Translations under genes and position numbers: made by a program | The notes under the pieces: generated by a model | What the model was told of the DNA's origin: nothing | Database searches by the model: none | Seen by the model: only the letters and a program-made list of their open reading frames with translations | Source: Lutimonas halocynthiae | Lineage (GTDB): Bacteria > Bacteroidota > Bacteroidia > Flavobacteriales > Flavobacteriaceae | DNA: 64,000 nt | Direction: 5' to 3' | Assembly: GCF_030409835.1 (NCBI RefSeq) | Contig: NZ_JAUFQO010000002.1 | Span: forward strand, 124,001 to 188,000 | Shown: one piece after another, positions 1 through 64,000 of the stretch | Layout: each line of letters starts with the position of its first letter | Position numbering within the stretch: position 1 is the first letter of the stretch

Positions 1-378
1 AATTCTAAATCAAGCTACGTCATCACCGTAGGAGTTTCCTGTCTTTTTGGGATTTTAATGGGGCAGTTTGAAGTGAAATTCATTATTGATTTAGCTGTAT
101 ATGCCTTGATGTTTATTTATCCGATGGGTATATCGTTAATAATGTTGAATTTACTTTCAGAAAAATATGCCAGCCCAGTTGTTTTCAAAACCGTAGTGAG
201 CCTTGCAATTTTATTTAGTATTCCAGATTTTTTGAAGTTTTTGATCCCAGTCGAAAACCTGGAATTTTTATACCAAATAGTTCCCTTCTCAAGAGATGGC
301 TTAGGTTGGATAATACCTTCTTTACTTGGGTTTGTTCTGGCAAATGTGTACTGCACAATTAAAAATAACAAAGCCTAG
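1..378 (+). CDS. Branched-chain amino acid transporter (BrnQ-like), C-terminal part only
   Basis: The reading frame is open from base 1, so this is the 3' end (about 125 codons) of a gene that begins outside the window; the ATG at 58 is probably internal. The product is very hydrophobic, with about three membrane segments. The stretch MLNLLSEKYASP, the SIPDFL segment and the GLGWIIPSLLGF segment resemble the C-terminus of LIVCS-type branched-chain amino acid/cation symporters as I recall them. It converges on the aminopeptidase gene 23 bp downstream. The family call rests on recall of these short motifs; a different amino acid permease is possible. Confidence 0.62.
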   Translation, partial: NSKSSYVITVGVSCLFGILMGQFEVKFIIDLAVYALMFIYPMGISLIMLNLLSEKYASPVVFKTVVSLAILFSIPDFLKFLIPVENLEFLYQIVPFSRDGLGWIIPSLLGFVLANVYCTIKNNKA

Positions 379-401
379 TATATTTTAATCAAAAAAGCCG
401 C

Positions 402-1694
402 TTATTTGGCCATCCATTTTTCAATATCCTCTATTTCAATAGGAATATTTTTCATCAAATTGATTGGCTCACCAGTTTCTTGAATCACATAATCATCTTC
501 GAGTCGGATACCCAGGTTTTCATCCGGGATATAGATACCTGGTTCAACTGTAAAAACCATCCCGGCCACCATTGGTTCCGTCAGGATTCCATAATCATGC
601 GTATCAAGACCCATATGATGAGACGTACCGTGCATAAAATACTTTTTATAAGCTGGCCAGTTTGGATCTTCTTTGTCCACATCTTCTTTGGTGATAAGCC
701 CAAGCCCAATTAGCTCCTCGGTCATTAGTTTGCCAACTTCTACATGATAGTCAGCCCATATAGTACCAGGAACAAGTAGCTTAGCTGCAGCCTTTTTTAC
801 GCTGAGGACTGCATTATAAACCTGTTTTTGTCTCTCGGAAAATTTTCCGGATACAGGCACACAACGCGTCATGTCACTGGCATAATTAGCATACTCAGCC
901 CCTACATCCATTAAGACAACCTCACCTGCGTTACAAGCCTGGTTATTTTCTATATAATGCAGCACACAGGCGTTATAGCCGGAACCAATAATTGGTGTAT
1001 ACGCAAACCCGGCAGATCGGTTTCTTATAAATTCATGGATAAACTCGGCTTCAACTTCATATTCCATTACACCAGGTTTCATAAACCCTAAGACTCTTTT
1101 AAATCCTTTTTCTGTTATGTCACATGCTTTTTGGATCATTTCAATTTCCTGAGGCTCTTTGATAGATCTCAATCTTTGTATAATGGGTTGGCATCTTTTA
1201 TAAGTATGAGCCGGATATTTTTCTTGCAGCCATTTAATAAATCGCGCGTCTCTGGTTTCAGTCTCTATACTGGCTCTATAGTGTTCATTTGTATTGATAT
1301 AAACTACCTCGGCCTGAGTCATCAGTTCGAACAATACTTTCTGCATATCCTGAAGCCAATAGACCGTAGCAATACCAGATGTTTCAAGCGCCTTAGGTTT
1401 GTCTAGTTTTTCACCTTCCCAAACGGCAATATGTTCATTGGTTTCTTTTAGAAATAAAATTTCTCGATTTTCCTTTTTTGGACAATCAGGAAAAATGACC
1501 AAGACACTTTCTTCCTGGTCTACACCAGAGAGGTAAAATATATCTCTTTGTTGAGCAAATGGCAAAGTGGAGTCAGCGCTTATAGGATAGATATCATTCG
1601 AATTAAAAACAGCCATTGAATTGGGCACCATTTTTTCTGCGAACTTAGCTCTGTTTTGAATGAATAATTGTTTGCCTATTGGAAGATATTTCAT
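402..1694 (-). CDS. pepP: Aminopeptidase P family Xaa-Pro peptidase (M24)
   Basis: Metallopeptidase that removes the N-terminal residue ahead of proline; 430 aa, the usual length for the family. The N-terminal half is the creatinase/APP-N domain and the C-terminal half is the pita-bread fold. The dinuclear metal ligands are all visible: D263 (LMDVG), D274 (SDMTR), H359 in HGTSHHMGLDTHD, E384 in TVEPGIY and E399 in RLEDD. There is no signal peptide, so it is cytoplasmic. It is monocistronic, with a TAnnTTTG -7 box 28 bp upstream of the start codon, and converges with the transporter fragment at base 378. The call is firm; exact substrate preference cannot be read from sequence. Confidence 0.93.
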   Translation of the reverse strand: MKYLPIGKQLFIQNRAKFAEKMVPNSMAVFNSNDIYPISADSTLPFAQQRDIFYLSGVDQEESVLVIFPDCPKKENREILFLKETNEHIAVWEGEKLDKPKALETSGIATVYWLQDMQKVLFELMTQAEVVYINTNEHYRASIETETRDARFIKWLQEKYPAHTYKRCQPIIQRLRSIKEPQEIEMIQKACDITEKGFKRVLGFMKPGVMEYEVEAEFIHEFIRNRSAGFAYTPIIGSGYNACVLHYIENNQACNAGEVVLMDVGAEYANYASDMTRCVPVSGKFSERQKQVYNAVLSVKKAAAKLLVPGTIWADYHVEVGKLMTEELIGLGLITKEDVDKEDPNWPAYKKYFMHGTSHHMGLDTHDYGILTEPMVAGMVFTVEPGIYIPDENLGIRLEDDYVIQETGEPINLMKNIPIEIEDIEKWMAK

Positions 1695-1721
1695 GAGAAA
1701 GTGTATTTATTCTTAGTTTAA

Positions 1722-1729
1722 CAAAACTA
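1722..1729 (-). promoter_or_regulatory. Bacteroidetes -7 promoter box of pepP
   Basis: Read on the minus strand this is TAGTTTTG, matching the Bacteroidetes -7 consensus TAnnTTTG. It lies 28 bp upstream of the pepP ATG, which leaves a short leader. A convincing -33 TTTG is not evident. Confidence 0.5.
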
Positions 1730-1798
1730 TGAATTTTAAGCAGAATTCAAGGGTAAAAGAGAAAAATTACGAGCAGAATGTTTTAGTATATTTAAGCC

Positions 1799-2419
1799 AT
1801 GAAAAAAATTGTTCTATTGAGTATAATAATGATTGCTGTGCAATTTCAAGGCAAATGCCAACAGATCGATTCAGGGTTTTCGGCGCTGAGTAGTCCTGAA
1901 AAATGGTGGGTTGTATGGCATCCATTTAAAGCTAAAAAGGCATTAGATGTGTCAATAAAGACATTGGCGATCACCGATTCTATAAAAAAAGAAGGCTTGA
2001 TAGGTACTGATTTAAATGGAGGACGATTAGATGCTTTTAAGCATACTTATTGGATGGTGGTTTTGAGTAAACATATTGGTCCTAAAGCCGCAAATAGCCT
2101 GGGGAATGCTCATGAAAAAGGTAATTATAAGACATTCAAGAACGGGGGTAAAGAAGATGGATTTTTGCCAGATAAAGCTGCTTCTGATATGGATTTACAT
2201 AATAATAAAGCAGGCATAGACATTTATAATCAAAACGCTCAAGAATCTGAGTATGCCATGATCGATCTGGTTATAAACGCGCTCTATAAAGGCAGGTTAA
2301 GAATGATCAAAAAAGAAGGGTCTAATTTTTTAAACTGTGAAGGATATGTCATTGAGCCTTCAGATTTGATCGGAACATGGGAAAACGAAAAATGCCTTAT
2401 ACCTACCAGTGATTTATAA
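1799..2419 (+). CDS. Secreted DUF6973-like protein
   Basis: A 206-residue protein with a clear N-terminal signal peptide (MKKIVLLSIIMIAVQFQGKC, ending near residue 20), so it is probably periplasmic or exported. The mature part has the pattern RLDAFKHTYWMVVLSKHIG followed by NAHEKGNY and SDMDLHNNKAG. This H/D-rich arrangement resembles the DUF6973 family of small secreted proteins that look like hydrolases, but no activity is established to my knowledge. It stands alone and converges with the large repeat protein downstream (12 bp between the stop codons). The domain assignment is from memory of motif layout. Confidence 0.6.
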   Translation: MKKIVLLSIIMIAVQFQGKCQQIDSGFSALSSPEKWWVVWHPFKAKKALDVSIKTLAITDSIKKEGLIGTDLNGGRLDAFKHTYWMVVLSKHIGPKAANSLGNAHEKGNYKTFKNGGKEDGFLPDKAASDMDLHNNKAGIDIYNQNAQESEYAMIDLVINALYKGRLRMIKKEGSNFLNCEGYVIEPSDLIGTWENEKCLIPTSDL

Positions 2420-2430
2420 ATGGAACCTAC

Positions 2431-5400
2431 TTATTTCAATGTTTCATAATCTTTGAATACGCTGAGATTTGATTTCTCTACTTCTTTTCTATAGTCCAGC
2501 CAGTCGGTTGAATAAAAATCGTTAATGGATTTTATAACCGGATCAAGTTTTGAATTTGCATTTTCAATGAGTTGATTTTCTGTTTTTCCAGGCAGCGTTT
2601 GCAATTGACTTGTGTAATTATTGGCATTATTCAAATAGGAGATAACGGTTGGCTCTTTATTTGAGGTGATACCTTGTCTTTTATCTTCTGGACCCAATAA
2701 CTGGTCAATAAGCAAATCGATAGATTTCTGAATACTGTCGCTTGATGCGATCAGATCTTTATGAAGGACTTCATCTATACTTTTGGCCTGATTCTTAATT
2801 TTAGTAATGGTGGTTTTTGATGTTTTAAGTCGTTCAACAGATCTAAATGCCAGGTCTTTCTTTCCTTCAAGGCTCTTTAGCATGTCATGTTTCGTTTTTA
2901 AAACTTCCTGTGAAATATCAAATCTTGGATCATAAACCACTTTAACACGGGTTGAATCTTTTAGACCTTGATAGTGTAAAACAAGTTTGTATTCTCCTGG
3001 AATTACCTTAAGGCCTGAGGGTTCTTTTTTGGTGCTTACTGCTTTTCTGGAAGGAGAAAAGACGCCTTTTTCATCTAGTTGCCAATACATACGATGCAGT
3101 CCTTTTTCCTTAGGAGCTTTCAATTGTAAAGTTCTAATCAGCGTATCTTTTTGGTTGTATATGTTTAGAATAAGAGAATCACTTTTACTTTTTGTTATGG
3201 AGTCAATCTTAGTTTCCTGAACTGGCTTTTTATTGTTTAAGACATACGTAATCATGGCTCCATATTTTCTGTTCTCGCCATTGAAAATTGCGTTGCCTCC
3301 AAACCTGGTGCCAGTTGGTTGTTGATATTGGGCCAGATAGGCTGTAGGAGGTTGAAAAATACCGAGTTCTTTGTCAATTTCGGATATTCCGGATGCTGCT
3401 ATTTCGCGCAATGGCCTGATGTCATCCAATACATAAAATGAACGCCCAAATGTAGCAATCGCAAGGTCATGTTCTTTTGGATGAATAATCATATCCATGG
3501 TAGGAACACTTGGATAATTCTTAGTCCATTTTGTCCAGGTATTTGCTTCATCCAAACTGATATATAAGCCATTTTCTGTACCTAGAAAAAGTAATTTTTT
3601 TTCGATCGGGTCTTGAACCATAGAAAGGCTATATCCAAAAGTTTCATTCTGATCAGTTAAAAGAGATTCCCATGTCTTTCCATAATCTCTGGTTCTGAAC
3701 AAGTAGGGTTTAAAATCAAAATTTCTATAATTATTAACCACAGCATAGGCTTCTCCTTTTGTAAAAGATGAGGTTTTAATTTGAGCCACCCAGCCATCTT
3801 TGGGGTATCCCTTTAAACTGGGTGTTATATTTGACCAATTCTGCCCTCCATCTTTGCTGAGTTGGATCCTACCATCATCAGTGCCGACCCATAAAACATC
3901 TTTTTCAAGCGTACCTGGGCTAATAACCAGTATGGTGCAATAATTTTCAGCCCCTGTTGCGTCCATGGTAAGGCCACCACTGTCATATTGTTTTTGTTTT
4001 TCTGGATCGTTGGTTGTTAAGTCAGGAGAGATAATCTCCCATTCGTGTCCTTGATTAATGGATTTATGGACAAATTGACTGCCAAAATAAATACGCTCTT
4101 CATCAAATGGATCCATTGCAATCGCGGCGTTCCAATTGAATCGAAGTTTGGTATCAGGGTCAGGATGGGTTGGTCTGATCAATTTTGAAGCACCCGTTTT
4201 TCGATCATAGCGACTCACATAGCCTTGTTGTGACATGCCATAACCAAATCGATAATCTTTAGGGTCGGGAATAACATCAAAGCCATCTCCAAACATAATT
4301 TCCTGCCAATAGGCATTTCTGATGCCCTGGGTCTTGAATGTATAGGCAGGACCCACCCAGGATCCATTATCTTGCATCCCACCATAAAGATTATAAGGAA
4401 ATTCATTGTCAACATTAATATGGTAAAATTGTCCAACCGGAAGGTTTTCAACAAACCTCCATGATTTGCCTTTATCTTGAGTGATGTTTAGACCTCCGTC
4501 ATTACCATCTATCATAAAATCGGGGTTCTCAGGATGAATCCACCAGGCGTGATGATCAGGGTGTATCCCGGCATCAGAATTATAGGCAGGCATTAATTGC
4601 TTAAAACTTTTTCCTCCGTCAATGCTATAATTTACATAAGTAAATACCGTATACAATCTATGTTCGTTAAGAGGATCAACAAATATATCTGAATAGTAAA
4701 ATGGTCGGTTACCAATTCCTGTACTTCCTCTTCCTGAAGAATTACTATTGATCAATTTCCATTTAAAACCACCATCATCAGATCTGTATAATCCGTTTTT
4801 TTTGGCTTCAATCAGCGCATAAACAACTTTTGGATTGCTCCTGGATATGGCTAGTCCAATTCTACCCAAGTCGCCTTCAGGAAGTCCGTCATCTTTGGTT
4901 TTTCTTGTCCAGTTTTCCCCTCCATCATACGTGATATATAAGCCAGACCCTTCACCTCCTGATCGGAAAGTATATGGCTTACGTCTGTGTTGCCACATGG
5001 CAGCGATTAATTTATTTGGATTGTTTTCATCAACAACTAAATCTGCAGCGCCTGTTTTGTTATTGACAAACAAAATATTTTTCCAGGTTTTACCTCCGTC
5101 TATAGTTTTGAAAACACCTCTTTCGGGATGTTCTCCCCATGGCGAACCTATAGCTGCAACATATACGATATCAGGATTATCTCTATCGATAATTATTCTG
5201 TGAATGTTTCTGGTTTTTTCTAATCCCATCAAAGTCCAGTTTTCACCTCCATCAAGACTTTTGTATATACCATAACCACCGTTCAAACTATTTCTAGGGT
5301 TTCCTTCACCTGTTCCTACCCAAATAACATCCGGATTACTCTGTTGAATTTTGATCGCACCAATTCCCTGTATATTTTCTTTATCAAAAATGGGTTTCCA

Positions 5401-5619
5401 TGAAATACCTTGGCTTTCTGATTTCCAAACTCCTCCAGAGGCGGCTCCAACATAGATTACATTAGGTTTATCATTCACAACGTCTACAGCAGTTATTCTT
5501 CCGCTCATTCCGGCTGGCCCAACTGCTCTGACTTTCATTCCCGTTAACTTTTCAATATCAAATTGCTGGGCATGGGTCAAAACGCTTGTCATGACCAATA
5601 GAAGTAGTATTTTTTTCAT
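2431..5619 (-). CDS. Sortilin/VPS10-like beta-propeller repeat protein (BNR/YVTN-type), secreted
   Basis: A 1062-residue exported protein. I chose the ATG at 5619 because MKKILLLLVMTSVLTHAQQ is a good signal peptide; the longer frame from 5673 would add 18 polar residues and run into the divergent promoter region. Residues 30 to about 700 hold many BNR/Asp-box-like repeats (SxDGGxxW, as in KSLDGGENW, KTIDGGKTW, TYDGGENWT and SKDGGQNW) that build VPS10/sortilin-type propellers. The last 250 residues are helical and lysine-rich. Proteins of this layout in Bacteroidetes are annotated as VPS10-domain or glycosyl-hydrolase-like; no catalytic site is apparent here. The gene is divergent from the TPM gene. 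Function unknown beyond a binding-scaffold fold. Confidence 0.8.
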   Translation of the reverse strand: MKKILLLLVMTSVLTHAQQFDIEKLTGMKVRAVGPAGMSGRITAVDVVNDKPNVIYVGAASGGVWKSESQGISWKPIFDKENIQGIGAIKIQQSNPDVIWVGTGEGNPRNSLNGGYGIYKSLDGGENWTLMGLEKTRNIHRIIIDRDNPDIVYVAAIGSPWGEHPERGVFKTIDGGKTWKNILFVNNKTGAADLVVDENNPNKLIAAMWQHRRKPYTFRSGGEGSGLYITYDGGENWTRKTKDDGLPEGDLGRIGLAISRSNPKVVYALIEAKKNGLYRSDDGGFKWKLINSNSSGRGSTGIGNRPFYYSDIFVDPLNEHRLYTVFTYVNYSIDGGKSFKQLMPAYNSDAGIHPDHHAWWIHPENPDFMIDGNDGGLNITQDKGKSWRFVENLPVGQFYHINVDNEFPYNLYGGMQDNGSWVGPAYTFKTQGIRNAYWQEIMFGDGFDVIPDPKDYRFGYGMSQQGYVSRYDRKTGASKLIRPTHPDPDTKLRFNWNAAIAMDPFDEERIYFGSQFVHKSINQGHEWEIISPDLTTNDPEKQKQYDSGGLTMDATGAENYCTILVISPGTLEKDVLWVGTDDGRIQLSKDGGQNWSNITPSLKGYPKDGWVAQIKTSSFTKGEAYAVVNNYRNFDFKPYLFRTRDYGKTWESLLTDQNETFGYSLSMVQDPIEKKLLFLGTENGLYISLDEANTWTKWTKNYPSVPTMDMIIHPKEHDLAIATFGRSFYVLDDIRPLREIAASGISEIDKELGIFQPPTAYLAQYQQPTGTRFGGNAIFNGENRKYGAMITYVLNNKKPVQETKIDSITKSKSDSLILNIYNQKDTLIRTLQLKAPKEKGLHRMYWQLDEKGVFSPSRKAVSTKKEPSGLKVIPGEYKLVLHYQGLKDSTRVKVVYDPRFDISQEVLKTKHDMLKSLEGKKDLAFRSVERLKTSKTTITKIKNQAKSIDEVLHKDLIASSDSIQKSIDLLIDQLLGPEDKRQGITSNKEPTVISYLNNANNYTSQLQTLPGKTENQLIENANSKLDPVIKSINDFYSTDWLDYRKEVEKSNLSVFKDYETLK

Positions 5620-5704
5620 TTTAGAATTGTTGTGGTGATAATTAGGTATTGCTGGTTTTTTGGTATATTGCATATCAATAATACAAAGAAATTTTGTGAT
5701 ACTA

Positions 5705-6517
5705 ATGCACAGTAAATTTAGTAAGATTTCCGGTTTTTTACTTTTGTTTCTTTTGACGGTAACATTGCCGTTAAATGCCCAAGATTACTTGCCTGCGAAG
5801 CCTAAAAAACAGACTAGCGTTTATGATCAGGCTGGAATGATGCGTGGTGATGAAGCGAAACAACTTGAACAGAAACTGGTCAGTTATAGCGATACAACTT
5901 CTACCCAGATTGTGGTGGTAACAATTAATTCGCTTCAGGGAAATGATATTGCATTATATGGTACTGAACTTGCCCATAAATGGGGCATAGGTCAAAAAGA
6001 TAAGGATAATGGTATTCTCCTTCTGGTTTCAAAGGAAGATAGACGCATGACCATTAGAACAGGCTATGGCATGGAACACCTCTTGACTGATGCTTTGTCA
6101 AGAAGAATCATTGAAAACATTATAACTCCAGCTTTTAAACAAGGTAATTATTATCAGGGCCTTGATCAGGGAACCTCGGCGATTATGCAGGTTATGAGTG
6201 GTGAATATCAAGGTGAAAGAGCTTATGAAGGCCCGGAAGGTAAGATTCCGGCATTATTCATAGTCATTGTTTTTATTGTGATTATAATGATACTTTCGAG
6301 GAGGAAAAAAGGCGGAGGTAAAAATGGAGGTAGAAAATCAGGAGGATTCTCCTTACTTGACGCCATAATCCTGAGTAATGCAGGCAGAGGTGGTTTTGGC
6401 GGCAGCAGAGGCGGCTTTGGTAGTAGTTCAGGCGGCGGTTTTGGCAGCGGTGGCGGCTTTGGCGGTGGTTTCGGTGGCGGCGGTTTTGGCGGCGGCGGAG
6501 CTAGTGGCGGGTGGTAG
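5705..6517 (+). CDS. TPM-domain membrane-anchored protein (YgcG family)
   Basis: About 270 residues starting at MHSKFSKISGFLLLFLL, which gives a proper signal peptide; the upstream ATG at 5660 adds 15 residues with no signal-like character. The order is signal peptide, TPM domain (roughly residues 35-165, including VYDQAGMM, TQIVVVTINSL and DNGILLLVSKEDRRMTIRTGYGMEHLL), one membrane helix (ALFIVIVFIVIIMIL), a basic patch and a C-terminal tail made almost wholly of Gly, Ser and Phe. The GGFGGG tail is typical of the YgcG branch. TPM proteins are linked to phosphatase-like activity and photosystem repair in plants; the bacterial role is unclear. Confidence 0.85.
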   Translation: MHSKFSKISGFLLLFLLTVTLPLNAQDYLPAKPKKQTSVYDQAGMMRGDEAKQLEQKLVSYSDTTSTQIVVVTINSLQGNDIALYGTELAHKWGIGQKDKDNGILLLVSKEDRRMTIRTGYGMEHLLTDALSRRIIENIITPAFKQGNYYQGLDQGTSAIMQVMSGEYQGERAYEGPEGKIPALFIVIVFIVIIMILSRRKKGGGKNGGRKSGGFSLLDAIILSNAGRGGFGGSRGGFGSSSGGGFGSGGGFGGGFGGGGFGGGGASGGW

Positions 6518-6522
6518 CCAAG

Positions 6523-7074
6523 CTAAGATACTTTGTCAACTGAAAGAATTACATTGTTTTCATTTCCAGGATCTTTTATTTCCTTTTGTAATTTGAACCC
6601 GTTTTTTTCTAGTAATTTCAAAGAATTTTGATTGGCATAATGGGTATAAGCAACAATATGCTCAAAGTTTAAAGTACTGAATCCGAATTCAATTACTTTA
6701 CTTAAGGCCTCATTCATAATGCCTTGATTTTGATAATCAGGGTGCAAAGAATAGCCTGCCTCTGCAGTCTTCAGATCTTCTGAGAAACTCCAAAGGCAAA
6801 CAGATCCTATCATTTTTTCATCTTCTTTTCTGCATATTGCCCAATTGATATTGTCTCCGTCTTCGAAGCCTTTTTGAATCATATTCATGAAATCAATGGC
6901 ATCTTCTATTTTTTTGGCGCCTTCCCTTTTTATAAAGGCATTGACAGTTTTGTCAGACCTAAGGAAAAACATCATTTCCTGATCATTGCTATTCAAATTT
7001 CTCAATAACAGACGAGAAGTTGTCAGTTCTGGGAACGATTGAAACGGAAAATCCAGTGTGTGCATAGTACTCAT
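6523..7074 (-). CDS. GNAT-family N-acetyltransferase (RimJ/RimL type)
   Basis: A 183-residue single-domain acetyltransferase. The N-terminal TSRLLLRNLNSND is the usual opening of RimJ/RimL-like GNATs, ENxxxI-type acetyl-CoA binding is suggested by AGYSLHPDYQNQGIMNEALSK (a variant of the Q/R-x-x-G-x-G/A loop, with IMN in place of the second glycine region), and the C-terminal NQNSLKLLEKNGFKLQ is the conserved last helix and strand. The target could be a ribosomal protein, another protein terminus or a small amine; sequence does not decide. It converges with the TPM gene (5 bp between them) and lies just downstream of the YciI lipoprotein gene. Confidence 0.85.
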   Translation of the reverse strand: MSTMHTLDFPFQSFPELTTSRLLLRNLNSNDQEMMFFLRSDKTVNAFIKREGAKKIEDAIDFMNMIQKGFEDGDNINWAICRKEDEKMIGSVCLWSFSEDLKTAEAGYSLHPDYQNQGIMNEALSKVIEFGFSTLNFEHIVAYTHYANQNSLKLLEKNGFKLQKEIKDPGNENNVILSVDKVS

Positions 7075-7080
7075 ATAATT

Positions 7081-7599
7081 TTATTCAGATTCAATTACAT
7101 CATTTTTAGATACCGAATAATGTATATCGTTTAAAGCCATTAAGGCAGCAGACCCATACCATTCTTTTAATTCCATACTTAGAACTCCTGCCTGAATAGA
7201 AGGGTCAGAATTTGTCAAGGCCTCAGCCTCTTCTATATTATCTACATCGAAAATGTAAATACCTCTAAGCTCTCCGTCACCGAAGAATGGCCCGGCTAAC
7301 ACTAACTTGCCTTCATTGGCTAAACGGCCTATGTTTTGCATATGGGCTCTTTGTAATTCACCTTTTTTGATGGAATCAACACTTTTGTTTGGGCCTCTTT
7401 TTAAAAATGCCATGACATATTTCTTCATCCCGTAATCATCGGCTCCATATGAGGCTGCTTTTACAGAATCAAATTTACGGGGGTCTATTTCGTTTATAAC
7501 CAGATCAGTATTCTCTGTGATTTTGCTTTTCTCTTCGCACGCTGTAATGAGCATTAAGCTAAATAGTATTGTAATTAAACTCGAGATTGTTGTTTTCAT
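7081..7599 (-). CDS. YciI-domain lipoprotein
   Basis: 172 residues. I start at the ATG at 7599 because MKTTISSLITILFSLMLITACEEK is a lipoprotein signal with lipobox ITAC; the longer frame from 7677 has no signal at its front. The mature protein carries a YciI-like ferredoxin-fold domain (about residues 50-150): KKYVMAFLKRGPN, then HMQNIGRLANEGKLVLAGPFFGDGELRGIYIFDV, then EAEALTNSDPSIQAG. YciI proteins are usually cytoplasmic; a lipid-anchored version would sit in the periplasm or outer membrane. It is probably co-directional with der but separated by 144 bp containing hairpin-forming sequence. Role unknown. Confidence 0.8.
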   Translation of the reverse strand: MKTTISSLITILFSLMLITACEEKSKITENTDLVINEIDPRKFDSVKAASYGADDYGMKKYVMAFLKRGPNKSVDSIKKGELQRAHMQNIGRLANEGKLVLAGPFFGDGELRGIYIFDVDNIEEAEALTNSDPSIQAGVLSMELKEWYGSAALMALNDIHYSVSKNDVIESE

Positions 7600-7743
7600 G
7601 CCAAGGGATTTGAGTTGATAATACGGTTCAATATGCAGGAATAAACCTTCCTGCAAAGGCCTAACTATTCCAAGCAAATGATTTAGCTGATTTAAAAGCT
7701 CGTTGCTAAATCAGTTAATCAATAAAGATACAATATAGGAAAC

Positions 7744-9048
7744 TTATTTTTTTCTAAAATAGATTACAATAGGCACTCCTTTGAAGTCGTATATTTCTCT
7801 CATCTTATTCTCAATATAGCGCTTGTAAGGATCCTTCACATATTGGGGAAGATTTGCAAAAAACACAAACTGTGGTGTTGGTGATGGCAGTTGCATACAG
7901 TATTTGATCTTAATATATTTGCCCTTGTAAGCAGGTGGTGGATTTTGTTTCATAATATCCAACATCGTCTCATTTAGTTTACTCGTGGCAATCTTCTGTT
8001 TTCTATTTTCAAAAACTTCTACGGCAGTTTCAATGGCCTTAAAGATTCTTTGTTTTGTTAATGCAGAAATGAATACGATTGGTACGTCAGTGAAAGGCGC
8101 AGTTTCCCTTCTGATCATGGCCTCAAACTCCTTTGTGGTGTGGGTGTCTTTTTCAACCAAATCCCATTTATTTACCAATATGACAATACCTTTTTTATTC
8201 TTTTCAGCCAGCCAAAATATATTTTGATCTTGTCCTTCAAACCCTCTGGTAGCGTCAATGACTAAAATACAAACATCACTGTATTCTATTGCACGAACTG
8301 ATCTCATCACCGAATAAAATTCAAGGTCATCTCTAACCTTTGATTTTTTTCTTATTCCAGCAGTATCAACTAGGTTGAAATCAAAACCAAACCTGTTGTA
8401 TTTTGTATGATTAGAATCTCTTGTTGTTCCGGCTATATCAGTAACGATGTAGCGGTCTTCACCAATCAATGCATTTATAAACGAAGATTTACCGGCATTA
8501 GGTCTTCCAACAACAGCAAACCTGGGTAACTCATCTGCAACAACTTCCTCTTTTAAGGGAAGGGCTTCAACAATGGCATCTAATAATTCGCCTGTTCCAC
8601 TTCCATTTGTACTGGCAATAGTATAATAATCACCCATCCCTAAGGCGTAGAACTCAACGGCATCAGCTGCTCTTTTGGAATTATCCACTTTGTTGACCGC
8701 TAAAAAAACTGGTTTTTTTGCTTGTCTCAGCAATTGAGCAACTTCTTCATCCATCCCGGTAATACCACTTTCAACATCAACCATAAAAATGATGGCGTCT
8801 GATTCTTCAATGGCTAATTCGACCTGTTTGTCAATTTCAGCCTCAAATATATCATCACTACCAACTACATAACCTCCGGTGTCGATTAAAGAAAACTCTC
8901 TCCCGTTCCAATCTGTCTTTCCGTAATGTCTATCTCTTGTTACGCCACTAACAGCATCAACAATGGCTTCTCTTCTCTGAACCAAACGATTGAAAAGCGT
9001 TGATTTCCCTACATTTGGCCGACCTACGATAGCTACAATATTTCCCAT
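7744..9048 (-). CDS. der: GTPase Der (EngA), ribosome assembly
   Basis: Essential tandem GTPase that assists 50S subunit assembly; 434 aa as usual. First G domain: GRPNVGKST (9-17), DTGG (56-59), NKVD (119-122). Second G domain: GRPNAGKSS (181-189), DTAG, NKWD. The C-terminal KH-like domain ends with the conserved [16 protein letters not shown]. The gene has its own promoter box (9070-9077) 21 bp upstream. Nothing odd was seen. Confidence 0.98.
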
Positions 9049-9069
9049 GTTTTTTTTCTAAAATCGGTG

Positions 9070-9077
9070 CAAAGATA
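9070..9077 (-). promoter_or_regulatory. -7 promoter box of der
   Basis: Minus-strand TATCTTTG, a full match to TAnnTTTG, placed 21 bp before the der start codon. The same TATCTTTG box precedes tpiA. Confidence 0.55.
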
Positions 9078-9182
9078 CGCTTATAAAGTTGAACTTGAAA
9101 ACAGCTATATAGGATTAAAAAAAAACCTATATTTAACCCTTATAACTTGAAAAATAAAGCCTTAAGTCATATACTATAAGCC

Positions 9183-9713
9183 ATGAATGATCCTATACAT
9201 GACGATGAATTAAATCGCATTCTGTTAAAACCCAGATTCAAATTAAAGTTTGAAGCTTCGAAGGAGGAAATTCTGCAGCAATTCAAAGAAAGTTTGGAGC
9301 GTAAGGATTGTATTTATAATAGTCAAATTATTGATCATCATATCGTGATTGACGTACCGGAATTAGAGGAACATTTTTGGTCTCCTCAGTTACACGTCGA
9401 AATTGAAAAAGAGGATGGTATAACAGTGGTAAAGGGGATTCTTGGTCCGAGGCCTAAAATCTGGACTTTCTTTATGTTTCTTCATTTCATTGTGGCTATT
9501 GCTTTTTTTGTTTTTTTCGTGATCTTTTATTCCAGGTGGAGCTTAGACCAGGAATACAAACTAGCAATGATGATGTGTTTTCTTATGCCCTTTGTCTGGA
9601 TAGCACTTTATTTTATCGGACAATTAGGTAAGAAATTTGGTTATAAACAAATGTTGGGATTACACGATCTCCTGACTAAAGCATTGAAGAATTTTAAAAC
9701 GGTTAAAGGTTAA
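9183..9713 (+). CDS. Conserved membrane protein, two transmembrane helices
   Basis: 176 residues of unknown function. The first 95 are soluble and contain a [12 protein letters not shown] segment that resembles the opening of small alpha/beta ligand-binding domains. Two membrane helices follow (roughly 98-120 and 128-150), then a short basic tail. The stop codon overlaps the end of pyrF on the other strand by 4 bp. I do not recognise a family; GTP-binding or stress roles would be guesses. Confidence 0.7.
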
Positions 9714-10537
9714 AAGCCTTTTTTTTCTAATATGCCTAACATTTCCTGTTGTAATTCAACGGCTTTAAGCCTTGCTTTTTGAGCGAAATCTTGTTCAGAT
9801 GAAGCATATATAATTCCTCTGGACGAATTCACGAGAAGACCAATATCACTATTTAAGCCATACTGACAAACCCCTTGCAGATCTCCGCCTTGAGCTCCGA
9901 CTCCCGGAACTAGTAAAAAATGATCAGGAACAATATTTCTGATTTTTTGAAAATACTCAGGCCGTGTTGCGCCAACAACATACATCAGGTTCTCGTTGTT
10001 TTTCCATTCTAAGGATGTTTTTAAGACATTTTCATAAAGTGTTACGCCGTCTTGATCCTTGAGGAGTTGAAAATCAAGGCCTCCTTTGTTGGAGGTCAAG
10101 GCAAGCATAATCGTAAATTTATTTTCAAAAGCTAAAAAAGGTTCTACCGAATCACTTCCCATATAAGGAGCAACGGTCACAGAGTCAAATTTAATATCAT
10201 TAAAAAAAGCCGCTGCATATCGCGTCGATGTGTTGCCAATATCTCCTCTTTTGGCATCCGCTATAGTAAAGATTTCAGGGTAATTTTCATTGAGATAGTC
10301 AATAGTTCTTACAAGGCTTTTCCATCCTTTTAAACCATAGGCTTCATAAAAAGCAGTATTAGGCTTATAGGCTACTGTTACATCATGGGTGGCATCTATG
10401 ATTGCCTTGTTAAACTCGAAAATAGGATCTTCAGTTTCTAAGAGATGAGCCGGTATTTTATCCAGGTCAACATCTAAGCCAACGCATAAAAATGATTTTT
10501 TAGCTTTGATCTGACTAATTAGCTGTTCTTTCGTCAT
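9710..10537 (-). CDS. pyrF: Orotidine 5'-phosphate decarboxylase
   Basis: Last step of UMP synthesis (OMP to UMP plus CO2). At 275 aa it belongs to the longer type-2 OMPDC group common in Bacteroidetes and mycobacteria. The catalytic motif DAKRGDI is at 94-100 (D94, K96, D99), and the C-terminal phosphate-gripper region is seen as [12 protein letters not shown] and [11 protein letters not shown]. It is divergent from tpiA with closely packed promoters in the 93-bp gap. Confidence 0.96.
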
Positions 10538-10559
10538 TTTTTTTGAAAATTGATTGCAG

Positions 10560-10567
10560 CAAAAGTA
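10560..10567 (-). promoter_or_regulatory. -7 promoter box of pyrF
   Basis: Minus-strand TACTTTTG, matching TAnnTTTG, 22 bp before the pyrF ATG. It lies 20 bp from the plus-strand tpiA box, so the two promoters are back to back. Confidence 0.5.
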
Positions 10568-10587
10568 ATCAATTTATCAGTTTAGGT

Positions 10588-10595
10588 TATCTTTG
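10588..10595 (+). promoter_or_regulatory. -7 promoter box of tpiA
   Basis: TATCTTTG, matching TAnnTTTG, 35 bp upstream of the tpiA ATG. It is identical to the der box. Confidence 0.55.
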
Positions 10596-10630
10596 TATTT
10601 CATTTTAATTTCAACCAAAAAACCAATTTA

Positions 10631-11389
10631 ATGAGAACTAAAATTGTAGCAGGAAACTGGAAAATGAACAAGACTTATAAAGAAACTAAGGCCTTGGTCA
10701 AAGAATTAAAAAATGCTGTAAAAGACCTTTCTTTAGACAATACGCGTGTAATTATCTCACCGACTTTTGTCAATTTACATAAAGCGTCAAAAATGACTAA
10801 AAGTTCAGCTATTGAAGTTGCAGCTCAAAATATGCATCAGGAAGCAAGTGGAGCTTATACAGGTGAAATTTCAGCTCAAATGCTAAAGGGAATATATGTT
10901 GATACTGTTATTTTAGGACACTCAGAAAGGAGAGAGTATTTTGGTGAAGGAGATGCCTTACTTGCGAAAAAAGTCGATGCTGCTTTAGAGAATGATCTTG
11001 AAGTAATCTTCTGTTTTGGTGAGGTTCTTGAAGATAGAAAAAGTGGAAATCATTTTAAAGTTGTGGAGGGTCAAATAAAGAACGCGCTTTTCCATTTAGA
11101 TTCAGATGCATGGTCAAAAATAGTTTTGGCATATGAACCAGTCTGGGCCATTGGAACAGGAGAAACAGCTTCCGCGGATCAAGCACAAGAAATGCATGCC
11201 TTTATTAGAGAATTGGTAGCTGAAAGATATCTAAGTGATGTTTCTGAAGAAGTGTCTATACTTTACGGAGGTAGTGTTAAGCCAGGTAATGCAGGAGAGA
11301 TTTTTTCAAAAAATGATGTAGACGGTGGATTGATTGGTGGCGCAGCCTTAAACGTGGCTGATTTCAAAGCCATTATAGAAGCTATATAA
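10631..11389 (+). CDS. tpiA: Triosephosphate isomerase
   Basis: Interconverts dihydroxyacetone phosphate and glyceraldehyde-3-phosphate. 252 aa with all catalytic residues: N9/K11 in AGNWKMN, H97 in GHSERREYF, E169 in AYEPVWAIGTG, and the phosphate loop YGGSVKPGN. It ends in a strong intrinsic terminator, so it appears monocistronic. In this organism it would also process the triose released by the alginate pathway. Confidence 0.98.
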   Translation: MRTKIVAGNWKMNKTYKETKALVKELKNAVKDLSLDNTRVIISPTFVNLHKASKMTKSSAIEVAAQNMHQEASGAYTGEISAQMLKGIYVDTVILGHSERREYFGEGDALLAKKVDAALENDLEVIFCFGEVLEDRKSGNHFKVVEGQIKNALFHLDSDAWSKIVLAYEPVWAIGTGETASADQAQEMHAFIRELVAERYLSDVSEEVSILYGGSVKPGNAGEIFSKNDVDGGLIGGAALNVADFKAIIEAI

Positions 11390-11416
11390 CAAATTTAAAG
11401 AAATTTGATAATCTAT

Positions 11417-11459
11417 AAATCTGTGATGTCTTTTAGCTAACAAAAGATATCACAGATTT
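11417..11459 (+). terminator. Intrinsic terminator after tpiA
   Basis: An 18-bp stem (arms 11417-11434 and 11442-11459, one G-U pair) with a 7-nt loop, running into TTAATTTT. Both arms are AT-rich at the ends, so it could act in either direction, but only tpiA enters it. Confidence 0.75.
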
Positions 11460-11475
11460 TTAATTTTAGGACAAT

Positions 11476-12315
11476 ATGAATTACGTTGGATGTTTTTTTA
11501 AGATAAGCTCAGGATCATTAGAAATACAAACTGCTATCGATATACTTGTAGCAGAATTAGGAGAGGCTGGATTCGAAAGTTTCACTGAGAATCCGGATGG
11601 CGTTATCGCTTATATTCAAAAAGCGGATTGGAATGCTTCCTTGCTCGATGATATCCAAATCCTGCAATCTGAGGAAGTCAGTTTTTCTTATGACGTAAAG
11701 GAAATCGAACAAGTCAATTGGAACCTTGAGTGGGAAAAGAATTTTGAACCCATAGTGGTTGATAATGAAGTAAGTATTAGAGCTCCGTTTCATAAGAACC
11801 CAGGTTTGGCTTACGATATTGTAATCGAGCCAAAAATGAGTTTTGGGACAGGCCATCATGAGACGACACATTTGATGGTTCAGCATTTAAGAGGATTGGA
11901 TCTCCAAGGAAAGCATGTATTAGATATGGGCTGTGGAACCGGAATATTGGCAATTTTTGCTGAAATGAAAGGAGCCAGTTCTATAGATGCAATTGACATA
12001 GATAGTTGGTGTTATGAAAATTCAATCGAGAATGTTGCGCGTAATCAATGTAAATCAATCTCAGTATTTGAAGGGGATTCAAGTTTATTAAAGCCTAAAA
12101 CCTATGACTTGATTATTGCGAATATTAACCGCAATATATTGTTAGCTGATATGAAAATTTACGCCGGTAGTTTAAAGGACCAAGGCATTTTATTGCTCAG
12201 TGGTTTTTATACTGAAGACATTCAAATAATCAATTCTTCGGCTGAGGAAAACGGACTTCTTTTAAATAAGAAATTAGAAAGAAATAATTGGGTTGGATTA
12301 AAATATGTAAATTAG
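11476..12315 (+). CDS. prmA: Ribosomal protein L11 methyltransferase
   Basis: SAM-dependent methyltransferase acting on ribosomal protein L11. 279 aa: the N-terminal substrate-recognition domain is followed by a class I methyltransferase domain, with DMGCGTGILAI as the SAM-binding loop, IDID as the acidic motif and NINRNIL as the motif IV typical of PrmA. The IEPKMSFGTGHHETT segment is diagnostic for the family. clpS follows 24 bp downstream and is likely co-transcribed, a common flavobacterial pairing. Confidence 0.95.
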   Translation: MNYVGCFFKISSGSLEIQTAIDILVAELGEAGFESFTENPDGVIAYIQKADWNASLLDDIQILQSEEVSFSYDVKEIEQVNWNLEWEKNFEPIVVDNEVSIRAPFHKNPGLAYDIVIEPKMSFGTGHHETTHLMVQHLRGLDLQGKHVLDMGCGTGILAIFAEMKGASSIDAIDIDSWCYENSIENVARNQCKSISVFEGDSSLLKPKTYDLIIANINRNILLADMKIYAGSLKDQGILLLSGFYTEDIQIINSSAEENGLLLNKKLERNNWVGLKYVN

Positions 12316-12339
12316 CATGCAGAATTGAATAGAAATGTT

Positions 12340-12621
12340 ATGATATATTCAACAAAAGAAAAAACTCAGGAGTCTTTTGAAGTTGCTGAACAAGAAGTCA
12401 AATTGTTTGAGATCTTGTTGTTCAATGATGAGGTCAATACATTTGATTTTGTGATTGATTCGCTCATAGAGGTTTGTGAACATACGCTCGAGCAGGCTGA
12501 ACAATGTACTTATCTTGTGCATTACAAGGGTAAATGCGCGGTTAAAACCGGTGAGTTTGAAGAGCTAAAGCCCAGATGTACTCAATTACTTGAAAGAGGA
12601 CTCAGCGCAGAAATCGTATAA
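12340..12621 (+). CDS. clpS: ATP-dependent Clp protease adaptor ClpS
   Basis: Adaptor that hands N-degron substrates to ClpAP/ClpCP. I use the ATG at 12340 (93 aa); the upstream TTG at 12325 would add five residues without support. The signature LFNDEVNTFDFVIDSLIEV corresponds to the conserved ndDxxtxxfVv core, and the rest (CTYLVHYKGKCAVKTGEFEEL) matches the folded domain. It converges with the carboxylase operon 17 bp away. Confidence 0.93.
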   Translation: MIYSTKEKTQESFEVAEQEVKLFEILLFNDEVNTFDFVIDSLIEVCEHTLEQAEQCTYLVHYKGKCAVKTGEFEELKPRCTQLLERGLSAEIV

Positions 12622-12637
12622 TATCTTTATTACTTAT

Positions 12638-14206
12638 TTATAATGGAATGTTTCCATGTTTCCTTTTAGGGGATTCTACCTGCTTGTTTTCCAACATTGA
12701 AAAAGCTTTTATTAATTTTCTTCTGGTCTCCTTAGGGAGTATCACTTCATCAATAAAACCTCTTCGAGCTGCGCGATAAGGATCAGAAAATTTAGTGGCG
12801 TATTCTGCTTCTTTTTCTTTCCATTTGGCTTCCGGGTCTTTTGCTTCTGAAATTTCTTTCTTAAAAATAATTTCACTGGCGCCTTTGGCACCCATAACGG
12901 CAATTTCTGCGGTAGGCCATGCAAAATTCATGTCGGCTCCAATGTGTTTTGAATTCATCACGTCATAAGCACCGCCATAGGCTTTTCTTGTGATGACGGT
13001 TACTCGGGGTACAGTTGCTTCGCTTAGAGCATATAAAAGTTTTGCTCCATGAACAATGATCCCTCTCCATTCTTGATCTGTGCCTGGTAAGAACCCAGGA
13101 ACATCAACCAAAACCAATAAAGGGATATTAAAACTGTCACAAAATCGAGTAAAACGAGCTGCTTTTTTAGAGCTATTTACATCGAGAACACCTGCCAAAC
13201 TCAAGGGTTGGTTGGCTATGATTCCAATGCTCCTGCCGGCTAGTCTGCTGAATCCAACTACGATATTTTCAGCATAGTCTTTATGTATTTCAAAGAAAGA
13301 ATCTTGGTCACTAATGCCATTAATGACCAATTTCATGTCATAAGGTTTGTGGGTGTCATCCGGAATGATATGTTCGAGTTCTTCCCGCAATTCATCTCCT
13401 AGCTGATAGGGGATTTTTGGGGCTGTTATTTGGTTGTTCTGCGGTATATAGCCAAGTAATTTTTTAATGCTTTCTAAACAGGCAATATCATTAGCAGCAG
13501 TAATATGCGTAACGCCAGACTTGGTAGAATGAGTTGACGCCCCACCTAATTCCTCTGAGCTGACTGTTTCATTTGTCACAGTTTTTACAACGTTTGGACC
13601 GGTTACGAACATATAACTGGTTTCTTCAACCATGATTGTGAAATCAGTCATGGCAGGTGAATAAACAGCACCTCCGGCACAAGGACCCATTATAGCTGAT
13701 ATTTGAGGGATTACTCCAGAAGATTGAACATTTCTATAAAAAATGTCGGCATACCCTCCTAAAGATCGAACTCCTTCTTGAATTCGCGCGCCTCCAGAGT
13801 CATTTAAACCTATTATTGGAGCCCCCATTTTTACCGCAAGATCCATGACTTTGCATATTTTTTCGGCATGTGTCTCTGATAAGGCACCGCCGAAAACAGT
13901 AAAATCCTGAGCAAAAACATAGATCATTCGACCGTTAATTGTGCCATAACCCGTTACGACGCCATCACCAAAGAACTGTTGATTTTCCATTCCAAAATCA
14001 GTACTTCTATGGGTTACCAACATGCCGACTTCCTCGAAAGAGCCGTCATCCAAAAGGTATTCAATTCTTTCTCTGGCAGTAAGTTTTTTCTTGCTGTGTT
14101 GTTTCTCAATTCTTTTTTCTCCACCACCCAATCTGGCTTCTGCCATTTTCTGCAATAGTTGTTTTTGTTTTTCTTTCATGAGAATCGCTTTGTTTTGGGA
14201 TGACAA
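12638..14206 (-). CDS. Acyl-CoA (propionyl-CoA) carboxylase, carboxyltransferase beta subunit
   Basis: Carboxyltransferase that moves CO2 from biotin to an acyl-CoA; 522 aa, the length of PccB-type subunits. Oxyanion-hole motifs are [15 protein letters not shown] in the N-terminal half and [14 protein letters not shown] in the C-terminal half, with [16 protein letters not shown] between. It is the last gene of an operon with biotin carboxylase (43 bp upstream) and a biotin carrier protein. The three-gene set fits propionyl-CoA carboxylase feeding methylmalonyl-CoA; methylcrotonyl- or geranyl-CoA cannot be excluded on motifs alone. Confidence 0.9.
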
Positions 14207-14249
14207 TAAATAATTTCGCTATAGTAAATACAGGTAACAGAATTAATTT

Positions 14250-15689
14250 TTAATTCGGCGTTCGCAATACAGATTGTTCCTTTTGATATAGTTTTAATGC
14301 GATAAGCGCTGCCAGTTGGGCCTCTTTCTTTCGGATGTTTTTTAAGACTTCTGTGTCATAAAATGAATTGACAAAATGCGTGTCAAAATCACCTTCTTTA
14401 AAGGCCGGATGCTCACAAACAAATTTGCCAAATGCCAAGGTTGTCTCAACGCCTTCGATGAGGTAGTTGTCAATTGCATGAATCATTAGCTGAATGGCTT
14501 CGTCTCGGTCTTTTCCGTAGGTGATCAATTTCGATATCATCGGGTCATAATAAATAGGAATTTCCATGCCTTCTTCATAACCATCGTCGAGCCTGATATT
14601 TTTTCCTTTGGGAATACGATACCTTTCAAGTCTGCCTACATTAGGAAGAAAATCATTTAGAGAATCCTCTGCATAGACCCTAAGTTCTAGCGCATGACCC
14701 TTGAACTTGACATCCTTTTGAGAGAACCGGAGTTTTTCTTCTCTGGCTACTTTAATCTGTTCTTCAACGAGGTCTAAGCCCGTTATGAATTCTGTTACAG
14801 GATGTTCAACCTGCAAGCGCGTGTTCATTTCTAAAAAATAAAAGTTTAAGTCAGCATCCATCAAGAACTCGACAGTCCCTGCGCCTCGATAGTCACATGC
14901 CTTGGCCACTTTAACAGCCGCTTCTCCCATTGTTTTACGGAGGCTTTCAGTTAGTAATGAGGATGGCGCTTCTTCCACCACTTTTTGATGTCGTCTTTGA
15001 ATACTGCATTCTCTTTCAAACAAATGAACTGTATTACCATGATTATCCGCTAAGATTTGGAATTCAATATGTCTGGGAGATGTCACATATTTTTCGATAA
15101 AGACTGAGCCATCTCCAAAAGCGGATAGTGCTTCGCTTATAGCTCGTTCCATTTGAGATGCGATGTCTTTTTTTGAATTGACAATTCTCATGCCCTTTCC
15201 ACCACCACCAGCGGCGGCTTTAATTAAAACAGGGTAGCCTATTTGACTTGCTACCTCTTCTGCTTTTTTAACATCTGTTACAGCCTCATCAATTCCTGGG
15301 ACCATTGGAATATCAAATTTTTTCACAGCTTCTTTGGCGGCTAGTTTGTCACCCATAATTCTAATCGCTTTATGTCCAGGCCCAATAAAAACCATGTTAT
15401 GATCTTCTACGGCCTTAGCGAAGTGTTCGTTTTCACTCAAAAACCCATATCCTGGATGGATGGCATCTACATGTAATTCAAGGGCTTTTTCTATAATTTT
15501 ATCTCCTAAGAGATAACTTTGATTTGAAGGGTTGTCTCCTATGTGTATGGCTTCGTCAGCAAAAATAACATGAGGAGCATTTCTATCAATTGTTGAATAG
15601 ATAGCTACAGTTTTTATTCCCATCCGCTTGATTGTTTTCATGACACGTAGGGCTATTTCTCCTCTATTGGCGATCAAGATTTTTTTCAT
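14250..15689 (-). CDS. accC: Biotin carboxylase subunit of acyl-CoA carboxylase
   Basis: ATP-grasp enzyme that carboxylates biotin; 479 aa. Landmarks are KILIANRGEIALR at the N-terminus, the ATP-binding glycine-rich loop AAAGGGGKGMR, HPGYGFLSEN, EMNTRLQVEHPVTE with the catalytic Glu/Arg, and the RVYAEDS segment. It stands alone as a subunit (no fused carrier domain); the carrier is the next gene upstream (20 bp). The operon context favours a propionyl-CoA carboxylase rather than the fatty-acid enzyme. Confidence 0.93.
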   Translation of the reverse strand: MKKILIANRGEIALRVMKTIKRMGIKTVAIYSTIDRNAPHVIFADEAIHIGDNPSNQSYLLGDKIIEKALELHVDAIHPGYGFLSENEHFAKAVEDHNMVFIGPGHKAIRIMGDKLAAKEAVKKFDIPMVPGIDEAVTDVKKAEEVASQIGYPVLIKAAAGGGGKGMRIVNSKKDIASQMERAISEALSAFGDGSVFIEKYVTSPRHIEFQILADNHGNTVHLFERECSIQRRHQKVVEEAPSSLLTESLRKTMGEAAVKVAKACDYRGAGTVEFLMDADLNFYFLEMNTRLQVEHPVTEFITGLDLVEEQIKVAREEKLRFSQKDVKFKGHALELRVYAEDSLNDFLPNVGRLERYRIPKGKNIRLDDGYEEGMEIPIYYDPMISKLITYGKDRDEAIQLMIHAIDNYLIEGVETTLAFGKFVCEHPAFKEGDFDTHFVNSFYDTEVLKNIRKKEAQLAALIALKLYQKEQSVLRTPN

Positions 15690-15709
15690 GAATGTATTTT
15701 TAGGAAGGC

Positions 15710-16195
15710 TTATTCAAAGTCAATTAAAAGTTTGTTTTTATCAACAGTTTCACCCACTGTGGTGTAAACCTCTTTGATGGTAGTGTCTTTTGGGCTAACA
15801 ATGGCATTCTCCATTTTCATAGCCTCAAGTATGAGAAGCGTATCACCTTTTTTAATCTTTTGGCCTTTTTCAACCTTTAAATCTATAATTATTCCAGGCA
15901 TTGGAGCTTTAATAGAATCTACAGTTTTCGCTGATCTGAGTGCATAACCCATTTTTTGAACTGCATCATCAATGGGTCTTTGAATTTTTACGTTATAAAT
16001 GTTTGAATTTACTCTAATTGAATAGGTGCGATTTAAGAAATCTGAATCTATTAGGTCAGCGTGATGAGAATTGTTTTCATGGATCAAATGGAATATATTT
16101 CCTTGCTGTTTGAAAAGGTCTAGCTCATCTATGCTTTTTTGGTTAAAACTAAATTCCTGAAGCTTGTTAACCAGAGCTTTAGAGGGTTTTTTCAT
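15710..16195 (-). CDS. Biotin carboxyl carrier protein of acyl-CoA carboxylase
   Basis: 161 aa. The C-terminal 75 residues are a biotinyl-lipoyl domain with biotin attachment site EAMKMEN (K127), preceded by KAPMPGIIIDLKVEKGQKIKKGD. The N-terminal half carries a short beta-rich segment (YSIRVNSNIYNVKIQ) like the linking domain of propionyl-CoA carboxylase alpha chains. It is the first gene of the carboxylase operon and sits 20 bp ahead of the biotin carboxylase gene. Confidence 0.92.
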   Translation of the reverse strand: MKKPSKALVNKLQEFSFNQKSIDELDLFKQQGNIFHLIHENNSHHADLIDSDFLNRTYSIRVNSNIYNVKIQRPIDDAVQKMGYALRSAKTVDSIKAPMPGIIIDLKVEKGQKIKKGDTLLILEAMKMENAIVSPKDTTIKEVYTTVGETVDKNKLLIDFE

Positions 16196-16445
16196 AGAGA
16201 GTATGGTTGAAATGGTACTTAAAGGTAGTAAATTATTAGCTCAAAAAGAGCGCTAATCAAAAGATTTTTAGGCTGTTGAAGTACCAAAGCACCATAAATC
16301 TTCAATATATATTTTATGTAAAATTAACCTACAATTATCATTTTGTTAAGGCTTGGGTTAATTTAGTACACAAATAGGCTAAAAAAGTTGTTCTTTATGA
16401 CGAGCGATTACCTTTATTTTGTAGCAAAATTTTAAAACGAATGTC

Positions 16446-16757
16446 ATGAGTATTAAAAAACAATTTTTAAAGAGCAAACCAGTTTGTAAAGTAACTTTTT
16501 CTTTGACTAAAGAAGAAGCTTTTGATGCAGCGAAAGTTCAATTATTGGGAGATTTTAATGATTGGAATGTTGAAGAGGCGATAGATTTGAAAAAATTCAA
16601 AAATGGAAGCTATAAAGCTACATTAGACCTTGAAACTTCTAAAAGTTACCAGTTTAAGTATTTAATTGATGAGACTGTATGGGAGAATGACCAAGCAGCT
16701 GACAGTTATGTAAATAACGGTATTGATGCACAAGATAATTTCGTTGTAGCATTATAA
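16446..16757 (+). CDS. Small CBM48/AMPK-type glycogen-binding domain protein
   Basis: A 103-residue stand-alone early-set domain. The signature VQLLGDFNDWNVEEAIDLKKFKNGSYKATLDLETSKSYQFKYLID matches CBM48/isoamylase N-terminal domains that bind alpha-glucans. There is no catalytic domain and no signal peptide, so it is probably a cytosolic glycan-binding or regulatory protein. It is monocistronic with an intrinsic terminator 50 bp downstream. Confidence 0.85.
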   Translation: MSIKKQFLKSKPVCKVTFSLTKEEAFDAAKVQLLGDFNDWNVEEAIDLKKFKNGSYKATLDLETSKSYQFKYLIDETVWENDQAADSYVNNGIDAQDNFVVAL

Positions 16758-16805
16758 ATTCCTTTTTAAAAAAGCATTACTTAAAGAATTGCTTAATATT
16801 TGCAC

Positions 16806-16837
16806 AAGCGGGCACTTGAATTTTCGAGTACCCGCTT
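16806..16837 (+). terminator. Intrinsic terminator after the CBM48 gene
   Basis: Arms AAGCGGGCACT (16806-16816) and AGTACCCGCTT (16827-16837) with one mismatch and a 10-nt loop, followed by TCTTTTTATAT. Confidence 0.8.
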
Positions 16838-16885
16838 TCTTTTTATATATTTACTGATGCTGTTTATTAATGTACGGGCATAAAA

Positions 16886-16910
16886 AAAGGCCTCCTAAAA
16901 AGAGACCTTT
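16886..16910 (-). terminator. Intrinsic terminator, minus strand
   Basis: Arms AAAGGCCTC and GAGACCTTT with one internal mismatch; on the minus strand the stem runs into TTTTTTTATG. It would end transcription of the small gene 17083-17370. Confidence 0.6.
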
Positions 16911-17082
16911 ATAACATCACATTCGATTCTTGTTTTCTTTCACCATCATCAATTCGCAGTAGTTCTTCTTCCTAATAACCCCTCACTGGAATACTTTTCT
17001 GCTCTTTACATTTAAGTTGCCAAATGTGTGTTTCCGACGCTTACAATCAATAATCAATCGGGAACTTTTCCTTTTTCACTAT

Positions 17083-17370
17083 TTAGTTCTTGATGATCCT
17101 CTCAACCATTCGATATTCAATATCACTCAGGGCTTGACCTTTTAACGAAACCAACAACGTGGATAATTTTTCTTTATCCTCTAAAGGTACAACCTCAACA
17201 TCATGATCGATTTGATTGAGAAGTTCTTTCAAGTTCTTTACCGCTAACAAATTCTTCTGCTCTGTATAAATTTTATACTTTACGTCCACTTCTATATCGG
17301 TAAGTAATTCTTGGATCATATCTAATTTTTTAACAAAGATATAGGCATCCAGTCTATTGGATGCCGACAT
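17083..17370 (-). CDS. Small hypothetical protein
   Basis: 95 residues, helical and charged, with no signal peptide or membrane segment and no family I recognise. It is divergent from the HTH regulator gene (56-bp gap), and its start codon lies inside the palindrome GACAT-GCG-ATGTC (17366-17378), a possible regulator site. It may be the partner or target of the neighbouring regulator; this is inference from position only. Confidence 0.6.
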   Translation of the reverse strand: MSASNRLDAYIFVKKLDMIQELLTDIEVDVKYKIYTEQKNLLAVKNLKELLNQIDHDVEVVPLEDKEKLSTLLVSLKGQALSDIEYRMVERIIKN

Positions 17371-17378
17371 GCGATGTC
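17366..17378. promoter_or_regulatory. Palindrome GACAT-N3-ATGTC, possible operator
   Basis: Perfect 5-bp arms with a 3-nt spacer at the divergent promoter between the 95-aa gene and the HTH gene. A second copy with the same geometry is at 18674-18686 upstream of the AGE-family gene. Both are preceded by GCC. Confidence 0.35.
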
Positions 17379-17426
17379 TTGAGCTAAAAATTATTATACA
17401 GGTGTTTTTTTCCCTATTTTTACAAT

Positions 17427-18317
17427 ATGCCAGATAGGATGAAGAAATATAATAGCATTGGAGAGCTTCTTGTTGATTACAGGAAAATGAAACAGAGTTC
17501 CCAAGCCGAATTTGCTGCCCGACTAAATGTGGATATTCGTACGGTTCAACGTTGGGAAAATGGATCCACGATCATCAAACCCGATAAGGAAGAAGATATT
17601 GTTATGGAGACTTTACTTCCATACCAGTTGTTGCGAAATTTGAATGCAAGTGTTCCTATTCCAACCTATTATGACTTTAGTTTACGAAAGTATTCATTGT
17701 CGAGACTGGCAAATACTTTGCCGGAAGCTCAATGGTTCAAAAGTAACCTGGAGATTGCAACAAAGAGAATTCGCACTTTAGACTATGAGACTGATATTGA
17801 TTATATAGTCAGGTATATGCATTACCATAAGAAAATAACAAAATCATTAAAAGAAGTTATTAAAGAGGCTGTGAGGTTGTTGCCTGAAATGAATTTGATT
17901 ATTACTGATGATTCGGGTTTTTATTCTGGTCATTCCCTTATTTTTCCTTTAAAAACGGAAACATATGAAAAATTGAGATCTCAGCAAATGAATGAGCAGG
18001 ACCTCACGGTAAATGATTTAATACATCATAAAAAACTAGAGCGCCCTATCTTTTTTGGCTTTGATATCACAGCAGATAATAATGACAACAACTTTTATCT
18101 AACGAGTCAGTTATTTCGATATGTGCGAGACAAACCCAATCAGAAATATTTGTTTTGTTCCATACCAATTCGATATGATAATGTAGAATTAAGCGATCAG
18201 ATTGGTCTTAATATAATTTGGGAAGGTGAAAGAGGAAAAAACGAATATGGGCTCGACGTATTTCCACGTTTTCAGGAAGGTAATTTTCGCAATTTTTTAT
18301 CTGAAGAAAGTTCATAA
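17427..18317 (+). CDS. XRE-type helix-turn-helix regulator with unknown C-terminal domain
   Basis: 296 residues. Residues 10-65 form a Cro/C1-type HTH (LLVDYRKMKQSSQAEFAARLNVDIRTVQRWENG, where QAEFAARL and VDIRTVQRWE are the two HTH helices). The remaining 230 residues are a mixed alpha/beta domain with no motif I can name; the NLIITDDSGFYSGHSLIFPL segment vaguely recalls acyltransferase folds. The gene is divergent from a small hypothetical gene. GACAT-N3-ATGTC palindromes on both sides are candidate binding sites. Ligand and regulon are unknown. Confidence 0.8.
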   Translation: MPDRMKKYNSIGELLVDYRKMKQSSQAEFAARLNVDIRTVQRWENGSTIIKPDKEEDIVMETLLPYQLLRNLNASVPIPTYYDFSLRKYSLSRLANTLPEAQWFKSNLEIATKRIRTLDYETDIDYIVRYMHYHKKITKSLKEVIKEAVRLLPEMNLIITDDSGFYSGHSLIFPLKTETYEKLRSQQMNEQDLTVNDLIHHKKLERPIFFGFDITADNNDNNFYLTSQLFRYVRDKPNQKYLFCSIPIRYDNVELSDQIGLNIIWEGERGKNEYGLDVFPRFQEGNFRNFLSEESS

Positions 18318-18763
18318 GGCAGGATCATCATAATCGTACATTGCTCCGTTTCATCAACATGATTTTGAAGAATTTCAATTGCTAAATGCTCATTTGTATA
18401 TATCATAGTAGCTTGGAAGGGTTTATTTTAAAATATCCCAACCAAACGAAAATCAAATGCACTTAACCTAATATTAGTAAACCTTGTTTCCCCCTGATTT
18501 ACTATTGAGCACGATTCTCGATATGATTGGGACTTCCTTGATTGAATAATCTAATTGGTGTCTAATCCATTTTATTTTGGCAAATAAATACTAAATCATA
18601 TGTCAATCTTCAGAATATTAATAAAAACTATTAACCTCGTACAAAGATAAATCAGATCACTGTCTAAGCGCCCGACATCGTATGTCAGTTAACATATTTT
18701 GTGATTTTAATAACATTTTATTGGGTTCTTGAGTAATTGAAACTTGTTTATTAACTTGGCAGT
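18318..18763. other. 446-bp intergenic region
   Basis: No convincing gene. It contains a minus-strand TAnnTTTG-type box (reading TATCTTTG, 18642-18649), the palindrome GACAT-CGT-ATGTC at 18674-18686, and a 44-codon minus-strand ORF (18272-18406) that overlaps the end of the HTH gene. These might mark a small RNA or short gene pointing left, but nothing confirms it. Confidence 0.4.
18674..18686. promoter_or_regulatory. Second GACAT-N3-ATGTC palindrome
   Basis: Same geometry as 17366-17378, 77 bp upstream of the AGE-family start codon. It is a candidate operator for the HTH protein encoded between the two copies. Confidence 0.35.
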
Positions 18764-19912
18764 ATGAAGCAAAAAAAACAGAATCAGCTGAAAACAGAAT
18801 TTGAAAGTTATATGGGTTTTTGGATAAACAATATGCTGAGCCAGGATCAGAAGATCATATTTCCAGAAATGTCTCAGGATACAGTTCCAAATAAATTAGC
18901 TGACATGGGATCAATGTATTTAAGCCGCATTATCTATGGCGCTTCAAGAGCCTTTCAATCAATGCATAACGATAGGTATAGAATCTTGGCGGATACAGCC
19001 TTTGACTTACTTTCTGATTTTAAGAATCCATCAGGAGGATATTTTTGGGGGAGAAAATATAATATGGAATGGAAACACGATGCCGATAATGTGAATATGG
19101 CTCAGGCATTTGTCATGTATGGTTTGGCAGAGTATTCAAAAATTAATTCATCACCAGCTGTTTCTGAACTATTAGAAGAACAATTGGCTTTTATTCAAGC
19201 AAATATAAAGGATGTCTCCAGCCAATGTTATCTTGATGGCTTTGATGAAAAATGGGCAAGAGGGGTAAATATGACAAGATCGTTTGGATCACATTTTCAT
19301 ATTATGGAGGCTTTGGTTTTGTTGTATGAACAGAAAAAAACAGATTCTTTAAGGGATTCAATTCGAGATCTAATCAATATAATTATTGACCGTTTTATAG
19401 ACAAGAAGAATTATTCATGTCTACATCGTTTTACAGAAAATTGGGAATTACTACCTGATGAGGTATGGGCCGGTCATAATGCAGAATGCAGTTGGGTGAT
19501 TTGCGAAGCAGCGAAAGCTATAAATGATGCAGCGCTGATAAAAAAAGCAGAAGATTTAGCGGTTAAGATGATGAATCAGGTTATTGAGACAGCAAGTGAT
19601 AACGAACATGGAGGATATTTTAATGCGCTTGACGGCAGTAAACCCTTAGAAGAAGTCAAATCATGGTGGCCTCAAGCTGAAGTAGTTTTAGGACTTCTCA
19701 ATGTTTTTAGCATAACCGGAGAAGAGAAGTATAAAAAATTAGCTCTTGAGCAATCCCAATACATAAGCAAGAAATTCATAACCGGAAAAGGGGAGTGGTA
19801 TACAGAAATACATAAAACAGGTGCACCTGTTAAGGGTACACCTGTGGTTTTTTTCTGGAAATCATTGTACCATACGGTAAGGTATTATGACTATGTTTTA
19901 AGCTATTCTTAA
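18764..19912 (+). CDS. AGE-family sugar 2-epimerase (N-acylglucosamine/cellobiose 2-epimerase-like)
   Basis: 382 aa, the usual length of the (alpha/alpha)6-barrel AGE superfamily. Family landmarks are the first barrel helices with RIIYGASRAFQ, SFGSHFHIMEAL (catalytic-type His), AGHNAECSWVICEAA (H238, E241), KSWWPQAEVVLGL and the C-terminal TPVVFFWKSLYHTVRYYDY. Members epimerise C2 of N-acylglucosamine, cellobiose/mannobiose or mannose; the GHNAECSW motif is nearest to cellobiose 2-epimerase-type proteins, but the canonical KGPYH is changed to FFWKSLYHT, so the substrate is open. No signal peptide, so cytoplasmic. Its stop codon overlaps the end of the opposing SRPBCC gene by 4 bp. Confidence 0.82.
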   Translation: MKQKKQNQLKTEFESYMGFWINNMLSQDQKIIFPEMSQDTVPNKLADMGSMYLSRIIYGASRAFQSMHNDRYRILADTAFDLLSDFKNPSGGYFWGRKYNMEWKHDADNVNMAQAFVMYGLAEYSKINSSPAVSELLEEQLAFIQANIKDVSSQCYLDGFDEKWARGVNMTRSFGSHFHIMEALVLLYEQKKTDSLRDSIRDLINIIIDRFIDKKNYSCLHRFTENWELLPDEVWAGHNAECSWVICEAAKAINDAALIKKAEDLAVKMMNQVIETASDNEHGGYFNALDGSKPLEEVKSWWPQAEVVLGLLNVFSITGEEKYKKLALEQSQYISKKFITGKGEWYTEIHKTGAPVKGTPVVFFWKSLYHTVRYYDYVLSYS

Positions 19913-20448
19913 GCCGCAATTTCGCTGTTCGAGAATGTGTCATGAGGGTTCATCATTTTATAGGTTTTCATTATATCTTTTATGTTTTCTTTTGTTACTT
20001 CTGCATCTGTCTCCAGGTAAAATTTTAAACCAACCAGAGTTTTGAAGAACATTTTAGCAATCATCCCTTTTAAAAAGCTTCCCATAAAAGCTGGTGAAGT
20101 ATTAAAATGAATCGTTGCAGTTACCAAGGTTTGATTCGACAGTATTTCTTTTAGGTCGATTGTGCCTTTCATCTTATCTATCATGGGAAGTCCTCCTTGA
20201 ATGATTTCAATATCAAAACTACTGTCTCCTCTTACCGCAACAATTTTTTCATGGATGGAATTTTTACTATCCAGATCGCATTGTCGTTCACAACCCAATT
20301 CTCCAATATTGCCTTTTGTAAAATGAGACCCCTCGATAAGTGGGTTAAAGGCATTGACTTCTCCAAACCGATTAAATAATACATCCCAGGCTTTAGCCTT
20401 AGTGCTGTTGACCATTATGTCAACGCTTACAGTTCTTAATTTTTTCAT
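19909..20448 (-). CDS. SRPBCC-family protein (START/polyketide-cyclase fold)
   Basis: 179 residues. The opening VSVDIMVNSTKAKAWDVLFNRFGEVNAFNPLIEGSHF is typical of SRPBCC helix-grip proteins, where the domain forms a hydrophobic pocket for lipid or aromatic ligands. GELGCERQCDLDSKNSIHEKIVAV continues the curved sheet, and the C-terminal helix (residues about 125-150, GSFLKGMIAKMFFKTLVGLKFYLE) closes the pocket. No signal peptide. It overlaps the end of the epimerase gene. The small-peptide array lies upstream on the same strand. Confidence 0.82.
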   Translation of the reverse strand: MKKLRTVSVDIMVNSTKAKAWDVLFNRFGEVNAFNPLIEGSHFTKGNIGELGCERQCDLDSKNSIHEKIVAVRGDSSFDIEIIQGGLPMIDKMKGTIDLKEILSNQTLVTATIHFNTSPAFMGSFLKGMIAKMFFKTLVGLKFYLETDAEVTKENIKDIMKTYKMMNPHDTFSNSEIAA

Positions 20449-20607
20449 GGTTTCATCTTTATTTTGTTCAATACAAAGATCAGCTGAACCAAGAACTATT
20501 CGTTATTTGTTTGGCCCAATAAATTGCATAATTGGCCCAACGGGCTATTGTCGCGAAAAATTTTAAATTTTGGAGGTAATTAAAGGAGTGTGTTGTTAAA
20601 AGCAGAA

Positions 20608-20629
20608 AACCCTAGGTTTAATTAGGGTT
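20608..20629 (-). terminator. Weak hairpin downstream of the peptide array
   Basis: Arms AACCCTA (20608-20614) and TAGGGTT (20623-20629) with an 8-nt loop; on the minus strand it is followed by TTCTGCTTTT. It could end a transcript coming from the array, but the U-tract is interrupted. Confidence 0.3.
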
Positions 20630-20724
20630 GCTGGTACATGTTGAAGTCGTACCTAGAAATTTATGTGGAAATAATGTTTTGCTTGTTAACATGCTTAAAA
20701 CGGAGTTTGATTGAAAAGTGTTTT

Positions 20725-20793
20725 TTAATAATCGTAGTTTCTTTTTTCTGACCAACTTACTCTTTTGCTTTTTTTGAATATTGTAGTTCTCAT
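20725..20793 (-). CDS. 22-aa diverged peptide, array copy 5 (3' end of array)
   Basis: Keeps the MRTTIF start, the SKRV-x-WS centre and RNY near the end, but has KK for NN at 7-8, S13 for R, EK for AH at 16-17 and ends DY. The reading frame is intact although the nucleotide sequence has diverged, which suggests it is or was translated. Confidence 0.5.
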   Translation of the reverse strand: MRTTIFKKSKRVSWSEKRNYDY

Positions 20794-20832
20794 AATATTA
20801 ATTTTAATAGTTGATAATTAGGTTTTGTTGGA

Positions 20833-20907
20833 TTAAGATTTGATAGCGTAATTTCTGTGTGCTGACCATCTTACTCTTTTACTGTTGTTAAATATTGTAG
20901 TTCTCAT
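20833..20907 (-). CDS. 24-aa cationic peptide, array copy 4
   Basis: Same peptide as copy 1. The ORF differs only at Tyr20 (TAC instead of TAT), synonymous. Confidence 0.6.
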   Translation of the reverse strand: MRTTIFNNSKRVRWSAHRNYAIKS

Positions 20908-20946
20908 GATATTATTTTTGATAATTGATAATTAGGTTTTGTTGGA

Positions 20947-21021
20947 TTAAGATTTGATAGCATAATTTCTATGTGCTGACCATCTTACTCTTTTGCTATT
21001 GTTAAATATTGTAGTTCTCAT
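20947..21021 (-). CDS. 24-aa cationic peptide, array copy 3
   Basis: Same peptide as copy 1. The ORF differs at Asn8 (AAT), Ser9 (AGC) and His17 (CAT), all synonymous. Confidence 0.6.
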   Translation of the reverse strand: MRTTIFNNSKRVRWSAHRNYAIKS

Positions 21022-21060
21022 GATATTATTTTTGATAATTGATAATTAGGTTTTGTTGGA

Positions 21061-21135
21061 TTAAGATTTGATAGCATAATTTCTGTGTGCTGACCATCTT
21101 ACTCTTTTGCTGTTGTTAAATATTGTAGTTCTCAT
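21061..21135 (-). CDS. 24-aa cationic peptide, array copy 2
   Basis: Encodes the same peptide as copy 1. The only ORF difference is Ser9 AGC instead of AGT. It is separated from copy 1 by 40 bp. Confidence 0.6.
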   Translation of the reverse strand: MRTTIFNNSKRVRWSAHRNYAIKS

Positions 21136-21175
21136 GATATTTTTTTTGATAATTGATAATTAGGTTTTGTTTTGA

Positions 21176-21250
21176 TTAAGATTTGATAGCATAATTTCTG
21201 TGTGCTGACCATCTTACTCTTTTACTGTTGTTAAATATTGTAGTTCTCAT
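21176..21250 (-). CDS. 24-aa cationic peptide, array copy 1 (most 5')
   Basis: ORF on the minus strand reading M-R-T-T-I-F-N-N-S-K-R, then VRWSAHRNYAIKS and TAA. Net charge is strongly positive (five Arg, two Lys, one His), with one Trp, no Cys and no hydrophobic signal segment. It differs from copies 2-4 only at synonymous sites. It is too short to be reported by usual gene callers. The role is unknown: free peptide, translation-coupled leader or secreted signal are all open. Confidence 0.6.
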   Translation of the reverse strand: MRTTIFNNSKRVRWSAHRNYAIKS

Positions 21251-21481
21251 AATTATTGTTTTGTTGGTTACACTTATAAGACGACACATCTTCAAACATG
21301 TTACAGTACTATGTAAAACAAAGTACTATTTTAACAAATATTTCACACTAAATTATGTTAATTCATTGTTAGTCAGAACAATAAAAATATGTTAAAAAAT
21401 CAAAAATATTTTTATTAACGTATTATTGGCACGATTTACTTCGAGTTTTCTCGAAATAATTATCGAATTGACATAAAAAAA
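21251..21481. other. AT-rich gap upstream of the peptide array
   Basis: About 230 bp, very AT-rich, expected to contain the promoter of the minus-strand array. I found no clean TAnnTTTG box. Two AGTACT palindromes lie at about 21306 and 21321. No gene seen. Confidence 0.4.
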
Positions 21482-21504
21482 GCCTTCTGTATATCACAGA
21501 AGGC
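21474..21504 (-). terminator. Intrinsic terminator after the PQQ-propeller gene
   Basis: Arms GCCTTCTGT (21482-21490) and ACAGAAGGC (21496-21504), 5-nt loop, followed on the minus strand by TTTTTTTATG. It is 24 bp downstream of the stop codon at 21529 and separates that gene from the peptide array. Confidence 0.85.
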
Positions 21505-21528
21505 CCAATTCTTATTCTTTTTATGTTT

Positions 21529-23469
21529 TTAAAGAAGGTATTGTTTAATAAAGTTCTTGTCAATCTCTAAATACACAATTCCTTCAATCAGATCAATTGC
21601 ATAATTAGGTTTTCTATTCTTACCCAGTGAAATTGAGTTTTCACTTTCACCAGTGTCTTTATTTATTTTGACTAATGCTATACCTTCATCAGTTTTAGTG
21701 AGTACCATAATATAGTCACGAGATTCTTTTGTAGCTTTAAATCGCTTATTGGCAGCACTAAAAGCCATAGAGGCTGCACCTCCGGCTGCCTTGCTCATTT
21801 CATTATATGCCATTCCAACTTCAGCATAAGCCTGACCTTCTGCTGATTGATTTCCAGCCTGATTACTCGCCTGACTCAATGCTCCAGAAGCCAAGCCTGA
21901 AACTGCTGATACATAACCTGAGTAAATTGTACCTGCATATAAAAGTGCTCTTTTCCAGCCTTCTTCTTTGGGTGATTTATAATATGACTGATAGCTGAGT
22001 TTACCATCAAAATCGTACATGGCAAAGTTTTGATCTGAACTTATAATAATTCCTGAGCTTCTAACTTCAATTTGCTTGGGGCCTTCACCTTCTTTAAAGT
22101 CGATTTCAGTTTGTCCTGACATACTTATTTGTCCGGAGTTCAAGTCTATTGCATTTATTGAACTTGTTTTGTAGTTAAACAAGTATAATTGGTCATTGTT
22201 TTGTTCAACCAGATTATAACTGGTTTTTATATCTTTTTCCCACAATAGATCTCCAGTCGATGTATTGACAATATTCATTTCTTCTTCAGTAGCATATAAA
22301 ATACCATTGTCAGTAGTTAAGGTATAACCTACGTATCCTTTCACTTTTATCGTTTTATCAAATGTGAATGTGCCAGATTGAGTATCTAAATAATTCAAAA
22401 AGTTCTTATCATTTCTTGTGGTGATTACAAGCATACCCTTTTCTGTAGGAGTGTAACTATAAATACCTCCTTTAATAGAGATACCTCTTCCTTTTTTACC
22501 CCAAAGTCCTTGACCGGTTTTAATATCAATCAGATTTACTTTTGAATTGTTTCTGCCAAACGGCATAATCAATAAATTATCAGCTATCCAGGTACTATGC
22601 CCCAGCTGTCCTTTTACAGTAACCGGTTTTTTCCAAATAAGATCGCCACTTTCAACACTATAAGCACGATAGGTTGAGCTGTAAGTGACTATTTGGTTTT
22701 GACTAGAACTTGTAATCGTTGCGTCATTTTCTTGCTCCGTACCAATCACAAAATATTCGAGTGAAGGATGAATGGCAAAATCTAATTTAATGTCTTCAGT
22801 ATCTATTGTGGTTTCAGCAAATTTCTGTAGCAGATTACCCATACCGCCCATTGCACCAATTTGCTGAGATTCTTTTGTATTTGCAGCACTCCATACGACC
22901 TCTCCAGATAATGAATTAATACGTATATTTTTAAATAAAGTAACCCCAAGAAGTTCTTGGTCAGAGAGTTCAACTATATCAACGATTTTTCCAAAATCTT
23001 CCTTAGATTTCCAAAGGACCTGACCTGTTTCAATATCAACTGAAACAGCAATATTTTCTTTACCTTCAGATATTCCTGAAACAACTATTGAATTTGAGCG
23101 ATATAACACGAAGTGATCTTTAACCTTTTTGATACCATTATCAAAGGAGTTAAAAACGGTGGATCCATCAAACATATTAATGAAAAATAAACCATGAGTG
23201 GTTTGAATTTTCGCAAATGGAGAGTTATTTAATTCAGTAAACTCTGTTTCACTTAAACCAGTGAATTTGCTATCATGCCAAATTACCTCCCCTGTATTAT
23301 TTTCAATTCCAAACAAGCCTGAATCTGTTTGAACAATATAATTTCCTAATGAAGTAACAGTTTGCCAGTTTACTTCCTTTTCAAAAGAAGATGACCATGT
23401 TTCTTTAAGTTGTGCGTTAAGTGACATTGTCACAAACAACAAAATGAACATCGCAGTTTTATGAATCAT
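21529..23469 (-). CDS. Secreted PQQ-like beta-propeller repeat protein
   Basis: 646 residues with an N-terminal signal peptide (MIHKTAMFILLFVTMSLNAQ). Repeats such as NTGEVIWHDSK, ETGQVLWKSKE, LSGEVVWSA, ESGDLIWKKP, KTGQGLWGKKG and STGDLLWEKD are PQQ-enzyme-type propeller blades (tryptophan-docking motif with GxxxW). It lacks dehydrogenase-specific domains. Residues about 520-570 form an Ala/Gly/Ser-rich insertion (GLASGALSQASNQAGNQSAEGQ). It is probably a periplasmic or outer-membrane scaffold, comparable in fold to BamB. It is monocistronic with a strong terminator. Confidence 0.85.
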   Translation of the reverse strand: MIHKTAMFILLFVTMSLNAQLKETWSSSFEKEVNWQTVTSLGNYIVQTDSGLFGIENNTGEVIWHDSKFTGLSETEFTELNNSPFAKIQTTHGLFFINMFDGSTVFNSFDNGIKKVKDHFVLYRSNSIVVSGISEGKENIAVSVDIETGQVLWKSKEDFGKIVDIVELSDQELLGVTLFKNIRINSLSGEVVWSAANTKESQQIGAMGGMGNLLQKFAETTIDTEDIKLDFAIHPSLEYFVIGTEQENDATITSSSQNQIVTYSSTYRAYSVESGDLIWKKPVTVKGQLGHSTWIADNLLIMPFGRNNSKVNLIDIKTGQGLWGKKGRGISIKGGIYSYTPTEKGMLVITTRNDKNFLNYLDTQSGTFTFDKTIKVKGYVGYTLTTDNGILYATEEEMNIVNTSTGDLLWEKDIKTSYNLVEQNNDQLYLFNYKTSSINAIDLNSGQISMSGQTEIDFKEGEGPKQIEVRSSGIIISSDQNFAMYDFDGKLSYQSYYKSPKEEGWKRALLYAGTIYSGYVSAVSGLASGALSQASNQAGNQSAEGQAYAEVGMAYNEMSKAAGGAASMAFSAANKRFKATKESRDYIMVLTKTDEGIALVKINKDTGESENSISLGKNRKPNYAIDLIEGIVYLEIDKNFIKQYLL

Positions 23470-23539
23470 AATAAATGCTTTTTTAGTTAAGTTTTAATCA
23501 ATAGACATAACGTGGTTGAAGCATTTATAGTATAATAGC

Positions 23540-24508
23540 TCATAAAATGACGACTAATTTGCCTTTGGCCAAATTGTCTTCCATATAGGTATGGGCTTTA
23601 ACAATTTCATCTAATGTGAAGACTCGGTCAACATTGAGGTTGATCATTCCTTTATCCACAAGGTCAATAAATTCCTGCAAACGCTTATGGTTAAGGTTGG
23701 CGGCTTCTCCCATATATACCGTGAGTCTTCCAAGGGATGGGATATCGCCCATAGGCGTAAATTCTTTCATCGACCATTCATTTCCAAGAATTCCGGTCAT
23801 ACATACCATTCCTTTAGGCTTGATGCATTGTAAAGAATCTTTTAAGGTTCGGGTGCCTATTAATTCCAATACCTTATCAATTCCATGAGGGAAAAGTTCT
23901 CTCACGGCATCTTTGACTGACCCTTGGTCTATAACAACATGATCAGCTCCGTTTTTTAGTAAGGATTCTGTTTTGTTTGCATTTCGAGTCGTTGCAATAA
24001 CGGTTGCTCCAATATTTTTAGCCAATTGACAACTCAACATGCCGATAGAAGAAGTGCCTCCTCTAATAAGTAATATGTCTTTGGATGAAACTTCCAAAGC
24101 TTCTTGTAATGACCCAGACACTGTTTGAAACATTTCTGGGATAGCGCCGAGTATTTGCCAGGGCAAGGAGCTTTTAAAAGGAAAAATGATTTCTTCCGGG
24201 ACGATTACATATTCAGCATAGCCGCCATCATAATTTCTTCCCATACCTCCCATAATGGCAGCCACTTGCTGCCCTTTTATGAGTTTGCCGGAAGGGTCAT
24301 TTTCTACCACCCCAACACATTCAATTCCTTGTATCCTGGGGAAAAGCACATTAGGAGAATGGCCTTGTCTTGTAAACAGCTCTGATCGATTTAGCCCAAA
24401 AGCCTTCACTTTGATTAAAACCCAACCTTTTTCTGGCACAGGAATTGACCTTTCTTGAATTTCTATGACATTAGGGTTTCCTTTTCTGGTGGTAACTGCA
24501 GCTCTCAT
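23540..24508 (-). CDS. Zinc-independent MDR-family oxidoreductase (quinone reductase-like)
   Basis: 322 aa. Medium-chain dehydrogenase/reductase fold: N-terminal GroES-like part (VLIKVKAFGLNRSELFTRQG), then a Rossmann part with IRGGTSSIGMLSCQLAKNIGATVIATTRN as NADPH loop, then HGIDKVLELIGT and a C-terminal AHTYMEDNLAKGKLVVIL, which is the classic quinone-reductase ending. The catalytic Cys/His zinc ligands of alcohol dehydrogenases are absent. Cytoplasmic. Likely reduces quinones or enones; the substrate is not determinable. Confidence 0.9.
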   Translation of the reverse strand: MRAAVTTRKGNPNVIEIQERSIPVPEKGWVLIKVKAFGLNRSELFTRQGHSPNVLFPRIQGIECVGVVENDPSGKLIKGQQVAAIMGGMGRNYDGGYAEYVIVPEEIIFPFKSSLPWQILGAIPEMFQTVSGSLQEALEVSSKDILLIRGGTSSIGMLSCQLAKNIGATVIATTRNANKTESLLKNGADHVVIDQGSVKDAVRELFPHGIDKVLELIGTRTLKDSLQCIKPKGMVCMTGILGNEWSMKEFTPMGDIPSLGRLTVYMGEAANLNHKRLQEFIDLVDKGMINLNVDRVFTLDEIVKAHTYMEDNLAKGKLVVIL

Positions 24509-24565
24509 TGTTTTTATTTAAAACTAATAATAATGATATTATGACAATTACTAGTAGCCAAACAA

Positions 24566-24607
24566 AAAGACCTTGCTTTTTGTCTAATGACTGTCAGCAA
24601 GGTCTTT
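24566..24607 (-). terminator. Intrinsic terminator between the 245-aa membrane-protein gene and the oxidoreductase gene
   Basis: Perfect 12-bp arms (24566-24577 AAAGACCTTGCT, 24596-24607 AGCAAGGTCTTT) with an 18-nt loop; U-rich sequence follows on both strands. By gene order it should serve the minus-strand gene ending at 24690. Confidence 0.75.
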
Positions 24608-24689
24608 CTTTTCAATGTAATAACTAATTAGTTCAAAAATAGAATTACGTTAATACATAGATAATGACAATTGTCATCGTTTTTACTTT

Positions 24690-25427
24690 TTAGCGATTTA
24701 TTTTAAAATTATTCAACTTAATATCATCTAATCCCTCATCGTCAAATGGATACTCTAACTGGTTCTGTATGTTATAGAGTGATACCAGGATAAACTGACT
24801 AAAAATAACAACAAAATAAGATATCCAGACATTGTGTTCCGCTCCAATTCTATTAATGATGGCAGGGGCATAAATTAATGGAAAGATATAAATAAAGATA
24901 AGACAGTATGCTTTTAGACTAATTGGCGTCCTGTGAATGTTTATAGCATGAACGTTTTCAATAGTTTCATGCAAGTCTTGCATGTACTTAAATATTTTTT
25001 CTGTTTTTTTTCCTGAAATCGCCTCTTTATGATTTTGCAAAAAATCAAAAAGCTGGTCTATATTTCCATCAAGCTCTGCAGTTTGAGTACTATTAGCTTT
25101 TAATTGTTTCATTAAATGATCACTAATAATTATAAGTAGTTTATGTGCTTCAATTTTTTCTTCTTCAGAAAGCTTGTCGTTACTAGCGAAAAAATAATCT
25201 AGTGTTTTTATAGTACCACGAAATTCGCTCAAATGTTCCAGCGCTTTTTCTCTTCTTCTAAAAGATCCTCTTATCGTAAATACAAGAGGGAATATAATCG
25301 CTATGCTTATAAGCGTTAGATCAATGTCAAAACTGACATGATAAGTAAAGCAGACATAAGTTGCAAGAATTGAAATGAGCAGTGCGACCCAGGTTCTATG
25401 ATTGATAATAACAAGGTATGGTTTCAC
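24690..25427 (-). CDS. Bestrophin-like membrane protein
   Basis: 245 residues with two membrane helices near the N-terminus (about 8-60), a helical cytoplasmic middle (about 65-160) and two more helices (about 170-220). The C-terminal QNQLEYPFDDEGLDDIKL resembles the conserved IEDPFGxxxxDLPLD region of bestrophin/UPF0187 channels. This suggests a four-helix chloride-channel-like protein, but the length and rest of the sequence are divergent. It is a single gene with its own terminator. Confidence 0.55.
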   Translation of the reverse strand: MKPYLVIINHRTWVALLISILATYVCFTYHVSFDIDLTLISIAIIFPLVFTIRGSFRRREKALEHLSEFRGTIKTLDYFFASNDKLSEEEKIEAHKLLIIISDHLMKQLKANSTQTAELDGNIDQLFDFLQNHKEAISGKKTEKIFKYMQDLHETIENVHAINIHRTPISLKAYCLIFIYIFPLIYAPAIINRIGAEHNVWISYFVVIFSQFILVSLYNIQNQLEYPFDDEGLDDIKLNNFKINR

Positions 25428-25546
25428 GTAATAACGTTTAGGCTTAATTAGCTAAAGGTAGGCAAAAAACTATAAATATCAAATGCAAGTCAATATAGTT
25501 GCAGTTCAGTCTTCTAGCTCGTATAAGTAAAAAGTTTAAAACAAAA

Positions 25547-25573
25547 AAAGACCGCTGGGGGAGAGCGGTCTTT
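25547..25573 (-). terminator. Intrinsic terminator after yceI-like gene
   Basis: Arms AAAGACCGCT and AGCGGTCTTT (10 bp perfect), 7-nt loop, followed on the minus strand by TTTTG. Confidence 0.85.
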
Positions 25574-25593
25574 CTAATAAAAAAATAATTAGT

Positions 25594-26172
25594 TTAGAAT
25601 TCAAGATCAGAAATCAAATCGAATTCATCATAAATTGCTTTGTCTTGTAAGTCATCAAAGAAACTTGTTGACCCATATCTCACATCAAATTTTGTTCTGT
25701 CAATTTTAACATTAGCCGTAGCTTTGTTTCCGTAGATTGACATATCAAAAGTCACAGCATTTGTCTTGTCTTTAATTGTTAGATCAGCTGTTACTTCGTA
25801 AGAATTTTTACCAGTACTTTTCACATTTGTGAAAACCAATGAAGCAGTCGGGAATTTTTCAACACCAAAGAAATCATCTGATTTTAAATGTCCTTCTAAT
25901 TTGGCTTTGTATTCACCTTCCATATCAGTATTTTCAATAGTTGACATGTCAATAACAAAGTCACCTCCAACTAATTTGTCATCTTTAAAAGTAAGTTGTC
26001 CTTCTTTTAGCCCAATGCTTCCTTTGTGAGATCCAGTTACTTTATATCCTTTCCAGGTTACTGAACTCGTTTCAATTTTAATTTCCTTTTTTCCGTCTTC
26101 AATAGTTGTAAATGCAAAAGTCACTGTCGCAATGATTAATGCTGCTATTATTGTTTGTGCTCTGTTTTTCAT
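25594..26172 (-). CDS. YceI-family periplasmic lipid-binding protein
   Basis: 192 residues with a signal peptide (MKNRAQTIIAALIIATVTFAF). The YceI lipocalin-like barrel is recognised from SVTWKGYKVTGSHKGSIGLKEGQ, GGDFVIDMSTIENTDM, GHLKSDDFFGVEKFPTASLVF and the C-terminal IDRTKFDVRYGS. YceI proteins bind polyisoprenoids in the periplasm. The two peptide-family ORFs at 26221-26432 lie directly upstream on the same strand, 48 bp from the start codon, and may share its transcript. Confidence 0.93.
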   Translation of the reverse strand: MKNRAQTIIAALIIATVTFAFTTIEDGKKEIKIETSSVTWKGYKVTGSHKGSIGLKEGQLTFKDDKLVGGDFVIDMSTIENTDMEGEYKAKLEGHLKSDDFFGVEKFPTASLVFTNVKSTGKNSYEVTADLTIKDKTNAVTFDMSIYGNKATANVKIDRTKFDVRYGSTSFFDDLQDKAIYDEFDLISDLEF

Positions 26173-26220
26173 GTGTGTAATATTATTATGGTTATAGTTA
26201 AAAATATTCCTATTGCTTTT

Positions 26221-26325
26221 TTATACTGCTGCAATAAGGTTTTTTCTAGTTTTAGACTCGATGCCGTAATTTCTGAACTCTGACCATCGCACCTTTTTAT
26301 TATTATTAAATATTTCAGTTTTCAT
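26221..26325 (-). CDS. 34-aa member of the small cationic peptide family
   Basis: Reads M-K-T-E-I-F-N-N-N-K-K, VRWS, EFRNYGIES, then a 10-residue extension ending LIAAV. It keeps IFNN, VRWS and RNY of the array peptide with mostly different codons. It is 48 bp upstream of the yceI-like gene. The C-terminal extension may come from loss of the original stop codon. Confidence 0.5.
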   Translation of the reverse strand: MKTEIFNNNKKVRWSEFRNYGIESKTRKNLIAAV

Positions 26326-26357
26326 AAGAATTGATTTAATTCTAGGTTGTTTTTAAT

Positions 26358-26432
26358 TTATGATTTGAGGGCATAGTTTCTATGCGCAGACCATCTCACT
26401 CTTCTTGTATTATTAAATATTGTAGTTTTCAT
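26358..26432 (-). CDS. 24-aa member of the small cationic peptide family
   Basis: Same length as the array peptides and nearly the same sequence: M-K-T-T-I-F-N-N-T-R-R, then VRWSAHRNYALKS. Compared with array copy 1 the protein changes are R2K, S9T, K10R and I22L, all conservative, while Asn7, Asn8, Val12, Ser15, Ala16, His17, Asn19, Ala21 and Ser24 use different codons. That substitution pattern is the best evidence in the window that the family is translated. Confidence 0.6.
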   Translation of the reverse strand: MKTTIFNNTRRVRWSAHRNYALKS

Positions 26433-26512
26433 AATTTTAATTTTTAAATCTGTTATTATTTGAAGGCGATTTGACGGATTTTTTTTGATTACATTACAGC
26501 CCAATCGTTTTT

Positions 26513-26872
26513 CTAATTTTTACCTCCGCAATACAATTTTTCTTTTATGATCTTTCCGTCACTCCAATCTTGAACGGCAACCTGGGTAAAGCATTTTTCA
26601 CCAAGTAATTTATCTACATAATTGATGTGCCATTCAACCATAGTACTTTGTTCACCAACGGTTACTTTTAATGGTTTAGCGCTTTTAAAATCAATGATGT
26701 TGTCGATTTGATTTTTCTTTGAGATCCGATTAAGTTCTTTCCCAATAACGGGTCTATCATCATTCACCTGGATCACAATATCTTCATCATAAAATGCTTC
26801 GAAAGCTTCCAAAAATGCTCCTTGCATCATCATGTCATTAAGGTCACTTATTTTTTCAATCAACAAATTCAT
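26513..26872 (-). CDS. SnoaL-like/nuclear transport factor 2-fold protein
   Basis: 119 residues, a single cone-shaped alpha+beta domain. The pattern LEAFEAFYDEDIVIQVNDDRPVIGKE near the N-terminus and TMVEWHINYVDKLL, VQDWSDGKIIKEKLYC near the C-terminus are typical of SnoaL-like small enzymes or ligand-binding proteins. Cytoplasmic. It lies 93 bp downstream of the Crp-type regulator on the same strand and may be regulated by it. Confidence 0.8.
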   Translation of the reverse strand: MNLLIEKISDLNDMMMQGAFLEAFEAFYDEDIVIQVNDDRPVIGKELNRISKKNQIDNIIDFKSAKPLKVTVGEQSTMVEWHINYVDKLLGEKCFTQVAVQDWSDGKIIKEKLYCGGKN

Positions 26873-26965
26873 TTTTCTTGTTTAAAAGAACATGACAAAG
26901 ATGCGTTGACTTTGCATATCAGAAAATAAGACAGTTTATCAAATGATGTTAATCTAGATTAACAT

Positions 26966-27553
26966 TTACTGCTCTAAGATCAATTGGCTTTTAATTTTGC
27001 TTAGAAATTCTTTGGTAATACCGAGGTAGGAAGCTATAAGGTATTGAGGAATGCGCTGTTCAATCTTTGGATATACGTTTCTGAAATGCAGATACCGGTC
27101 TTTGGCACTCATGCTTAAATTTCTAACGATTCTTTTTTGCGAAGAAACGAAAGCCCTTTCAATGATGAGTCTGAAGAATCTTTCTAATTTTGGAATTTGA
27201 CGCAGCAATTCTTGCTGATCTTCATAAGAGATTTGAATAAGCGTCGTGTTTTCAAGACATTGAACATTGAAATCAGCGGGCTTTTGAGAAATATAACTAC
27301 CCATATCTGAAGTCCACCAGTCTTCAATAGCAAACATGACCACGTGCTCTTGTCCATCCTCGTCTACAAAAAAGGTCTTGGTACAGCCTGACACAACAAA
27401 ACCACTAAATTTACAAATGTCTCCTTGTTGCAGAAAATACTGCCCTTTAAGTAATTTTCTATAGGAGATCAAGTCGCAGAGTTTTTTCTCTTCGTTCTCG
27501 TCTAGTTGCACCAAACGATTTATATAATCCAGTAAGGGTTGAAAATCATCCAT
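26966..27553 (-). CDS. Crp/Fnr-family transcriptional regulator
   Basis: 195 residues. The N-terminal cyclic-nucleotide-binding-like jelly roll is seen in GQYFLQQGDICKFSGFVVSGCTKTFFVDEDGQEHVVMFAIEDWW; the C-terminal HTH is RIPQYLIASYLGITKEFLSKIKSQ. No cysteine cluster for an Fe-S centre and no full cAMP-binding motif, as is usual for Bacteroidetes paralogues. The start codon directly touches the U-tract of the upstream GH9 terminator, so its own promoter position is unclear. Confidence 0.88.
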   Translation of the reverse strand: MDDFQPLLDYINRLVQLDENEEKKLCDLISYRKLLKGQYFLQQGDICKFSGFVVSGCTKTFFVDEDGQEHVVMFAIEDWWTSDMGSYISQKPADFNVQCLENTTLIQISYEDQQELLRQIPKLERFFRLIIERAFVSSQKRIVRNLSMSAKDRYLHFRNVYPKIEQRIPQYLIASYLGITKEFLSKIKSQLILEQ

Positions 27554-27559
27554 AAAAAA

Positions 27560-27582
27560 ACAGCAGTTATTATAACTGCTGT
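27560..27582 (-). terminator. Intrinsic terminator after the GH9 gene, abutting the crp-type start codon
   Basis: Arms ACAGCAGTT and AACTGCTGT (9 bp perfect) with a 5-nt loop; the minus-strand U-tract TTTTTTT runs straight into the ATG of the regulator gene. It doubles as a hairpin in any transcript that reads into the regulator. Confidence 0.8.
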
Positions 27583-27605
27583 CAAAAATAAGGATTTTAA
27601 GTCAT

Positions 27606-29303
27606 CTATTTTCTAACCTGTTGCAGGTATCCTAAGACGTATACTGCGGGAGCGTTCCAGTTAATGCAAACTTCGTTTGAAGCAAAACTAGGTTCCACAT
27701 CCATAAAGGCCTTTGCAGCAAATTCTGAACTATAGGTCACTTCATGTGCATCTTGTCGGTCATTATTTGGTCCGCCCAGGATAAAGCCAGGAACCGGATC
27801 AGCTATGCCATCTGCACCACTTGGTCTATGATGAGGAAAGATTACTTTTTTAGTGCCAAAACCAGTCATAAAAGAATAACCAGTTGCATTCTTACCAAAT
27901 ATATAATCAGTTATCTGTTCAGCCCCGATTAAGTATTTTTCTTCTCCTGAAATTCTATGCGCCACACATAAGATTAAAGCCTGATTCAAAATGTCACTGT
28001 TAGATCCCCAAACAAAATTGTCTAAGGCAATGTGATAAGGATGATCACTAATTTTTTGTAATATTTCATCAGCTAAGGTCAAATGCCCTGTTGTTAATGA
28101 TTCAGCCATTTCAGGATCTAAGTCATCTTTATTCTCTAAAAGTGAATGGAAGCCTACATTGCGAACAAAATGCATCCAGCTATCAGCTAATTGATGTTGA
28201 TATGTTTGATTGAATTCTGTCATGGCGCTTTTATAGGTGTCATTTTTAGTAGCCAAAAACAATTCTGATGCCGCCCAGAAAAAGTCATCTGAAAATTCAG
28301 CATCTCCATATTGTCCGGTACTCACATCTTCCGGGTTTTTAAAAGCAATATTGTTGTTATTCTGTGCCCAGTTCCAGGCTTTGACAGATGCATCAAGTGC
28401 TTTGGCTGACCATTCAGGATCAATTTCTTTATACAATCTTGAGGCTTGAGCTAGCACTGCCGCAAAGTCTAATGTTGAGGCTGTTGCTTTTCCAATGATA
28501 TAGCGATCGAGGTCATAGGCTTCGGGCATAATAAAGCCACCAAACCCAAGAGCCGTCAATTTAAAATATACGCCACCATCATCATCTTGCATGGTTAAGA
28601 TCCAATCCAATTCATATTTAAGCTCATCCCATAAGTCACTAATACCATTACCACTTTCAGGGATATTTAAATCGCCATCTGAAATGCCATCAGGAAATTG
28701 CTCAAGTAATAATAGCATTTCACCTACAGAAAGTGAGGCGTTTACGATGTATTTTCCATAATCACCAGCATCGTACCATCCGCCTGGTGCGTTCAATGTG
28801 CCTTCTGATTTACCCGAAGAAGGGTGGTAGATACAGGCATCATCAGGATGTCCGGCAGCTCTTTTATAAATGCCCCCGTAAGTTTCTTCAATAGCCATTG
28901 AGGCTCTCTGAAAATAATAACTTTTTATAGCAGCATGTAATACGGGTTCGTAAATATTATTTTTAATTTCAAATGGATAAGAACTAGTCTTTCCATCAAC
29001 TATTATATGATAAGTACCAGGCGTATTAAACTCAGTAAAATCTCCAAACATTACTTTTTCTCCTGAAGTTTTCCAGGTTCCCTGATCAACAAGTACTCCA
29101 CTGAAAACAACTTTTTCATCATTATCAGCAAGATCAAAACTAGTTCCTGATAGATCTGCAAGTATGAATTCTTTGACTGAAGAAGGATAATAGCCTACTT
29201 GGTTTAACCGGATCTGGTCACTTACTTTTATTGGTTCGTTTACTTTGGTTTGACAAGAAATTATGAGCGCAGCGAAGAGAAAAGCAGAGAATAGTTTTTT
29301 CAT
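27606..29303 (-). CDS. GH9-family glycoside hydrolase, lipoprotein (endoglucanase-like)
   Basis: 565 residues from the ATG at 29303, which gives a lipoprotein signal (MKKLFSAFLFAALIISC, lipobox IISC17); the frame begins earlier at 29327 without support. Domains: Ig-like CelD_N (about 25-115), then the (alpha/alpha)6 GH9 barrel. Catalytic features are GGWYDAGDYGKY (D178/D181, the base pair), FPHHRPS, and the C-terminal acid Glu in SNEVCINWNAPAVYVLGY. GH9 enzymes cut beta-1,4-glucans or mixed-linkage glucan; exo-activity on chitobiose-type substrates also occurs in the family. It is a surface or periplasmic lipid-anchored enzyme. Confidence 0.9.
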   Translation of the reverse strand: MKKLFSAFLFAALIISCQTKVNEPIKVSDQIRLNQVGYYPSSVKEFILADLSGTSFDLADNDEKVVFSGVLVDQGTWKTSGEKVMFGDFTEFNTPGTYHIIVDGKTSSYPFEIKNNIYEPVLHAAIKSYYFQRASMAIEETYGGIYKRAAGHPDDACIYHPSSGKSEGTLNAPGGWYDAGDYGKYIVNASLSVGEMLLLLEQFPDGISDGDLNIPESGNGISDLWDELKYELDWILTMQDDDGGVYFKLTALGFGGFIMPEAYDLDRYIIGKATASTLDFAAVLAQASRLYKEIDPEWSAKALDASVKAWNWAQNNNNIAFKNPEDVSTGQYGDAEFSDDFFWAASELFLATKNDTYKSAMTEFNQTYQHQLADSWMHFVRNVGFHSLLENKDDLDPEMAESLTTGHLTLADEILQKISDHPYHIALDNFVWGSNSDILNQALILCVAHRISGEEKYLIGAEQITDYIFGKNATGYSFMTGFGTKKVIFPHHRPSGADGIADPVPGFILGGPNNDRQDAHEVTYSSEFAAKAFMDVEPSFASNEVCINWNAPAVYVLGYLQQVRK

Positions 29304-29456
29304 GATGAAAGAATTTGTAAGAATCAAAATATTAATCCTTCAAATTTATAAATTTGATCATCAAGATCTTAATATTAAATTGTCACATACAAAATCTAAT
29401 CTGTCATTTTTAGATGAAAACATCGAGAACTCATGTTTTGAACCAAAATTCCATGC

Positions 29457-30701
29457 TTATGATAAATCCATCTTTTTGGCATTCAATTCTGTATTCTTAA
29501 GCATAGGTTGCCATTTTAAATAGGTAGCAGAGCGCCATAACCATTCAAGTGGCCCGTATTTAAAAGTTTGAAGCCAATACTTACTGGCTAATGTTTGGAC
29601 AATGATTAATAATATGGCCATTGCAAGTAAAAAGATGGTTCTTATCTGTCCGAGATAACCCAATCCCCAGCCAAAGAATATAAAGGTTCCAATTACTGAT
29701 TGTAGTATGTAATTCGTTAGGGCCATTTTTCCATAAGGTGCAAAGAATAGCAATCTTTTTTCCCATTTTTCTCTTTGAAATAAGAGCAGGAATCCGCAAA
29801 GTATAATGGTAGACATTGAGATATTGAACCAATCCATAAAGTTAATACCAAATGTAAAATGTAAAGAAGTATTATCTATTGGTTGGTCAATGGTGGCAAA
29901 AGTAGCAAAGGTGATAACAACCGATACCAGCATTCCCGCTACGGCCCAAAGCATAACCGTTTTTATTTTTTTTGAAAAGGCTTCTATATTATTGAACAGC
30001 TCAATTCTACCTAACCACAAGCCTATAAGGAAATAGCCGAAAGTATAGTAGAACCTACCAAATAAAGACAGTTGAAAATCTATTTTGGTAAGCATCCCGT
30101 AGGTGGCATTGGCTTTGAATACCTCAAGCAAACTGCCATTTTGTATGGTATCAAAATAGGCGAGAACCTGTGGGTGATTAACATCCATCATGGAGTGAAT
30201 TCCGGTAGGGCTTTCGCCTCCAAAAATAAAGAACGCGATAATTCTGGGAATCCCAAGGAAAATAAACCCAGCCGTGATCAACAACCATTTTGTTGGAATT
30301 CTGTAATAGGGTATTAAAAATGGAGCCAGTACAGCGTAAATAGTGAGAATATCACCTCGGTAAAATAATTGATGTACATAGCCTATTCCAAATAGTAATA
30401 TTGCTCTCCATAAAAACCTTTTTCCAAATTTTATATTTTTTTTCTCAGCTGATTGCATCTGTATAGCAAAGCTTAATCCAAACAGAATAGAAAATAATGC
30501 GAAGAATTTACCCGTAAAAAAAATTGGCATGAGTCCTTGAACAATTTGATCGGGTAATGAATTGACTCCTTCCATAAACCCTTCGGAAGACGGACCGGCA
30601 ATATATTGTTCTAGCATATGCACCAAGGCTACTCCTGCCAAGGCAAATCCTCTTAAAGCGTCAACACTGTGAATTCTTTTAGATTGGATAGTTGTGCTCA
30701 T
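29457..30701 (-). CDS. DUF418-family multi-spanning membrane protein
   Basis: 414 residues with about ten membrane segments. The opening RIHSVDALRGFALAGVALVHML and the GDILTIYAVLAPFLIPYYR segment are the hallmarks of the DUF418/YeiB acyltransferase-like group. The C-terminal half ends with YILQSVIGTFIFFGWGLG and a PLEWLWRSATYLKW motif, also typical. Function unproven; these proteins are linked to acyl transfer across the membrane. It is divergent from the first PL6 gene. Confidence 0.9.
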   Translation of the reverse strand: MSTTIQSKRIHSVDALRGFALAGVALVHMLEQYIAGPSSEGFMEGVNSLPDQIVQGLMPIFFTGKFFALFSILFGLSFAIQMQSAEKKNIKFGKRFLWRAILLFGIGYVHQLFYRGDILTIYAVLAPFLIPYYRIPTKWLLITAGFIFLGIPRIIAFFIFGGESPTGIHSMMDVNHPQVLAYFDTIQNGSLLEVFKANATYGMLTKIDFQLSLFGRFYYTFGYFLIGLWLGRIELFNNIEAFSKKIKTVMLWAVAGMLVSVVITFATFATIDQPIDNTSLHFTFGINFMDWFNISMSTIILCGFLLLFQREKWEKRLLFFAPYGKMALTNYILQSVIGTFIFFGWGLGYLGQIRTIFLLAMAILLIIVQTLASKYWLQTFKYGPLEWLWRSATYLKWQPMLKNTELNAKKMDLS

Positions 30702-30840
30702 GGTTATCTCTTATTCAGGTGAATGAATACATTAAATTGACGCAGTTAGCTGCAAAACGTTACGAGAATAAAAGATTATTCCAGAAATTTTTAAGCGCAA
30801 TCACCTGATTTACATTAATTATTTTTTTGTCCTGTAAAGA

Positions 30841-30871
30841 TTTGCATAGTTGAGAACTATTCATATATTTG
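30841..30871 (+). promoter_or_regulatory. Promoter of the PL6-PL17-kdgF operon
   Basis: A -33 TTTG at 30841-30844 and a -7 box TATATTTG at 30864-30871, separated by 19 bp, match the flavobacterial consensus TTTG-N19-TAnnTTTG. The susC promoter has the same -7 box and the same 19-bp spacing. The box runs directly into operator sequence. Confidence 0.8.
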
Positions 30872-30893
30872 GTCAACCAATTTGGTCAACCAA
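30869..30893. promoter_or_regulatory. Tandem GntR-type operators upstream of PL6
   Basis: Two identical palindromes TTGGTCAACCAA at 30869-30880 and 30882-30893, with a 13-bp period. They overlap the last bases of the -7 box and the expected start site, as for a repressor. The TTGGT-N2-ACCAA form is that of uronate regulators of the FadR/UxuR group. The FadR-type GntR protein encoded at 43881 is the natural candidate. Confidence 0.75.
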
Positions 30894-30908
30894 TTTTTTA
30901 AGCAAAGT

Positions 30909-33254
30909 ATGAGACAATTATTATTGATTTTTTTTACAGCGTTTTACCTTCATGCAGGATTGTATTCATGCACTGAAAAAGAAGATAAAGGTCAGCTTGT
31001 ACATAATGTGACCGAATTTGATGAGGCCGTAAGAAACGCAAAACCTGGCTCGAAGATAATTTTGGCTAATGGGGAGTGGAGCAACACAGAATTGCTATTT
31101 GAAGGAAACGGAACCGAGACAGACTCTATAGTTTTGTCGGTAGAGACGAAAGGGAAAGTGATTTTAACTGGTAGTTCCAATTTAAGCATAGCCGGTTCTT
31201 TTTTAAAAGTAGAAGGCTTGGTTTTTAAAAATGGTTATACACCTACAAATTCAGTGATTTCATTTCGCAAGAACCGAGATGAGATGGCAACTAACTCTCG
31301 TTTAACAGAATGTGTTATTGATAATTTCAACAATCCAGAACGTCATGTTCAAGACTATTGGATTACCATTTACGGTAAAAATAATAGAATTGATCACAAC
31401 CATATTGAAGGAAAAAAGAATTTGGGCGTTACGATGATTGTTGGTTTAGATACAAAAGGAAGTATAGAAAACAATCATAAAATAGATCATAATTATTTTG
31501 GTCCTCGCCCGACTTTTGGAAATAACGGGGGTGAAACACTCAGAATAGGAACAAGTCACAATGCTTTAGAGAATTCTAATACTCTGGTGGAATCTAATTA
31601 TTTTGACAGATGTAATGGTGAGCATGAGATTATTTCAAATAAGTCTTGTCAAAACACCTTTAAATACAATACATTTTATGAATGTACGGGTACCTTAACT
31701 ATGCGTCATGGAAACGAAACTTTAGTAGATGGAAATGTGTTTATCGGAAATGGTAAGCCGAGTACAGGTGGAGTCAGAGTCATAAATGAAACGCAAACTG
31801 TTATCAATAATTACCATATCGGTTTAACCGGATATCGTTTTAGAGGCGCATTTGTAATGATGAATGGCGTGCCAAATTCACCACCAAACAGATATGTTCC
31901 GGTTATTGATTCAAAAGTAAATAATAACACATTTATCAATTGTGATCATATTCAATTATGCGCAGGTAGTGATGCAGAAAGAAGTAAAGCACCATTAAAT
32001 TCAGAAATTTCAGGAAACATATTTTATCATGAAGATAAAACTGATTTGTTTACAATTTATGATGATATAAGCGGAGTCAGTTTTAAAGATAATATTTTAG
32101 GAAACAATTTAAAAACAACAATTTCTAGTGGTTTTGAAAATGCGGATATAACTTTAGAGAAGAATGCGCAAGGATATTTGATTCCTAAGTCTGATAAGAT
32201 AAAAAATGAAGTGGTCATAAACGCAGCTATTGCCACAAAAGAAAGTACAGGAACAAACTGGTATGCTAAAGCTGATAAAAGTGTAGCCTTAAATTCAGGT
32301 AAAACCATAAAAGTAGCCGCAGGTATTAACACTTTGTTTGAAATAGTCAAAGAATCACAAGCAGGAGATATTATAGAATTAGAAGAAGGAGGTACTTATT
32401 TGTTAACCAAAGCAGTGAAAGTAAAGCATCCGCTCACTTTTAAAACTTCAGGAAACACTAAGGCTACAATTTTGTTTGAAAGAATGATGGCTTTCGAAAT
32501 TCAAAATGGAGGGAGTTTATCGCTGGAAAATATAATTTTTGATGGTGCAAAATCTCCAGATTACGCAGGTAATGCAGTTATTAGTACAAGTAAAAACTCA
32601 ATGAATGATAACTATAAATTATTTATTGAAAACTGCGAGTTTGTAGATTTAGTTGTCAATCATTCTTTTGATGTGTTAAGAGTTTCTAAGGGGACGTTTG
32701 CAGACACCATAAGTATTTCAAATTCAAAATTTAAAAATATCACGGGGCATATAGCTGCCTTAGACAAAGAAACAGACGATATTGGTGCCTATAATGTAGA
32801 ATATCTGTTGATGAAAAACAATACCATTACTGATGTACAAGGAGCTGCATTGCGTTTGTATAGAGGAGGAAAGGATGAAAGCACATTTGGGCCTTTTTTA
32901 GAATTTGATCATAATGTGTTGGATCATGTTGGTTATGGTAAGAAGAATAAATACAAACGGGCTATGTCATTATATGGTGTTCAGGTAAATGATATTGAGA
33001 ACAATATTTTTAATAACTCTAAAGCAATGGAAATGCACCTGGTTGTTGGAGAGCCTATTGTAAATATTCTAAACAATAATTTTTACAACTCAGATGAGTT
33101 AGTCATTACGGGTGACCAAAAATACAATTTAAAGAATGTTTGGAATTTGAATCCAGACTTTATTGATGGCACCTATCAATTGTCTGAGAAATCGGCACTG
33201 ATTAATAAAGGAACAGATAATTTAAATCTTGGGTTAACTTCTCAAATGCAATAA
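30909..33254 (+). CDS. PL6-family alginate lyase, lipoprotein
   Basis: 781 residues from the ATG at 30909 (lipobox near LYSC21); a TTG start at 30882 would lie inside the operator. Two parallel beta-helix halves: residues 25-400 contain the PL6 catalytic domain, with Ca2+-site residues in GGET (E209), DRCNGEHE, catalytic K245 (ISNK) and R266 (TMRHG), 21 residues apart as in characterised PL6 enzymes. The C-terminal half (450-781) is a second beta-helix without those residues. PL6 enzymes cleave alginate, often poly-MG or poly-G; it should act at the outer membrane or periplasm. First gene of an operon with PL17 (8-bp gap) and kdgF. Confidence 0.92.
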   Translation: MRQLLLIFFTAFYLHAGLYSCTEKEDKGQLVHNVTEFDEAVRNAKPGSKIILANGEWSNTELLFEGNGTETDSIVLSVETKGKVILTGSSNLSIAGSFLKVEGLVFKNGYTPTNSVISFRKNRDEMATNSRLTECVIDNFNNPERHVQDYWITIYGKNNRIDHNHIEGKKNLGVTMIVGLDTKGSIENNHKIDHNYFGPRPTFGNNGGETLRIGTSHNALENSNTLVESNYFDRCNGEHEIISNKSCQNTFKYNTFYECTGTLTMRHGNETLVDGNVFIGNGKPSTGGVRVINETQTVINNYHIGLTGYRFRGAFVMMNGVPNSPPNRYVPVIDSKVNNNTFINCDHIQLCAGSDAERSKAPLNSEISGNIFYHEDKTDLFTIYDDISGVSFKDNILGNNLKTTISSGFENADITLEKNAQGYLIPKSDKIKNEVVINAAIATKESTGTNWYAKADKSVALNSGKTIKVAAGINTLFEIVKESQAGDIIELEEGGTYLLTKAVKVKHPLTFKTSGNTKATILFERMMAFEIQNGGSLSLENIIFDGAKSPDYAGNAVISTSKNSMNDNYKLFIENCEFVDLVVNHSFDVLRVSKGTFADTISISNSKFKNITGHIAALDKETDDIGAYNVEYLLMKNNTITDVQGAALRLYRGGKDESTFGPFLEFDHNVLDHVGYGKKNKYKRAMSLYGVQVNDIENNIFNNSKAMEMHLVVGEPIVNILNNNFYNSDELVITGDQKYNLKNVWNLNPDFIDGTYQLSEKSALINKGTDNLNLGLTSQMQ

Positions 33255-33262
33255 AATAAATA

Positions 33263-35530
33263 ATGAATAAAATACATATTTTAGTTTTTTCAATTGCCTT
33301 CGTACTCGTTTCATGTAATAAGACTGCAGAGTTTAAAACAGTAGATAAAACCGGTGAGCAGTCTCATCCCAGTTTAGTGCTAACTAAAAAAGGGGTTAAA
33401 GACATTAGAGCTAATTTAGGGCAAATACCGATTTTTGATAAGACCTTAGCTGCCGCTCAAAAAGAGATTGATGCGGAAATCATAAAGGGTTTTGACGTTC
33501 CAGTTCCAAAAGATTATTCTGGAGGCTATACGCACGAAACGCATAAAAAGAATTATATCCTAATGCAAAAAGCTGGGGTATTATATCAAATCTTGGATGA
33601 TGATAAGTATGCCAAATATGTAAAAGACATGTTGTTTGAGTATGCAAGGCAATATCCAACATGGCCTATTCATCCTAAACCACGGTCATACGCCAGAGGT
33701 AAGTTATTTTGGCAATGTTTAAACGATTCTAATTGGTTGGTGTATACAAGTCAAGCTTATGATTGTATATATGAATATTTATCTGAAGAAGAACGCAACA
33801 CATTAGAGACAGATTTATTTAAACCTTTTGCTGATTATATTTCTAAAGAAAATCCTCAGTTTTTTAACAGAGTTCACAATCATGCCACATGGGGTAATGC
33901 GGCTGTTGGTATGATTGCTTTGGCTATGGATGATGATGCGCTTTTAGATAGGGCTTTGAATGGTGTTAACGATGATAAATTTGATCCAGATGAAAAGGAT
34001 AATGATGGTGGTTATATTAGAAAAGATGGCCAAAAAATAGGCTTTTTTGCCAATGTAAATGAGCCTTTTTCACCAGATGGGTATTTTACAGAAGGTCCTT
34101 ATTATCAGCGTTACGCTTCGTATCCATTTTTAATTTTTGCACAAGCGCTTCAAAATAAAAAGCCCGAACAAAAAGTGTTTGAGTATAAAGATGGTGTGCT
34201 TTTAAAAAGTGTAAATGCCTTATTAAACTTATCAAATGCTGATGGCGAGTTCTTTTTGTTGAACGATGCTCAAAAAGGAATGTCTTATTTTAATTCATCT
34301 TTAATATCTACTGTTGATATAGGCTATCATTTTGGAGGAAATAACCCAGAATTATTGAGTATAGCAGAAATGCAGGATGAAGTTACGCTTGATGACGCAG
34401 GTTTAGCAGTTGCTCTTGGTATTGCAGCAGCTAGGGAAAAGCCTTTTGTAAAAAAATCTATTGAATTATCAGATGGTGCAAATGGGGATGAAGGTGCAGT
34501 TGGCATTTTACGTAGCGGCGATATGGAGTTGGTTTTTAAATATACAGCTCACGGATTAAGTCATGGACATTACGATAAATTATCTTTTGCTTTATTTGAT
34601 GGCGGTACTGAGGTTGTTCAAGATTACGGCATGAGTCGTTTTGTTAATATTGAGCAAAAAGGTGGCGGTAACTATTTAAAGGAGAATACCACTTGGGCTA
34701 AACAGAGTATTGCACATAATACATTGGTACAAAATGAAAAATCTCAATTTAATGGAAAGTATGATATTGGAAGCAAGTATCATTCTAATAAATATATATT
34801 CAGTGTTGAAGATGAAAATATTCAAGTTGCGAGTGCCAAAGAGGAGAATGCTTATCCGGGAACTAAGATTCACAGAACTATGGTAACTATTAAGGATAAA
34901 GATTACCAAAATCCTTATGTGTTAGATATAATGCGTGTATCATCTGAATCCTCAAACCAATATGATTTACCATTTTTCTTTTTAGGGCAAATTATGCAAA
35001 CCAATTTTGATTATAAGAAATTAGATGCGCCTGAAATTTTAGGGAATTCTGCTGGTTACCAGCATTTATATAAAGAAGCTGGAGCATTGGTTAATGGAGA
35101 AAACATAAAATTAAACTGGTTACAAAATGATAAGTTTTATACTTATTCTGCTATAACTTTTAATAATGATGAAGTTATTTTTGGTAGGATTGGTGCAAAT
35201 GACCCAGACTTTAATCTGCGAAATGAGCAAACACTAATTTTAAGAAAAAACAATGCAAAGGATGCATTGTTTGTTTCGACAATAGAATCTCATGGAACAT
35301 ATTCTCCTGTGTCTGAGTTAGCTGTTAATGCATATAGTAATATAGATGATGTGTCTGTTTTATTAGATTCAAAAGAATATACAGCAATTCAAATTAATAC
35401 AAAAAACGATACATCAAAAGTCTTTATCATTTCAAACGAAAACAATGATAAGGAATCGGAGCATAAATTGACAATAGACAATAAAGAGTATACCTGGAGA
35501 GGTTCGTATATATTAACAGAGAACAAATAA
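33263..35530 (+). CDS. PL17-family oligoalginate lyase, lipoprotein
   Basis: 755 residues, lipobox LVSC18. N-terminal alpha/alpha barrel followed by an antiparallel beta-sheet (heparinase II/III-like) domain. PL17 landmarks are RVHNHATWGNAAVGM (N206/H207) and GYFTEGPYYQRYASYPFL (Y280/Y281) in the barrel and HGLSHGHYDKLSFALFDGG in the sheet domain. These enzymes exolytically split oligoalginate to unsaturated monouronate, which becomes DEH. It is the second gene of the operon, with kdgF 10 bp downstream. Confidence 0.95.
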   Translation: MNKIHILVFSIAFVLVSCNKTAEFKTVDKTGEQSHPSLVLTKKGVKDIRANLGQIPIFDKTLAAAQKEIDAEIIKGFDVPVPKDYSGGYTHETHKKNYILMQKAGVLYQILDDDKYAKYVKDMLFEYARQYPTWPIHPKPRSYARGKLFWQCLNDSNWLVYTSQAYDCIYEYLSEEERNTLETDLFKPFADYISKENPQFFNRVHNHATWGNAAVGMIALAMDDDALLDRALNGVNDDKFDPDEKDNDGGYIRKDGQKIGFFANVNEPFSPDGYFTEGPYYQRYASYPFLIFAQALQNKKPEQKVFEYKDGVLLKSVNALLNLSNADGEFFLLNDAQKGMSYFNSSLISTVDIGYHFGGNNPELLSIAEMQDEVTLDDAGLAVALGIAAAREKPFVKKSIELSDGANGDEGAVGILRSGDMELVFKYTAHGLSHGHYDKLSFALFDGGTEVVQDYGMSRFVNIEQKGGGNYLKENTTWAKQSIAHNTLVQNEKSQFNGKYDIGSKYHSNKYIFSVEDENIQVASAKEENAYPGTKIHRTMVTIKDKDYQNPYVLDIMRVSSESSNQYDLPFFFLGQIMQTNFDYKKLDAPEILGNSAGYQHLYKEAGALVNGENIKLNWLQNDKFYTYSAITFNNDEVIFGRIGANDPDFNLRNEQTLILRKNNAKDALFVSTIESHGTYSPVSELAVNAYSNIDDVSVLLDSKEYTAIQINTKNDTSKVFIISNENNDKESEHKLTIDNKEYTWRGSYILTENK

Positions 35531-35540
35531 ATTAAAAATT

Positions 35541-35918
35541 ATGAAGCGATTTAGTGAAAAGTATGTCATAACAAAAGAAATGGAATGGGAAGAGCTTGGC
35601 GGAGGAGTATCAAGAAAGTTCTTAGGTTACGATAACCAGATCATGATGGTAAAAGTGAAATTTGAGAATGGAGCATTAGGTGCCCCACATCAGCATTTTC
35701 ACACGCAAGCTACCTATTGTGTTTCTGGTAAATTTGAATTTGAAATTGATGGACAAAAGAAAATTGTAGAAGCAGGAGATGGCGTGTATATCGAGCCTAA
35801 TTTATTGCATAGTGCAATTTGTTTGGAAGAAGGGATCTTAATTGACACATTTAGCCCGGTAAGAGAAGATTTCTTAAGTGGTGATGGGGTGTCTTATTTT
35901 GGAGATAAGCAGTCATAA
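35541..35918 (+). CDS. kdgF: KdgF-like cupin, unsaturated-uronate linearising enzyme
   Basis: 125-residue single cupin. Metal ligands are in PHQHFHTQATY (H50, H52, Q56) and PNLLH (H90); the DTFSPVRED segment (D102, F104, R108) matches residues I recall as essential in characterised KdgF. KdgF converts the unsaturated monouronate released by exolyases into open-chain 4-deoxy-5-keto uronate (DEH). No signal peptide, so it acts in the cytoplasm, which implies that some cyclic product enters the cell. Third gene of the operon; a new promoter follows for susC. Confidence 0.93.
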   Translation: MKRFSEKYVITKEMEWEELGGGVSRKFLGYDNQIMMVKVKFENGALGAPHQHFHTQATYCVSGKFEFEIDGQKKIVEAGDGVYIEPNLLHSAICLEEGILIDTFSPVREDFLSGDGVSYFGDKQS

Positions 35919-35993
35919 AAAAAATCTACTTGCCCAATCCGAGAAGGTTTTATGGAATAAAAGCCACATTGAGTCAAAAAAATATCAAAATAG

Positions 35994-36024
35994 TTTGTTA
36001 AAAAGGTAAAATAGTATATATTTG
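35994..36024 (+). promoter_or_regulatory. Promoter of the susC-susD-PL7 operon
   Basis: -33 TTTG at 35994-35997 and -7 box TATATTTG at 36017-36024, 19-bp spacer; the same architecture as the PL6 promoter. The expected start at about 36028 leaves a leader of about 320 nt before susC. Confidence 0.8.
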
Positions 36025-36059
36025 GTGAACCAAAGTGGTAAACCAGTTTGGAAAACCAA
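36022..36059. promoter_or_regulatory. Three tandem GntR-type operators upstream of susC
   Basis: TTGGTGAACCAA (36022-36033), GTGGTAAACCAG (36035-36046) and TTGGAAAACCAA (36048-36059), starts exactly 13 bp apart, the same period as at the PL6 promoter. The first overlaps the -7 box and the start site. The second and third are weaker matches, so binding may be cooperative. Confidence 0.75.
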
Positions 36060-36348
36060 AAAAATAATAACTATTTACAACTCAAAAAAAATCAAAGAAT
36101 ATGAAAAATTGACTTCACAAAAAAAGGACGGGTGCACACCCATCCTTTCGCAAAACATTTACTTCGTGTCGAGGGAAGTAAAATTAAACATGTAATTACG
36201 TATAATTACACACTTCTGCAAAATTACAAAATCTTTTCGATTTATCAGAGTGTCTGTTTTTATTCAGTAATAGGTTAGAGATGATACCGAAGCCCATATA
36301 TGGTAAGGTATCTAATTGAATTTTATATAAGAACATAACAAAATAATT
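36060..36348 (+). other. Long structured 5' leader of susC
   Basis: About 290 nt with three predicted hairpins: 36123-36148 (AAAGGA-c-GGGTG stem), 36158-36182 (8-bp TTTACTTC stem, 9-nt loop) and 36191-36210 (8-bp TGTAATTA stem, CGTA loop). None is followed by a U-tract, so they are not terminators. No ORF longer than a few codons. Such leaders can bind antisense RNAs or proteins that tune SusC levels; this is inference. Confidence 0.5.
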
Positions 36349-39300
36349 ATGAATTTAAAAGCTAAATTAATATTAGTCGTAGTCTTACTTCTTAATATTC
36401 CTTTGTTTGCTCAGGACACTTATTCATTATCAGGTACGATAACTGCAGAGACAGACGGAACTGCGCTTCCTGGTGTTAGTGTATTGATCGTTAATACATC
36501 TGATGGTGTAGTAACAGATTTTGACGGGAATTTTGAGGTAGACGTAAAAACTGGTGATCAACTTAAGATTTCTTATCTAGGCTATGTATCACAAACTATC
36601 GATATTCAAAGTCAAACAACTTTAAATATTGCATTGGTTGAAGACCTTAATCAATTAGATGAAGTAATTCTGATTGGATATGGAACACAGAAAAAATCAC
36701 ATTTAACTGGAGCAATTTCCAAGGTTACAAATGAAAACCTCGATCAAATTGCCGTACCAAGGGTTGATGATGCTCTTGTAGGACAAGTATCTGGGGTTAA
36801 TGTGCAACAAACAAGTGGTGAGGCTGGTGCCGCACCAACAATCCGTATTAGGGGTAATGGTTCTGTTACAGGTATCCAGGGGCCGCTAATTGTTGTTGAT
36901 GGAGCTATTGTTGACAATGACTTCCTTACCAACATGGATATGAATGATATCGAATCTTTTGAGGTTTTAAAGGATGCTGCATCTGCAGCCATTTTTGGAG
37001 CTAGAGCTGGTAATGGTGTTATTCAAATTACTACAAAACAAGGAAAAGAAGGAAGAACTCGATTCAGTTTAAACCATTATACTGGTGTTAAATCGGCTCA
37101 TAAGAGTGATGCTTATAATTTTTCAGTGGCAGACTGGGCAGCTCAAGAGTTAGCCGCTACTGGTGAATTGTCAGATCAAACATTGGTTAAGCAACAATTA
37201 GGTGTTGACCAAGATTGGCAAGACATTATTTTCGATGGTGGAATTATCACAAATACAGCTTTAAGTGTTAGAGGTGGTAGTGCAAAAACAAAATTTAGTA
37301 CTGCTTTAAGTTACTTGCATGATGAAGGTGTTTTATTGACAGATGATTTCAAAAAATATAACTTGAAGTTAAGAGTTGATACTCAATTCAATGATAAGTT
37401 TTCTGCAGGTGTAAGCCTTACCCCTTCTTATTCAGACACAAGAAGAATGGATGGTTCTACTCATGATATCACAAGACAGCCACCATGGTTGCCTTTATAT
37501 TTGGATGAAAACACTATTCAATTTGTAAACAGAGTTAGAGACGGTGGAAAATATGCAGATGCACAAATTGGTGATTATGCTATTCAAAGAATGTTTGATG
37601 ACTGGGATTTAGAGACAGGTCAGGCAGTGGCTTCTGGAGGAACTGATATCAGTAATACATCAAATACCAATCCAGGTGCGAAGGTATTGGAAAGAGAACG
37701 TACAGATAAAAAATTCAAATTGAACGGTAGTATGTACGGTCAATGGAATATTATAGATGGTTTGAGTTTTAGAACTGCACTTTCAGGTGATTTCCAAAAT
37801 ACCAGAAGACAAAGATGGCAAGGTGTTTTATCAAATAGAAATGGTGCTTCTGCTGCTTCAAATCAAGAGACAAATGAAGAACGTATCCACTTGATTTGGG
37901 ATAATGTTTTATCTTATAACAAAACTTTTAATGAAGTACACGATTTTAGTGCTATTGCTGGTGTTTCTATAGAGAGTTATGATTCTTATTTTTCAAGAAT
38001 TGATGCTACTGGATATGAATCTGATGATGTTAAAACAATTAGTGGTGCAGCGGTTATTTCCGGTGCTACTTCAATGACTTGGCAAAAAAGACAGCAGGCT
38101 TATTTTTTCAGAGCCAATTATGCTTATAAAGACAAGTATTTAGTTTCAGCTAGTTTTAGACAAGAAGGAAGTTCTATATTCGGTCCAGATAATAAATATG
38201 GTAGTTTCCCGGCAATTTCTGCTGGTTGGAATATCAGTAATGAAGACTTCTTACAAGATAGTAAAGCCGTTAGTTACCTAAAATTAAGAATTAGTTATGG
38301 TATAACTGGTAATGATAGGTTAAACACGGGAAATCAAAATCCAAATGTTTCGAGTGGTAATTTTAATCTTTCAACAGGTGATCTGTTGGTTGATAATTAT
38401 CCATCATATGCTTTGCTAACTACTGGTACTTCTATTGTGAATGGAACTAAGGTTACTGGTATTACTGCACAAAACATAGCAAATGCTCAGTTACAGTGGG
38501 AACAATCAGTTGAGATTAACCCTGGTATTGATTTTGGTTTCATAAATAACAGAATTACGGGTTCGTTTGAATACTACAATAGAACAAGTAGTCAATTATT
38601 ATTGAATAACGATATATCTAGTACTACTGGGTTTACACAAGCCTTAGTAAATATTGGAGAAGTTGAAAATCAAGGTGTTGAATTTGAATTGAGAACAAAG
38701 AATATCATGAAAGAAAATTTCTCATGGTCTTCTATGGTAATCATGTCTCATAATGAGAATACATTAAAAGATTTTGCTGATTCAAACGGGAATATTACAA
38801 ATGTTGATTCTAAAAGAGCATCCGAATGGATCAATTTAGAAGGAAACCCTATCTCTTCATTTTATGGTTGGGTAGTTGACAGAGATATTCCTCTAGAATA
38901 TATCAACAATCCTTGGCATCCAATTGGTGCAGAGGCTCAAGATGTTTATGTAAGAGATTTAAATGGTGATGGTTTAATTGATGATGATGATAAGACCATT
39001 CTTGGAGATCCTTATCCAGATTTTATTTGGAGTTTCACCAATACGTTTAAACTGAACAATTTTGATCTTAGTTTTATGTTCCAAGGAAGTCACGGTGCAA
39101 AAATTAGAAATATGGGTGATCAATACATTTTCAATCACTTTAATTCTAGACAGGATTTCAATCCTGCAACGACTCCTGATCAAGGATTTATTAAGCAGAA
39201 GATCTTTACTGATGATATCATTCAAGATGCTTCTTACGTGTCTTTAAGAAATGTAAATCTTGGATATAATTTCCCAGACGAATGGACTACTCAAAGTGGT

Positions 39301-39480
39301 ATTTTCTCTGGAGGAAGATTATACATATCTGGTCAAAACTTACTGTATTGGAGAGCAGATGATTATACAGGTTACAACCCAGAGTCAGTAGACAATACAA
39401 GTTCTACGACATATGGTTATCAAAGAGCAGGTGCTCCAGTTTACAGCACGGTATCATTAGGTTTTAACCTGCAGTTTTAA
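36349..39480 (+). CDS. susC: SusC-type TonB-dependent outer-membrane transporter
   Basis: 1043 residues with signal peptide (MNLKAKLILVVVLLLNIPLFAQ). Order: carboxypeptidase-regulatory-like domain (SLSGTITAETDGTALPGVSVLIVNTSDGVVTDFDGNF), TonB box region DEVILIGYGTQKK, plug domain (about 115-230, SNAAIFG-like DAASAAIFGARAGNGVIQITTKQG), then the 22-strand barrel ending with aromatic F at LGFNLQF. It imports alginate oligosaccharides with the SusD partner 23 bp downstream. First gene of the five-gene surface operon. Confidence 0.97.
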   Translation: MNLKAKLILVVVLLLNIPLFAQDTYSLSGTITAETDGTALPGVSVLIVNTSDGVVTDFDGNFEVDVKTGDQLKISYLGYVSQTIDIQSQTTLNIALVEDLNQLDEVILIGYGTQKKSHLTGAISKVTNENLDQIAVPRVDDALVGQVSGVNVQQTSGEAGAAPTIRIRGNGSVTGIQGPLIVVDGAIVDNDFLTNMDMNDIESFEVLKDAASAAIFGARAGNGVIQITTKQGKEGRTRFSLNHYTGVKSAHKSDAYNFSVADWAAQELAATGELSDQTLVKQQLGVDQDWQDIIFDGGIITNTALSVRGGSAKTKFSTALSYLHDEGVLLTDDFKKYNLKLRVDTQFNDKFSAGVSLTPSYSDTRRMDGSTHDITRQPPWLPLYLDENTIQFVNRVRDGGKYADAQIGDYAIQRMFDDWDLETGQAVASGGTDISNTSNTNPGAKVLERERTDKKFKLNGSMYGQWNIIDGLSFRTALSGDFQNTRRQRWQGVLSNRNGASAASNQETNEERIHLIWDNVLSYNKTFNEVHDFSAIAGVSIESYDSYFSRIDATGYESDDVKTISGAAVISGATSMTWQKRQQAYFFRANYAYKDKYLVSASFRQEGSSIFGPDNKYGSFPAISAGWNISNEDFLQDSKAVSYLKLRISYGITGNDRLNTGNQNPNVSSGNFNLSTGDLLVDNYPSYALLTTGTSIVNGTKVTGITAQNIANAQLQWEQSVEINPGIDFGFINNRITGSFEYYNRTSSQLLLNNDISSTTGFTQALVNIGEVENQGVEFELRTKNIMKENFSWSSMVIMSHNENTLKDFADSNGNITNVDSKRASEWINLEGNPISSFYGWVVDRDIPLEYINNPWHPIGAEAQDVYVRDLNGDGLIDDDDKTILGDPYPDFIWSFTNTFKLNNFDLSFMFQGSHGAKIRNMGDQYIFNHFNSRQDFNPATTPDQGFIKQKIFTDDIIQDASYVSLRNVNLGYNFPDEWTTQSGIFSGGRLYISGQNLLYWRADDYTGYNPESVDNTSSTTYGYQRAGAPVYSTVSLGFNLQF

Positions 39481-39503
39481 TTTAACCAATAATAAATAAT
39501 ATT

Positions 39504-40919
39504 ATGAAACTAATAAAAAATTTAACATTATTGTTATTAGCGGTTAGTATGTCCTCTTGTGAGGATTATCTATCGCCTGAACCAACAAGTGCTGTTGATG
39601 CGGGTTCGTATTATACGAATGATCAAGAAATACAAGCGGCTGTGAATAATATGTATTCCGGACTTCAAGGTATCAATGATACGAGATCTGAAAGTAACCA
39701 TGCAACTCAAGTTGAGTATCAGGTAACCGAAATGAGAAGTGATAATACAAGAACTAAAAGTAGCGAAGGGGAACCAGCGCAATTTGAAAGTTTTGCTATA
39801 GAATCTACAAATGGAATTGTATATGACTATTATAGAAGTTCTTACGATGTAATTTTTAGAGCGAATACTGTTTTAGAAAATTTAGAAGCGGCAAGTGCTG
39901 AAGCTATAGGTAAGTTTGAAGGAGAAGCTAAATTTGTTCGCGCTTACACATATTTTAACTTGGTTAGATTATGGGGGCCAGTTCCATTAATTGATAGGGT
40001 AATTGAGATTTCTGATGAAGAGTCACAATATACTAGAGTTGATGTTGCTACAGTTTATAGTTTAATTATTTCTGATTTACAAACTGCGGTTTCGAAGCTT
40101 GATAATTCAAATTATGGTAGGGCTTCAAAAGCAGCAGCAGAAGCTTTATTAGCTAAGGTGTATTTAACAAGAGGAAATTATTCTGAAGCAAGAACATTAT
40201 GTGAATCAGTAATGTCAAGTGGATTTTCTCTAGAAGATAATTTAAAGGATGTATTCTTTAATGAAAGAAATGACGAGATCATTTTTGCCATAGAATATGT
40301 TGCTGATGATACTCAGGATAGTCAAAATTTTTCAGCAGAATGGTTGAATGGAGTAGGACGATCTTCAGGATTGAACTATGTAACTGATGAAGCCATAGAA
40401 GCTTTAGACATGTATGGTGGTGAGAGAGCACAGTATTCTTATAGAGTAGATGCTGGTCAACCTACACAGACTCAGGTTGTAAAATACCTTCCAAATGGAG
40501 ATTCAAGTCTTGGCATTGAGCCAACATCAGGTGATCCTACTTTGGCAGGAAACGATTGGGTTGTTTTACGTTATGCAGATGTATTGTTAATGCACGTTGA
40601 GGCTATATTGGCCGGTGGTGAGAGTACTTCTGATAGTAACGCTTTGAATTCATTTCAACAAATTAGAGATAGAGCAGGTTTAACTGATGCAGTAGCAAGT
40701 ATTTCCAAAGAGGAGTTACTAATTGAAAGAAGGGTAGAATTAGCTTTTGAAAACCAGAGATGGTATGATCTTTTACGATTTGATGTTGGTTATGGCATTT
40801 TAGAGCAATTTGCAGCAGATAACGGATACGGATTCAGTGCAACAGACTTATTATTACCGTTTCCTCAAAGAGAAATCAATTTGGGTGATGGTTTGTTAGA
40901 GCAAAATCCTGGTTATTAA
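39504..40919 (+). CDS. susD: SusD-like surface glycan-binding lipoprotein
   Basis: 471 residues with lipoprotein signal ending SMSSC19. SusD/RagB fold: N-terminal DYLSPEPTSAVDAGSYYTNDQEIQAAVNNMYSGL, TPR-like helices with AKFVRAYTYFNLVRLWGPVPLI, and the C-terminal RRVELAFENQRWYDLLRF plus LLPFPQREINLG. It forms the lid on the SusC barrel and binds the oligosaccharide. Operonic with susC. Confidence 0.96.
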   Translation: MKLIKNLTLLLLAVSMSSCEDYLSPEPTSAVDAGSYYTNDQEIQAAVNNMYSGLQGINDTRSESNHATQVEYQVTEMRSDNTRTKSSEGEPAQFESFAIESTNGIVYDYYRSSYDVIFRANTVLENLEAASAEAIGKFEGEAKFVRAYTYFNLVRLWGPVPLIDRVIEISDEESQYTRVDVATVYSLIISDLQTAVSKLDNSNYGRASKAAAEALLAKVYLTRGNYSEARTLCESVMSSGFSLEDNLKDVFFNERNDEIIFAIEYVADDTQDSQNFSAEWLNGVGRSSGLNYVTDEAIEALDMYGGERAQYSYRVDAGQPTQTQVVKYLPNGDSSLGIEPTSGDPTLAGNDWVVLRYADVLLMHVEAILAGGESTSDSNALNSFQQIRDRAGLTDAVASISKEELLIERRVELAFENQRWYDLLRFDVGYGILEQFAADNGYGFSATDLLLPFPQREINLGDGLLEQNPGY

Positions 40920-40947
40920 TATCAGTATTAATTATAAAAATAAAATT

Positions 40948-41808
40948 ATGAATTATATGATAAACATAAATAAATTAATCAATACTAAGGTATTGCTTGG
41001 TTTAGCAGTAGCGATGACACTTTCATTGTCTTCATGCTCTGATTTTGAACTACCGGAAGCAGGTTCAATACCTGACCTTACGCCGCCATCAGCAGCTTTT
41101 GGTGCAGTGACCAGTCCGGATAATTTCTTGCAAGTCAATTTTGCGAATCTATCGGGAAGTGCCACAGATTATAGTTGGGATTTTGGTGATGGAAATGGAT
41201 CAACGGATAAAGAACCATCCAATGTATATGCAACCGTGGGTCAATATACAGTAACCTTAACAGCTTCTGATAAACTTGGAGCAGTAAGTACGACTTCTGC
41301 AATTGTGATAGTTGAAGAGCCTTCTGCTATTACTCCTATTATCAATGAAGCAGGTTTTGAAGATGGAAGTACGGCTTGCGGTACTGCAGCTGATGGACGT
41401 GATTGTTGGAGAATTTCAGGGGGTAAAATTCATGGAATTTCAGGAGATGAATATTCTGGTGAGCAATCAGCTAAATATGATGCTGGAGATCCTAGAGTTT
41501 CATATCAGGCACTTACAGTAACGCCTAATACGAAATATACAGTTTCTTTATATTATTCAATGAAAGAAACTACTGATCAAGGAATTTTGAGATTATCAAT
41601 TCTGGGTAAAGGTATTTCGGATGCGAGTGAAGCTGCAGATGCTATTATAGCATCAGCAGACGGAACTACACAAGAAGGTTCTAAGACCTGGAATAAGCTG
41701 ACACTTACTTTTGATACTGGTGACACGAATACTATTGCACTTTGGATTGATAGTAATAATGTCGCTGAAGCTAGAGCTGATGAAGTGAAAATAGAATTGG
41801 CAGAATAG
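40948..41808 (+). CDS. PKD-domain surface lipoprotein, probable alginate-binding protein
   Basis: 286 residues, lipobox SLSSC30. Domains: a PKD domain (about 45-125, DYSWDFGDGNGSTDKEPSNVYATVGQYTVTLTASD) and a C-terminal jelly-roll, CBM-like beta-sandwich (about 135-285, GFEDGSTACGTAADGRDCWRISGG, ending LWIDSNNVAEARADEVKIEL). It occupies the SusE/SusF position (28 bp after susD) and is likely a surface glycan-binding protein that hands alginate to SusCD and the PL7 lyases. No catalytic motif seen. Confidence 0.85.
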   Translation: MNYMININKLINTKVLLGLAVAMTLSLSSCSDFELPEAGSIPDLTPPSAAFGAVTSPDNFLQVNFANLSGSATDYSWDFGDGNGSTDKEPSNVYATVGQYTVTLTASDKLGAVSTTSAIVIVEEPSAITPIINEAGFEDGSTACGTAADGRDCWRISGGKIHGISGDEYSGEQSAKYDAGDPRVSYQALTVTPNTKYTVSLYYSMKETTDQGILRLSILGKGISDASEAADAIIASADGTTQEGSKTWNKLTLTFDTGDTNTIALWIDSNNVAEARADEVKIELAE

Positions 41809-41829
41809 GAATAAATAAAAGGTAACTAT

Positions 41830-42714
41830 ATGAGTTCAGTATCCAAAATTTTGTTGCTTTCATTGATTTTATTGATTTCTGCTCCTGAAATTCAGGCACA
41901 GGAACAAAAGGAAACCAAGGAGACAAAACAAAAGAAGGGAAAAAAGAAGAAGAAGTATAAATTACCTGATATAGATTTAAGTCATTGGAAGGTAACCATT
42001 CCCGCAGGAGACCCTGCGGAAGTGGCCCCTCCTGACATATTGGATTATGCCAATAATGAAGTCTTAAAACCATACATGTACAATGATTCGGTAAGAGGCG
42101 CACTTGTTTTTTATGCTGTACCTAATGCCACTACTGCCAATACCAAGTATTCGCGTTCTGAATTAAGAGAACAAATGGAACCTGGAGAAAACAATGTGAA
42201 TTGGACCTTCAAACAAGGAGGAAAGATGAAGGGCAGGTTAGCAATGGGTGAAGTATCGAAAGATAAAAACGGTAAATACCATAAAGTCATTATCATGCAA
42301 ATTCACGGGCGTTTATCTAATGAACAACGTGATTTGATTGGGCAGAAAGATAATAATGCACCACCAGTATTGAAAATATACTGGCAAAATGGAAAGGTGA
42401 GAGTCAAAACCAAAGTGCTTAAAGATCTTTCAATGTCTGATACCGAAATTTTAAGAACAGATTCTTGGACAGATGATAAAGGACATACTTTTAAAGAGGA
42501 AGTAGGATTTAAACCTTTCGAATTAGAAGTTAAAGTTTCTGAAGGAAAATTGGTCGTGTCTCTAAATAAAACAGAATTTGCTGTTTATGATGATATCCAC
42601 ATGGAAAAATGGGGTGTATTTGAAAATTATTTTAAGGCAGGGAATTATTTACAATCTAAAGACAAAGAAGCTCACGCAGAAGTGAAGTATTTTGACTTAG
42701 AAGTGACACATTAA
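41830..42714 (+). CDS. PL7-family alginate lyase, secreted
   Basis: 294 residues with a cleavable signal peptide ending QAQ (residue 24), then a lysine-rich linker (about 27-43) and one PL7 jelly-roll. Signature motifs: RSELRE (109-114), QIH (157-159) and YFKAGNY (267-273), which provide the catalytic Arg, Gln, His and Tyr. PL7 endolyases depolymerise alginate; QIH is often associated with G- or MG-preferring enzymes. Without a lipobox it would be periplasmic or released. Its nearest relative is the next gene, suggesting a tandem duplication. Confidence 0.93.
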   Translation: MSSVSKILLLSLILLISAPEIQAQEQKETKETKQKKGKKKKKYKLPDIDLSHWKVTIPAGDPAEVAPPDILDYANNEVLKPYMYNDSVRGALVFYAVPNATTANTKYSRSELREQMEPGENNVNWTFKQGGKMKGRLAMGEVSKDKNGKYHKVIIMQIHGRLSNEQRDLIGQKDNNAPPVLKIYWQNGKVRVKTKVLKDLSMSDTEILRTDSWTDDKGHTFKEEVGFKPFELEVKVSEGKLVVSLNKTEFAVYDDIHMEKWGVFENYFKAGNYLQSKDKEAHAEVKYFDLEVTH

Positions 42715-42735
42715 ATTAAAAGAGTTAATTCAATT

Positions 42736-43656
42736 TTGAAAAAAGGAGTTTTAAATAAGGTTAAGTTAACAAGTCTATCGGTGATAGGTTTCTTGTGCAT
42801 GGCTTGTCAGAGTAATGATGACATGCCGCCTGTTCCTGTATACGAGCAGTTGCCTGAAGAAACTATGCCTCCAGAGGTAATCGAAGAAGAGATTAACTAT
42901 AAGCTACCTGAAATTGATTTAAGTCATTGGAAAGTTACATTGCCCATAGGAAGGCCAACGGAGGTTTATCCGCCAGAGATCCTTAACTATGGAAGTGATG
43001 AAAGTTTAAAGCCATTTATGTATAATGATTCAGTTGATGGTTCATTAGTATTTTATACTTACCCTGCATCTTCAACGGCTAATTCGTCTTATTCAAGAAC
43101 TGAATTAAGAGAACTGATGGATCCAAATGATCTGACAAAGAATTGGTCATTCGATGAGGGAGGAAGAATGAAAGGAACTTTAGCATTAGCTGAAATTTCA
43201 AAAGAAAGTGATGGTGATTTTCACAGAACCATTATGATGCAAATTCACGGTAGGCTGTCAGATGAACAGCGTGAATTGATTGGAGCAAAAGATAATAATG
43301 CCCCACCAATATTGAAAATTTATTGGCATAAAGGATACGTAAGGGTAAAAAGCAAATACCTAAAAAATAAAAACGCAACAGTTGAAGAATCACTTCACAC
43401 TGACGCCTGGGGTGACGATGAAGGTTTTAATTTTGATGAGTATGTTGGTTTTGAGCCGTTCACTCTAGAGATTATAGCTTCTTCAGGTAAAATGGAGATC
43501 ATATTAAATGAAAAAGACACCTATACTATAGAAAACGAAGACATGAAAAGATGGAGTGTTTTTGAGAATTACTTTAAGGCAGGAAATTATTTGTCTTCAA
43601 AAGACGAAGGTGCATTTGCCATCGTAAAATATTATGAATTAGAAGTTTGGCATTAA
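42736..43656 (+). CDS. PL7-family alginate lyase, lipoprotein
   Basis: 306 residues starting at TTG (42736); no ATG fits before the lipoprotein signal MKKGVLNKVKLTSLSVIGFL, lipobox CMAC24. An acidic, proline-rich linker (25-52, MPPVPVYEQLP then EETMPPEVIEEE) separates the anchor from the PL7 domain. Catalytic motifs are RTELRE (121-126), QIH (169-171) and YFKAGNY (279-285). It should be surface-exposed, cutting alginate for SusC/SusD uptake. Last gene of the surface operon. Confidence 0.93.
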   Translation: MKKGVLNKVKLTSLSVIGFLCMACQSNDDMPPVPVYEQLPEETMPPEVIEEEINYKLPEIDLSHWKVTLPIGRPTEVYPPEILNYGSDESLKPFMYNDSVDGSLVFYTYPASSTANSSYSRTELRELMDPNDLTKNWSFDEGGRMKGTLALAEISKESDGDFHRTIMMQIHGRLSDEQRELIGAKDNNAPPILKIYWHKGYVRVKSKYLKNKNATVEESLHTDAWGDDEGFNFDEYVGFEPFTLEIIASSGKMEIILNEKDTYTIENEDMKRWSVFENYFKAGNYLSSKDEGAFAIVKYYELEVWH

Positions 43657-43771
43657 GAAGGAGTAAAATGGTTCTAAAAGAGTATGGAAATAATCCAGAA
43701 TCTTGAGAAATTGAGAATAGAATAAAATTAGATTAATTATTTGAGTAAATTGAGAACGAGTCTATATGAAT

Positions 43772-43796
43772 TTACTGGTTTCCCATTAACCAGTAA
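43772..43796. promoter_or_regulatory. 9-bp inverted repeat upstream of gntR
   Basis: Arms TTACTGGTT (43772-43780) and AACCAGTAA (43788-43796) with a 7-nt spacer, 84 bp before the regulator start codon. The arms contain the TGGT/ACCA half-sites of the other operators but with wider spacing. No U-tract follows, so an autoregulatory site is more likely than a terminator. Confidence 0.45.
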
Positions 43797-43880
43797 GTTC
43801 AAGGCTTAACAAAGAAATCTAATTAATTTGCTTAATTTTACTAAATAGGTCTATCAACCATTGTTAATAAATAAGAAGGA

Positions 43881-44594
43881 ATGAATTTACAACTTATCAA
43901 AAAATCTGAGAACACAGATGTACAGAATAAGATCATTTATAAGATCAAGGAATTGATCAATTATAAAAATCTTGAACCTGGAGATAAATTACCTTCAGAA
44001 CGAATGATGTCAGAAAAGTTTGGAGTGACTCGGAGTAATATACGAGAAGCCATACAGAAATTAGAATTTTATGGACTTTTGAAGTCAATTCCTCAAAGCG
44101 GAACTTTTGTGGCAAACATTGGTGTGATTGCTATGAATGGAATGATTGATGATATTTTACAATTAAAAGAAGCTGATTTTAAATCGTTAGTGGAGACGAG
44201 AATTTTATTAGAATTGAAAACGGTGCGTTTGGCTGCTTTGAGAAGAAGTGAAGATGAGTTAAAGCAAATCAAATTAGCGCTTAAGGCCTTTGCTGATAAA
44301 GTGTTGAAAGGAGAGGATGCTGTACAAGAAGATTTATTGTTTCATTTGGCCATTGCAAATGCCTCAGGGAATAGTACTTTAAACACATTCATGTTAAAGA
44401 TAACCCCTGAAATTATTACCAATTTTGAAAGGTACCATGTTTGTGATGAGGATCAGGCACAAAAGGGTATCAGGGAGCATCAGAATATTTTCGAAGCCAT
44501 TGAGAAGCAAGATCCAAAAATGGCCAAGGAAACCATGAAGAAACATTTTAAAGCTTTATATCAGTATTGTTATCATTCTGATGAAAAAAAGTAA
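43881..44594 (+). CDS. GntR-family regulator, FadR subfamily, of alginate use
   Basis: 237 residues. Winged-helix DNA-binding domain (about 15-82): LEPGDKLPSERMMSEKFGVTRSNIREAIQKLEFYGLL followed by the wing SIPQSGTFVA. FCD effector domain (about 95-230) with DLLFHLAIANASGN and the C-terminal REHQNIFEAIEKQDPKMAKETMKKHFKALY, which holds metal-binding His residues. The FCD group responds to carboxylates, so DEH, KDG or KDPG is a plausible inducer. It likely binds the TTGGTnnACCAA sites at 30869-30893 and 36022-36059. Confidence 0.9.
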   Translation: MNLQLIKKSENTDVQNKIIYKIKELINYKNLEPGDKLPSERMMSEKFGVTRSNIREAIQKLEFYGLLKSIPQSGTFVANIGVIAMNGMIDDILQLKEADFKSLVETRILLELKTVRLAALRRSEDELKQIKLALKAFADKVLKGEDAVQEDLLFHLAIANASGNSTLNTFMLKITPEIITNFERYHVCDEDQAQKGIREHQNIFEAIEKQDPKMAKETMKKHFKALYQYCYHSDEKK

Positions 44595-44668
44595 AAATAA
44601 TTAGATAGAAGTGCACAATTCTATTGCAATAAGTTATTAAACAGAGGGAAGTATTGCTTTCGCAAATA

Positions 44669-44689
44669 AAGAAATTTTTTTAATTTCTT
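44669..44689 (+). terminator. Possible AT-rich terminator after gntR
   Basis: Arms AAGAAATT and AATTTCTT with a 5-nt T loop. It is AT-only in effect and has no long U-tract, so it is a weak call. Confidence 0.3.
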
Positions 44690-44832
44690 CCTTATCAGTT
44701 GTGATCCGAATCAAAATCGGACACCTGATTCATTATCGAAGTAATATTGAATTTAGAAATTTGGTGAAGGGGTTTTAACCTTATTCAGTGAAGAATTATG
44801 CACCTGTTGCATCTTTCATTAAAAATAAAAAG

Positions 44833-46134
44833 ATGAAAATAAAAGGTTTAAGATGGTGGGTTATTGCTTTAATTGCTTTGGCTACTGTAATTAATTATAT
44901 TGATAGACAAGCTTTAGTTGTACTATGGCCAAGTATATCAGAAGATTTATATCCCGATAAATCAATGACCGAAAGAAAAGAAATTTATGCACTGATTTCA
45001 GTGGTTTTTATGTTTTCGTATGCATTCGGACAATCTATATTCGGAAAAATATTTGATAAGGTAGGTACACGAATAGGTTTTGTTTTATCAATTGGTTTTT
45101 GGTCAATTTCCACTGCCCTTCATGCATTTGCAAGAGGTGTAGTGAGTTTTTCTATTTTCAGGTCTTTATTAGGAATATCTGAGGCAGGAAACTGGCCAGG
45201 AGCAGCAAAAGGAAATGCAGAATGGTTTCCTTCGAAGGAAAGAGCTTTTGCTCAAGGTATATTTAACTCCGGTGCTGCAATAGGTGGTATTGTTGCGATA
45301 CCAACTATAGCTTTTCTAACGATTTATTTTAGTTGGCAAATGATATTTGTGATTATAGGTCTTATTGGTTTGCTATGGTTAGTTCCTTGGTTAATAGTAG
45401 TAAAATCACCACCAAAAACGCATCCTTGGTTAACAGAAGAGGAAAGAAAATATATACTTGGGGGACAAAAAGAAGATGAAGAAGCATCACTTGAAAAAGT
45501 AGACGAATACAATCCTAAAGTAGCAGAATTGCTTTCACGTAAACAAAGTTGGGGGGTTATTATTGCTTCTGCAGCAATAGATCCAATATGGTGGTTATTC
45601 GTTTTTTGGATTCCTATCTATCTTTCTGAAGTTTACGGTATGGATGTTAAAGCTATTGGTATTTACGGATGGGTACCCTATGTAGGTGCAATGCTTGGTG
45701 CCTGGTTTGGTGGATTATTGGCTCAGAATAGATTAACAGCTGGATGGAGTGTAAATAAAACGCGTAAGGCAGTAATTTCCCTGGGATGTGTTATTATGCT
45801 TCCAGCCTTATTGGCCTTGTCTAATCCTGGATCACCAATTGCCGCAGTATTAATTATGGCAGCCGTTCTTTTTGGGTTTCAAACAGCAATTGGAAATGTT
45901 CAAACATTACCAAGTGACTTGTATGGAAAAAAGACGGTGGGAACACTTTCTGGTTTTTCAGGTACCGCAGCCAAATTAACTGGTGCCGGATTGGTATCCT
46001 TGGTGCCGATGTTAACGATAGGTGGTAATTATACTCCTGCTTTTGTACTTGGTGCGGCTCTAGCATTTATAGTAATGGCGAGTGTATGGATATTGATTCC
46101 TAAGATTGAGCCATTAAAATCACTAAGAAAATAG
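44833..46134 (+). CDS. MFS hexuronate-type transporter (ExuT-like)
   Basis: 433 residues from the ATG at 44833; a GTG at 44788 would add 15 residues not expected in the family. Twelve membrane helices. NYIDRQALVVLWPSI in TM1 is the anion:cation symporter signature of hexuronate/DEH carriers (NYxDR), and RSLLGISEAGNWPGAAKGNAEWFP in TM4 is conserved in ExuT/GudP-type proteins. It should bring DEH or related monouronates across the inner membrane, feeding the SDR reductase encoded next. Upstream ATTTGGTGAA (44759-44768) is a half operator. Confidence 0.92.
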   Translation: MKIKGLRWWVIALIALATVINYIDRQALVVLWPSISEDLYPDKSMTERKEIYALISVVFMFSYAFGQSIFGKIFDKVGTRIGFVLSIGFWSISTALHAFARGVVSFSIFRSLLGISEAGNWPGAAKGNAEWFPSKERAFAQGIFNSGAAIGGIVAIPTIAFLTIYFSWQMIFVIIGLIGLLWLVPWLIVVKSPPKTHPWLTEEERKYILGGQKEDEEASLEKVDEYNPKVAELLSRKQSWGVIIASAAIDPIWWLFVFWIPIYLSEVYGMDVKAIGIYGWVPYVGAMLGAWFGGLLAQNRLTAGWSVNKTRKAVISLGCVIMLPALLALSNPGSPIAAVLIMAAVLFGFQTAIGNVQTLPSDLYGKKTVGTLSGFSGTAAKLTGAGLVSLVPMLTIGGNYTPAFVLGAALAFIVMASVWILIPKIEPLKSLRK

Positions 46135-46195
46135 ATATTTTAAAAAAGAATAAAGTAAGTTTTAAACAGAATAAATAAAATTAAATTATAAAAAA

Positions 46196-46957
46196 ATGAG
46201 TTCAGAAAATAAGGTTGCAATCATTACAGGAGCCACTGGTGGAATTGGATTTGCAGTAGCTAAAAGATTAGGTCAAGACGGATATACTGTTGTTTTAAAC
46301 GGTATTGAAGATGAAGCCGGAGCTAAAAGAGTAGCAGAACTTACTGCAGAAGGTATTACTGCAGAATATGTTGGGTTTGACGTAACAGACGATGAGGCTG
46401 TAACGTCTAACATAACAGCAATTGGTGAGAAGTATGGTAAGATTGATCTTCTTGTAAATAATGCAGGTGGATTAGGTGGAAGATCACGGTTTGAAGACAT
46501 GACAACTGAATTTTATAGATTCGTAATGGCATTGAATCTTGATTCAGCATTTTTTGCTTCAAGAGCTGCGATTCCTTTCCTTAAAAAAGGTAAGAATGCT
46601 TCTATTATAAACTACACTTCAAACGCTGGTTGGAATGCTGGTGGACCTGGAGCTGGTATTTATGGTACATCTAAAGCAGGTGTTCATGCAATTACTAGAG
46701 CTTTAGCAAAAGATTTAGCTGAATATGGAATTAGAGTCAATGCGGTATCTCCTGGTACTATTGATACACCATTCCATGCTATAACAAGAGAAACTAAGCC
46801 AGAAGTTTTTGCTACATTTAAAAACAGCATTTTATTAGGAAGATTAGGAGAGGCAGAGGAAGTTGCTTCAGTTGTATCTTTCTTAGCAAGTAAGGATGCA
46901 TCATTCATAACAGCTGAAACGATCCAAATTGGTGGTGGACAAGCTTTAGGAATCTAA
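46196..46957 (+). CDS. SDR-family DEH reductase
   Basis: 253 residues, classical short-chain dehydrogenase. TGATGGIG (11-18) binds the NAD(P)H; NNAG (88-91), S142, Y156 and K160 (YGTSK) form the catalytic set. By position between the uronate carrier and kdgK it should reduce DEH to 2-keto-3-deoxygluconate, as in alginate reductases A1-R and KduD-like enzymes. Coenzyme preference is not decidable with certainty; after the second beta-strand VVLNGIED is neutral. Confidence 0.9.
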   Translation: MSSENKVAIITGATGGIGFAVAKRLGQDGYTVVLNGIEDEAGAKRVAELTAEGITAEYVGFDVTDDEAVTSNITAIGEKYGKIDLLVNNAGGLGGRSRFEDMTTEFYRFVMALNLDSAFFASRAAIPFLKKGKNASIINYTSNAGWNAGGPGAGIYGTSKAGVHAITRALAKDLAEYGIRVNAVSPGTIDTPFHAITRETKPEVFATFKNSILLGRLGEAEEVASVVSFLASKDASFITAETIQIGGGQALGI

Positions 46958-46982
46958 AAATAAAGTAATAAGTTTAAAGATG

Positions 46983-47008
46983 ATTTGCCCTGGTAAAAAG
47001 GGGCAAAT
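46983..47008 (+). other. Hairpin between the SDR and kdgK genes
   Basis: Perfect 8-bp arms ATTTGCCC (46983-46990) and GGGCAAAT (47001-47008) with a 10-nt loop, 25 bp after the SDR stop. No U-tract, so a processing or mRNA-stability element is more likely than a terminator. Confidence 0.4.
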
Positions 47009-47039
47009 TCATCGATATCCCGCAGAGGAGTTTATGCTG

Positions 47040-47051
47040 TAGATTTGGTCA
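47040..47051 (+). promoter_or_regulatory. Possible kdgK promoter with half operator
   Basis: TAGATTTGGTCA reproduces the arrangement seen at the PL6 and susC promoters (TAnnTTTG running into TTGGTNA) but lacks the ACCAA half and a -33 TTTG. It would be a weak, less regulated internal promoter. Confidence 0.35.
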
Positions 47052-47139
47052 TTTACTGAATTTCAGATGTAAGGGGTAATAATGTAGATAATTAAGGAGG
47101 TATAGCCTTCAGTTAAAACAACAGATAAGATATTCAGCA

Positions 47140-48180
47140 ATGAAGAAAGTAGTAACATTTGGAGAGATTATGCTAAGATTAGCACCTCCTGGGTTTTTAA
47201 GATTTTCACAAGCAAATCAATTTGATGCCATTTATGGTGGTGGAGAATCTAACGTAGCAGTGTCATTGGCAAATTATGGCGTACCTGTTGATTTTGTAAC
47301 ACGTTTACCAAAAAATGATATTGGCGAATGTGCCATGATGGAAATGCGTAAAAGAGGCGTAGGCGTTGACAAGATTCTTTACGGAGGTGATCGTTTAGGT
47401 ATTTACTTCTTAGAAACTGGTGCAGTATCAAGAGGTTCTAAAGTGGTTTATGACAGAGCTCATTCAGCGATGAGTGAAATCACTGCAGGGATGATCGATT
47501 GGAAAGAAGCCTTCAAAGACGTGGCTTGGTTCCATTGGACAGGTATTACACCTGCGATTTCTCAAGGCGCGGCAGATGCTTGTTTAGAAGCAGTGAAAGT
47601 AGCTAGTGAAATGGGTATTACGATTTCTACTGATTTAAATTACAGGGCAAAGCTTTGGAATTATGGTGGAGACCGAGAAGCGATTATGTCAGAGCTAACG
47701 GCACATTGTGATATTATTTTAGGAAATGAAGAAGATGCTGAAAAGCATTTTGGTATCAAACCTGAAGGTTTAGACATCACAACCCAAGGGCATGATGTAA
47801 AAGCAGAAGCATTTTTATCAGTTTGCGAGCAAATGATGGAAAGGTTTCCAAAAGCCAAAAAAGTGATTACGACTTTAAGAGGATCAATTTCTGCTTCTCA
47901 TAATACATGGGCTGGTGTTCTATATGATGGAAAAACTTTATTCGCCTCACCTCAATATCAGATTACAGATATTGTTGACAGAGTAGGTGGAGGTGATTCA
48001 TTTATGGGTGGATTGATTTATGGATTATTGACCTACCCGGATGACGATCAAAACGCTTTGGACTTTGCCGTAGCCGCTTCTTGTTTAAAACACACCATCA
48101 AAGGTGATGCTAACCTAGTAACGGTAGCTGAAGTTGAAAAATTAATGGGTGGAGACGCCTCCGGAAGGGTCGCAAGATAA
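47140..48180 (+). CDS. kdgK: 2-dehydro-3-deoxygluconokinase
   Basis: 346-residue PfkB/ribokinase-family kinase that phosphorylates KDG to KDPG. N-terminal VVTFGEIMLRLAPPG and GGGESNVAVSLANYG match KdgK substrate-binding features; the C-terminal DRVGGGDSFMGGLIYG carries the catalytic base D286 (a GGGD variant of the usual GAGD anion hole). It follows the DEH reductase and precedes the phosphofructokinase, consistent with the alginate pathway order. Confidence 0.95.
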   Translation: MKKVVTFGEIMLRLAPPGFLRFSQANQFDAIYGGGESNVAVSLANYGVPVDFVTRLPKNDIGECAMMEMRKRGVGVDKILYGGDRLGIYFLETGAVSRGSKVVYDRAHSAMSEITAGMIDWKEAFKDVAWFHWTGITPAISQGAADACLEAVKVASEMGITISTDLNYRAKLWNYGGDREAIMSELTAHCDIILGNEEDAEKHFGIKPEGLDITTQGHDVKAEAFLSVCEQMMERFPKAKKVITTLRGSISASHNTWAGVLYDGKTLFASPQYQITDIVDRVGGGDSFMGGLIYGLLTYPDDDQNALDFAVAASCLKHTIKGDANLVTVAEVEKLMGGDASGRVAR

Positions 48181-48224
48181 CACTGAAATAAAAAATTTCG
48201 TACTAAGAGGTCATCTTTAAATAC

Positions 48225-49442
48225 ATGAAAAAGTCAGTAGCTATAATTTGTGGAGGAGGACCGGCTCCGGGAATAAATACGGTTATTAGCACCATCGCTA
48301 AAACTTTTATCAAAGAAGGATATGATGTTATTGGTGTTCATCGCGGTTACAAAGGTTTATTTTCCGATAAACCAGATGTTCAAAAATTTAATTTTGCCTT
48401 AGCTGATAAGATTTTTAGCCGTGGTGGTTCTACTCTTGTCATGAGTAGATTCAAACCAAAGGATAGTGATTTCAGATCTGATTTTTTCAAATCATACAAT
48501 GTCAAATTATTGGTCACCATAGGTGGAGATGATACGGCATCAACTGCAAGCAGGTTAACCAAGTATCTGGTGTCAAAAAAATTGGATGTAGCACATATTC
48601 ATGTGCCGAAGACCATTGATAATGATCTGCCGCTCCCGGATAGAAATCCAACTTTTGGCTTTCATACCGCCAAAGACGAAGGCGTTCGTATCGGGACTAC
48701 CGTATATGAAGATGCCCGGACAAGTGAAAATTGGTTTGTCGTAGCCGCAATGGGCCGTTCTGCGGGCCATTTGGCATTTGGTATTGCTTCGGCCTGTCAT
48801 TTTCCAATGATGATTATTCCTGAAATGTTCAACAAAACGAACATTACTTTTGAGAAATTAATCAATATGATTATTTCCTCAATCATCAAAAGTAAAATAC
48901 GAGGTATTGAGTATGGCGTAGCGATGGTCAGTGAAGGCGTGTTTCATTTTATGGACGAGGATGAAATTAAAAACTCAGGTATAAATTTCACTTACGATGA
49001 TCATGGCCATCCGGAACTTGGAAATGTGAGCAAGTCGCATATTTTTAATTACCTTTTACAACTCAAGTTAAAGGAATTGGGCTTGGATATCAAGTCAAGA
49101 CCGGTTGAAATGGGCTATGAATTGCGATGTTGTGATCCGATAGCCTTTGATTTGACTTTATGCACGCTCCTTGGTATTGGCGTTAAGAAATTATTTGATG
49201 AAGGTGCTACCGGGTGTATAGTCAGTGCGAATTCAAATGGAGACATTGTACCTTTGTTCTTAAAAGATTTTGAAGATGAAAATGGCAAAGTGCAACCACG
49301 ATTGGTAGATATTGAATCAGATATGGCCCAGCTTTTTATCGACCATATGATTTTCATAAGACCTAAGGATTATGACGAGGCAAAAAAATACGTCGCCAAT
49401 CCTGAAGACTATGATGTCAAGAAAATTTTAAATTGGAATTAA
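48225..49442 (+). CDS. PPi-type 6-phosphofructokinase
   Basis: 405 residues, PFK-A fold. The donor-site signature is GGDD (100-103), where the second Asp marks pyrophosphate use (ATP enzymes have GGDG), and PKTIDND (128-134) with K129, the PPi-type version. MGR and EMGYELRC are substrate-binding motifs. PPi-PFK works reversibly between fructose-6-P and fructose-1,6-bisphosphate. In this locus it probably lets the cell build hexose phosphates from the triose released by KDPG aldolase. No ATP-type allosteric domain. Confidence 0.88.
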   Translation: MKKSVAIICGGGPAPGINTVISTIAKTFIKEGYDVIGVHRGYKGLFSDKPDVQKFNFALADKIFSRGGSTLVMSRFKPKDSDFRSDFFKSYNVKLLVTIGGDDTASTASRLTKYLVSKKLDVAHIHVPKTIDNDLPLPDRNPTFGFHTAKDEGVRIGTTVYEDARTSENWFVVAAMGRSAGHLAFGIASACHFPMMIIPEMFNKTNITFEKLINMIISSIIKSKIRGIEYGVAMVSEGVFHFMDEDEIKNSGINFTYDDHGHPELGNVSKSHIFNYLLQLKLKELGLDIKSRPVEMGYELRCCDPIAFDLTLCTLLGIGVKKLFDEGATGCIVSANSNGDIVPLFLKDFEDENGKVQPRLVDIESDMAQLFIDHMIFIRPKDYDEAKKYVANPEDYDVKKILNWN

Positions 49443-49460
49443 ACTCATAAAATAAATAAA

Positions 49461-50138
49461 ATGTCACAATTTTCAAGGCTAGAAGTAGCTCAAGTAATGA
49501 AAGAAACGGGTCTGGTACCTTTGTTTTATCATCCAGATTTAGAAATAAGCAAACAAGTTGTAAAAGCTTGTTATGATGGAGGCGCACGGTTATTAGAATT
49601 TACGGCTCGAGGAGATTTTGCCCATGAGGTATTTGGCGAACTTGTAAAATATGTGGTCAAAGAATTACCAGGAATGGTGATGGGAGTCGGCTCTGTTACA
49701 GATGCAGCAGCGGCGTCAAGATATATGTCTTTGGGCGCAAATTTTATCGTAACGCCTGTACTTAGAGAAGATATTGCTATTGTTTGTAATAGAAGAAAAG
49801 TTTTATGGTCTCCAGGTTGTGGAACATTGACTGAAATTACAAGAGCTGAAGAGCTGGGTTGTGAAGTTGTTAAATTATTTCCAGGTGACATTTATGGACC
49901 CAATTTCGTAAAAGGAATTAAAGGACCTCAACCTTGGACAAGTATCATGCCAACAGGTGGCGTTTCTCCAGATAAAGAGAATTTGCAAGGCTGGTTCGAC
50001 GCAGGGGTAACCTGCGTAGGAATGGGATCAAAATTGATCAAAAAGGATGCTGAGGGCAATTTTGATCTCGAAAAGATCCAAAGCGTTGTACAAAATTCAA
50101 TTGACCTTATTCAAGGGATAAAAGCTTCATCGAAGTAA
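49461..50138 (+). CDS. KDPG/KHG aldolase
   Basis: 225 residues, class I aldolase splitting KDPG to pyruvate and glyceraldehyde-3-phosphate. Schiff-base lysine K138 in VVKLFPGD, catalytic Glu46 in LLEFTARG, and the phosphate-binding MPTGGVSPD. It is slightly longer than the E. coli enzyme because of a C-terminal helix. Gap of 18 bp after the PFK gene, 4 bp before the transporter gene. Confidence 0.95.
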   Translation: MSQFSRLEVAQVMKETGLVPLFYHPDLEISKQVVKACYDGGARLLEFTARGDFAHEVFGELVKYVVKELPGMVMGVGSVTDAAAASRYMSLGANFIVTPVLREDIAIVCNRRKVLWSPGCGTLTEITRAEELGCEVVKLFPGDIYGPNFVKGIKGPQPWTSIMPTGGVSPDKENLQGWFDAGVTCVGMGSKLIKKDAEGNFDLEKIQSVVQNSIDLIQGIKASSK

Positions 50139-50142
50139 TATT

Positions 50143-51426
50143 ATGAGTACCGAACTCGCAGACAGTAAAGGGAACAATTTCTTAAAGAAAGCTTTAGCAA
50201 TCTTATTGAGTTTTGGACCTGGCATATTTGCGATCGGTTATACAATTGGCACCGGAAGTGTAACCTCTATGATTGTTGCGGGTAGTACCTATGGTATGCA
50301 ATTGTTATGGGTTTTAATGCTTAGCTGCTTGTTTTCGGGGCTTTTGATGTTTGTATATGGCAATTACGCCCTCCTTACGGGAGAGACAGCACTTTACAGT
50401 TTTAAAAAACACATCAAAGGTGGTAAGGTCATCGCTATTCTGATCATCATTGGAATTACGTTTGGTCAATGGAATAGCCTCATGGGGATTCTTGGGATAT
50501 CAGCTAATATTATTTTTGAACTGGCTAATGTCTATTTCCCAGAAATAGGCCCCTATCAGTATAAAATGGTATTGGGCATAGCAGTTGTTATTATCGCTGT
50601 GTTTTACGCGCTACTGCTTGTTGGTAAGTATACTTTCTTTGAAAAGATCCTGGTGATCTTTGTGACCATTATGGGTCTGTCATTTTTAATTTCCCTCTTT
50701 TTTGTATATCCTCAACCTATAGAAGTCATTGAAGGTTTGGTTCCAAGTATTCCAGATGTTAAAGGAGGTAAATTAATGGTAGCTGCTTTTGTTGGAACTA
50801 CTATGGCGGCCGCCACTTTTTTATCCCGCCCACTTTTTGTGCAAGGAAAAGGCTGGACCATCAAGAACCTTGTCCAACAAAAAAAGGATGCTATTATTGC
50901 TGCTATTCTGGTATTTATGATTAGTGGTTCTGTGATGGCCGTGGCCAGTGGCGCCTTATTTCATCAGAATATGCCAGTTAAGCAGGTCTTAGACATGGCG
51001 AATACCTTAGAGCCAGTAGCAGGAAAATTTGCGACGACACTTTTCTTTTTCGGGACCTTAAGCGCCGGACTATCATCTATATTTCCATGTCTTTTAATCG
51101 CGCCACTTCTTTTGGCTGATTACCAGTCAGGAAAGTTGGATACAAATTCAAAACAATTTAGAATTGTTACGGCCATCGCTTGTTTAGTGGCTTTAATTGG
51201 CCCTGTTTTTGGCGCCAACCCCATTGAGATTCAAATCATATCACAGGTATTCAACGTGTTTGTTTTACCAGTCGTAATCCTCGGGATTATTTTATTAATC
51301 AATAACAAAAAATTAATGGGAACTTATAAAACAGGCATTTTGGTCAATTCAGGTCTTATTTTGGCTTTTATATTTTCCTGTTTGGTATCCTATAGTGGAA
51401 TTCTTGGCTTACAAGCCTATTTCTAA
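50143..51426 (+). CDS. NRAMP-superfamily transporter lacking metal motifs
   Basis: 427 residues with about eleven membrane helices and the NRAMP layout (GPGIFAIGYTIGTGSVTSMIVAGSTYG in TM1). The TM1 metal-binding DPGN is replaced by IGTGS (35-39) and the TM6 MPH by VGTTMAAATF (217-226), so ordinary Mn2+/Fe2+ binding is not expected. It starts 4 bp after the KDPG aldolase and 27 bp before the second PL6 gene, so it is part of the alginate operon. A uronate, keto-deoxy acid, carbohydrate or Mg2+ substrate is possible; none is shown. Confidence 0.8.
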   Translation: MSTELADSKGNNFLKKALAILLSFGPGIFAIGYTIGTGSVTSMIVAGSTYGMQLLWVLMLSCLFSGLLMFVYGNYALLTGETALYSFKKHIKGGKVIAILIIIGITFGQWNSLMGILGISANIIFELANVYFPEIGPYQYKMVLGIAVVIIAVFYALLLVGKYTFFEKILVIFVTIMGLSFLISLFFVYPQPIEVIEGLVPSIPDVKGGKLMVAAFVGTTMAAATFLSRPLFVQGKGWTIKNLVQQKKDAIIAAILVFMISGSVMAVASGALFHQNMPVKQVLDMANTLEPVAGKFATTLFFFGTLSAGLSSIFPCLLIAPLLLADYQSGKLDTNSKQFRIVTAIACLVALIGPVFGANPIEIQIISQVFNVFVLPVVILGIILLINNKKLMGTYKTGILVNSGLILAFIFSCLVSYSGILGLQAYF

Positions 51427-51453
51427 CATCATCTATTTAAAAAACATATCATC

Positions 51454-53775
51454 ATGACTCATAAATCAATACTTTTCTGCTCTTTCATACTCCTGTTTCT
51501 TTCTTCTAATTTGGCGGTAAAGGCCCAAGGTACTTTGGTGTCAGATAATGAAGCGCTGACGGCTGCTTTAAATAATGCAAAACCAGGTGATGAGATTGTC
51601 ATGGCTGATGGTATTTGGAAAGACGTTCAAATAAAATTTACGAGTCACGGTACCGAAGAAAACCCTATTACATTGAGAGCTGAAACGCCTGGTAAGGTTT
51701 TTATTGAAGGAAAGTCTGATTTAAAATTCGGGGGAGAATACCTGATTGCCAGCGGCTTGTTTTTTAGAAACGGTCAAACCCCTTCAGATGTGGTGGTTGA
51801 ATTTAGAATACATAAAGATACCGTTGCCAATCATTGCAGTTTGGTTAATTCGGTAATACTGGGATACAATCAATTAAAACGAGACAGGGTAGATCGTTGG
51901 GTTGAGTTTCACGGAAGACATAATACTATGGATCATTGTTATATCGCCGGAAAATCAAATCGCGGACCAACCGTAAGGGTAAGTATAAAAGGAAATAGAA
52001 GTATCCGAAATTACCACCAGATTACCAATAATCATTTTGGGCCAAGACCTCCAAAAGGTGGGCCGAGTGGCGAAACCATACAATTAGGTGACAGTTATTC
52101 TTCAATGTCACCAAGTAATACTTTAGTTGCCAATAACTTATTTGAAAGATGTAATGGCGAGGTCGAGGTGATATCGAGTAAAACGAATTTTAATGAATTC
52201 AGAAATAATGTTTTTTATAAATCGGAAGGTTCTTTGGTGATGCGACACGGTAATTACTGTATGATTGATGGAAACTATTTTATAGGAGACGATGCTTCAG
52301 ATCAAATAGGTGGCATCAGGGTTATCAATACAGGGCATTGGGTGGTTAATAATTATTTTTATAATTTAAAAGGAAGCAGTTTTCGTAGCCCACTTGCTGT
52401 GATGAACGGTATTCCAAAATCTCCATTAAATCGATATAATCAGGTAACTGATGTGGTTGTGGCTTTTAATACCTATGTCAATTGTGCGTCTCCATGGCAA
52501 TTTGGTGTAGGAACCAATATTAGCCAAAAAGATGTATTACCTGCTTCAGAAATCAGATCAGCCAGGGCTATTAGAACGGTGGTGGCAAATAACTTGATTT
52601 ATAATGAGAAGGGAGATGCACATCCTATCGTAGCACATGATTCTATTGACGGGGTATTATTTAAAAATAACCTGATCAATAATCAAGGCGTGGCTTATAA
52701 AGAGAACCAAGGTTTGGTATCTGATGATTTTAAAATCAAGGGAATCAGCGATATTATTTTCGTTCCTGATGCTGATTTAAAAGAAACTGAATTGTATCCT
52801 GGGTTTGAATTTGATAAAATCACAAAAGACATATTTGGCAATTCCAGAGCTGGTTCAAATGGCCCGGGGGCTATTATAGCTTCAGATGGTGTAAATCCAG
52901 AAATTCTTGATAAGTCAAAATACGGAACAACATTTTATTCTAATGTGCAAGTTGAAAAGGAAGGGAAAGTTATTAATGTAAAGCCAAAAAAAGGCGCTCT
53001 AGCTGCCGCTATAGCTAAAGCGAAAGATGGTGATGTTTTAAGTCTAAGTTCAGGAAATTATAAAATTCCTGCTTCTTTGAAAATTGATAAAAAACTGACC
53101 ATCAAGTCGAGTGAAGCAGGTGCTAAACCAGTTCTGAAATTTGAAGGAAATGAAGATACAGCCCTGTTTGAAATGCATCCAAAAGGAGACCTTGTATTGG
53201 AGGGCATAAGTCTGAAAGGATCAGGCACTCAAATGGCATTTGCATCCTTAAAGGATAATATGTCGAGCTTATATAATATCCATACAAGTGATGTTGAGGT
53301 AGACGGTTTTAAATACATTCTTAAGGCATACAAGGAATCTTTCTCTGAACACATCAGCTTTGTAAATACCCGTTTTACAAATTGTGCCTTCGGGATCGAG
53401 CTGTCTGAAGAAATCAATGACAAAGGTGATTATAATGTAGAAAATCTGCTTATAGACGGCTGTACATTTGATCAAATCAATGGAAGCCCGATCGATTATT
53501 ATCGTGGAGGTTATGATGAATCTACCATAGGAGGGTCTTTATCTGTTCAGAACAGCACGTTTACCAACTCTGGTAAAGAAGCTAAAGCAGGTATCCTCAT
53601 CAATTCTTATGGTATTGTAAACGTAGATATCTCAAAAAATACCTTTGAAAATAATCCTGTAAAAATGGTTGCACTTTTATGGGGAGCCAAAAACAATACG
53701 CATTCAGACAACACCCTGGAAAATTCAGGAGAGATTAAGGTAGAGGAGAATTTAAAATTAAGGTTGTTGTATTAG
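51454..53775 (+). CDS. PL6-family alginate lyase, secreted
   Basis: 773 residues with cleavable signal peptide (MTHKSILFCSFILLFLSSNL, ending near VKAQ25). Two parallel beta-helix halves as in the PL6 enzyme at 30909: the first has Ca2+-site E207 (SGETIQ), RCNGEVEVISSK with catalytic K243, and R264 in LVMRHG, 21 residues apart. The second helix (about 500-773) lacks them. Unlike the first PL6 it has no lipobox, so it is periplasmic or released. Its stop codon overlaps the PIN-toxin 3' end by 18 bp. Confidence 0.93.
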   Translation: MTHKSILFCSFILLFLSSNLAVKAQGTLVSDNEALTAALNNAKPGDEIVMADGIWKDVQIKFTSHGTEENPITLRAETPGKVFIEGKSDLKFGGEYLIASGLFFRNGQTPSDVVVEFRIHKDTVANHCSLVNSVILGYNQLKRDRVDRWVEFHGRHNTMDHCYIAGKSNRGPTVRVSIKGNRSIRNYHQITNNHFGPRPPKGGPSGETIQLGDSYSSMSPSNTLVANNLFERCNGEVEVISSKTNFNEFRNNVFYKSEGSLVMRHGNYCMIDGNYFIGDDASDQIGGIRVINTGHWVVNNYFYNLKGSSFRSPLAVMNGIPKSPLNRYNQVTDVVVAFNTYVNCASPWQFGVGTNISQKDVLPASEIRSARAIRTVVANNLIYNEKGDAHPIVAHDSIDGVLFKNNLINNQGVAYKENQGLVSDDFKIKGISDIIFVPDADLKETELYPGFEFDKITKDIFGNSRAGSNGPGAIIASDGVNPEILDKSKYGTTFYSNVQVEKEGKVINVKPKKGALAAAIAKAKDGDVLSLSSGNYKIPASLKIDKKLTIKSSEAGAKPVLKFEGNEDTALFEMHPKGDLVLEGISLKGSGTQMAFASLKDNMSSLYNIHTSDVEVDGFKYILKAYKESFSEHISFVNTRFTNCAFGIELSEEINDKGDYNVENLLIDGCTFDQINGSPIDYYRGGYDESTIGGSLSVQNSTFTNSGKEAKAGILINSYGIVNVDISKNTFENNPVKMVALLWGAKNNTHSDNTLENSGEIKVEENLKLRLLY

Positions 53776-54177
53776 TCCCATATAGCTTTTGGCTGTCAAT
53801 ACGGGTATTTTTGAGGTTTTGAAATCTTTAAGATTTCTTGTGATAATTATTTTTATATCATTTTCAATTGCGGTATGATATTGAATAGCATCTTCGAAGT
53901 CTTTAAAATCTGATTCAAGCGATAAATCTATAATCTTATCATCCATTGGTAATACTTCAACGAGAACCTTAAATTTCCTTAATATTTTTCGCGCATCACT
54001 CAACTTCAAATTTTGAGATAGAATATAAAATGTATTTGCAAAAGTTAGCGAAGAAACATAGAGTTTTACTTCTTTTTTATCAGATAAGGTGAATAATTCC
54101 TGAGCTTCTATTAAAAACTCTTTTCGTTCAGCTAATAAGTCTAAAACGATATTTGTATCTACTAGTAATGCATCCAT
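53758..54177 (-). CDS. PIN-domain toxin (VapC-like)
   Basis: 139 residues, PIN-fold RNase. Acidic metal-site residues: D7 in LLVDTNIVLDLL, E/D in SDFKDFEDAIQYHTA, and D in TRNLKDF. Such toxins cut tRNA or mRNA when freed from the antitoxin encoded directly upstream (1-bp overlap at 54177). The 3' end overlaps the convergent PL6 gene by 18 bp. Confidence 0.85.
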   Translation of the reverse strand: MDALLVDTNIVLDLLAERKEFLIEAQELFTLSDKKEVKLYVSSLTFANTFYILSQNLKLSDARKILRKFKVLVEVLPMDDKIIDLSLESDFKDFEDAIQYHTAIENDIKIIITRNLKDFKTSKIPVLTAKSYMGLIQQP

Positions 54178-54419
54178 TAGGAGTATTTTTCAGATAAAAA
54201 GTCAGTATAATCTTTTTTATAGTCCTTGTCTATATGCTCAATTACTCCTGTTAGGCTCTCAACTAGAGGGCTTATTTTCATTTTTTTTCTTTTGTCAATA
54301 GTGATTGCTTGTAGATAGTTTTCTATCATTCTGGAAAGGCTAATATTGTTTTCTTTTGCGTATTTTTTAGCGCTTTCAATTACGTTTTCATTAAGTTTAA
54401 GTGTGAGTTTTGAATCCAT
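54177..54419 (-). CDS. Antitoxin, DUF6364-like
   Basis: 80 residues: an N-terminal ribbon-helix-helix-like part KLTLKLNENVIESAKKYAKENNISLSRMIENYL followed by a C-terminal tail that should wrap the PIN toxin. First gene of the toxin-antitoxin pair; the pair probably represses itself through sites in the 54420-54500 region. Confidence 0.8.
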   Translation of the reverse strand: MDSKLTLKLNENVIESAKKYAKENNISLSRMIENYLQAITIDKRKKMKISPLVESLTGVIEHIDKDYKKDYTDFLSEKYS

Positions 54420-54610
54420 AATTTTATTATTATACGTGCAAATATAGTAAATAACTACGTATAAATAAAAAATTATCTTTTCGAGACCTAAAAGGTGCTT
54501 GTGGAGTGGCTATAACGATAGGTATAGCCAGTGCATATATTTAAACTCCGCATATATACTGAGATTAAAAACATTATTCTCTGCACTCGATATTTGGTTA
54601 TTGACTATAA

Positions 54611-55159
54611 CTAAGAACCATCAACAGGTATATATGCCTGATAATCAATTATTTTCTGCTCCAATCTTTTCTCAAGATAGGCATTGCCACCTTTTAATTC
54701 AAAAAGAATGATACCCGCCATTTTAAGGTAGGTCATTCGTTTATTTTTATCCCAATGCTCAGGAGGCTCTTGCATATTAGAGATTCTGTCTGCCAGTTTT
54801 ACGGCCCAGACTTCTTTGGGTTGCTTTTTGATACGTGAAAGACTATCAGGTATTCGCGCTTCAGCTTTGAGTGTTTCATCCTTCGAAAGGGCCAACACGC
54901 CATCAGCAATTTTTTTTCCAAATACCGATTGCAGTTCATCATATGTTGTTGAAGTATCTTCCAGCACATCATGCAGTAAAGCTACTTGAACAGCAAAAAC
55001 CTGATCAAAGTTATCTGTATGCTGGGCAGCAACCATGATTTCCATGGCCACATTTGACAGGTGGGCCAAATAACTTGACTGGCTCCCTGGTACCTTTTGA
55101 TTGTCGTGTTTTTCTCCTGCAAATTTGATGGCTTTTTGATATGGTGTCTGTAGGTCCAT
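54611..55159 (-). CDS. HD-domain phosphohydrolase (MESH1/SpoT-like)
   Basis: About 182 residues from the ATG at 55159 (MDLQTPYQKAI); the frame opens further upstream at 55192 without support. HD motif residues are seen in YLAHLSNVAMEI, LLHDVLEDTSTT and VKLADRISNM, the pattern of (p)ppGpp hydrolase-like HD proteins. It may degrade ppGpp or another nucleotide. Monocistronic, divergent from mscL. Confidence 0.85.
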   Translation of the reverse strand: MDLQTPYQKAIKFAGEKHDNQKVPGSQSSYLAHLSNVAMEIMVAAQHTDNFDQVFAVQVALLHDVLEDTSTTYDELQSVFGKKIADGVLALSKDETLKAEARIPDSLSRIKKQPKEVWAVKLADRISNMQEPPEHWDKNKRMTYLKMAGIILFELKGGNAYLEKRLEQKIIDYQAYIPVDGS

Positions 55160-55276
55160 AGGCATAGGGTTGTGATGAATTAAAGATAGCAATTTTAGAA
55201 ATATTTTAGAATTTTTTACGGTGGTTTTGCACTATACACATTAACAGATATCTTTGACGGCTTAAAATAAGAAACA

Positions 55277-55720
55277 ATGAAGCTTTTTAAAGAATTTAAA
55301 GATTTTGCAGTCAAAGGGAATATGATGGATATGGCTGTAGGTATTATTATTGGAGCAGCGTTTAACAAGGTGATCGATGTGTTGGTCAAAAAGGTCTTGT
55401 TACCGCCCTTATCTTTGCTTTCAGGTAATACGAACATGGTAGACAAGAGAATCGTTTTAAAAGATCCTATAATTGCTGCAGATGGTACTGTGTCAAAAGC
55501 AGAGGTAGCGATTGGTTATGGGGCTTTATTCGAGGCTGCCATCGATTTTTTCATTATTGGCTTTACCATTTTTGTGGTGGTCAAATTTATGAACCGACTC
55601 ATGAAGAAAGCAGAAGACACCAAAGACGTTACAGTGGTTACGCCTAAAAATATAGAGTTACTTAGTAAACTGACTGATTTGATGGAAGAGCAGAATGCTT
55701 TGTTAAAGAGCAAAGGGTAG
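55277..55720 (+). CDS. mscL: Large-conductance mechanosensitive channel
   Basis: 147 residues: N-terminal amphipathic helix MKLFKEFKDFAVKGN, pore helix MMDMAVGIIIGAAFNKVIDVLV, a periplasmic loop (about 45-75) and the second helix AAIDFFIIGFTIFVVVKFMNRLM with a charged C-terminal bundle. It releases solutes on osmotic downshock. No unusual features. Confidence 0.96.
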   Translation: MKLFKEFKDFAVKGNMMDMAVGIIIGAAFNKVIDVLVKKVLLPPLSLLSGNTNMVDKRIVLKDPIIAADGTVSKAEVAIGYGALFEAAIDFFIIGFTIFVVVKFMNRLMKKAEDTKDVTVVTPKNIELLSKLTDLMEEQNALLKSKG

Positions 55721-55723
55721 ATT

Positions 55724-55769
55724 TTGAGATTGGAGATTTAAGATTGGAGATTGGAGATTTGAGATTGGA
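55724..55769. repeat. Low-complexity GATTGGAGATTT tract
   Basis: Imperfect repetition of GAGATTG/GAGATTT units between mscL and the lipoprotein gene. A matching tract at 56631-56672 lies on the other side of that gene. Confidence 0.7.
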
Positions 55770-55789
55770 CCTGTCTGCCGGCAGGCAGG
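55770..55789. repeat. 20-bp REP-like palindrome
   Basis: CCTGTCTGCC followed by GGCAGGCAGG, nearly self-complementary (one G-U pair). A sister copy with one central change is at 59836-59855. Such palindromes recur between genes in flavobacterial genomes as I recall. Confidence 0.65.
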
Positions 55790-55863
55790 GATTAGCGATT
55801 TAAGATTTTTAAAGTTTTAGAACTCACTTCTCAGGGGGTTAAATTTAATTGCTAGATTTTTAC

Positions 55864-56538
55864 TTATCGGTTTCCGAGGCCTACTGGTCCGGGAGCCTTA
55901 TAGTCAACACCGTTAGTCCCCTGACACGGATCATTCCAGATTACCTGGACATTGGCAAAATCTTCAAATCCTTCAGCGTTTACAACCTTACCAATCACTT
56001 CGCCATTTGCATCGTAGTGAAATTCTTCATCTGAAGTAGCATCAAGAGGTACGGCAACGAATTTTGTAAACTGAGATACCTGGCATTGATTCCCTTCTTG
56101 ATCTGTATAGGTTGAGGTCCACTTTGTTGTGGTCCAGGCGCCTGTGCCTCGATAAGTAAGCTCACCATTGGAAGTAAGCTCACCATTGGCAATATCTAAA
56201 TACCCGTCACCATCGCAATCCTGCGTTGATAAAAAAGCATCATTCCATTTCCAGTTTAAATGCCATCCTGGATATTTGTCAGGTAGCATTTCCCCTGAAT
56301 ACGTTTTGGCCTGGTAGTTATAGCCTGATTGATTAAAACCAGGTTGAATTGTCATACCATCCTCATCTACGATGGTTCCATCTGGAATTGTGGCACATTT
56401 TTCTTTTGCTTTAGCTGATTTTTTAGCCTGATCATTTTTCATTTGATCTGCTTCAATCATGCTTTCTGAATTATCACATGAAAAAATGGATAAAGTAAAA
56501 ATAAATAGAAGGATTCTGAAGAAAAAAAAAGTTTTCAT
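55864..56538 (-). CDS. Hypothetical exported lipoprotein
   Basis: 224 residues with lipobox IFSC21, then a charged linker rich in Lys and Ala (about 30-50). The mature domain is Trp-, Tyr- and Asp-rich with an internal doubled segment (NGELTSNGELT). I recognise no family. It is likely outer-membrane anchored. A TACCCT-N4-AGGGTA palindrome lies about 72 bp upstream of the start codon, in common with the outer-membrane protein region at 60200, so both may belong to one regulon. Confidence 0.7.
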   Translation of the reverse strand: MKTFFFFRILLFIFTLSIFSCDNSESMIEADQMKNDQAKKSAKAKEKCATIPDGTIVDEDGMTIQPGFNQSGYNYQAKTYSGEMLPDKYPGWHLNWKWNDAFLSTQDCDGDGYLDIANGELTSNGELTYRGTGAWTTTKWTSTYTDQEGNQCQVSQFTKFVAVPLDATSDEEFHYDANGEVIGKVVNAEGFEDFANVQVIWNDPCQGTNGVDYKAPGPVGLGNR

Positions 56539-56609
56539 AGCGGTATTTTTTTATTTCGTGGACCAATAATACAATTAATTATCATAAACAGAAAGGGTTA
56601 AATAGAATT

Positions 56610-56625
56610 TACCCTTATGAGGGTA
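56610..56625. promoter_or_regulatory. TACCCT-N4-AGGGTA palindrome
   Basis: Perfect 6-bp arms around TATG, upstream of the minus-strand lipoprotein gene. It is related to the two ATACCCT-N3-AGGGTAT sites at 60214 and 60430 but has one more base in the spacer. Confidence 0.4.
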
Positions 56626-56630
56626 TATGA

Positions 56631-56672
56631 TTTGAGATTGGAGATTTGAGATTGAAGATTGGAGATTTGAGA
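56631..56672. repeat. Second GATTGGAGATTT tract
   Basis: Same low-complexity sequence as at 55724-55769; together they flank the lipoprotein gene. Confidence 0.7.
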
Positions 56673-56718
56673 ATGAAACTTCAAAGATCAACAATCAACA
56701 TTCGTCAATCTAAAATCA

Positions 56719-57168
56719 CTAGACTACAACGCTTCCTTTCCTCTTAGCTGTGAGATCAAACCGTTTATAAAGTTCCATGACATTTTCAACGTTGTCAAGG
56801 GCACAGAGATAATCAATAGCAGCGCAGAGCCCCTTAAACATCATTTCATGATCAATAATTTTTGCAGGCTTAATTAACCTGTTTCTTGAAGACAGTCTAT
56901 AGCCACAAGCTTTTAAAAAAACGGCTTCTATGCTTAAAAGTTCAAGTGGTGAATAACCATTGATTTTTTTACCCATAGTTTGATTTAGCCTACCCAGATA
57001 ATTTAATGTAATTGAACCGTGAATATCAGTTAAATGTTTCCAGGCGTCAACATTATCACAAATATTCCCCACCGCGCAATGACAACAATTCTCTGGATCT
57101 AGTTCATCATTATAAAACGCCTTATACAGTTTTTCAAGGGCCATTTCTAGTCTGTAAGGTAGCTGCAT
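56719..57168 (-). CDS. Conserved Cys-rich hypothetical protein
   Basis: 149 residues, soluble. The cluster ENCCHCAVGNIC (about residues 22-34) suggests a metal or redox site, followed by a helical body (LNYLGRLNQTMGKKINGYSPLELLSIEAVFLKACGY). I recall similar flavobacterial proteins carried in databases as a Na+-translocating NADH-quinone reductase subunit F, but the flavin and ferredoxin motifs of NqrF are absent, so I would not use that name. Single gene upstream of the lipoprotein gene, same strand. Confidence 0.65.
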   Translation of the reverse strand: MQLPYRLEMALEKLYKAFYNDELDPENCCHCAVGNICDNVDAWKHLTDIHGSITLNYLGRLNQTMGKKINGYSPLELLSIEAVFLKACGYRLSSRNRLIKPAKIIDHEMMFKGLCAAIDYLCALDNVENVMELYKRFDLTAKRKGSVVV

Positions 57169-57243
57169 CTTGTTGATTTTTGATAAGCTATAAGGTACAA
57201 AAAAAATAAGAAATGGTTTTTGAGCTTTAAAAATAGTAGCGAA

Positions 57244-58599
57244 TTACTTGGAAAATCCTTTAAGATTAAAATATTCTTTAGACATTTTATACAGGCGTAT
57301 CCTGCGGTCTTTCGAAGATTTAAAACTTGTGATCAACGCTTCTTGTATACCAAGTAAAGTGGCAATTTTTATGTTGATATCACTGATCTTTTGAACCTTG
57401 ATACGTTCATTATGGGCAGGGCTGTATTGTTCTTTTTCAACAATTTGAAGTATGCTGCTTGAAGGAACCTCATTTTCAGACAACAGCAGTTTAATGATCT
57501 TCATTGATTCCTGGTCAAATTCAGTAAATTTAAGATGGTAACGAAGCCCGTTATCAAGCAGTTTGATCTTATTTCTATCGACAAACTTCTTTTTGAGAAA
57601 CCATAAGATCAAAATAATTGCTGACATGATCAATAAGAGTAAACCTCCTTTTTTGAACCAGTAACCCTGATTTTTGAAAAAACGGGCCTCTTTAATTTTT
57701 TTTCCAAAAAAATCTTCCTTTTCAACAATATTTAAATAGGCGCCCGTGGTATTCGTAATAATCACGTAGAATTTACCATTGGCATATACAGCATGTCGAA
57801 TGCCGTTAGTCTGAGCTGAAATAGGACTATTGTTGTAGATAGTTTTGCTGTTGCCTTGAACATCAATCAAGGTCATGCGGTTCTTTTTGATCAAGATCAG
57901 TTTATTATCGAAAGAAATATTAATTTCCGGCTCATCGATCGGATCGTGTTTTCCGCGGTATTCCCATGTAGAATTCTTGAAGTCAAAGGTCCAGACTTCA
58001 TCATTATTTAATTGTTGCCTGCGATTATCAGGGTTTACAATTCTTCCTCCAAAAACATGAAAGAGATTTTTGTTTTTGATAGAATAATAAAAGGCGCTTC
58101 CTGTTGGTATAATTTCTGAATTTATGGGATGGTAAACTTCCCACTCATCCTGTTTCTTATCATAATAGGTGAAAAAATCACGATTCGACCAAAATCCATA
58201 GCCTCCGTATTTAAAAGCCGTATCATCATGCTCAAAAACTTGTGCTCCATATTGCATGCCATGGTCAAATGATTTATCTATTCTTTTGATCGTATCATTC
58301 TTGATCGTATAAACCATACCACCCGCCGAAGAGACAAAATAAATACTGTCTTGTATACGAATAGGAAGAAAACTTAAATATCCATTGCCAGGCGAAAGCC
58401 CTGCTTCATATGTCAATGGAGTGATGTGTTTTTTAAAATTATTCAGGTTGACCGTTAGCATACGATCTTCCATATATACATAAAATTCTTGTTTGAGAGT
58501 ATCTAGAGATGAATTTTGGAAACCTCTTAGATCACCAAGGTTTATTTTCTGTGAAAATGCGTTAATCCCTATAAATACTATTAAAAATAATAATCTCAT
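57244..58599 (-). CDS. Kelch-type sensor-like membrane protein with C-terminal helical domain
   Basis: 451 residues: signal peptide (MRLLFLIVFIGINAFSQ), an extracytoplasmic propeller-like region (about 20-310, blades such as FHVFGGRIVNPDNRRQ, WTFDFKNSTWEYRG), one membrane helix (about 320-337, LLLLIMSAIILILWFL) and a cytoplasmic tail of 110 residues with basic helices (QKISDINIKIATLLGIQEALITSFKSSKDRRIRLYKM). The tail looks like a winged-helix or DNA-binding module, which would make this a one-component membrane regulator. It is divergent from the PAS-LuxR regulator gene. Confidence 0.6.
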   Translation of the reverse strand: MRLLFLIVFIGINAFSQKINLGDLRGFQNSSLDTLKQEFYVYMEDRMLTVNLNNFKKHITPLTYEAGLSPGNGYLSFLPIRIQDSIYFVSSAGGMVYTIKNDTIKRIDKSFDHGMQYGAQVFEHDDTAFKYGGYGFWSNRDFFTYYDKKQDEWEVYHPINSEIIPTGSAFYYSIKNKNLFHVFGGRIVNPDNRRQQLNNDEVWTFDFKNSTWEYRGKHDPIDEPEINISFDNKLILIKKNRMTLIDVQGNSKTIYNNSPISAQTNGIRHAVYANGKFYVIITNTTGAYLNIVEKEDFFGKKIKEARFFKNQGYWFKKGGLLLLIMSAIILILWFLKKKFVDRNKIKLLDNGLRYHLKFTEFDQESMKIIKLLLSENEVPSSSILQIVEKEQYSPAHNERIKVQKISDINIKIATLLGIQEALITSFKSSKDRRIRLYKMSKEYFNLKGFSK

Positions 58600-58668
58600 T
58601 AATATGCGAGTATATAATTATGCCAAATATACGCTTTAATTTTGCTGTAGTTAAAAGTAAAAGCCGCA

Positions 58669-59451
58669 ATGATGAAAGATAGTGCTAAAATGAAGCAGAA
58701 ATCAAAACTTGAAAAAGTAGATCCATTTGAGATGAAGTCATTTTTTGATCAGATTACTACTTTATTGGCCGATGGTCAGCAAGATGGTCTAAAAGAGAAA
58801 ACTTTGCCGAATATAGCATCCTTGAATGGTGAATGCAGCTATATCACTGATTATAAAAAAAAGAAGGTTTTATTGAAGTCAGGTTTTAAATCATTGTTGG
58901 GCTTTGAAGATGACGAAGTTGATTTTGACTTTGTATTTAAAGGATACCATCATGAAGATGCTATCATGATCAAGCAGATCATAAAAAGCGTTGTTTCCAT
59001 TGCGATCAATTCATATAGCAGTGATCCTGATCTGCAACTCAGTATGACTTATCGAAGAAAGCGGAAAGACGGCAGCTATATTCATTTATTGAGTCTGTCA
59101 ACGGTTTATGAATTAGACAAAAACGGCAATCTTTTAAAATCACTGACCAGGTTAATGGACATTTCATATCTCAACCTTGCCACAGCAGTTAGCTGGTCAA
59201 TACGATCAAAGAATATCGATGAAGAGGAGATCCGCAATGGCATCAATTCTTTATTCGAAAATCCATTTACCAAGCGAGAGATCGATGTGATCAAAGAAAT
59301 TCACAAAGGAGGCTCAAATCATGAGATTGCCGATAGGTTATGTGTAAGCCATCATACCATTGCTACACATCGCAAGAACATCTTTAGAAAATCTAGTTGT
59401 AATACTGTTTTAGATCTTTTGCTTTATTGTAAAAGACTTGATATTCTCTAA
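58669..59451 (+). CDS. PAS-LuxR transcriptional regulator
   Basis: 260 residues. A PAS-like domain (about 55-170: LLGFEDDEVDFDFVFKGYHHEDA, then RRKRKDGSYIHLLSLSTVYELDKNGNLLKSLTRLMDIS) precedes a C-terminal LuxR/GerE HTH (about 195-255, FTKREIDVIKEIHKGGSNHEIADRLCVSHHTIATHRKNIF). The start could be ATG 58669 or 58672. This flavobacterial PAS-LuxR type responds to unknown signals. ATACCCT palindromes upstream of nearby genes are candidate targets. Confidence 0.85.
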   Translation: MMKDSAKMKQKSKLEKVDPFEMKSFFDQITTLLADGQQDGLKEKTLPNIASLNGECSYITDYKKKKVLLKSGFKSLLGFEDDEVDFDFVFKGYHHEDAIMIKQIIKSVVSIAINSYSSDPDLQLSMTYRRKRKDGSYIHLLSLSTVYELDKNGNLLKSLTRLMDISYLNLATAVSWSIRSKNIDEEEIRNGINSLFENPFTKREIDVIKEIHKGGSNHEIADRLCVSHHTIATHRKNIFRKSSCNTVLDLLLYCKRLDIL

Positions 59452-59530
59452 ATTAAAATATTTTTAGAACTTTTTCCTCAATTGAAATATAGTCTCCTAG
59501 CAATAGGAGACTATGTTATGATATTTTCTG

Positions 59531-59976
59531 TTCATTTTTTTGCTCCTCCAAAAAAAGAACCAAAAAAAGGAGTCACTGCACGAGGCAATTACTTCGTACC
59601 ATTCACTCCCACAACTTCATGCTTGTTCTCCCTTTCAGTTCGAACGCACTTCCGTTGTTCCGTTCATTATTGCTGGCGCGCAGCGGTTCCATCCAAACAA
59701 ACTTCTAACTTAAATACAACTTCCGACTTCAATCAGGTGGGGTTTTTTGAAATATTCTCCGGAACTAAAATCATTCTTTGGACCGAATCTTTTACGTCAG
59801 TGTAGTTTTAAAAGTGCGTAAATAATTTTTGAAACCCTGTCTGCCGACAGGCAGGCTTGGAGAAAATTTAGCACTTTGAAAACGGTTTTTAGGCGTTCGA
59901 TAGAAAAGCCTGAAAAACACCTCGTAAAAGGCTCCTTTTTTTTGATTCGTTTTTTTTGGAGAAGCAAAAAAAATGA
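59531..59976. repeat. Noncoding element with terminal inverted repeats
   Basis: Left end 59531-59575 and right end 59931-59976 are imperfect inverted copies (both contain TTCATTTTTTTGCT and CTCCAAAAAAA in the same order). The interior holds no intact gene and includes the palindrome at 59836. The form resembles a MITE or the relic of a mobile element, but target-site duplications were not found. Confidence 0.5.
59836..59855. repeat. Second REP-like palindrome
   Basis: CCTGTCTGCC followed by GACAGGCAGG; differs from the copy at 55770-55789 by one central base. Confidence 0.65.
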
Positions 59977-60213
59977 ATAAAGAATATTATTAAGTTCATT
60001 ATTTGAATAAAGACAAATGAAGCTACAGAGAATTAAAATCAGCCTTGATCTTTTCGTTCTTTTGCATCAAGGCAAAAGGACAAAAAGAAAATCATCTATG
60101 ATGATATTATAGAAACCTTCCACTGCATCAAAAGGATAAAAAATAGCACAGCTCTTTAAATGCCCTAGAACAGCCAATATAATATGACAAAAGTCATGAA
60201 ATAATCTTGAAAA

Positions 60214-60230
60214 ATACCCTCAGAGGGTAT
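60214..60230. promoter_or_regulatory. ATACCCT-N3-AGGGTAT palindrome, copy 1
   Basis: Perfect 7-bp arms around CAG, followed by TG. It is 341 bp upstream of the outer-membrane protein gene. Confidence 0.5.
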
Positions 60231-60429
60231 TGCACAGCAACCCCCTCTAATTTACATTTACCCCTTCTAAGCATCTCAATTGAAATGTTACAATTCACCA
60301 TTTCAAAACTTCTTTTAAGAGATGCACTATCCGCGACATTTCCCCTAAATAGGGCGCTTGTCATCATGCACTCCAATTTTAAGATAAAACACTGATTATA
60401 TGATATTTATCATGTAAAAAAGTGGCAAT

Positions 60430-60446
60430 ATACCCTGAGAGGGTAT
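60430..60446. promoter_or_regulatory. ATACCCT-N3-AGGGTAT palindrome, copy 2
   Basis: Perfect 7-bp arms around GAG, followed by TG, 108 bp upstream of the outer-membrane protein start codon. Same length and orientation context as copy 1, hence a likely regulator site. Confidence 0.5.
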
Positions 60447-60554
60447 TGTTTTTAAAAAAGACTCAAAGTAGTTTTACACTCTTAAATAGCTATGTCTTGT
60501 CAAGGTCAAAATCGGCTATTTTTTTGACTGATGAGACAAAATAAATCAAACAAA

Positions 60555-61202
60555 ATGAAAATTATCAAATCGATTAGCCTGTTACTTTTTTTAAGTTTTT
60601 GGGCAGTAGGTGTCAATGCGCAAAAAGTAGGTGCCCAATTCAATGAAAACTATGAAAAGAACTGGAGCTTCGGAGCTGGTTTTAATGTGGTAGATGATTC
60701 GGGGGAAGTAATTGGAGGAATCTCAAATCCTTCTGAGAACTGGAACTTCAGTATGCCCTTCTATCTATCTGCAGAGTATTACCTAAACAATGAATTTAGT
60801 TTTATAGCGATGATCTCAACTAATAAATACCAAGAAGGTAAGGTCTATAATAAGGCATACATCGTTGACGGTGATGCGAGTTATTTTTCAGCCGATCTGA
60901 ATGCGAAATTCTCATTTCGAGACATCATGAGGAGCTATAAGTTTGACCCTTACGTGTTTTTGGGTTTTGGTTATAACAGTATAGGAGAATTTAAAGCAGT
61001 TAAAAAGGATTTTCCTTATGACATATATGAATCACCTGCTATAGGCAGATTAACTATTAATACAGGTCTTGGATTTAATTATTGGTTTTCACAAACCTGG
61101 GGTATGAATTTGAATCTAGCGGCAAAATTAGGGGCTAATGGAAACGAAGAACATAATAATCATAAGCAATTCAGCCTTGGAGCTGTTTACTTCCTGAACT
61201 AA
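60555..61202 (+). CDS. Outer-membrane beta-barrel protein
   Basis: About 215 residues from the ATG at 60555 (MKIIKSISLLLFLSFWAVGVNAQ signal); the ATG at 60531 adds eight residues before the signal. The mature part alternates polar and aromatic residues (FMPFYLSAEYYLNNEFSFIAMI-like strands, FDPYVFLGFGYNSIGEF, WGMNLNLAAKLGANG) and ends QFSLGAVYFLN with the aromatic C-terminal strand. Probable eight-stranded porin-like barrel; function unknown. Confidence 0.8.
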   Translation: MKIIKSISLLLFLSFWAVGVNAQKVGAQFNENYEKNWSFGAGFNVVDDSGEVIGGISNPSENWNFSMPFYLSAEYYLNNEFSFIAMISTNKYQEGKVYNKAYIVDGDASYFSADLNAKFSFRDIMRSYKFDPYVFLGFGYNSIGEFKAVKKDFPYDIYESPAIGRLTINTGLGFNYWFSQTWGMNLNLAAKLGANGNEEHNNHKQFSLGAVYFLN

Positions 61203-61375
61203 GGAGTTAGAAGAGATTTCAGTTAAAAACAATTGGATCGAACAACGTGAAGCTCTTACACGGATAAAAAAGAGATAGTTAAAATAACAAAGCCTACCAG
61301 ACGTCATGATAAGATGTGACTCAGGAGGGCGAAGCCGTAAAAGAAGTTAAGTTTCATATAAAAATCCTCCAACTT

Positions 61376-61468
61376 ATGAAAAAATATCAAATCGTATTAT
61401 TAGTAGTACTCATCCTTGTTACCGTAAGCTGGTCATTTGCGATGGTTAGTTTAGTAGAATTTCCTTAG
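61376..61468 (+). CDS. 30-aa single-span membrane peptide upstream of gmd
   Basis: Small [23 protein letters not shown] plus ten residues ending VEFP, followed after 2 bp by the gmd start codon. One hydrophobic helix with two Lys at the N-terminus. The tight coupling suggests co-translation with gmd. It may be a small membrane partner or only a translational leader. Confidence 0.5.
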
Positions 61469-61470
61469 TT

Positions 61471-62598
61471 ATGAATGTAGAGAAAAAGAAAGTTGCCTTT
61501 GTTACAGGGGTTACAGGTCAGGATGGTGCTTATTTAAGTGAATTCTTACTCCATAAAGGCTATATCGTACACGGATTGAAAAGAAGGTCATCTTCTTTTA
61601 ATACAGACCGTATTGACCATTTGTATCAGGACCCACATATAGAGAACAGAAATTTTGTGTTGCACTATGGTGATATGACTGACAGTACCAACCTGATCAG
61701 GATCATACAAGAAGTACAACCAGATGAGATCTATAACCTGGCGGCCATGAGCCACGTGCACGTGTCATTTGAGATGCCAGAATATACGGCCAATGCCGAT
61801 GGTATTGGTACGCTTCGTTTATTGGAAGCCATCCGTATCCTTAAGATGGAAAAAAAGGTACGTATTTATCAGGCCTCGACTTCCGAACTTTTTGGAAAGG
61901 TACAGGAAGTACCCCAATCAGAAACCACACCATTTTACCCACGTTCACCTTATGGAGTGGCTAAAATGTATGCCTATTGGATTACGGTAAACTACAGAGA
62001 AGCCTATGGTATTTATGCCTGTAATGGTATACTTTTTAACCATGAATCTCCAATAAGAGGAGAAACTTTTGTAACCAGAAAGATCACAAGAGCCGCGGCA
62101 AGAATTGCTTTGGGTTTGCAGGATAAGTTTTATCTCGGGAATCTAAATGCCCGTCGTGACTGGGGTCATGCCAAAGATTATGTACGTATGATGTGGATGA
62201 TCTTACAGGCAGACGAAGCTGAAGATTGGGTTATCGCAACGGGTAAGACTACTTCAGTGCGTGATATGGTACGCATGAGTTTTAATGAATTGGGTATTAC
62301 ACTTGATTTTGTAGGTGAAGGAGCTGAAGAAAAGGCTTATGTCAAGGCTTGTTCTCATCCTGATCATCAACTAGAAATCGGGAAAGAAGTTTTGTCAGTT
62401 GACCCTAGCTATTACAGACCTACAGAAGTAGATTTACTTATAGGTGATACCACCAAGGCCCGAACCAAATTGGGCTGGGTGCCAGAATATGATTTAGAAG
62501 CATTGGTCAAAGAAATGGTAGCCAGTGACCTGGATCTAATGAAAAAAGACCAGTATTTAAATCAAAACGGATATCAAACCTTAAACTATTACGAATAG
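61471..62598 (+). CDS. gmd: GDP-mannose 4,6-dehydratase
   Basis: 375 residues. N-terminal Rossmann [17 protein letters not shown], then GDMTDSTNL, catalytic STSELFG and YxxxK in [10 protein letters not shown], plus the C-terminal [13 protein letters not shown] typical of GMD. It makes GDP-4-keto-6-deoxymannose, the precursor of GDP-fucose, for surface polysaccharides. It pairs with fcl downstream. Confidence 0.97.
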
Positions 62599-62617
62599 CA
62601 TTTGACAATTAGGCTTG

Positions 62618-63007
62618 ATGGAAAGTAAACTCATATTTGAAGAAGAAAGTTATAAGATTCTAGGCGTGTGTATCGCCGTCCATAAAAAGATGGGCTCGGG
62701 TTTTGAACAGGAAGTATATGAAGAGGTCTTGCAAAAAGAGTTTGTAAAACATGACATCCCCTTTGAAAAAAAGAAAAAGTTATCCCTTTATTATGAGGGA
62801 GATCCTTTACAAAAATATTTTATAGCTGATTTTGTGTGTTATGATGCGATCATCCTTGACGTCAGGTCAATGAATTTTATTCATAACAATAGCAAACAGC
62901 AGGTGGTTAATTATTTAAAGGCCACTAATTTTCAGCTGGGTTTCCTCATCAATTTTGGAGAACCGAGTTTAAAGTGGAAGCGGGTTATTCATACCGTTGA
63001 AGCTTGA
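62618..63007 (+). CDS. GxxExxY-family protein with altered catalytic motif
   Basis: 129 residues from the ATG at 62618. Family signature GSGFEQEVYEEVLQKEF (GxxExxY) and KATNFQLGFLINFGEPSLKWKR are clear. The usual nuclease-like core ADxxxx...vElK reads IADFVCYDAIILDVRSM here, with D-V-R where E-x-K is expected, so catalysis may be lost. It lies between gmd and the GDP-fucose synthase gene. Proteins of this family often occur in polysaccharide loci; their role is unknown. Confidence 0.85.
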   Translation: MESKLIFEEESYKILGVCIAVHKKMGSGFEQEVYEEVLQKEFVKHDIPFEKKKKLSLYYEGDPLQKYFIADFVCYDAIILDVRSMNFIHNNSKQQVVNYLKATNFQLGFLINFGEPSLKWKRVIHTVEA

Positions 63008-63058
63008 TCTGAAAGCCTATCCGTGTTATCTGCTTATTATTAGCGAAATTTAAAAAGA

Positions 63059-63994
63059 ATGAAAAAAGGCTTAAAAATTTATGTCGCCGGCCATAATGGT
63101 ATGGTAGGCTCAGCAGTATGGTGCGCTTTAGAAAAAGCCGGCTATACCAACCTGATCGGAAAAATAAGTACTGAACTTGACCTCCGTGACCAAAAAGCCG
63201 TACAGGCTTTTGTCGCCAAAGAAAAACCCCAAGCCATTATTGATGCAGCGGCCAAGGTTGGCGGTATCCTGGCAAACAGCCAGGACCAATACGGTTTTTT
63301 ACTTCAAAACCTACAGATACAGAACAACCTGATCCAGGCAGCTCATGAGCATGAGATTGCCAAATTCATCTTCCTGGGCAGTTCTTGCATTTATCCCAAA
63401 TTAGCTCCACAACCCCTTAAAGAAGAATACCTGTTGACTGGCCCTTTAGAGCCTACCAATGAGGGCTATGCTTTGGCCAAAATTGCAGGCATCAAACTAT
63501 GCCAGGCTATCAGGGAACAGCATCACAAAGACTTTGTCAGCCTGATGCCTACCAATTTATATGGTCCTAATGATAATTTTGACCTGCAATCATCGCATGT
63601 ATTACCGGCGATGATCAGAAAGTTTCATGAGGCCAAATTAAACAAACAGGCTCCTGTAAACCTTTGGGGCTCCGGCACACCAATGCGTGAATTTTTGCAC
63701 GTAGATGATATGGCTAAGGCCGTACTTTTTGCCTTGGAAAATAAATTACCCGAGCATTTGTATAATGTAGGTACAGGTACTGATGTAACCATCAAACGAC
63801 TGGCTGAGACCATTCAAAAAATTGTTGGTCATGAGGGTAAAATTCAGTGGGATAGTACAAAACCTGACGGAACGCCAAGGAAATTGTTGGATGTTACTAA
63901 GTTGAATGAGTTAGGCTGGAAGGCTGAAATTGGGTTGGAAGAAGGCGTCCTAATGACTTATAACTGGTTCCCTAAGAATAATCTAGGAATCTAA
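63059..63994 (+). CDS. fcl: GDP-L-fucose synthase
   Basis: 311 residues. NADPH site GHNGMVGSAV near the N-terminus, the catalytic GSSCIYPK (Ser, Cys) with YALAK (Tyr, Lys), then the conserved PTNLYGPNDNFDLQSSHVLPAMIRKFHEA and WGSGTPMREFLHVDD. It converts GDP-4-keto-6-deoxymannose to GDP-L-fucose, completing the Gmd pathway. Its stop codon is six bases from the window end. Confidence 0.97.
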   Translation: MKKGLKIYVAGHNGMVGSAVWCALEKAGYTNLIGKISTELDLRDQKAVQAFVAKEKPQAIIDAAAKVGGILANSQDQYGFLLQNLQIQNNLIQAAHEHEIAKFIFLGSSCIYPKLAPQPLKEEYLLTGPLEPTNEGYALAKIAGIKLCQAIREQHHKDFVSLMPTNLYGPNDNFDLQSSHVLPAMIRKFHEAKLNKQAPVNLWGSGTPMREFLHVDDMAKAVLFALENKLPEHLYNVGTGTDVTIKRLAETIQKIVGHEGKIQWDSTKPDGTPRKLLDVTKLNELGWKAEIGLEEGVLMTYNWFPKNNLGI

Positions 63995-64000
63995 ATAATT

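Follow-up and report, generated by a model that had tools for sequence, protein, structure and literature searches.

What does a run of five nearly identical open reading frames (ORFs), none longer than 24 codons, do in the genome of Lutimonas halocynthiae, and does it owe its presence to the peptides it could encode? The window analysed here is a stretch of 64,000 nucleotides from this genome (positions 124,001 to 188,000 of contig NZ_JAUFQO010000002.1), in which an earlier note, made from the sequence alone, had described five minus-strand ORFs with a 114-bp period. This description is borne out: successive ATG starts are 115, 114, 114 and 114 nt apart (Table 1), and Tandem Repeats Finder reports a period of 114 with 4.5 copies and 94% matches. 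Copies 1 to 4 encode the same peptide, as had been claimed, and the four codons that differ among them (Asn8, Ser9, His17 and Tyr20) differ only synonymously; copy 5 is diverged, yet it does keep MRTTIF, WS and RNY in frame. ORFs of 24 and 28 codons fall under the length floor of common gene callers. The array lies between a beta-propeller-type gene and an SRPBCC-like gene (both named by eye) and evidently forms a unit of its own, bounded by two terminator-like hairpins, one belonging to the preceding gene and one 3' of the array; two such hairpins were observed in the array region against a mean of 0.2 in shuffled sequences. The array is real, and it is part of something larger than was first described.

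Table 1. Features of the array and of a second tandem pair, in coordinates of the window.
Feature	Position	Strand	Remarks
Terminator-like hairpin of the gene preceding the array (12 pairs, T tail)	21480..21506	minus	
Conserved GTTAAAATA element, upstream of the dyad and overlapping into it	21319..21337	minus	
Dyad, putative operator AGTACTTTGTTTTACATAGTACT, abutting the −35	21305..21327	minus	related sites upstream of PadR operons
ECF-sigma-like promoter GTAAC-N16-CGTC (−35 at 21300-21304, −10 at 21280-21283)	21280..21304	minus	
Array ORF 1, 24 aa MRTTIFNNSKRVRWSAHRNYAIKS plus stop	21176..21250	minus	ATG at 21250; homologues in same-genus genomes
Array ORF 2, peptide identical to ORF 1	21061..21135	minus	ATG at 21135
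Array ORF 3, peptide identical to ORF 1	20947..21021	minus	ATG at 21021
Array ORF 4, peptide identical to ORF 1	20833..20907	minus	ATG at 20907
Array ORF 5, diverged, 22 aa	20725..20793	minus	ATG at 20793; final stop codon of the array ends at 20725
Terminator-like hairpin 3' of the array (7 pairs)	20608..20629	minus	
Possible weak promoter of the second pair, GTAAT-N16-CGTC, by resemblance only	26473..26497	minus	
Second tandem pair, ORF 1, MKTTIFNNTRRVRWSAHRNYALKS	26358..26432	minus	
Second tandem pair, ORF 2, 34 aa	26221..26325	minus	

The synonymous differences had been taken as the pattern expected for selection on a translated product. The window array by itself is weak evidence for such selection, because the spacers of copies 1 to 4 are themselves 83-100% identical; the decisive evidence is comparative. 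The codon-substitution test that had been suggested gave a pN/pS ratio of 0.29 when 23 Lutimonas copies of the 24-aa form were compared in all pairs and, across the wider family described below, of 0.29 for 38 within-array pairs of a 28-aa type and 0.35 for 63 pairs of a 37-aa type; these are uncorrected proportions from pairs that are not independent, with identical pairs excluded from both within-array counts (28-aa and 37-aa). The ORFs are also better conserved than their surroundings. Of 125 pairs of copies, 119 have a higher identity in the ORF than in the 45 nt after the stop codon, and in 111 the ORF also exceeds the 45 nt that lead up to the ATG; median identities are 0.79 for the ORF, 0.56 after the stop and 0.60 before the ATG. 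Equal conservation of codon positions and spacers, which had been named as a pointer to an RNA or DNA repeat, did not appear; conservation differs between them. The claim of selection on a translated product is supported by these comparisons, which show, as far as sequence can, that the array ORFs are protein genes under purifying selection.

By similarity, the peptide is a member of a Flavobacteriaceae family of tiny basic proteins of about 22-45 aa with a C-terminal motif resembling W...R.Y. Individual units mix peptide subtypes, which were counted by rough motif: 28 aa, ending W-N-x-K-R-R-Y-like (98 peptides); 37 aa, ending W-(A/S)-x-x-R-N-like (94); about 44 aa, ending I-W-K-G-x-K-R-Y-A-H-like (29); and about 38-40 aa, with G-W (16). 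The C-terminal W-N-x-K-R-R is invariant in all 22 aligned peptides of the 28-aa type. The median charge of 232 distinct peptides is +6 (1 to 9) and their median GRAVY is −1.27; because the W motif was the criterion for choosing these peptides, a Trp is present in each of them by design, and 228 have no second one. For four representatives, the helical moment was not significantly above that of shuffles (fraction of shuffles reaching it: 0.87, 0.47, 0.14 and 0.14), and AF2 predicts a single helix, weakly (pLDDT 66). Inspection by eye revealed no signal peptide or double-glycine leader. Library searches returned no match for nine representatives in Pfam and NCBIfam, for 22 peptides of the 28-aa type in PHROGs, for four representatives in PADLOC, or for the window and 20 loci in Rfam, and neither plasmids queried with one 28-aa peptide nor phages queried with one 37-aa peptide gave a match. 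Sequence strings likewise found nothing in the literature, a weak result since sequences are seldom printed and subscription papers lie outside the search; topic words turned up no named arrays of this sort among the matches listed. One site (L184) has four near-identical tandem 29-aa ORFs behind the standard promoter, encoding a peptide that lacks Trp and ends LGYFKRRIA.

A lack of homologues with an intact frame in related genomes had been named as a ground for doubt. Such family members are present in 15 of 21 other same-genus genomes, and the six genomes without a match are drafts of 61-84% completeness. Elsewhere in the source genome (4.0 Mb), on other contigs, are five paralogues that are longer, at 37-38 aa; neither these nor the second tandem pair of Table 1 figured in the earlier note. 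The longer form carries ...TES(R/K)...F...(S/T)KR(I/V).W(S/A)..RN(Y/F), and the 24-aa form of the window is without its middle segment. Used as a query, the 24-aa peptide matched in none of 18 genomes outside the genus; profiles reach further, and a scan of genome contigs found loci in Lutibacter, Kriegella and Eudoraea as well. In an order-level sample, the first profile matched in 10 of 296 genomes, only five of them at E < 1e-9 and the others weakly. A profile of the 28-aa type matched, at E up to 0.001, in 131 of 397 Flavobacteriaceae genomes. Either this profile (at the same threshold) or the promoter 16-mer ACANAGTACTGTAACA was found in 169 of the 397 and both in 65, the former count including one genome (G442) with a chance 16-mer site and a few weak profile matches.

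The sequence before the first ORF of the arrays resembles a compound promoter, made up of a GTTAA element, a dyad TACTWTGT-N3-RCAWAGTA and an ECF-sigma-like pair GTAACA-N16-CGTC. A strict pattern of the dyad, AGTACNNNGTNNNACNNNGTAC, occurs only at arrays in three Lutimonas genomes and at no other place in the source genome. A GTAAC-like box followed after N16/17 by (C/A/T)GTC lies no more than 150 nt ahead of the first ATG in 38 of 49 distinct units and is absent from this stretch in 11; most of the 38 also have an imperfect dyad abutting the box and a GTTAA element further upstream. The 16-mer is present in 103 of the 397 Flavobacteriaceae genomes, at one or two per genome and 113 sites, compared with seven matches for the reversed 16-mer in the same genomes. 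At 106 of the 110 sites outside Lutimonas that were examined, a mini-ORF (20-50 codons, with an end motif like W-x(2-4)-(R/K)-(Y/F/R/H/N)) lies 40-330 nt downstream, against 0 of 110 in antisense and 23 of 2200 after block shuffling. Two motif ORFs were counted at 51 of the sites, three at 31, four at seven, one at 17 and none at four. Of the four misses, L184 and L234 carry family-like ORFs beyond the strict motif and L281 a secreted-type protein, while L260, where the 16-mer falls inside a coding frame of G442, was rejected as a chance match. Exact GTAAC-N16-CGTC is found at 104 of 109 aligned family sites (L260 excluded). The census shows the array units to belong to a Flavobacteriaceae-wide set of predicted mini-protein operons, mostly tandem, with one compound promoter.

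A search that began with the peptides gave a similar picture. The 30 best-scoring profile loci, which are not a random sample, all have GTAAC-N15-17-NGTC within 330 nt upstream; 18 of them carry the exact 16-mer and so overlap the 16-mer census. All 12 loci lacking it have GCA in place of ACA, with one further change at L357. In a sample of 395 genomes across the phylum, the 16-mer was found in nine, five Flavobacteriaceae and four others. In each of the four others it lies within a long frame and is taken as a chance match, so that the exact 16-mer is seen as a promoter only in Flavobacteriaceae. A second promoter type is represented by eight single-ORF units (L012, L039, L054, L056, L068, L070, L077 and L079), which keep a GTAAC-N17-CGTC pair and have a GTTAA-N6-GTTAA direct repeat in place of the AGTAC dyad; we take this repeat to resemble an OmpR/PhoB-type box. 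Two other loci (L011 and L086) have single family ORFs with a conserved GGTAAGTCAnAATTTACC upstream instead of the ECF-like promoter. Secreted-type proteins also occur behind the ECF-like promoter, with 113 aa at L138, L143 (twice) and L171, and also at L281; those of L171 and L281 fall within an array unit, and the L138 protein has no Pfam match.

Clues to the control of these units come from other genes that share parts of the promoter. The dyad was sought with one mismatch in 16 genomes, and 16 non-array loci were examined. Seven of these (L308, L318-L322 and L324) have a PadR-like gene downstream, preceded in six cases by a DUF4870-like gene (both by eye), and Pfam identifies DUF4870, PadR (PF03551) and a HAAS+PspC protein in the L320 operon. 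All seven PadR sites have the GCA half, as in the 12 variant arrays; the chance site L323 does likewise. Sites of the PadR-operon type (one mismatch) occur in only eight of the 16 genomes, seven of them examined. At five further loci (L309 and L325-L328) the dyad is more symmetrical, close to TACTTTG-N5-CAAAGTA, and the operon that follows is a different one, whose regulator (about 97 aa) looks winged-helix-like by eye. The other four look like chance matches, three inside coding frames (L323, L330 and L331) and one at a gene end (L329).

The −35/−10 pair likewise extends beyond the arrays. In three Lutimonas genomes, which are close relatives, GTAACA-N15/16-CGTC has 58 matches; of 43 distinct sites examined, 30 are noncoding and 22 have an ORF of at least 100 aa within 70 nt downstream. 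The reversed pattern has 43 matches in the same genomes, and the 29 examined include none that is noncoding and none before such an ORF. Raw counts for the pattern and its reverse are 22 versus 15 in the source genome, 21 versus 12 in G011, and 15 versus 16 in G013 (no excess). Genes downstream of the pair, as identified by Pfam, encode OEP/TolC, MacB/FtsX, Rce1-like and DUF4870 proteins. Given the dyad before PadR operons and the −35/−10 pair before TolC, MacB, Rce1 and DUF4870 genes, the arrays look like the output of an envelope-stress circuit, with one other regulator having a similar dyad. Sharing of the operator points to control by a PadR repressor, and the shape of the promoter suggests control by an ECF sigma factor.

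We propose that the array is an operon switched by stress, under PadR and ECF control, whose tiny cationic proteins act at the envelope; we give this reading about an even chance of being correct. A PadR-type repressor from a DUF4870-PadR-HAAS/PspC operon, which has the same kind of operator, would keep the array unit off, and the HAAS/PspC protein would sense membrane stress, leading to release of the unit from PadR repression. An ECF sigma factor reading GTAACA-N15/16-CGTC would drive the array together with the TolC-, MacB-, Rce1- and DUF4870-type genes, and the tandem copies would provide a quick, high dose of peptide from one short transcript. Since the switch resembles a cell-envelope stress switch, the proteins probably help the cell to cope with surface damage. 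More tentatively, we favour the idea that the peptides (about +6, hydrophilic, with a Trp and a C-terminal Arg/Tyr cluster) are cationic effectors that may help to stabilise an anionic partner at the envelope by binding to it, the likeliest candidates being the inner membrane and a membrane protein. Binding to the membrane is a guess, because the helical amphipathicity is not significant and the fold prediction is weak.

The proposed wiring has parallels in other systems. HAAS-PadR has been proposed as a membrane-stress circuit (PMC11237479), and the L320 operon, with its related operator, encodes DUF4870, PadR and HAAS+PspC in the manner of the HAAS-PadR/PspC systems; the accessible portion of that paper, however, does not mention mini-protein arrays, which are linked to such systems here by the operator only. 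Listeria has the PadR repressors LstR, found with the sigma-C operon, and LftR, which answers to antibiotic (PMC6624303). As described in the accessible text, these likewise combine a PadR-type repressor with a sigma factor, but in another phylum and with other targets, and no peptide array appears there. An ECF-type promoter class, SM6, has been described in Flavobacterium psychrophilum (PMC9723704); the genes named for it in the portion seen differ from the arrays, being T9SS and Band-7 genes, and the terms “small protein” and “PadR” are absent from the text of that paper. In our judgement, the combination of PadR and ECF is of a known sort and the mini-protein arrays themselves are new. The proposed reading of the arrays would give HAAS-PadR/PspC circuits an output and offer a tractable starting point for studying how the Flavobacteriaceae control envelope stress, and the promoter is constant enough to serve as a tag for finding and testing the system.

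Several other explanations must be weighed against an envelope-stress operon. The frame might be incidental to a repeat at the DNA or RNA level or to a structured small RNA. This reading could draw on the window spacers, which are nearly as alike as the ORFs, but it is already contradicted by the codon evidence (pN/pS of 0.29-0.35), by the excess of ORF over post-stop identity in 119 of 125 pairs and by the empty Rfam search of the window and 20 loci; it is almost certainly not the answer. It is highly improbable that these are leader peptides controlling a downstream gene by attenuation. At 26 of 110 array sites (for example, L168 and L183) the 1.5 kb downstream contains an ExbD-like motif on the same strand, but the other 84 sites lack it; among clustered loci, neighbouring genes are syntenic within Lutimonas and mostly different between genera, which argues against a fixed downstream gene; and a terminator-like hairpin follows the window array. 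Of the three readings that the earlier note had offered, the small-protein cassette fits, whereas the leader peptide family fits poorly because the unit comes with a promoter-like sequence and a terminator-like hairpin of its own and its neighbours vary between genera. Also very unlikely, in our view, is a type I toxin-antitoxin array in which every repeat would include an antisense RNA, despite the several copies of tiny tandem ORFs and the sigma-70-like match that four repeats show on the plus strand. Promoter-like matches are at the level of shuffles (6 versus 7.4), from a sigma-70 scan that served for hairpins and shuffle comparison, such scans being ill-suited to Bacteroidota promoters. 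Across the family, moreover, the surroundings of the ORFs are poorly conserved between copies. Type I toxins are mostly hydrophobic, whereas the 232 peptides are hydrophilic (median GRAVY −1.27, charge +6). Ibs/Ldr-type arrays also consist of tandem, multi-copy tiny ORFs, but these are hydrophobic and paired with antisense RNAs.

Two readings that give the peptides a different site of action carry more weight. The peptides might be intracellular regulators whose basic C terminus binds RNA polymerase, the ribosome or nucleic acid and throttles growth under stress. Their hydrophilic character, median charge of +6 and GRAVY of −1.27 (in peptides selected by the W motif) and the invariant W-N-x-K-R-R of 22 aligned 28-aa peptides are consistent with this proposal, which we nonetheless consider unlikely, given that representatives match no known family and that the promoter class, where its genes can be named, consists of envelope genes. 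Alternatively, as in the multi-copy secreted peptide that the earlier note had offered, pumps of the MacB/HlyD/TolC type might carry the peptides out of the cell, where they would affect neighbours or serve as signals, like the products of a leaderless multi-copy operon. In staphylococci, phenol-soluble modulin operons carry leaderless peptide ORFs in tandem (about 20-26 and about 44 aa), and the peptides form amphipathic helices. The arrays are alike, going by description, in having several tandem leaderless peptide ORFs, with 28, 37 and about 44 aa mixed in one unit; they differ in that their peptides are hydrophilic and strongly basic, with a helical moment not above that of shuffles. Phenol-soluble modulins are exported by an ABC transporter, where the arrays offer only co-occurrence with exporter-type genes: MacB- and TolC-type genes have the same promoter pattern, and the HlyD, ABC and MacB genes of Lutibacter, like a HlyD homologue in Lutimonas, have small ORFs upstream. 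Against export stand the lack of a visible signal peptide or double-glycine leader, the conservative evolution of the peptides (pN/pS) and the absence of an adjoining exporter gene at most clustered loci, and we think it improbable. Equally doubtful, in our view, is its fuller form, a Flavobacteriaceae peptide system undescribed in the literature searched, in which each genome would have one or two dedicated operons that, controlled through PadR-mediated sensing of membrane stress and an ECF sigma factor, would make several kinds of leaderless cationic peptide at once for export by MacB/TolC and action on the surface or on neighbours. Export, if it occurs, would put these peptides in a class of their own among multi-copy bacterial peptides. 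The arrays appear to be a new kind, because for each named kind that could be tested a defining feature is missing here and none of the libraries tried contains a model for these peptides.

Small ORFs of the family also occur in a second setting, next to HlyD-type exporter genes. In Lutibacter flavus (L049), two of them lie upstream of HlyD, ABC and MacB/FtsX genes and beside a divergent sigma-54-type response regulator and kinase. In the source genome (L008), one small ORF adjoins homologues of the L. flavus HlyD protein and sigma-54-type regulator; the locus as examined ends at these homologues, and ABC and MacB genes were seen at the L. flavus locus only. The ECF-like promoter was not found at these HlyD-linked loci in L. 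flavus and the source genome. The leader of the L. flavus locus contains a stretch that, by eye, resembles a −24/−12 promoter.
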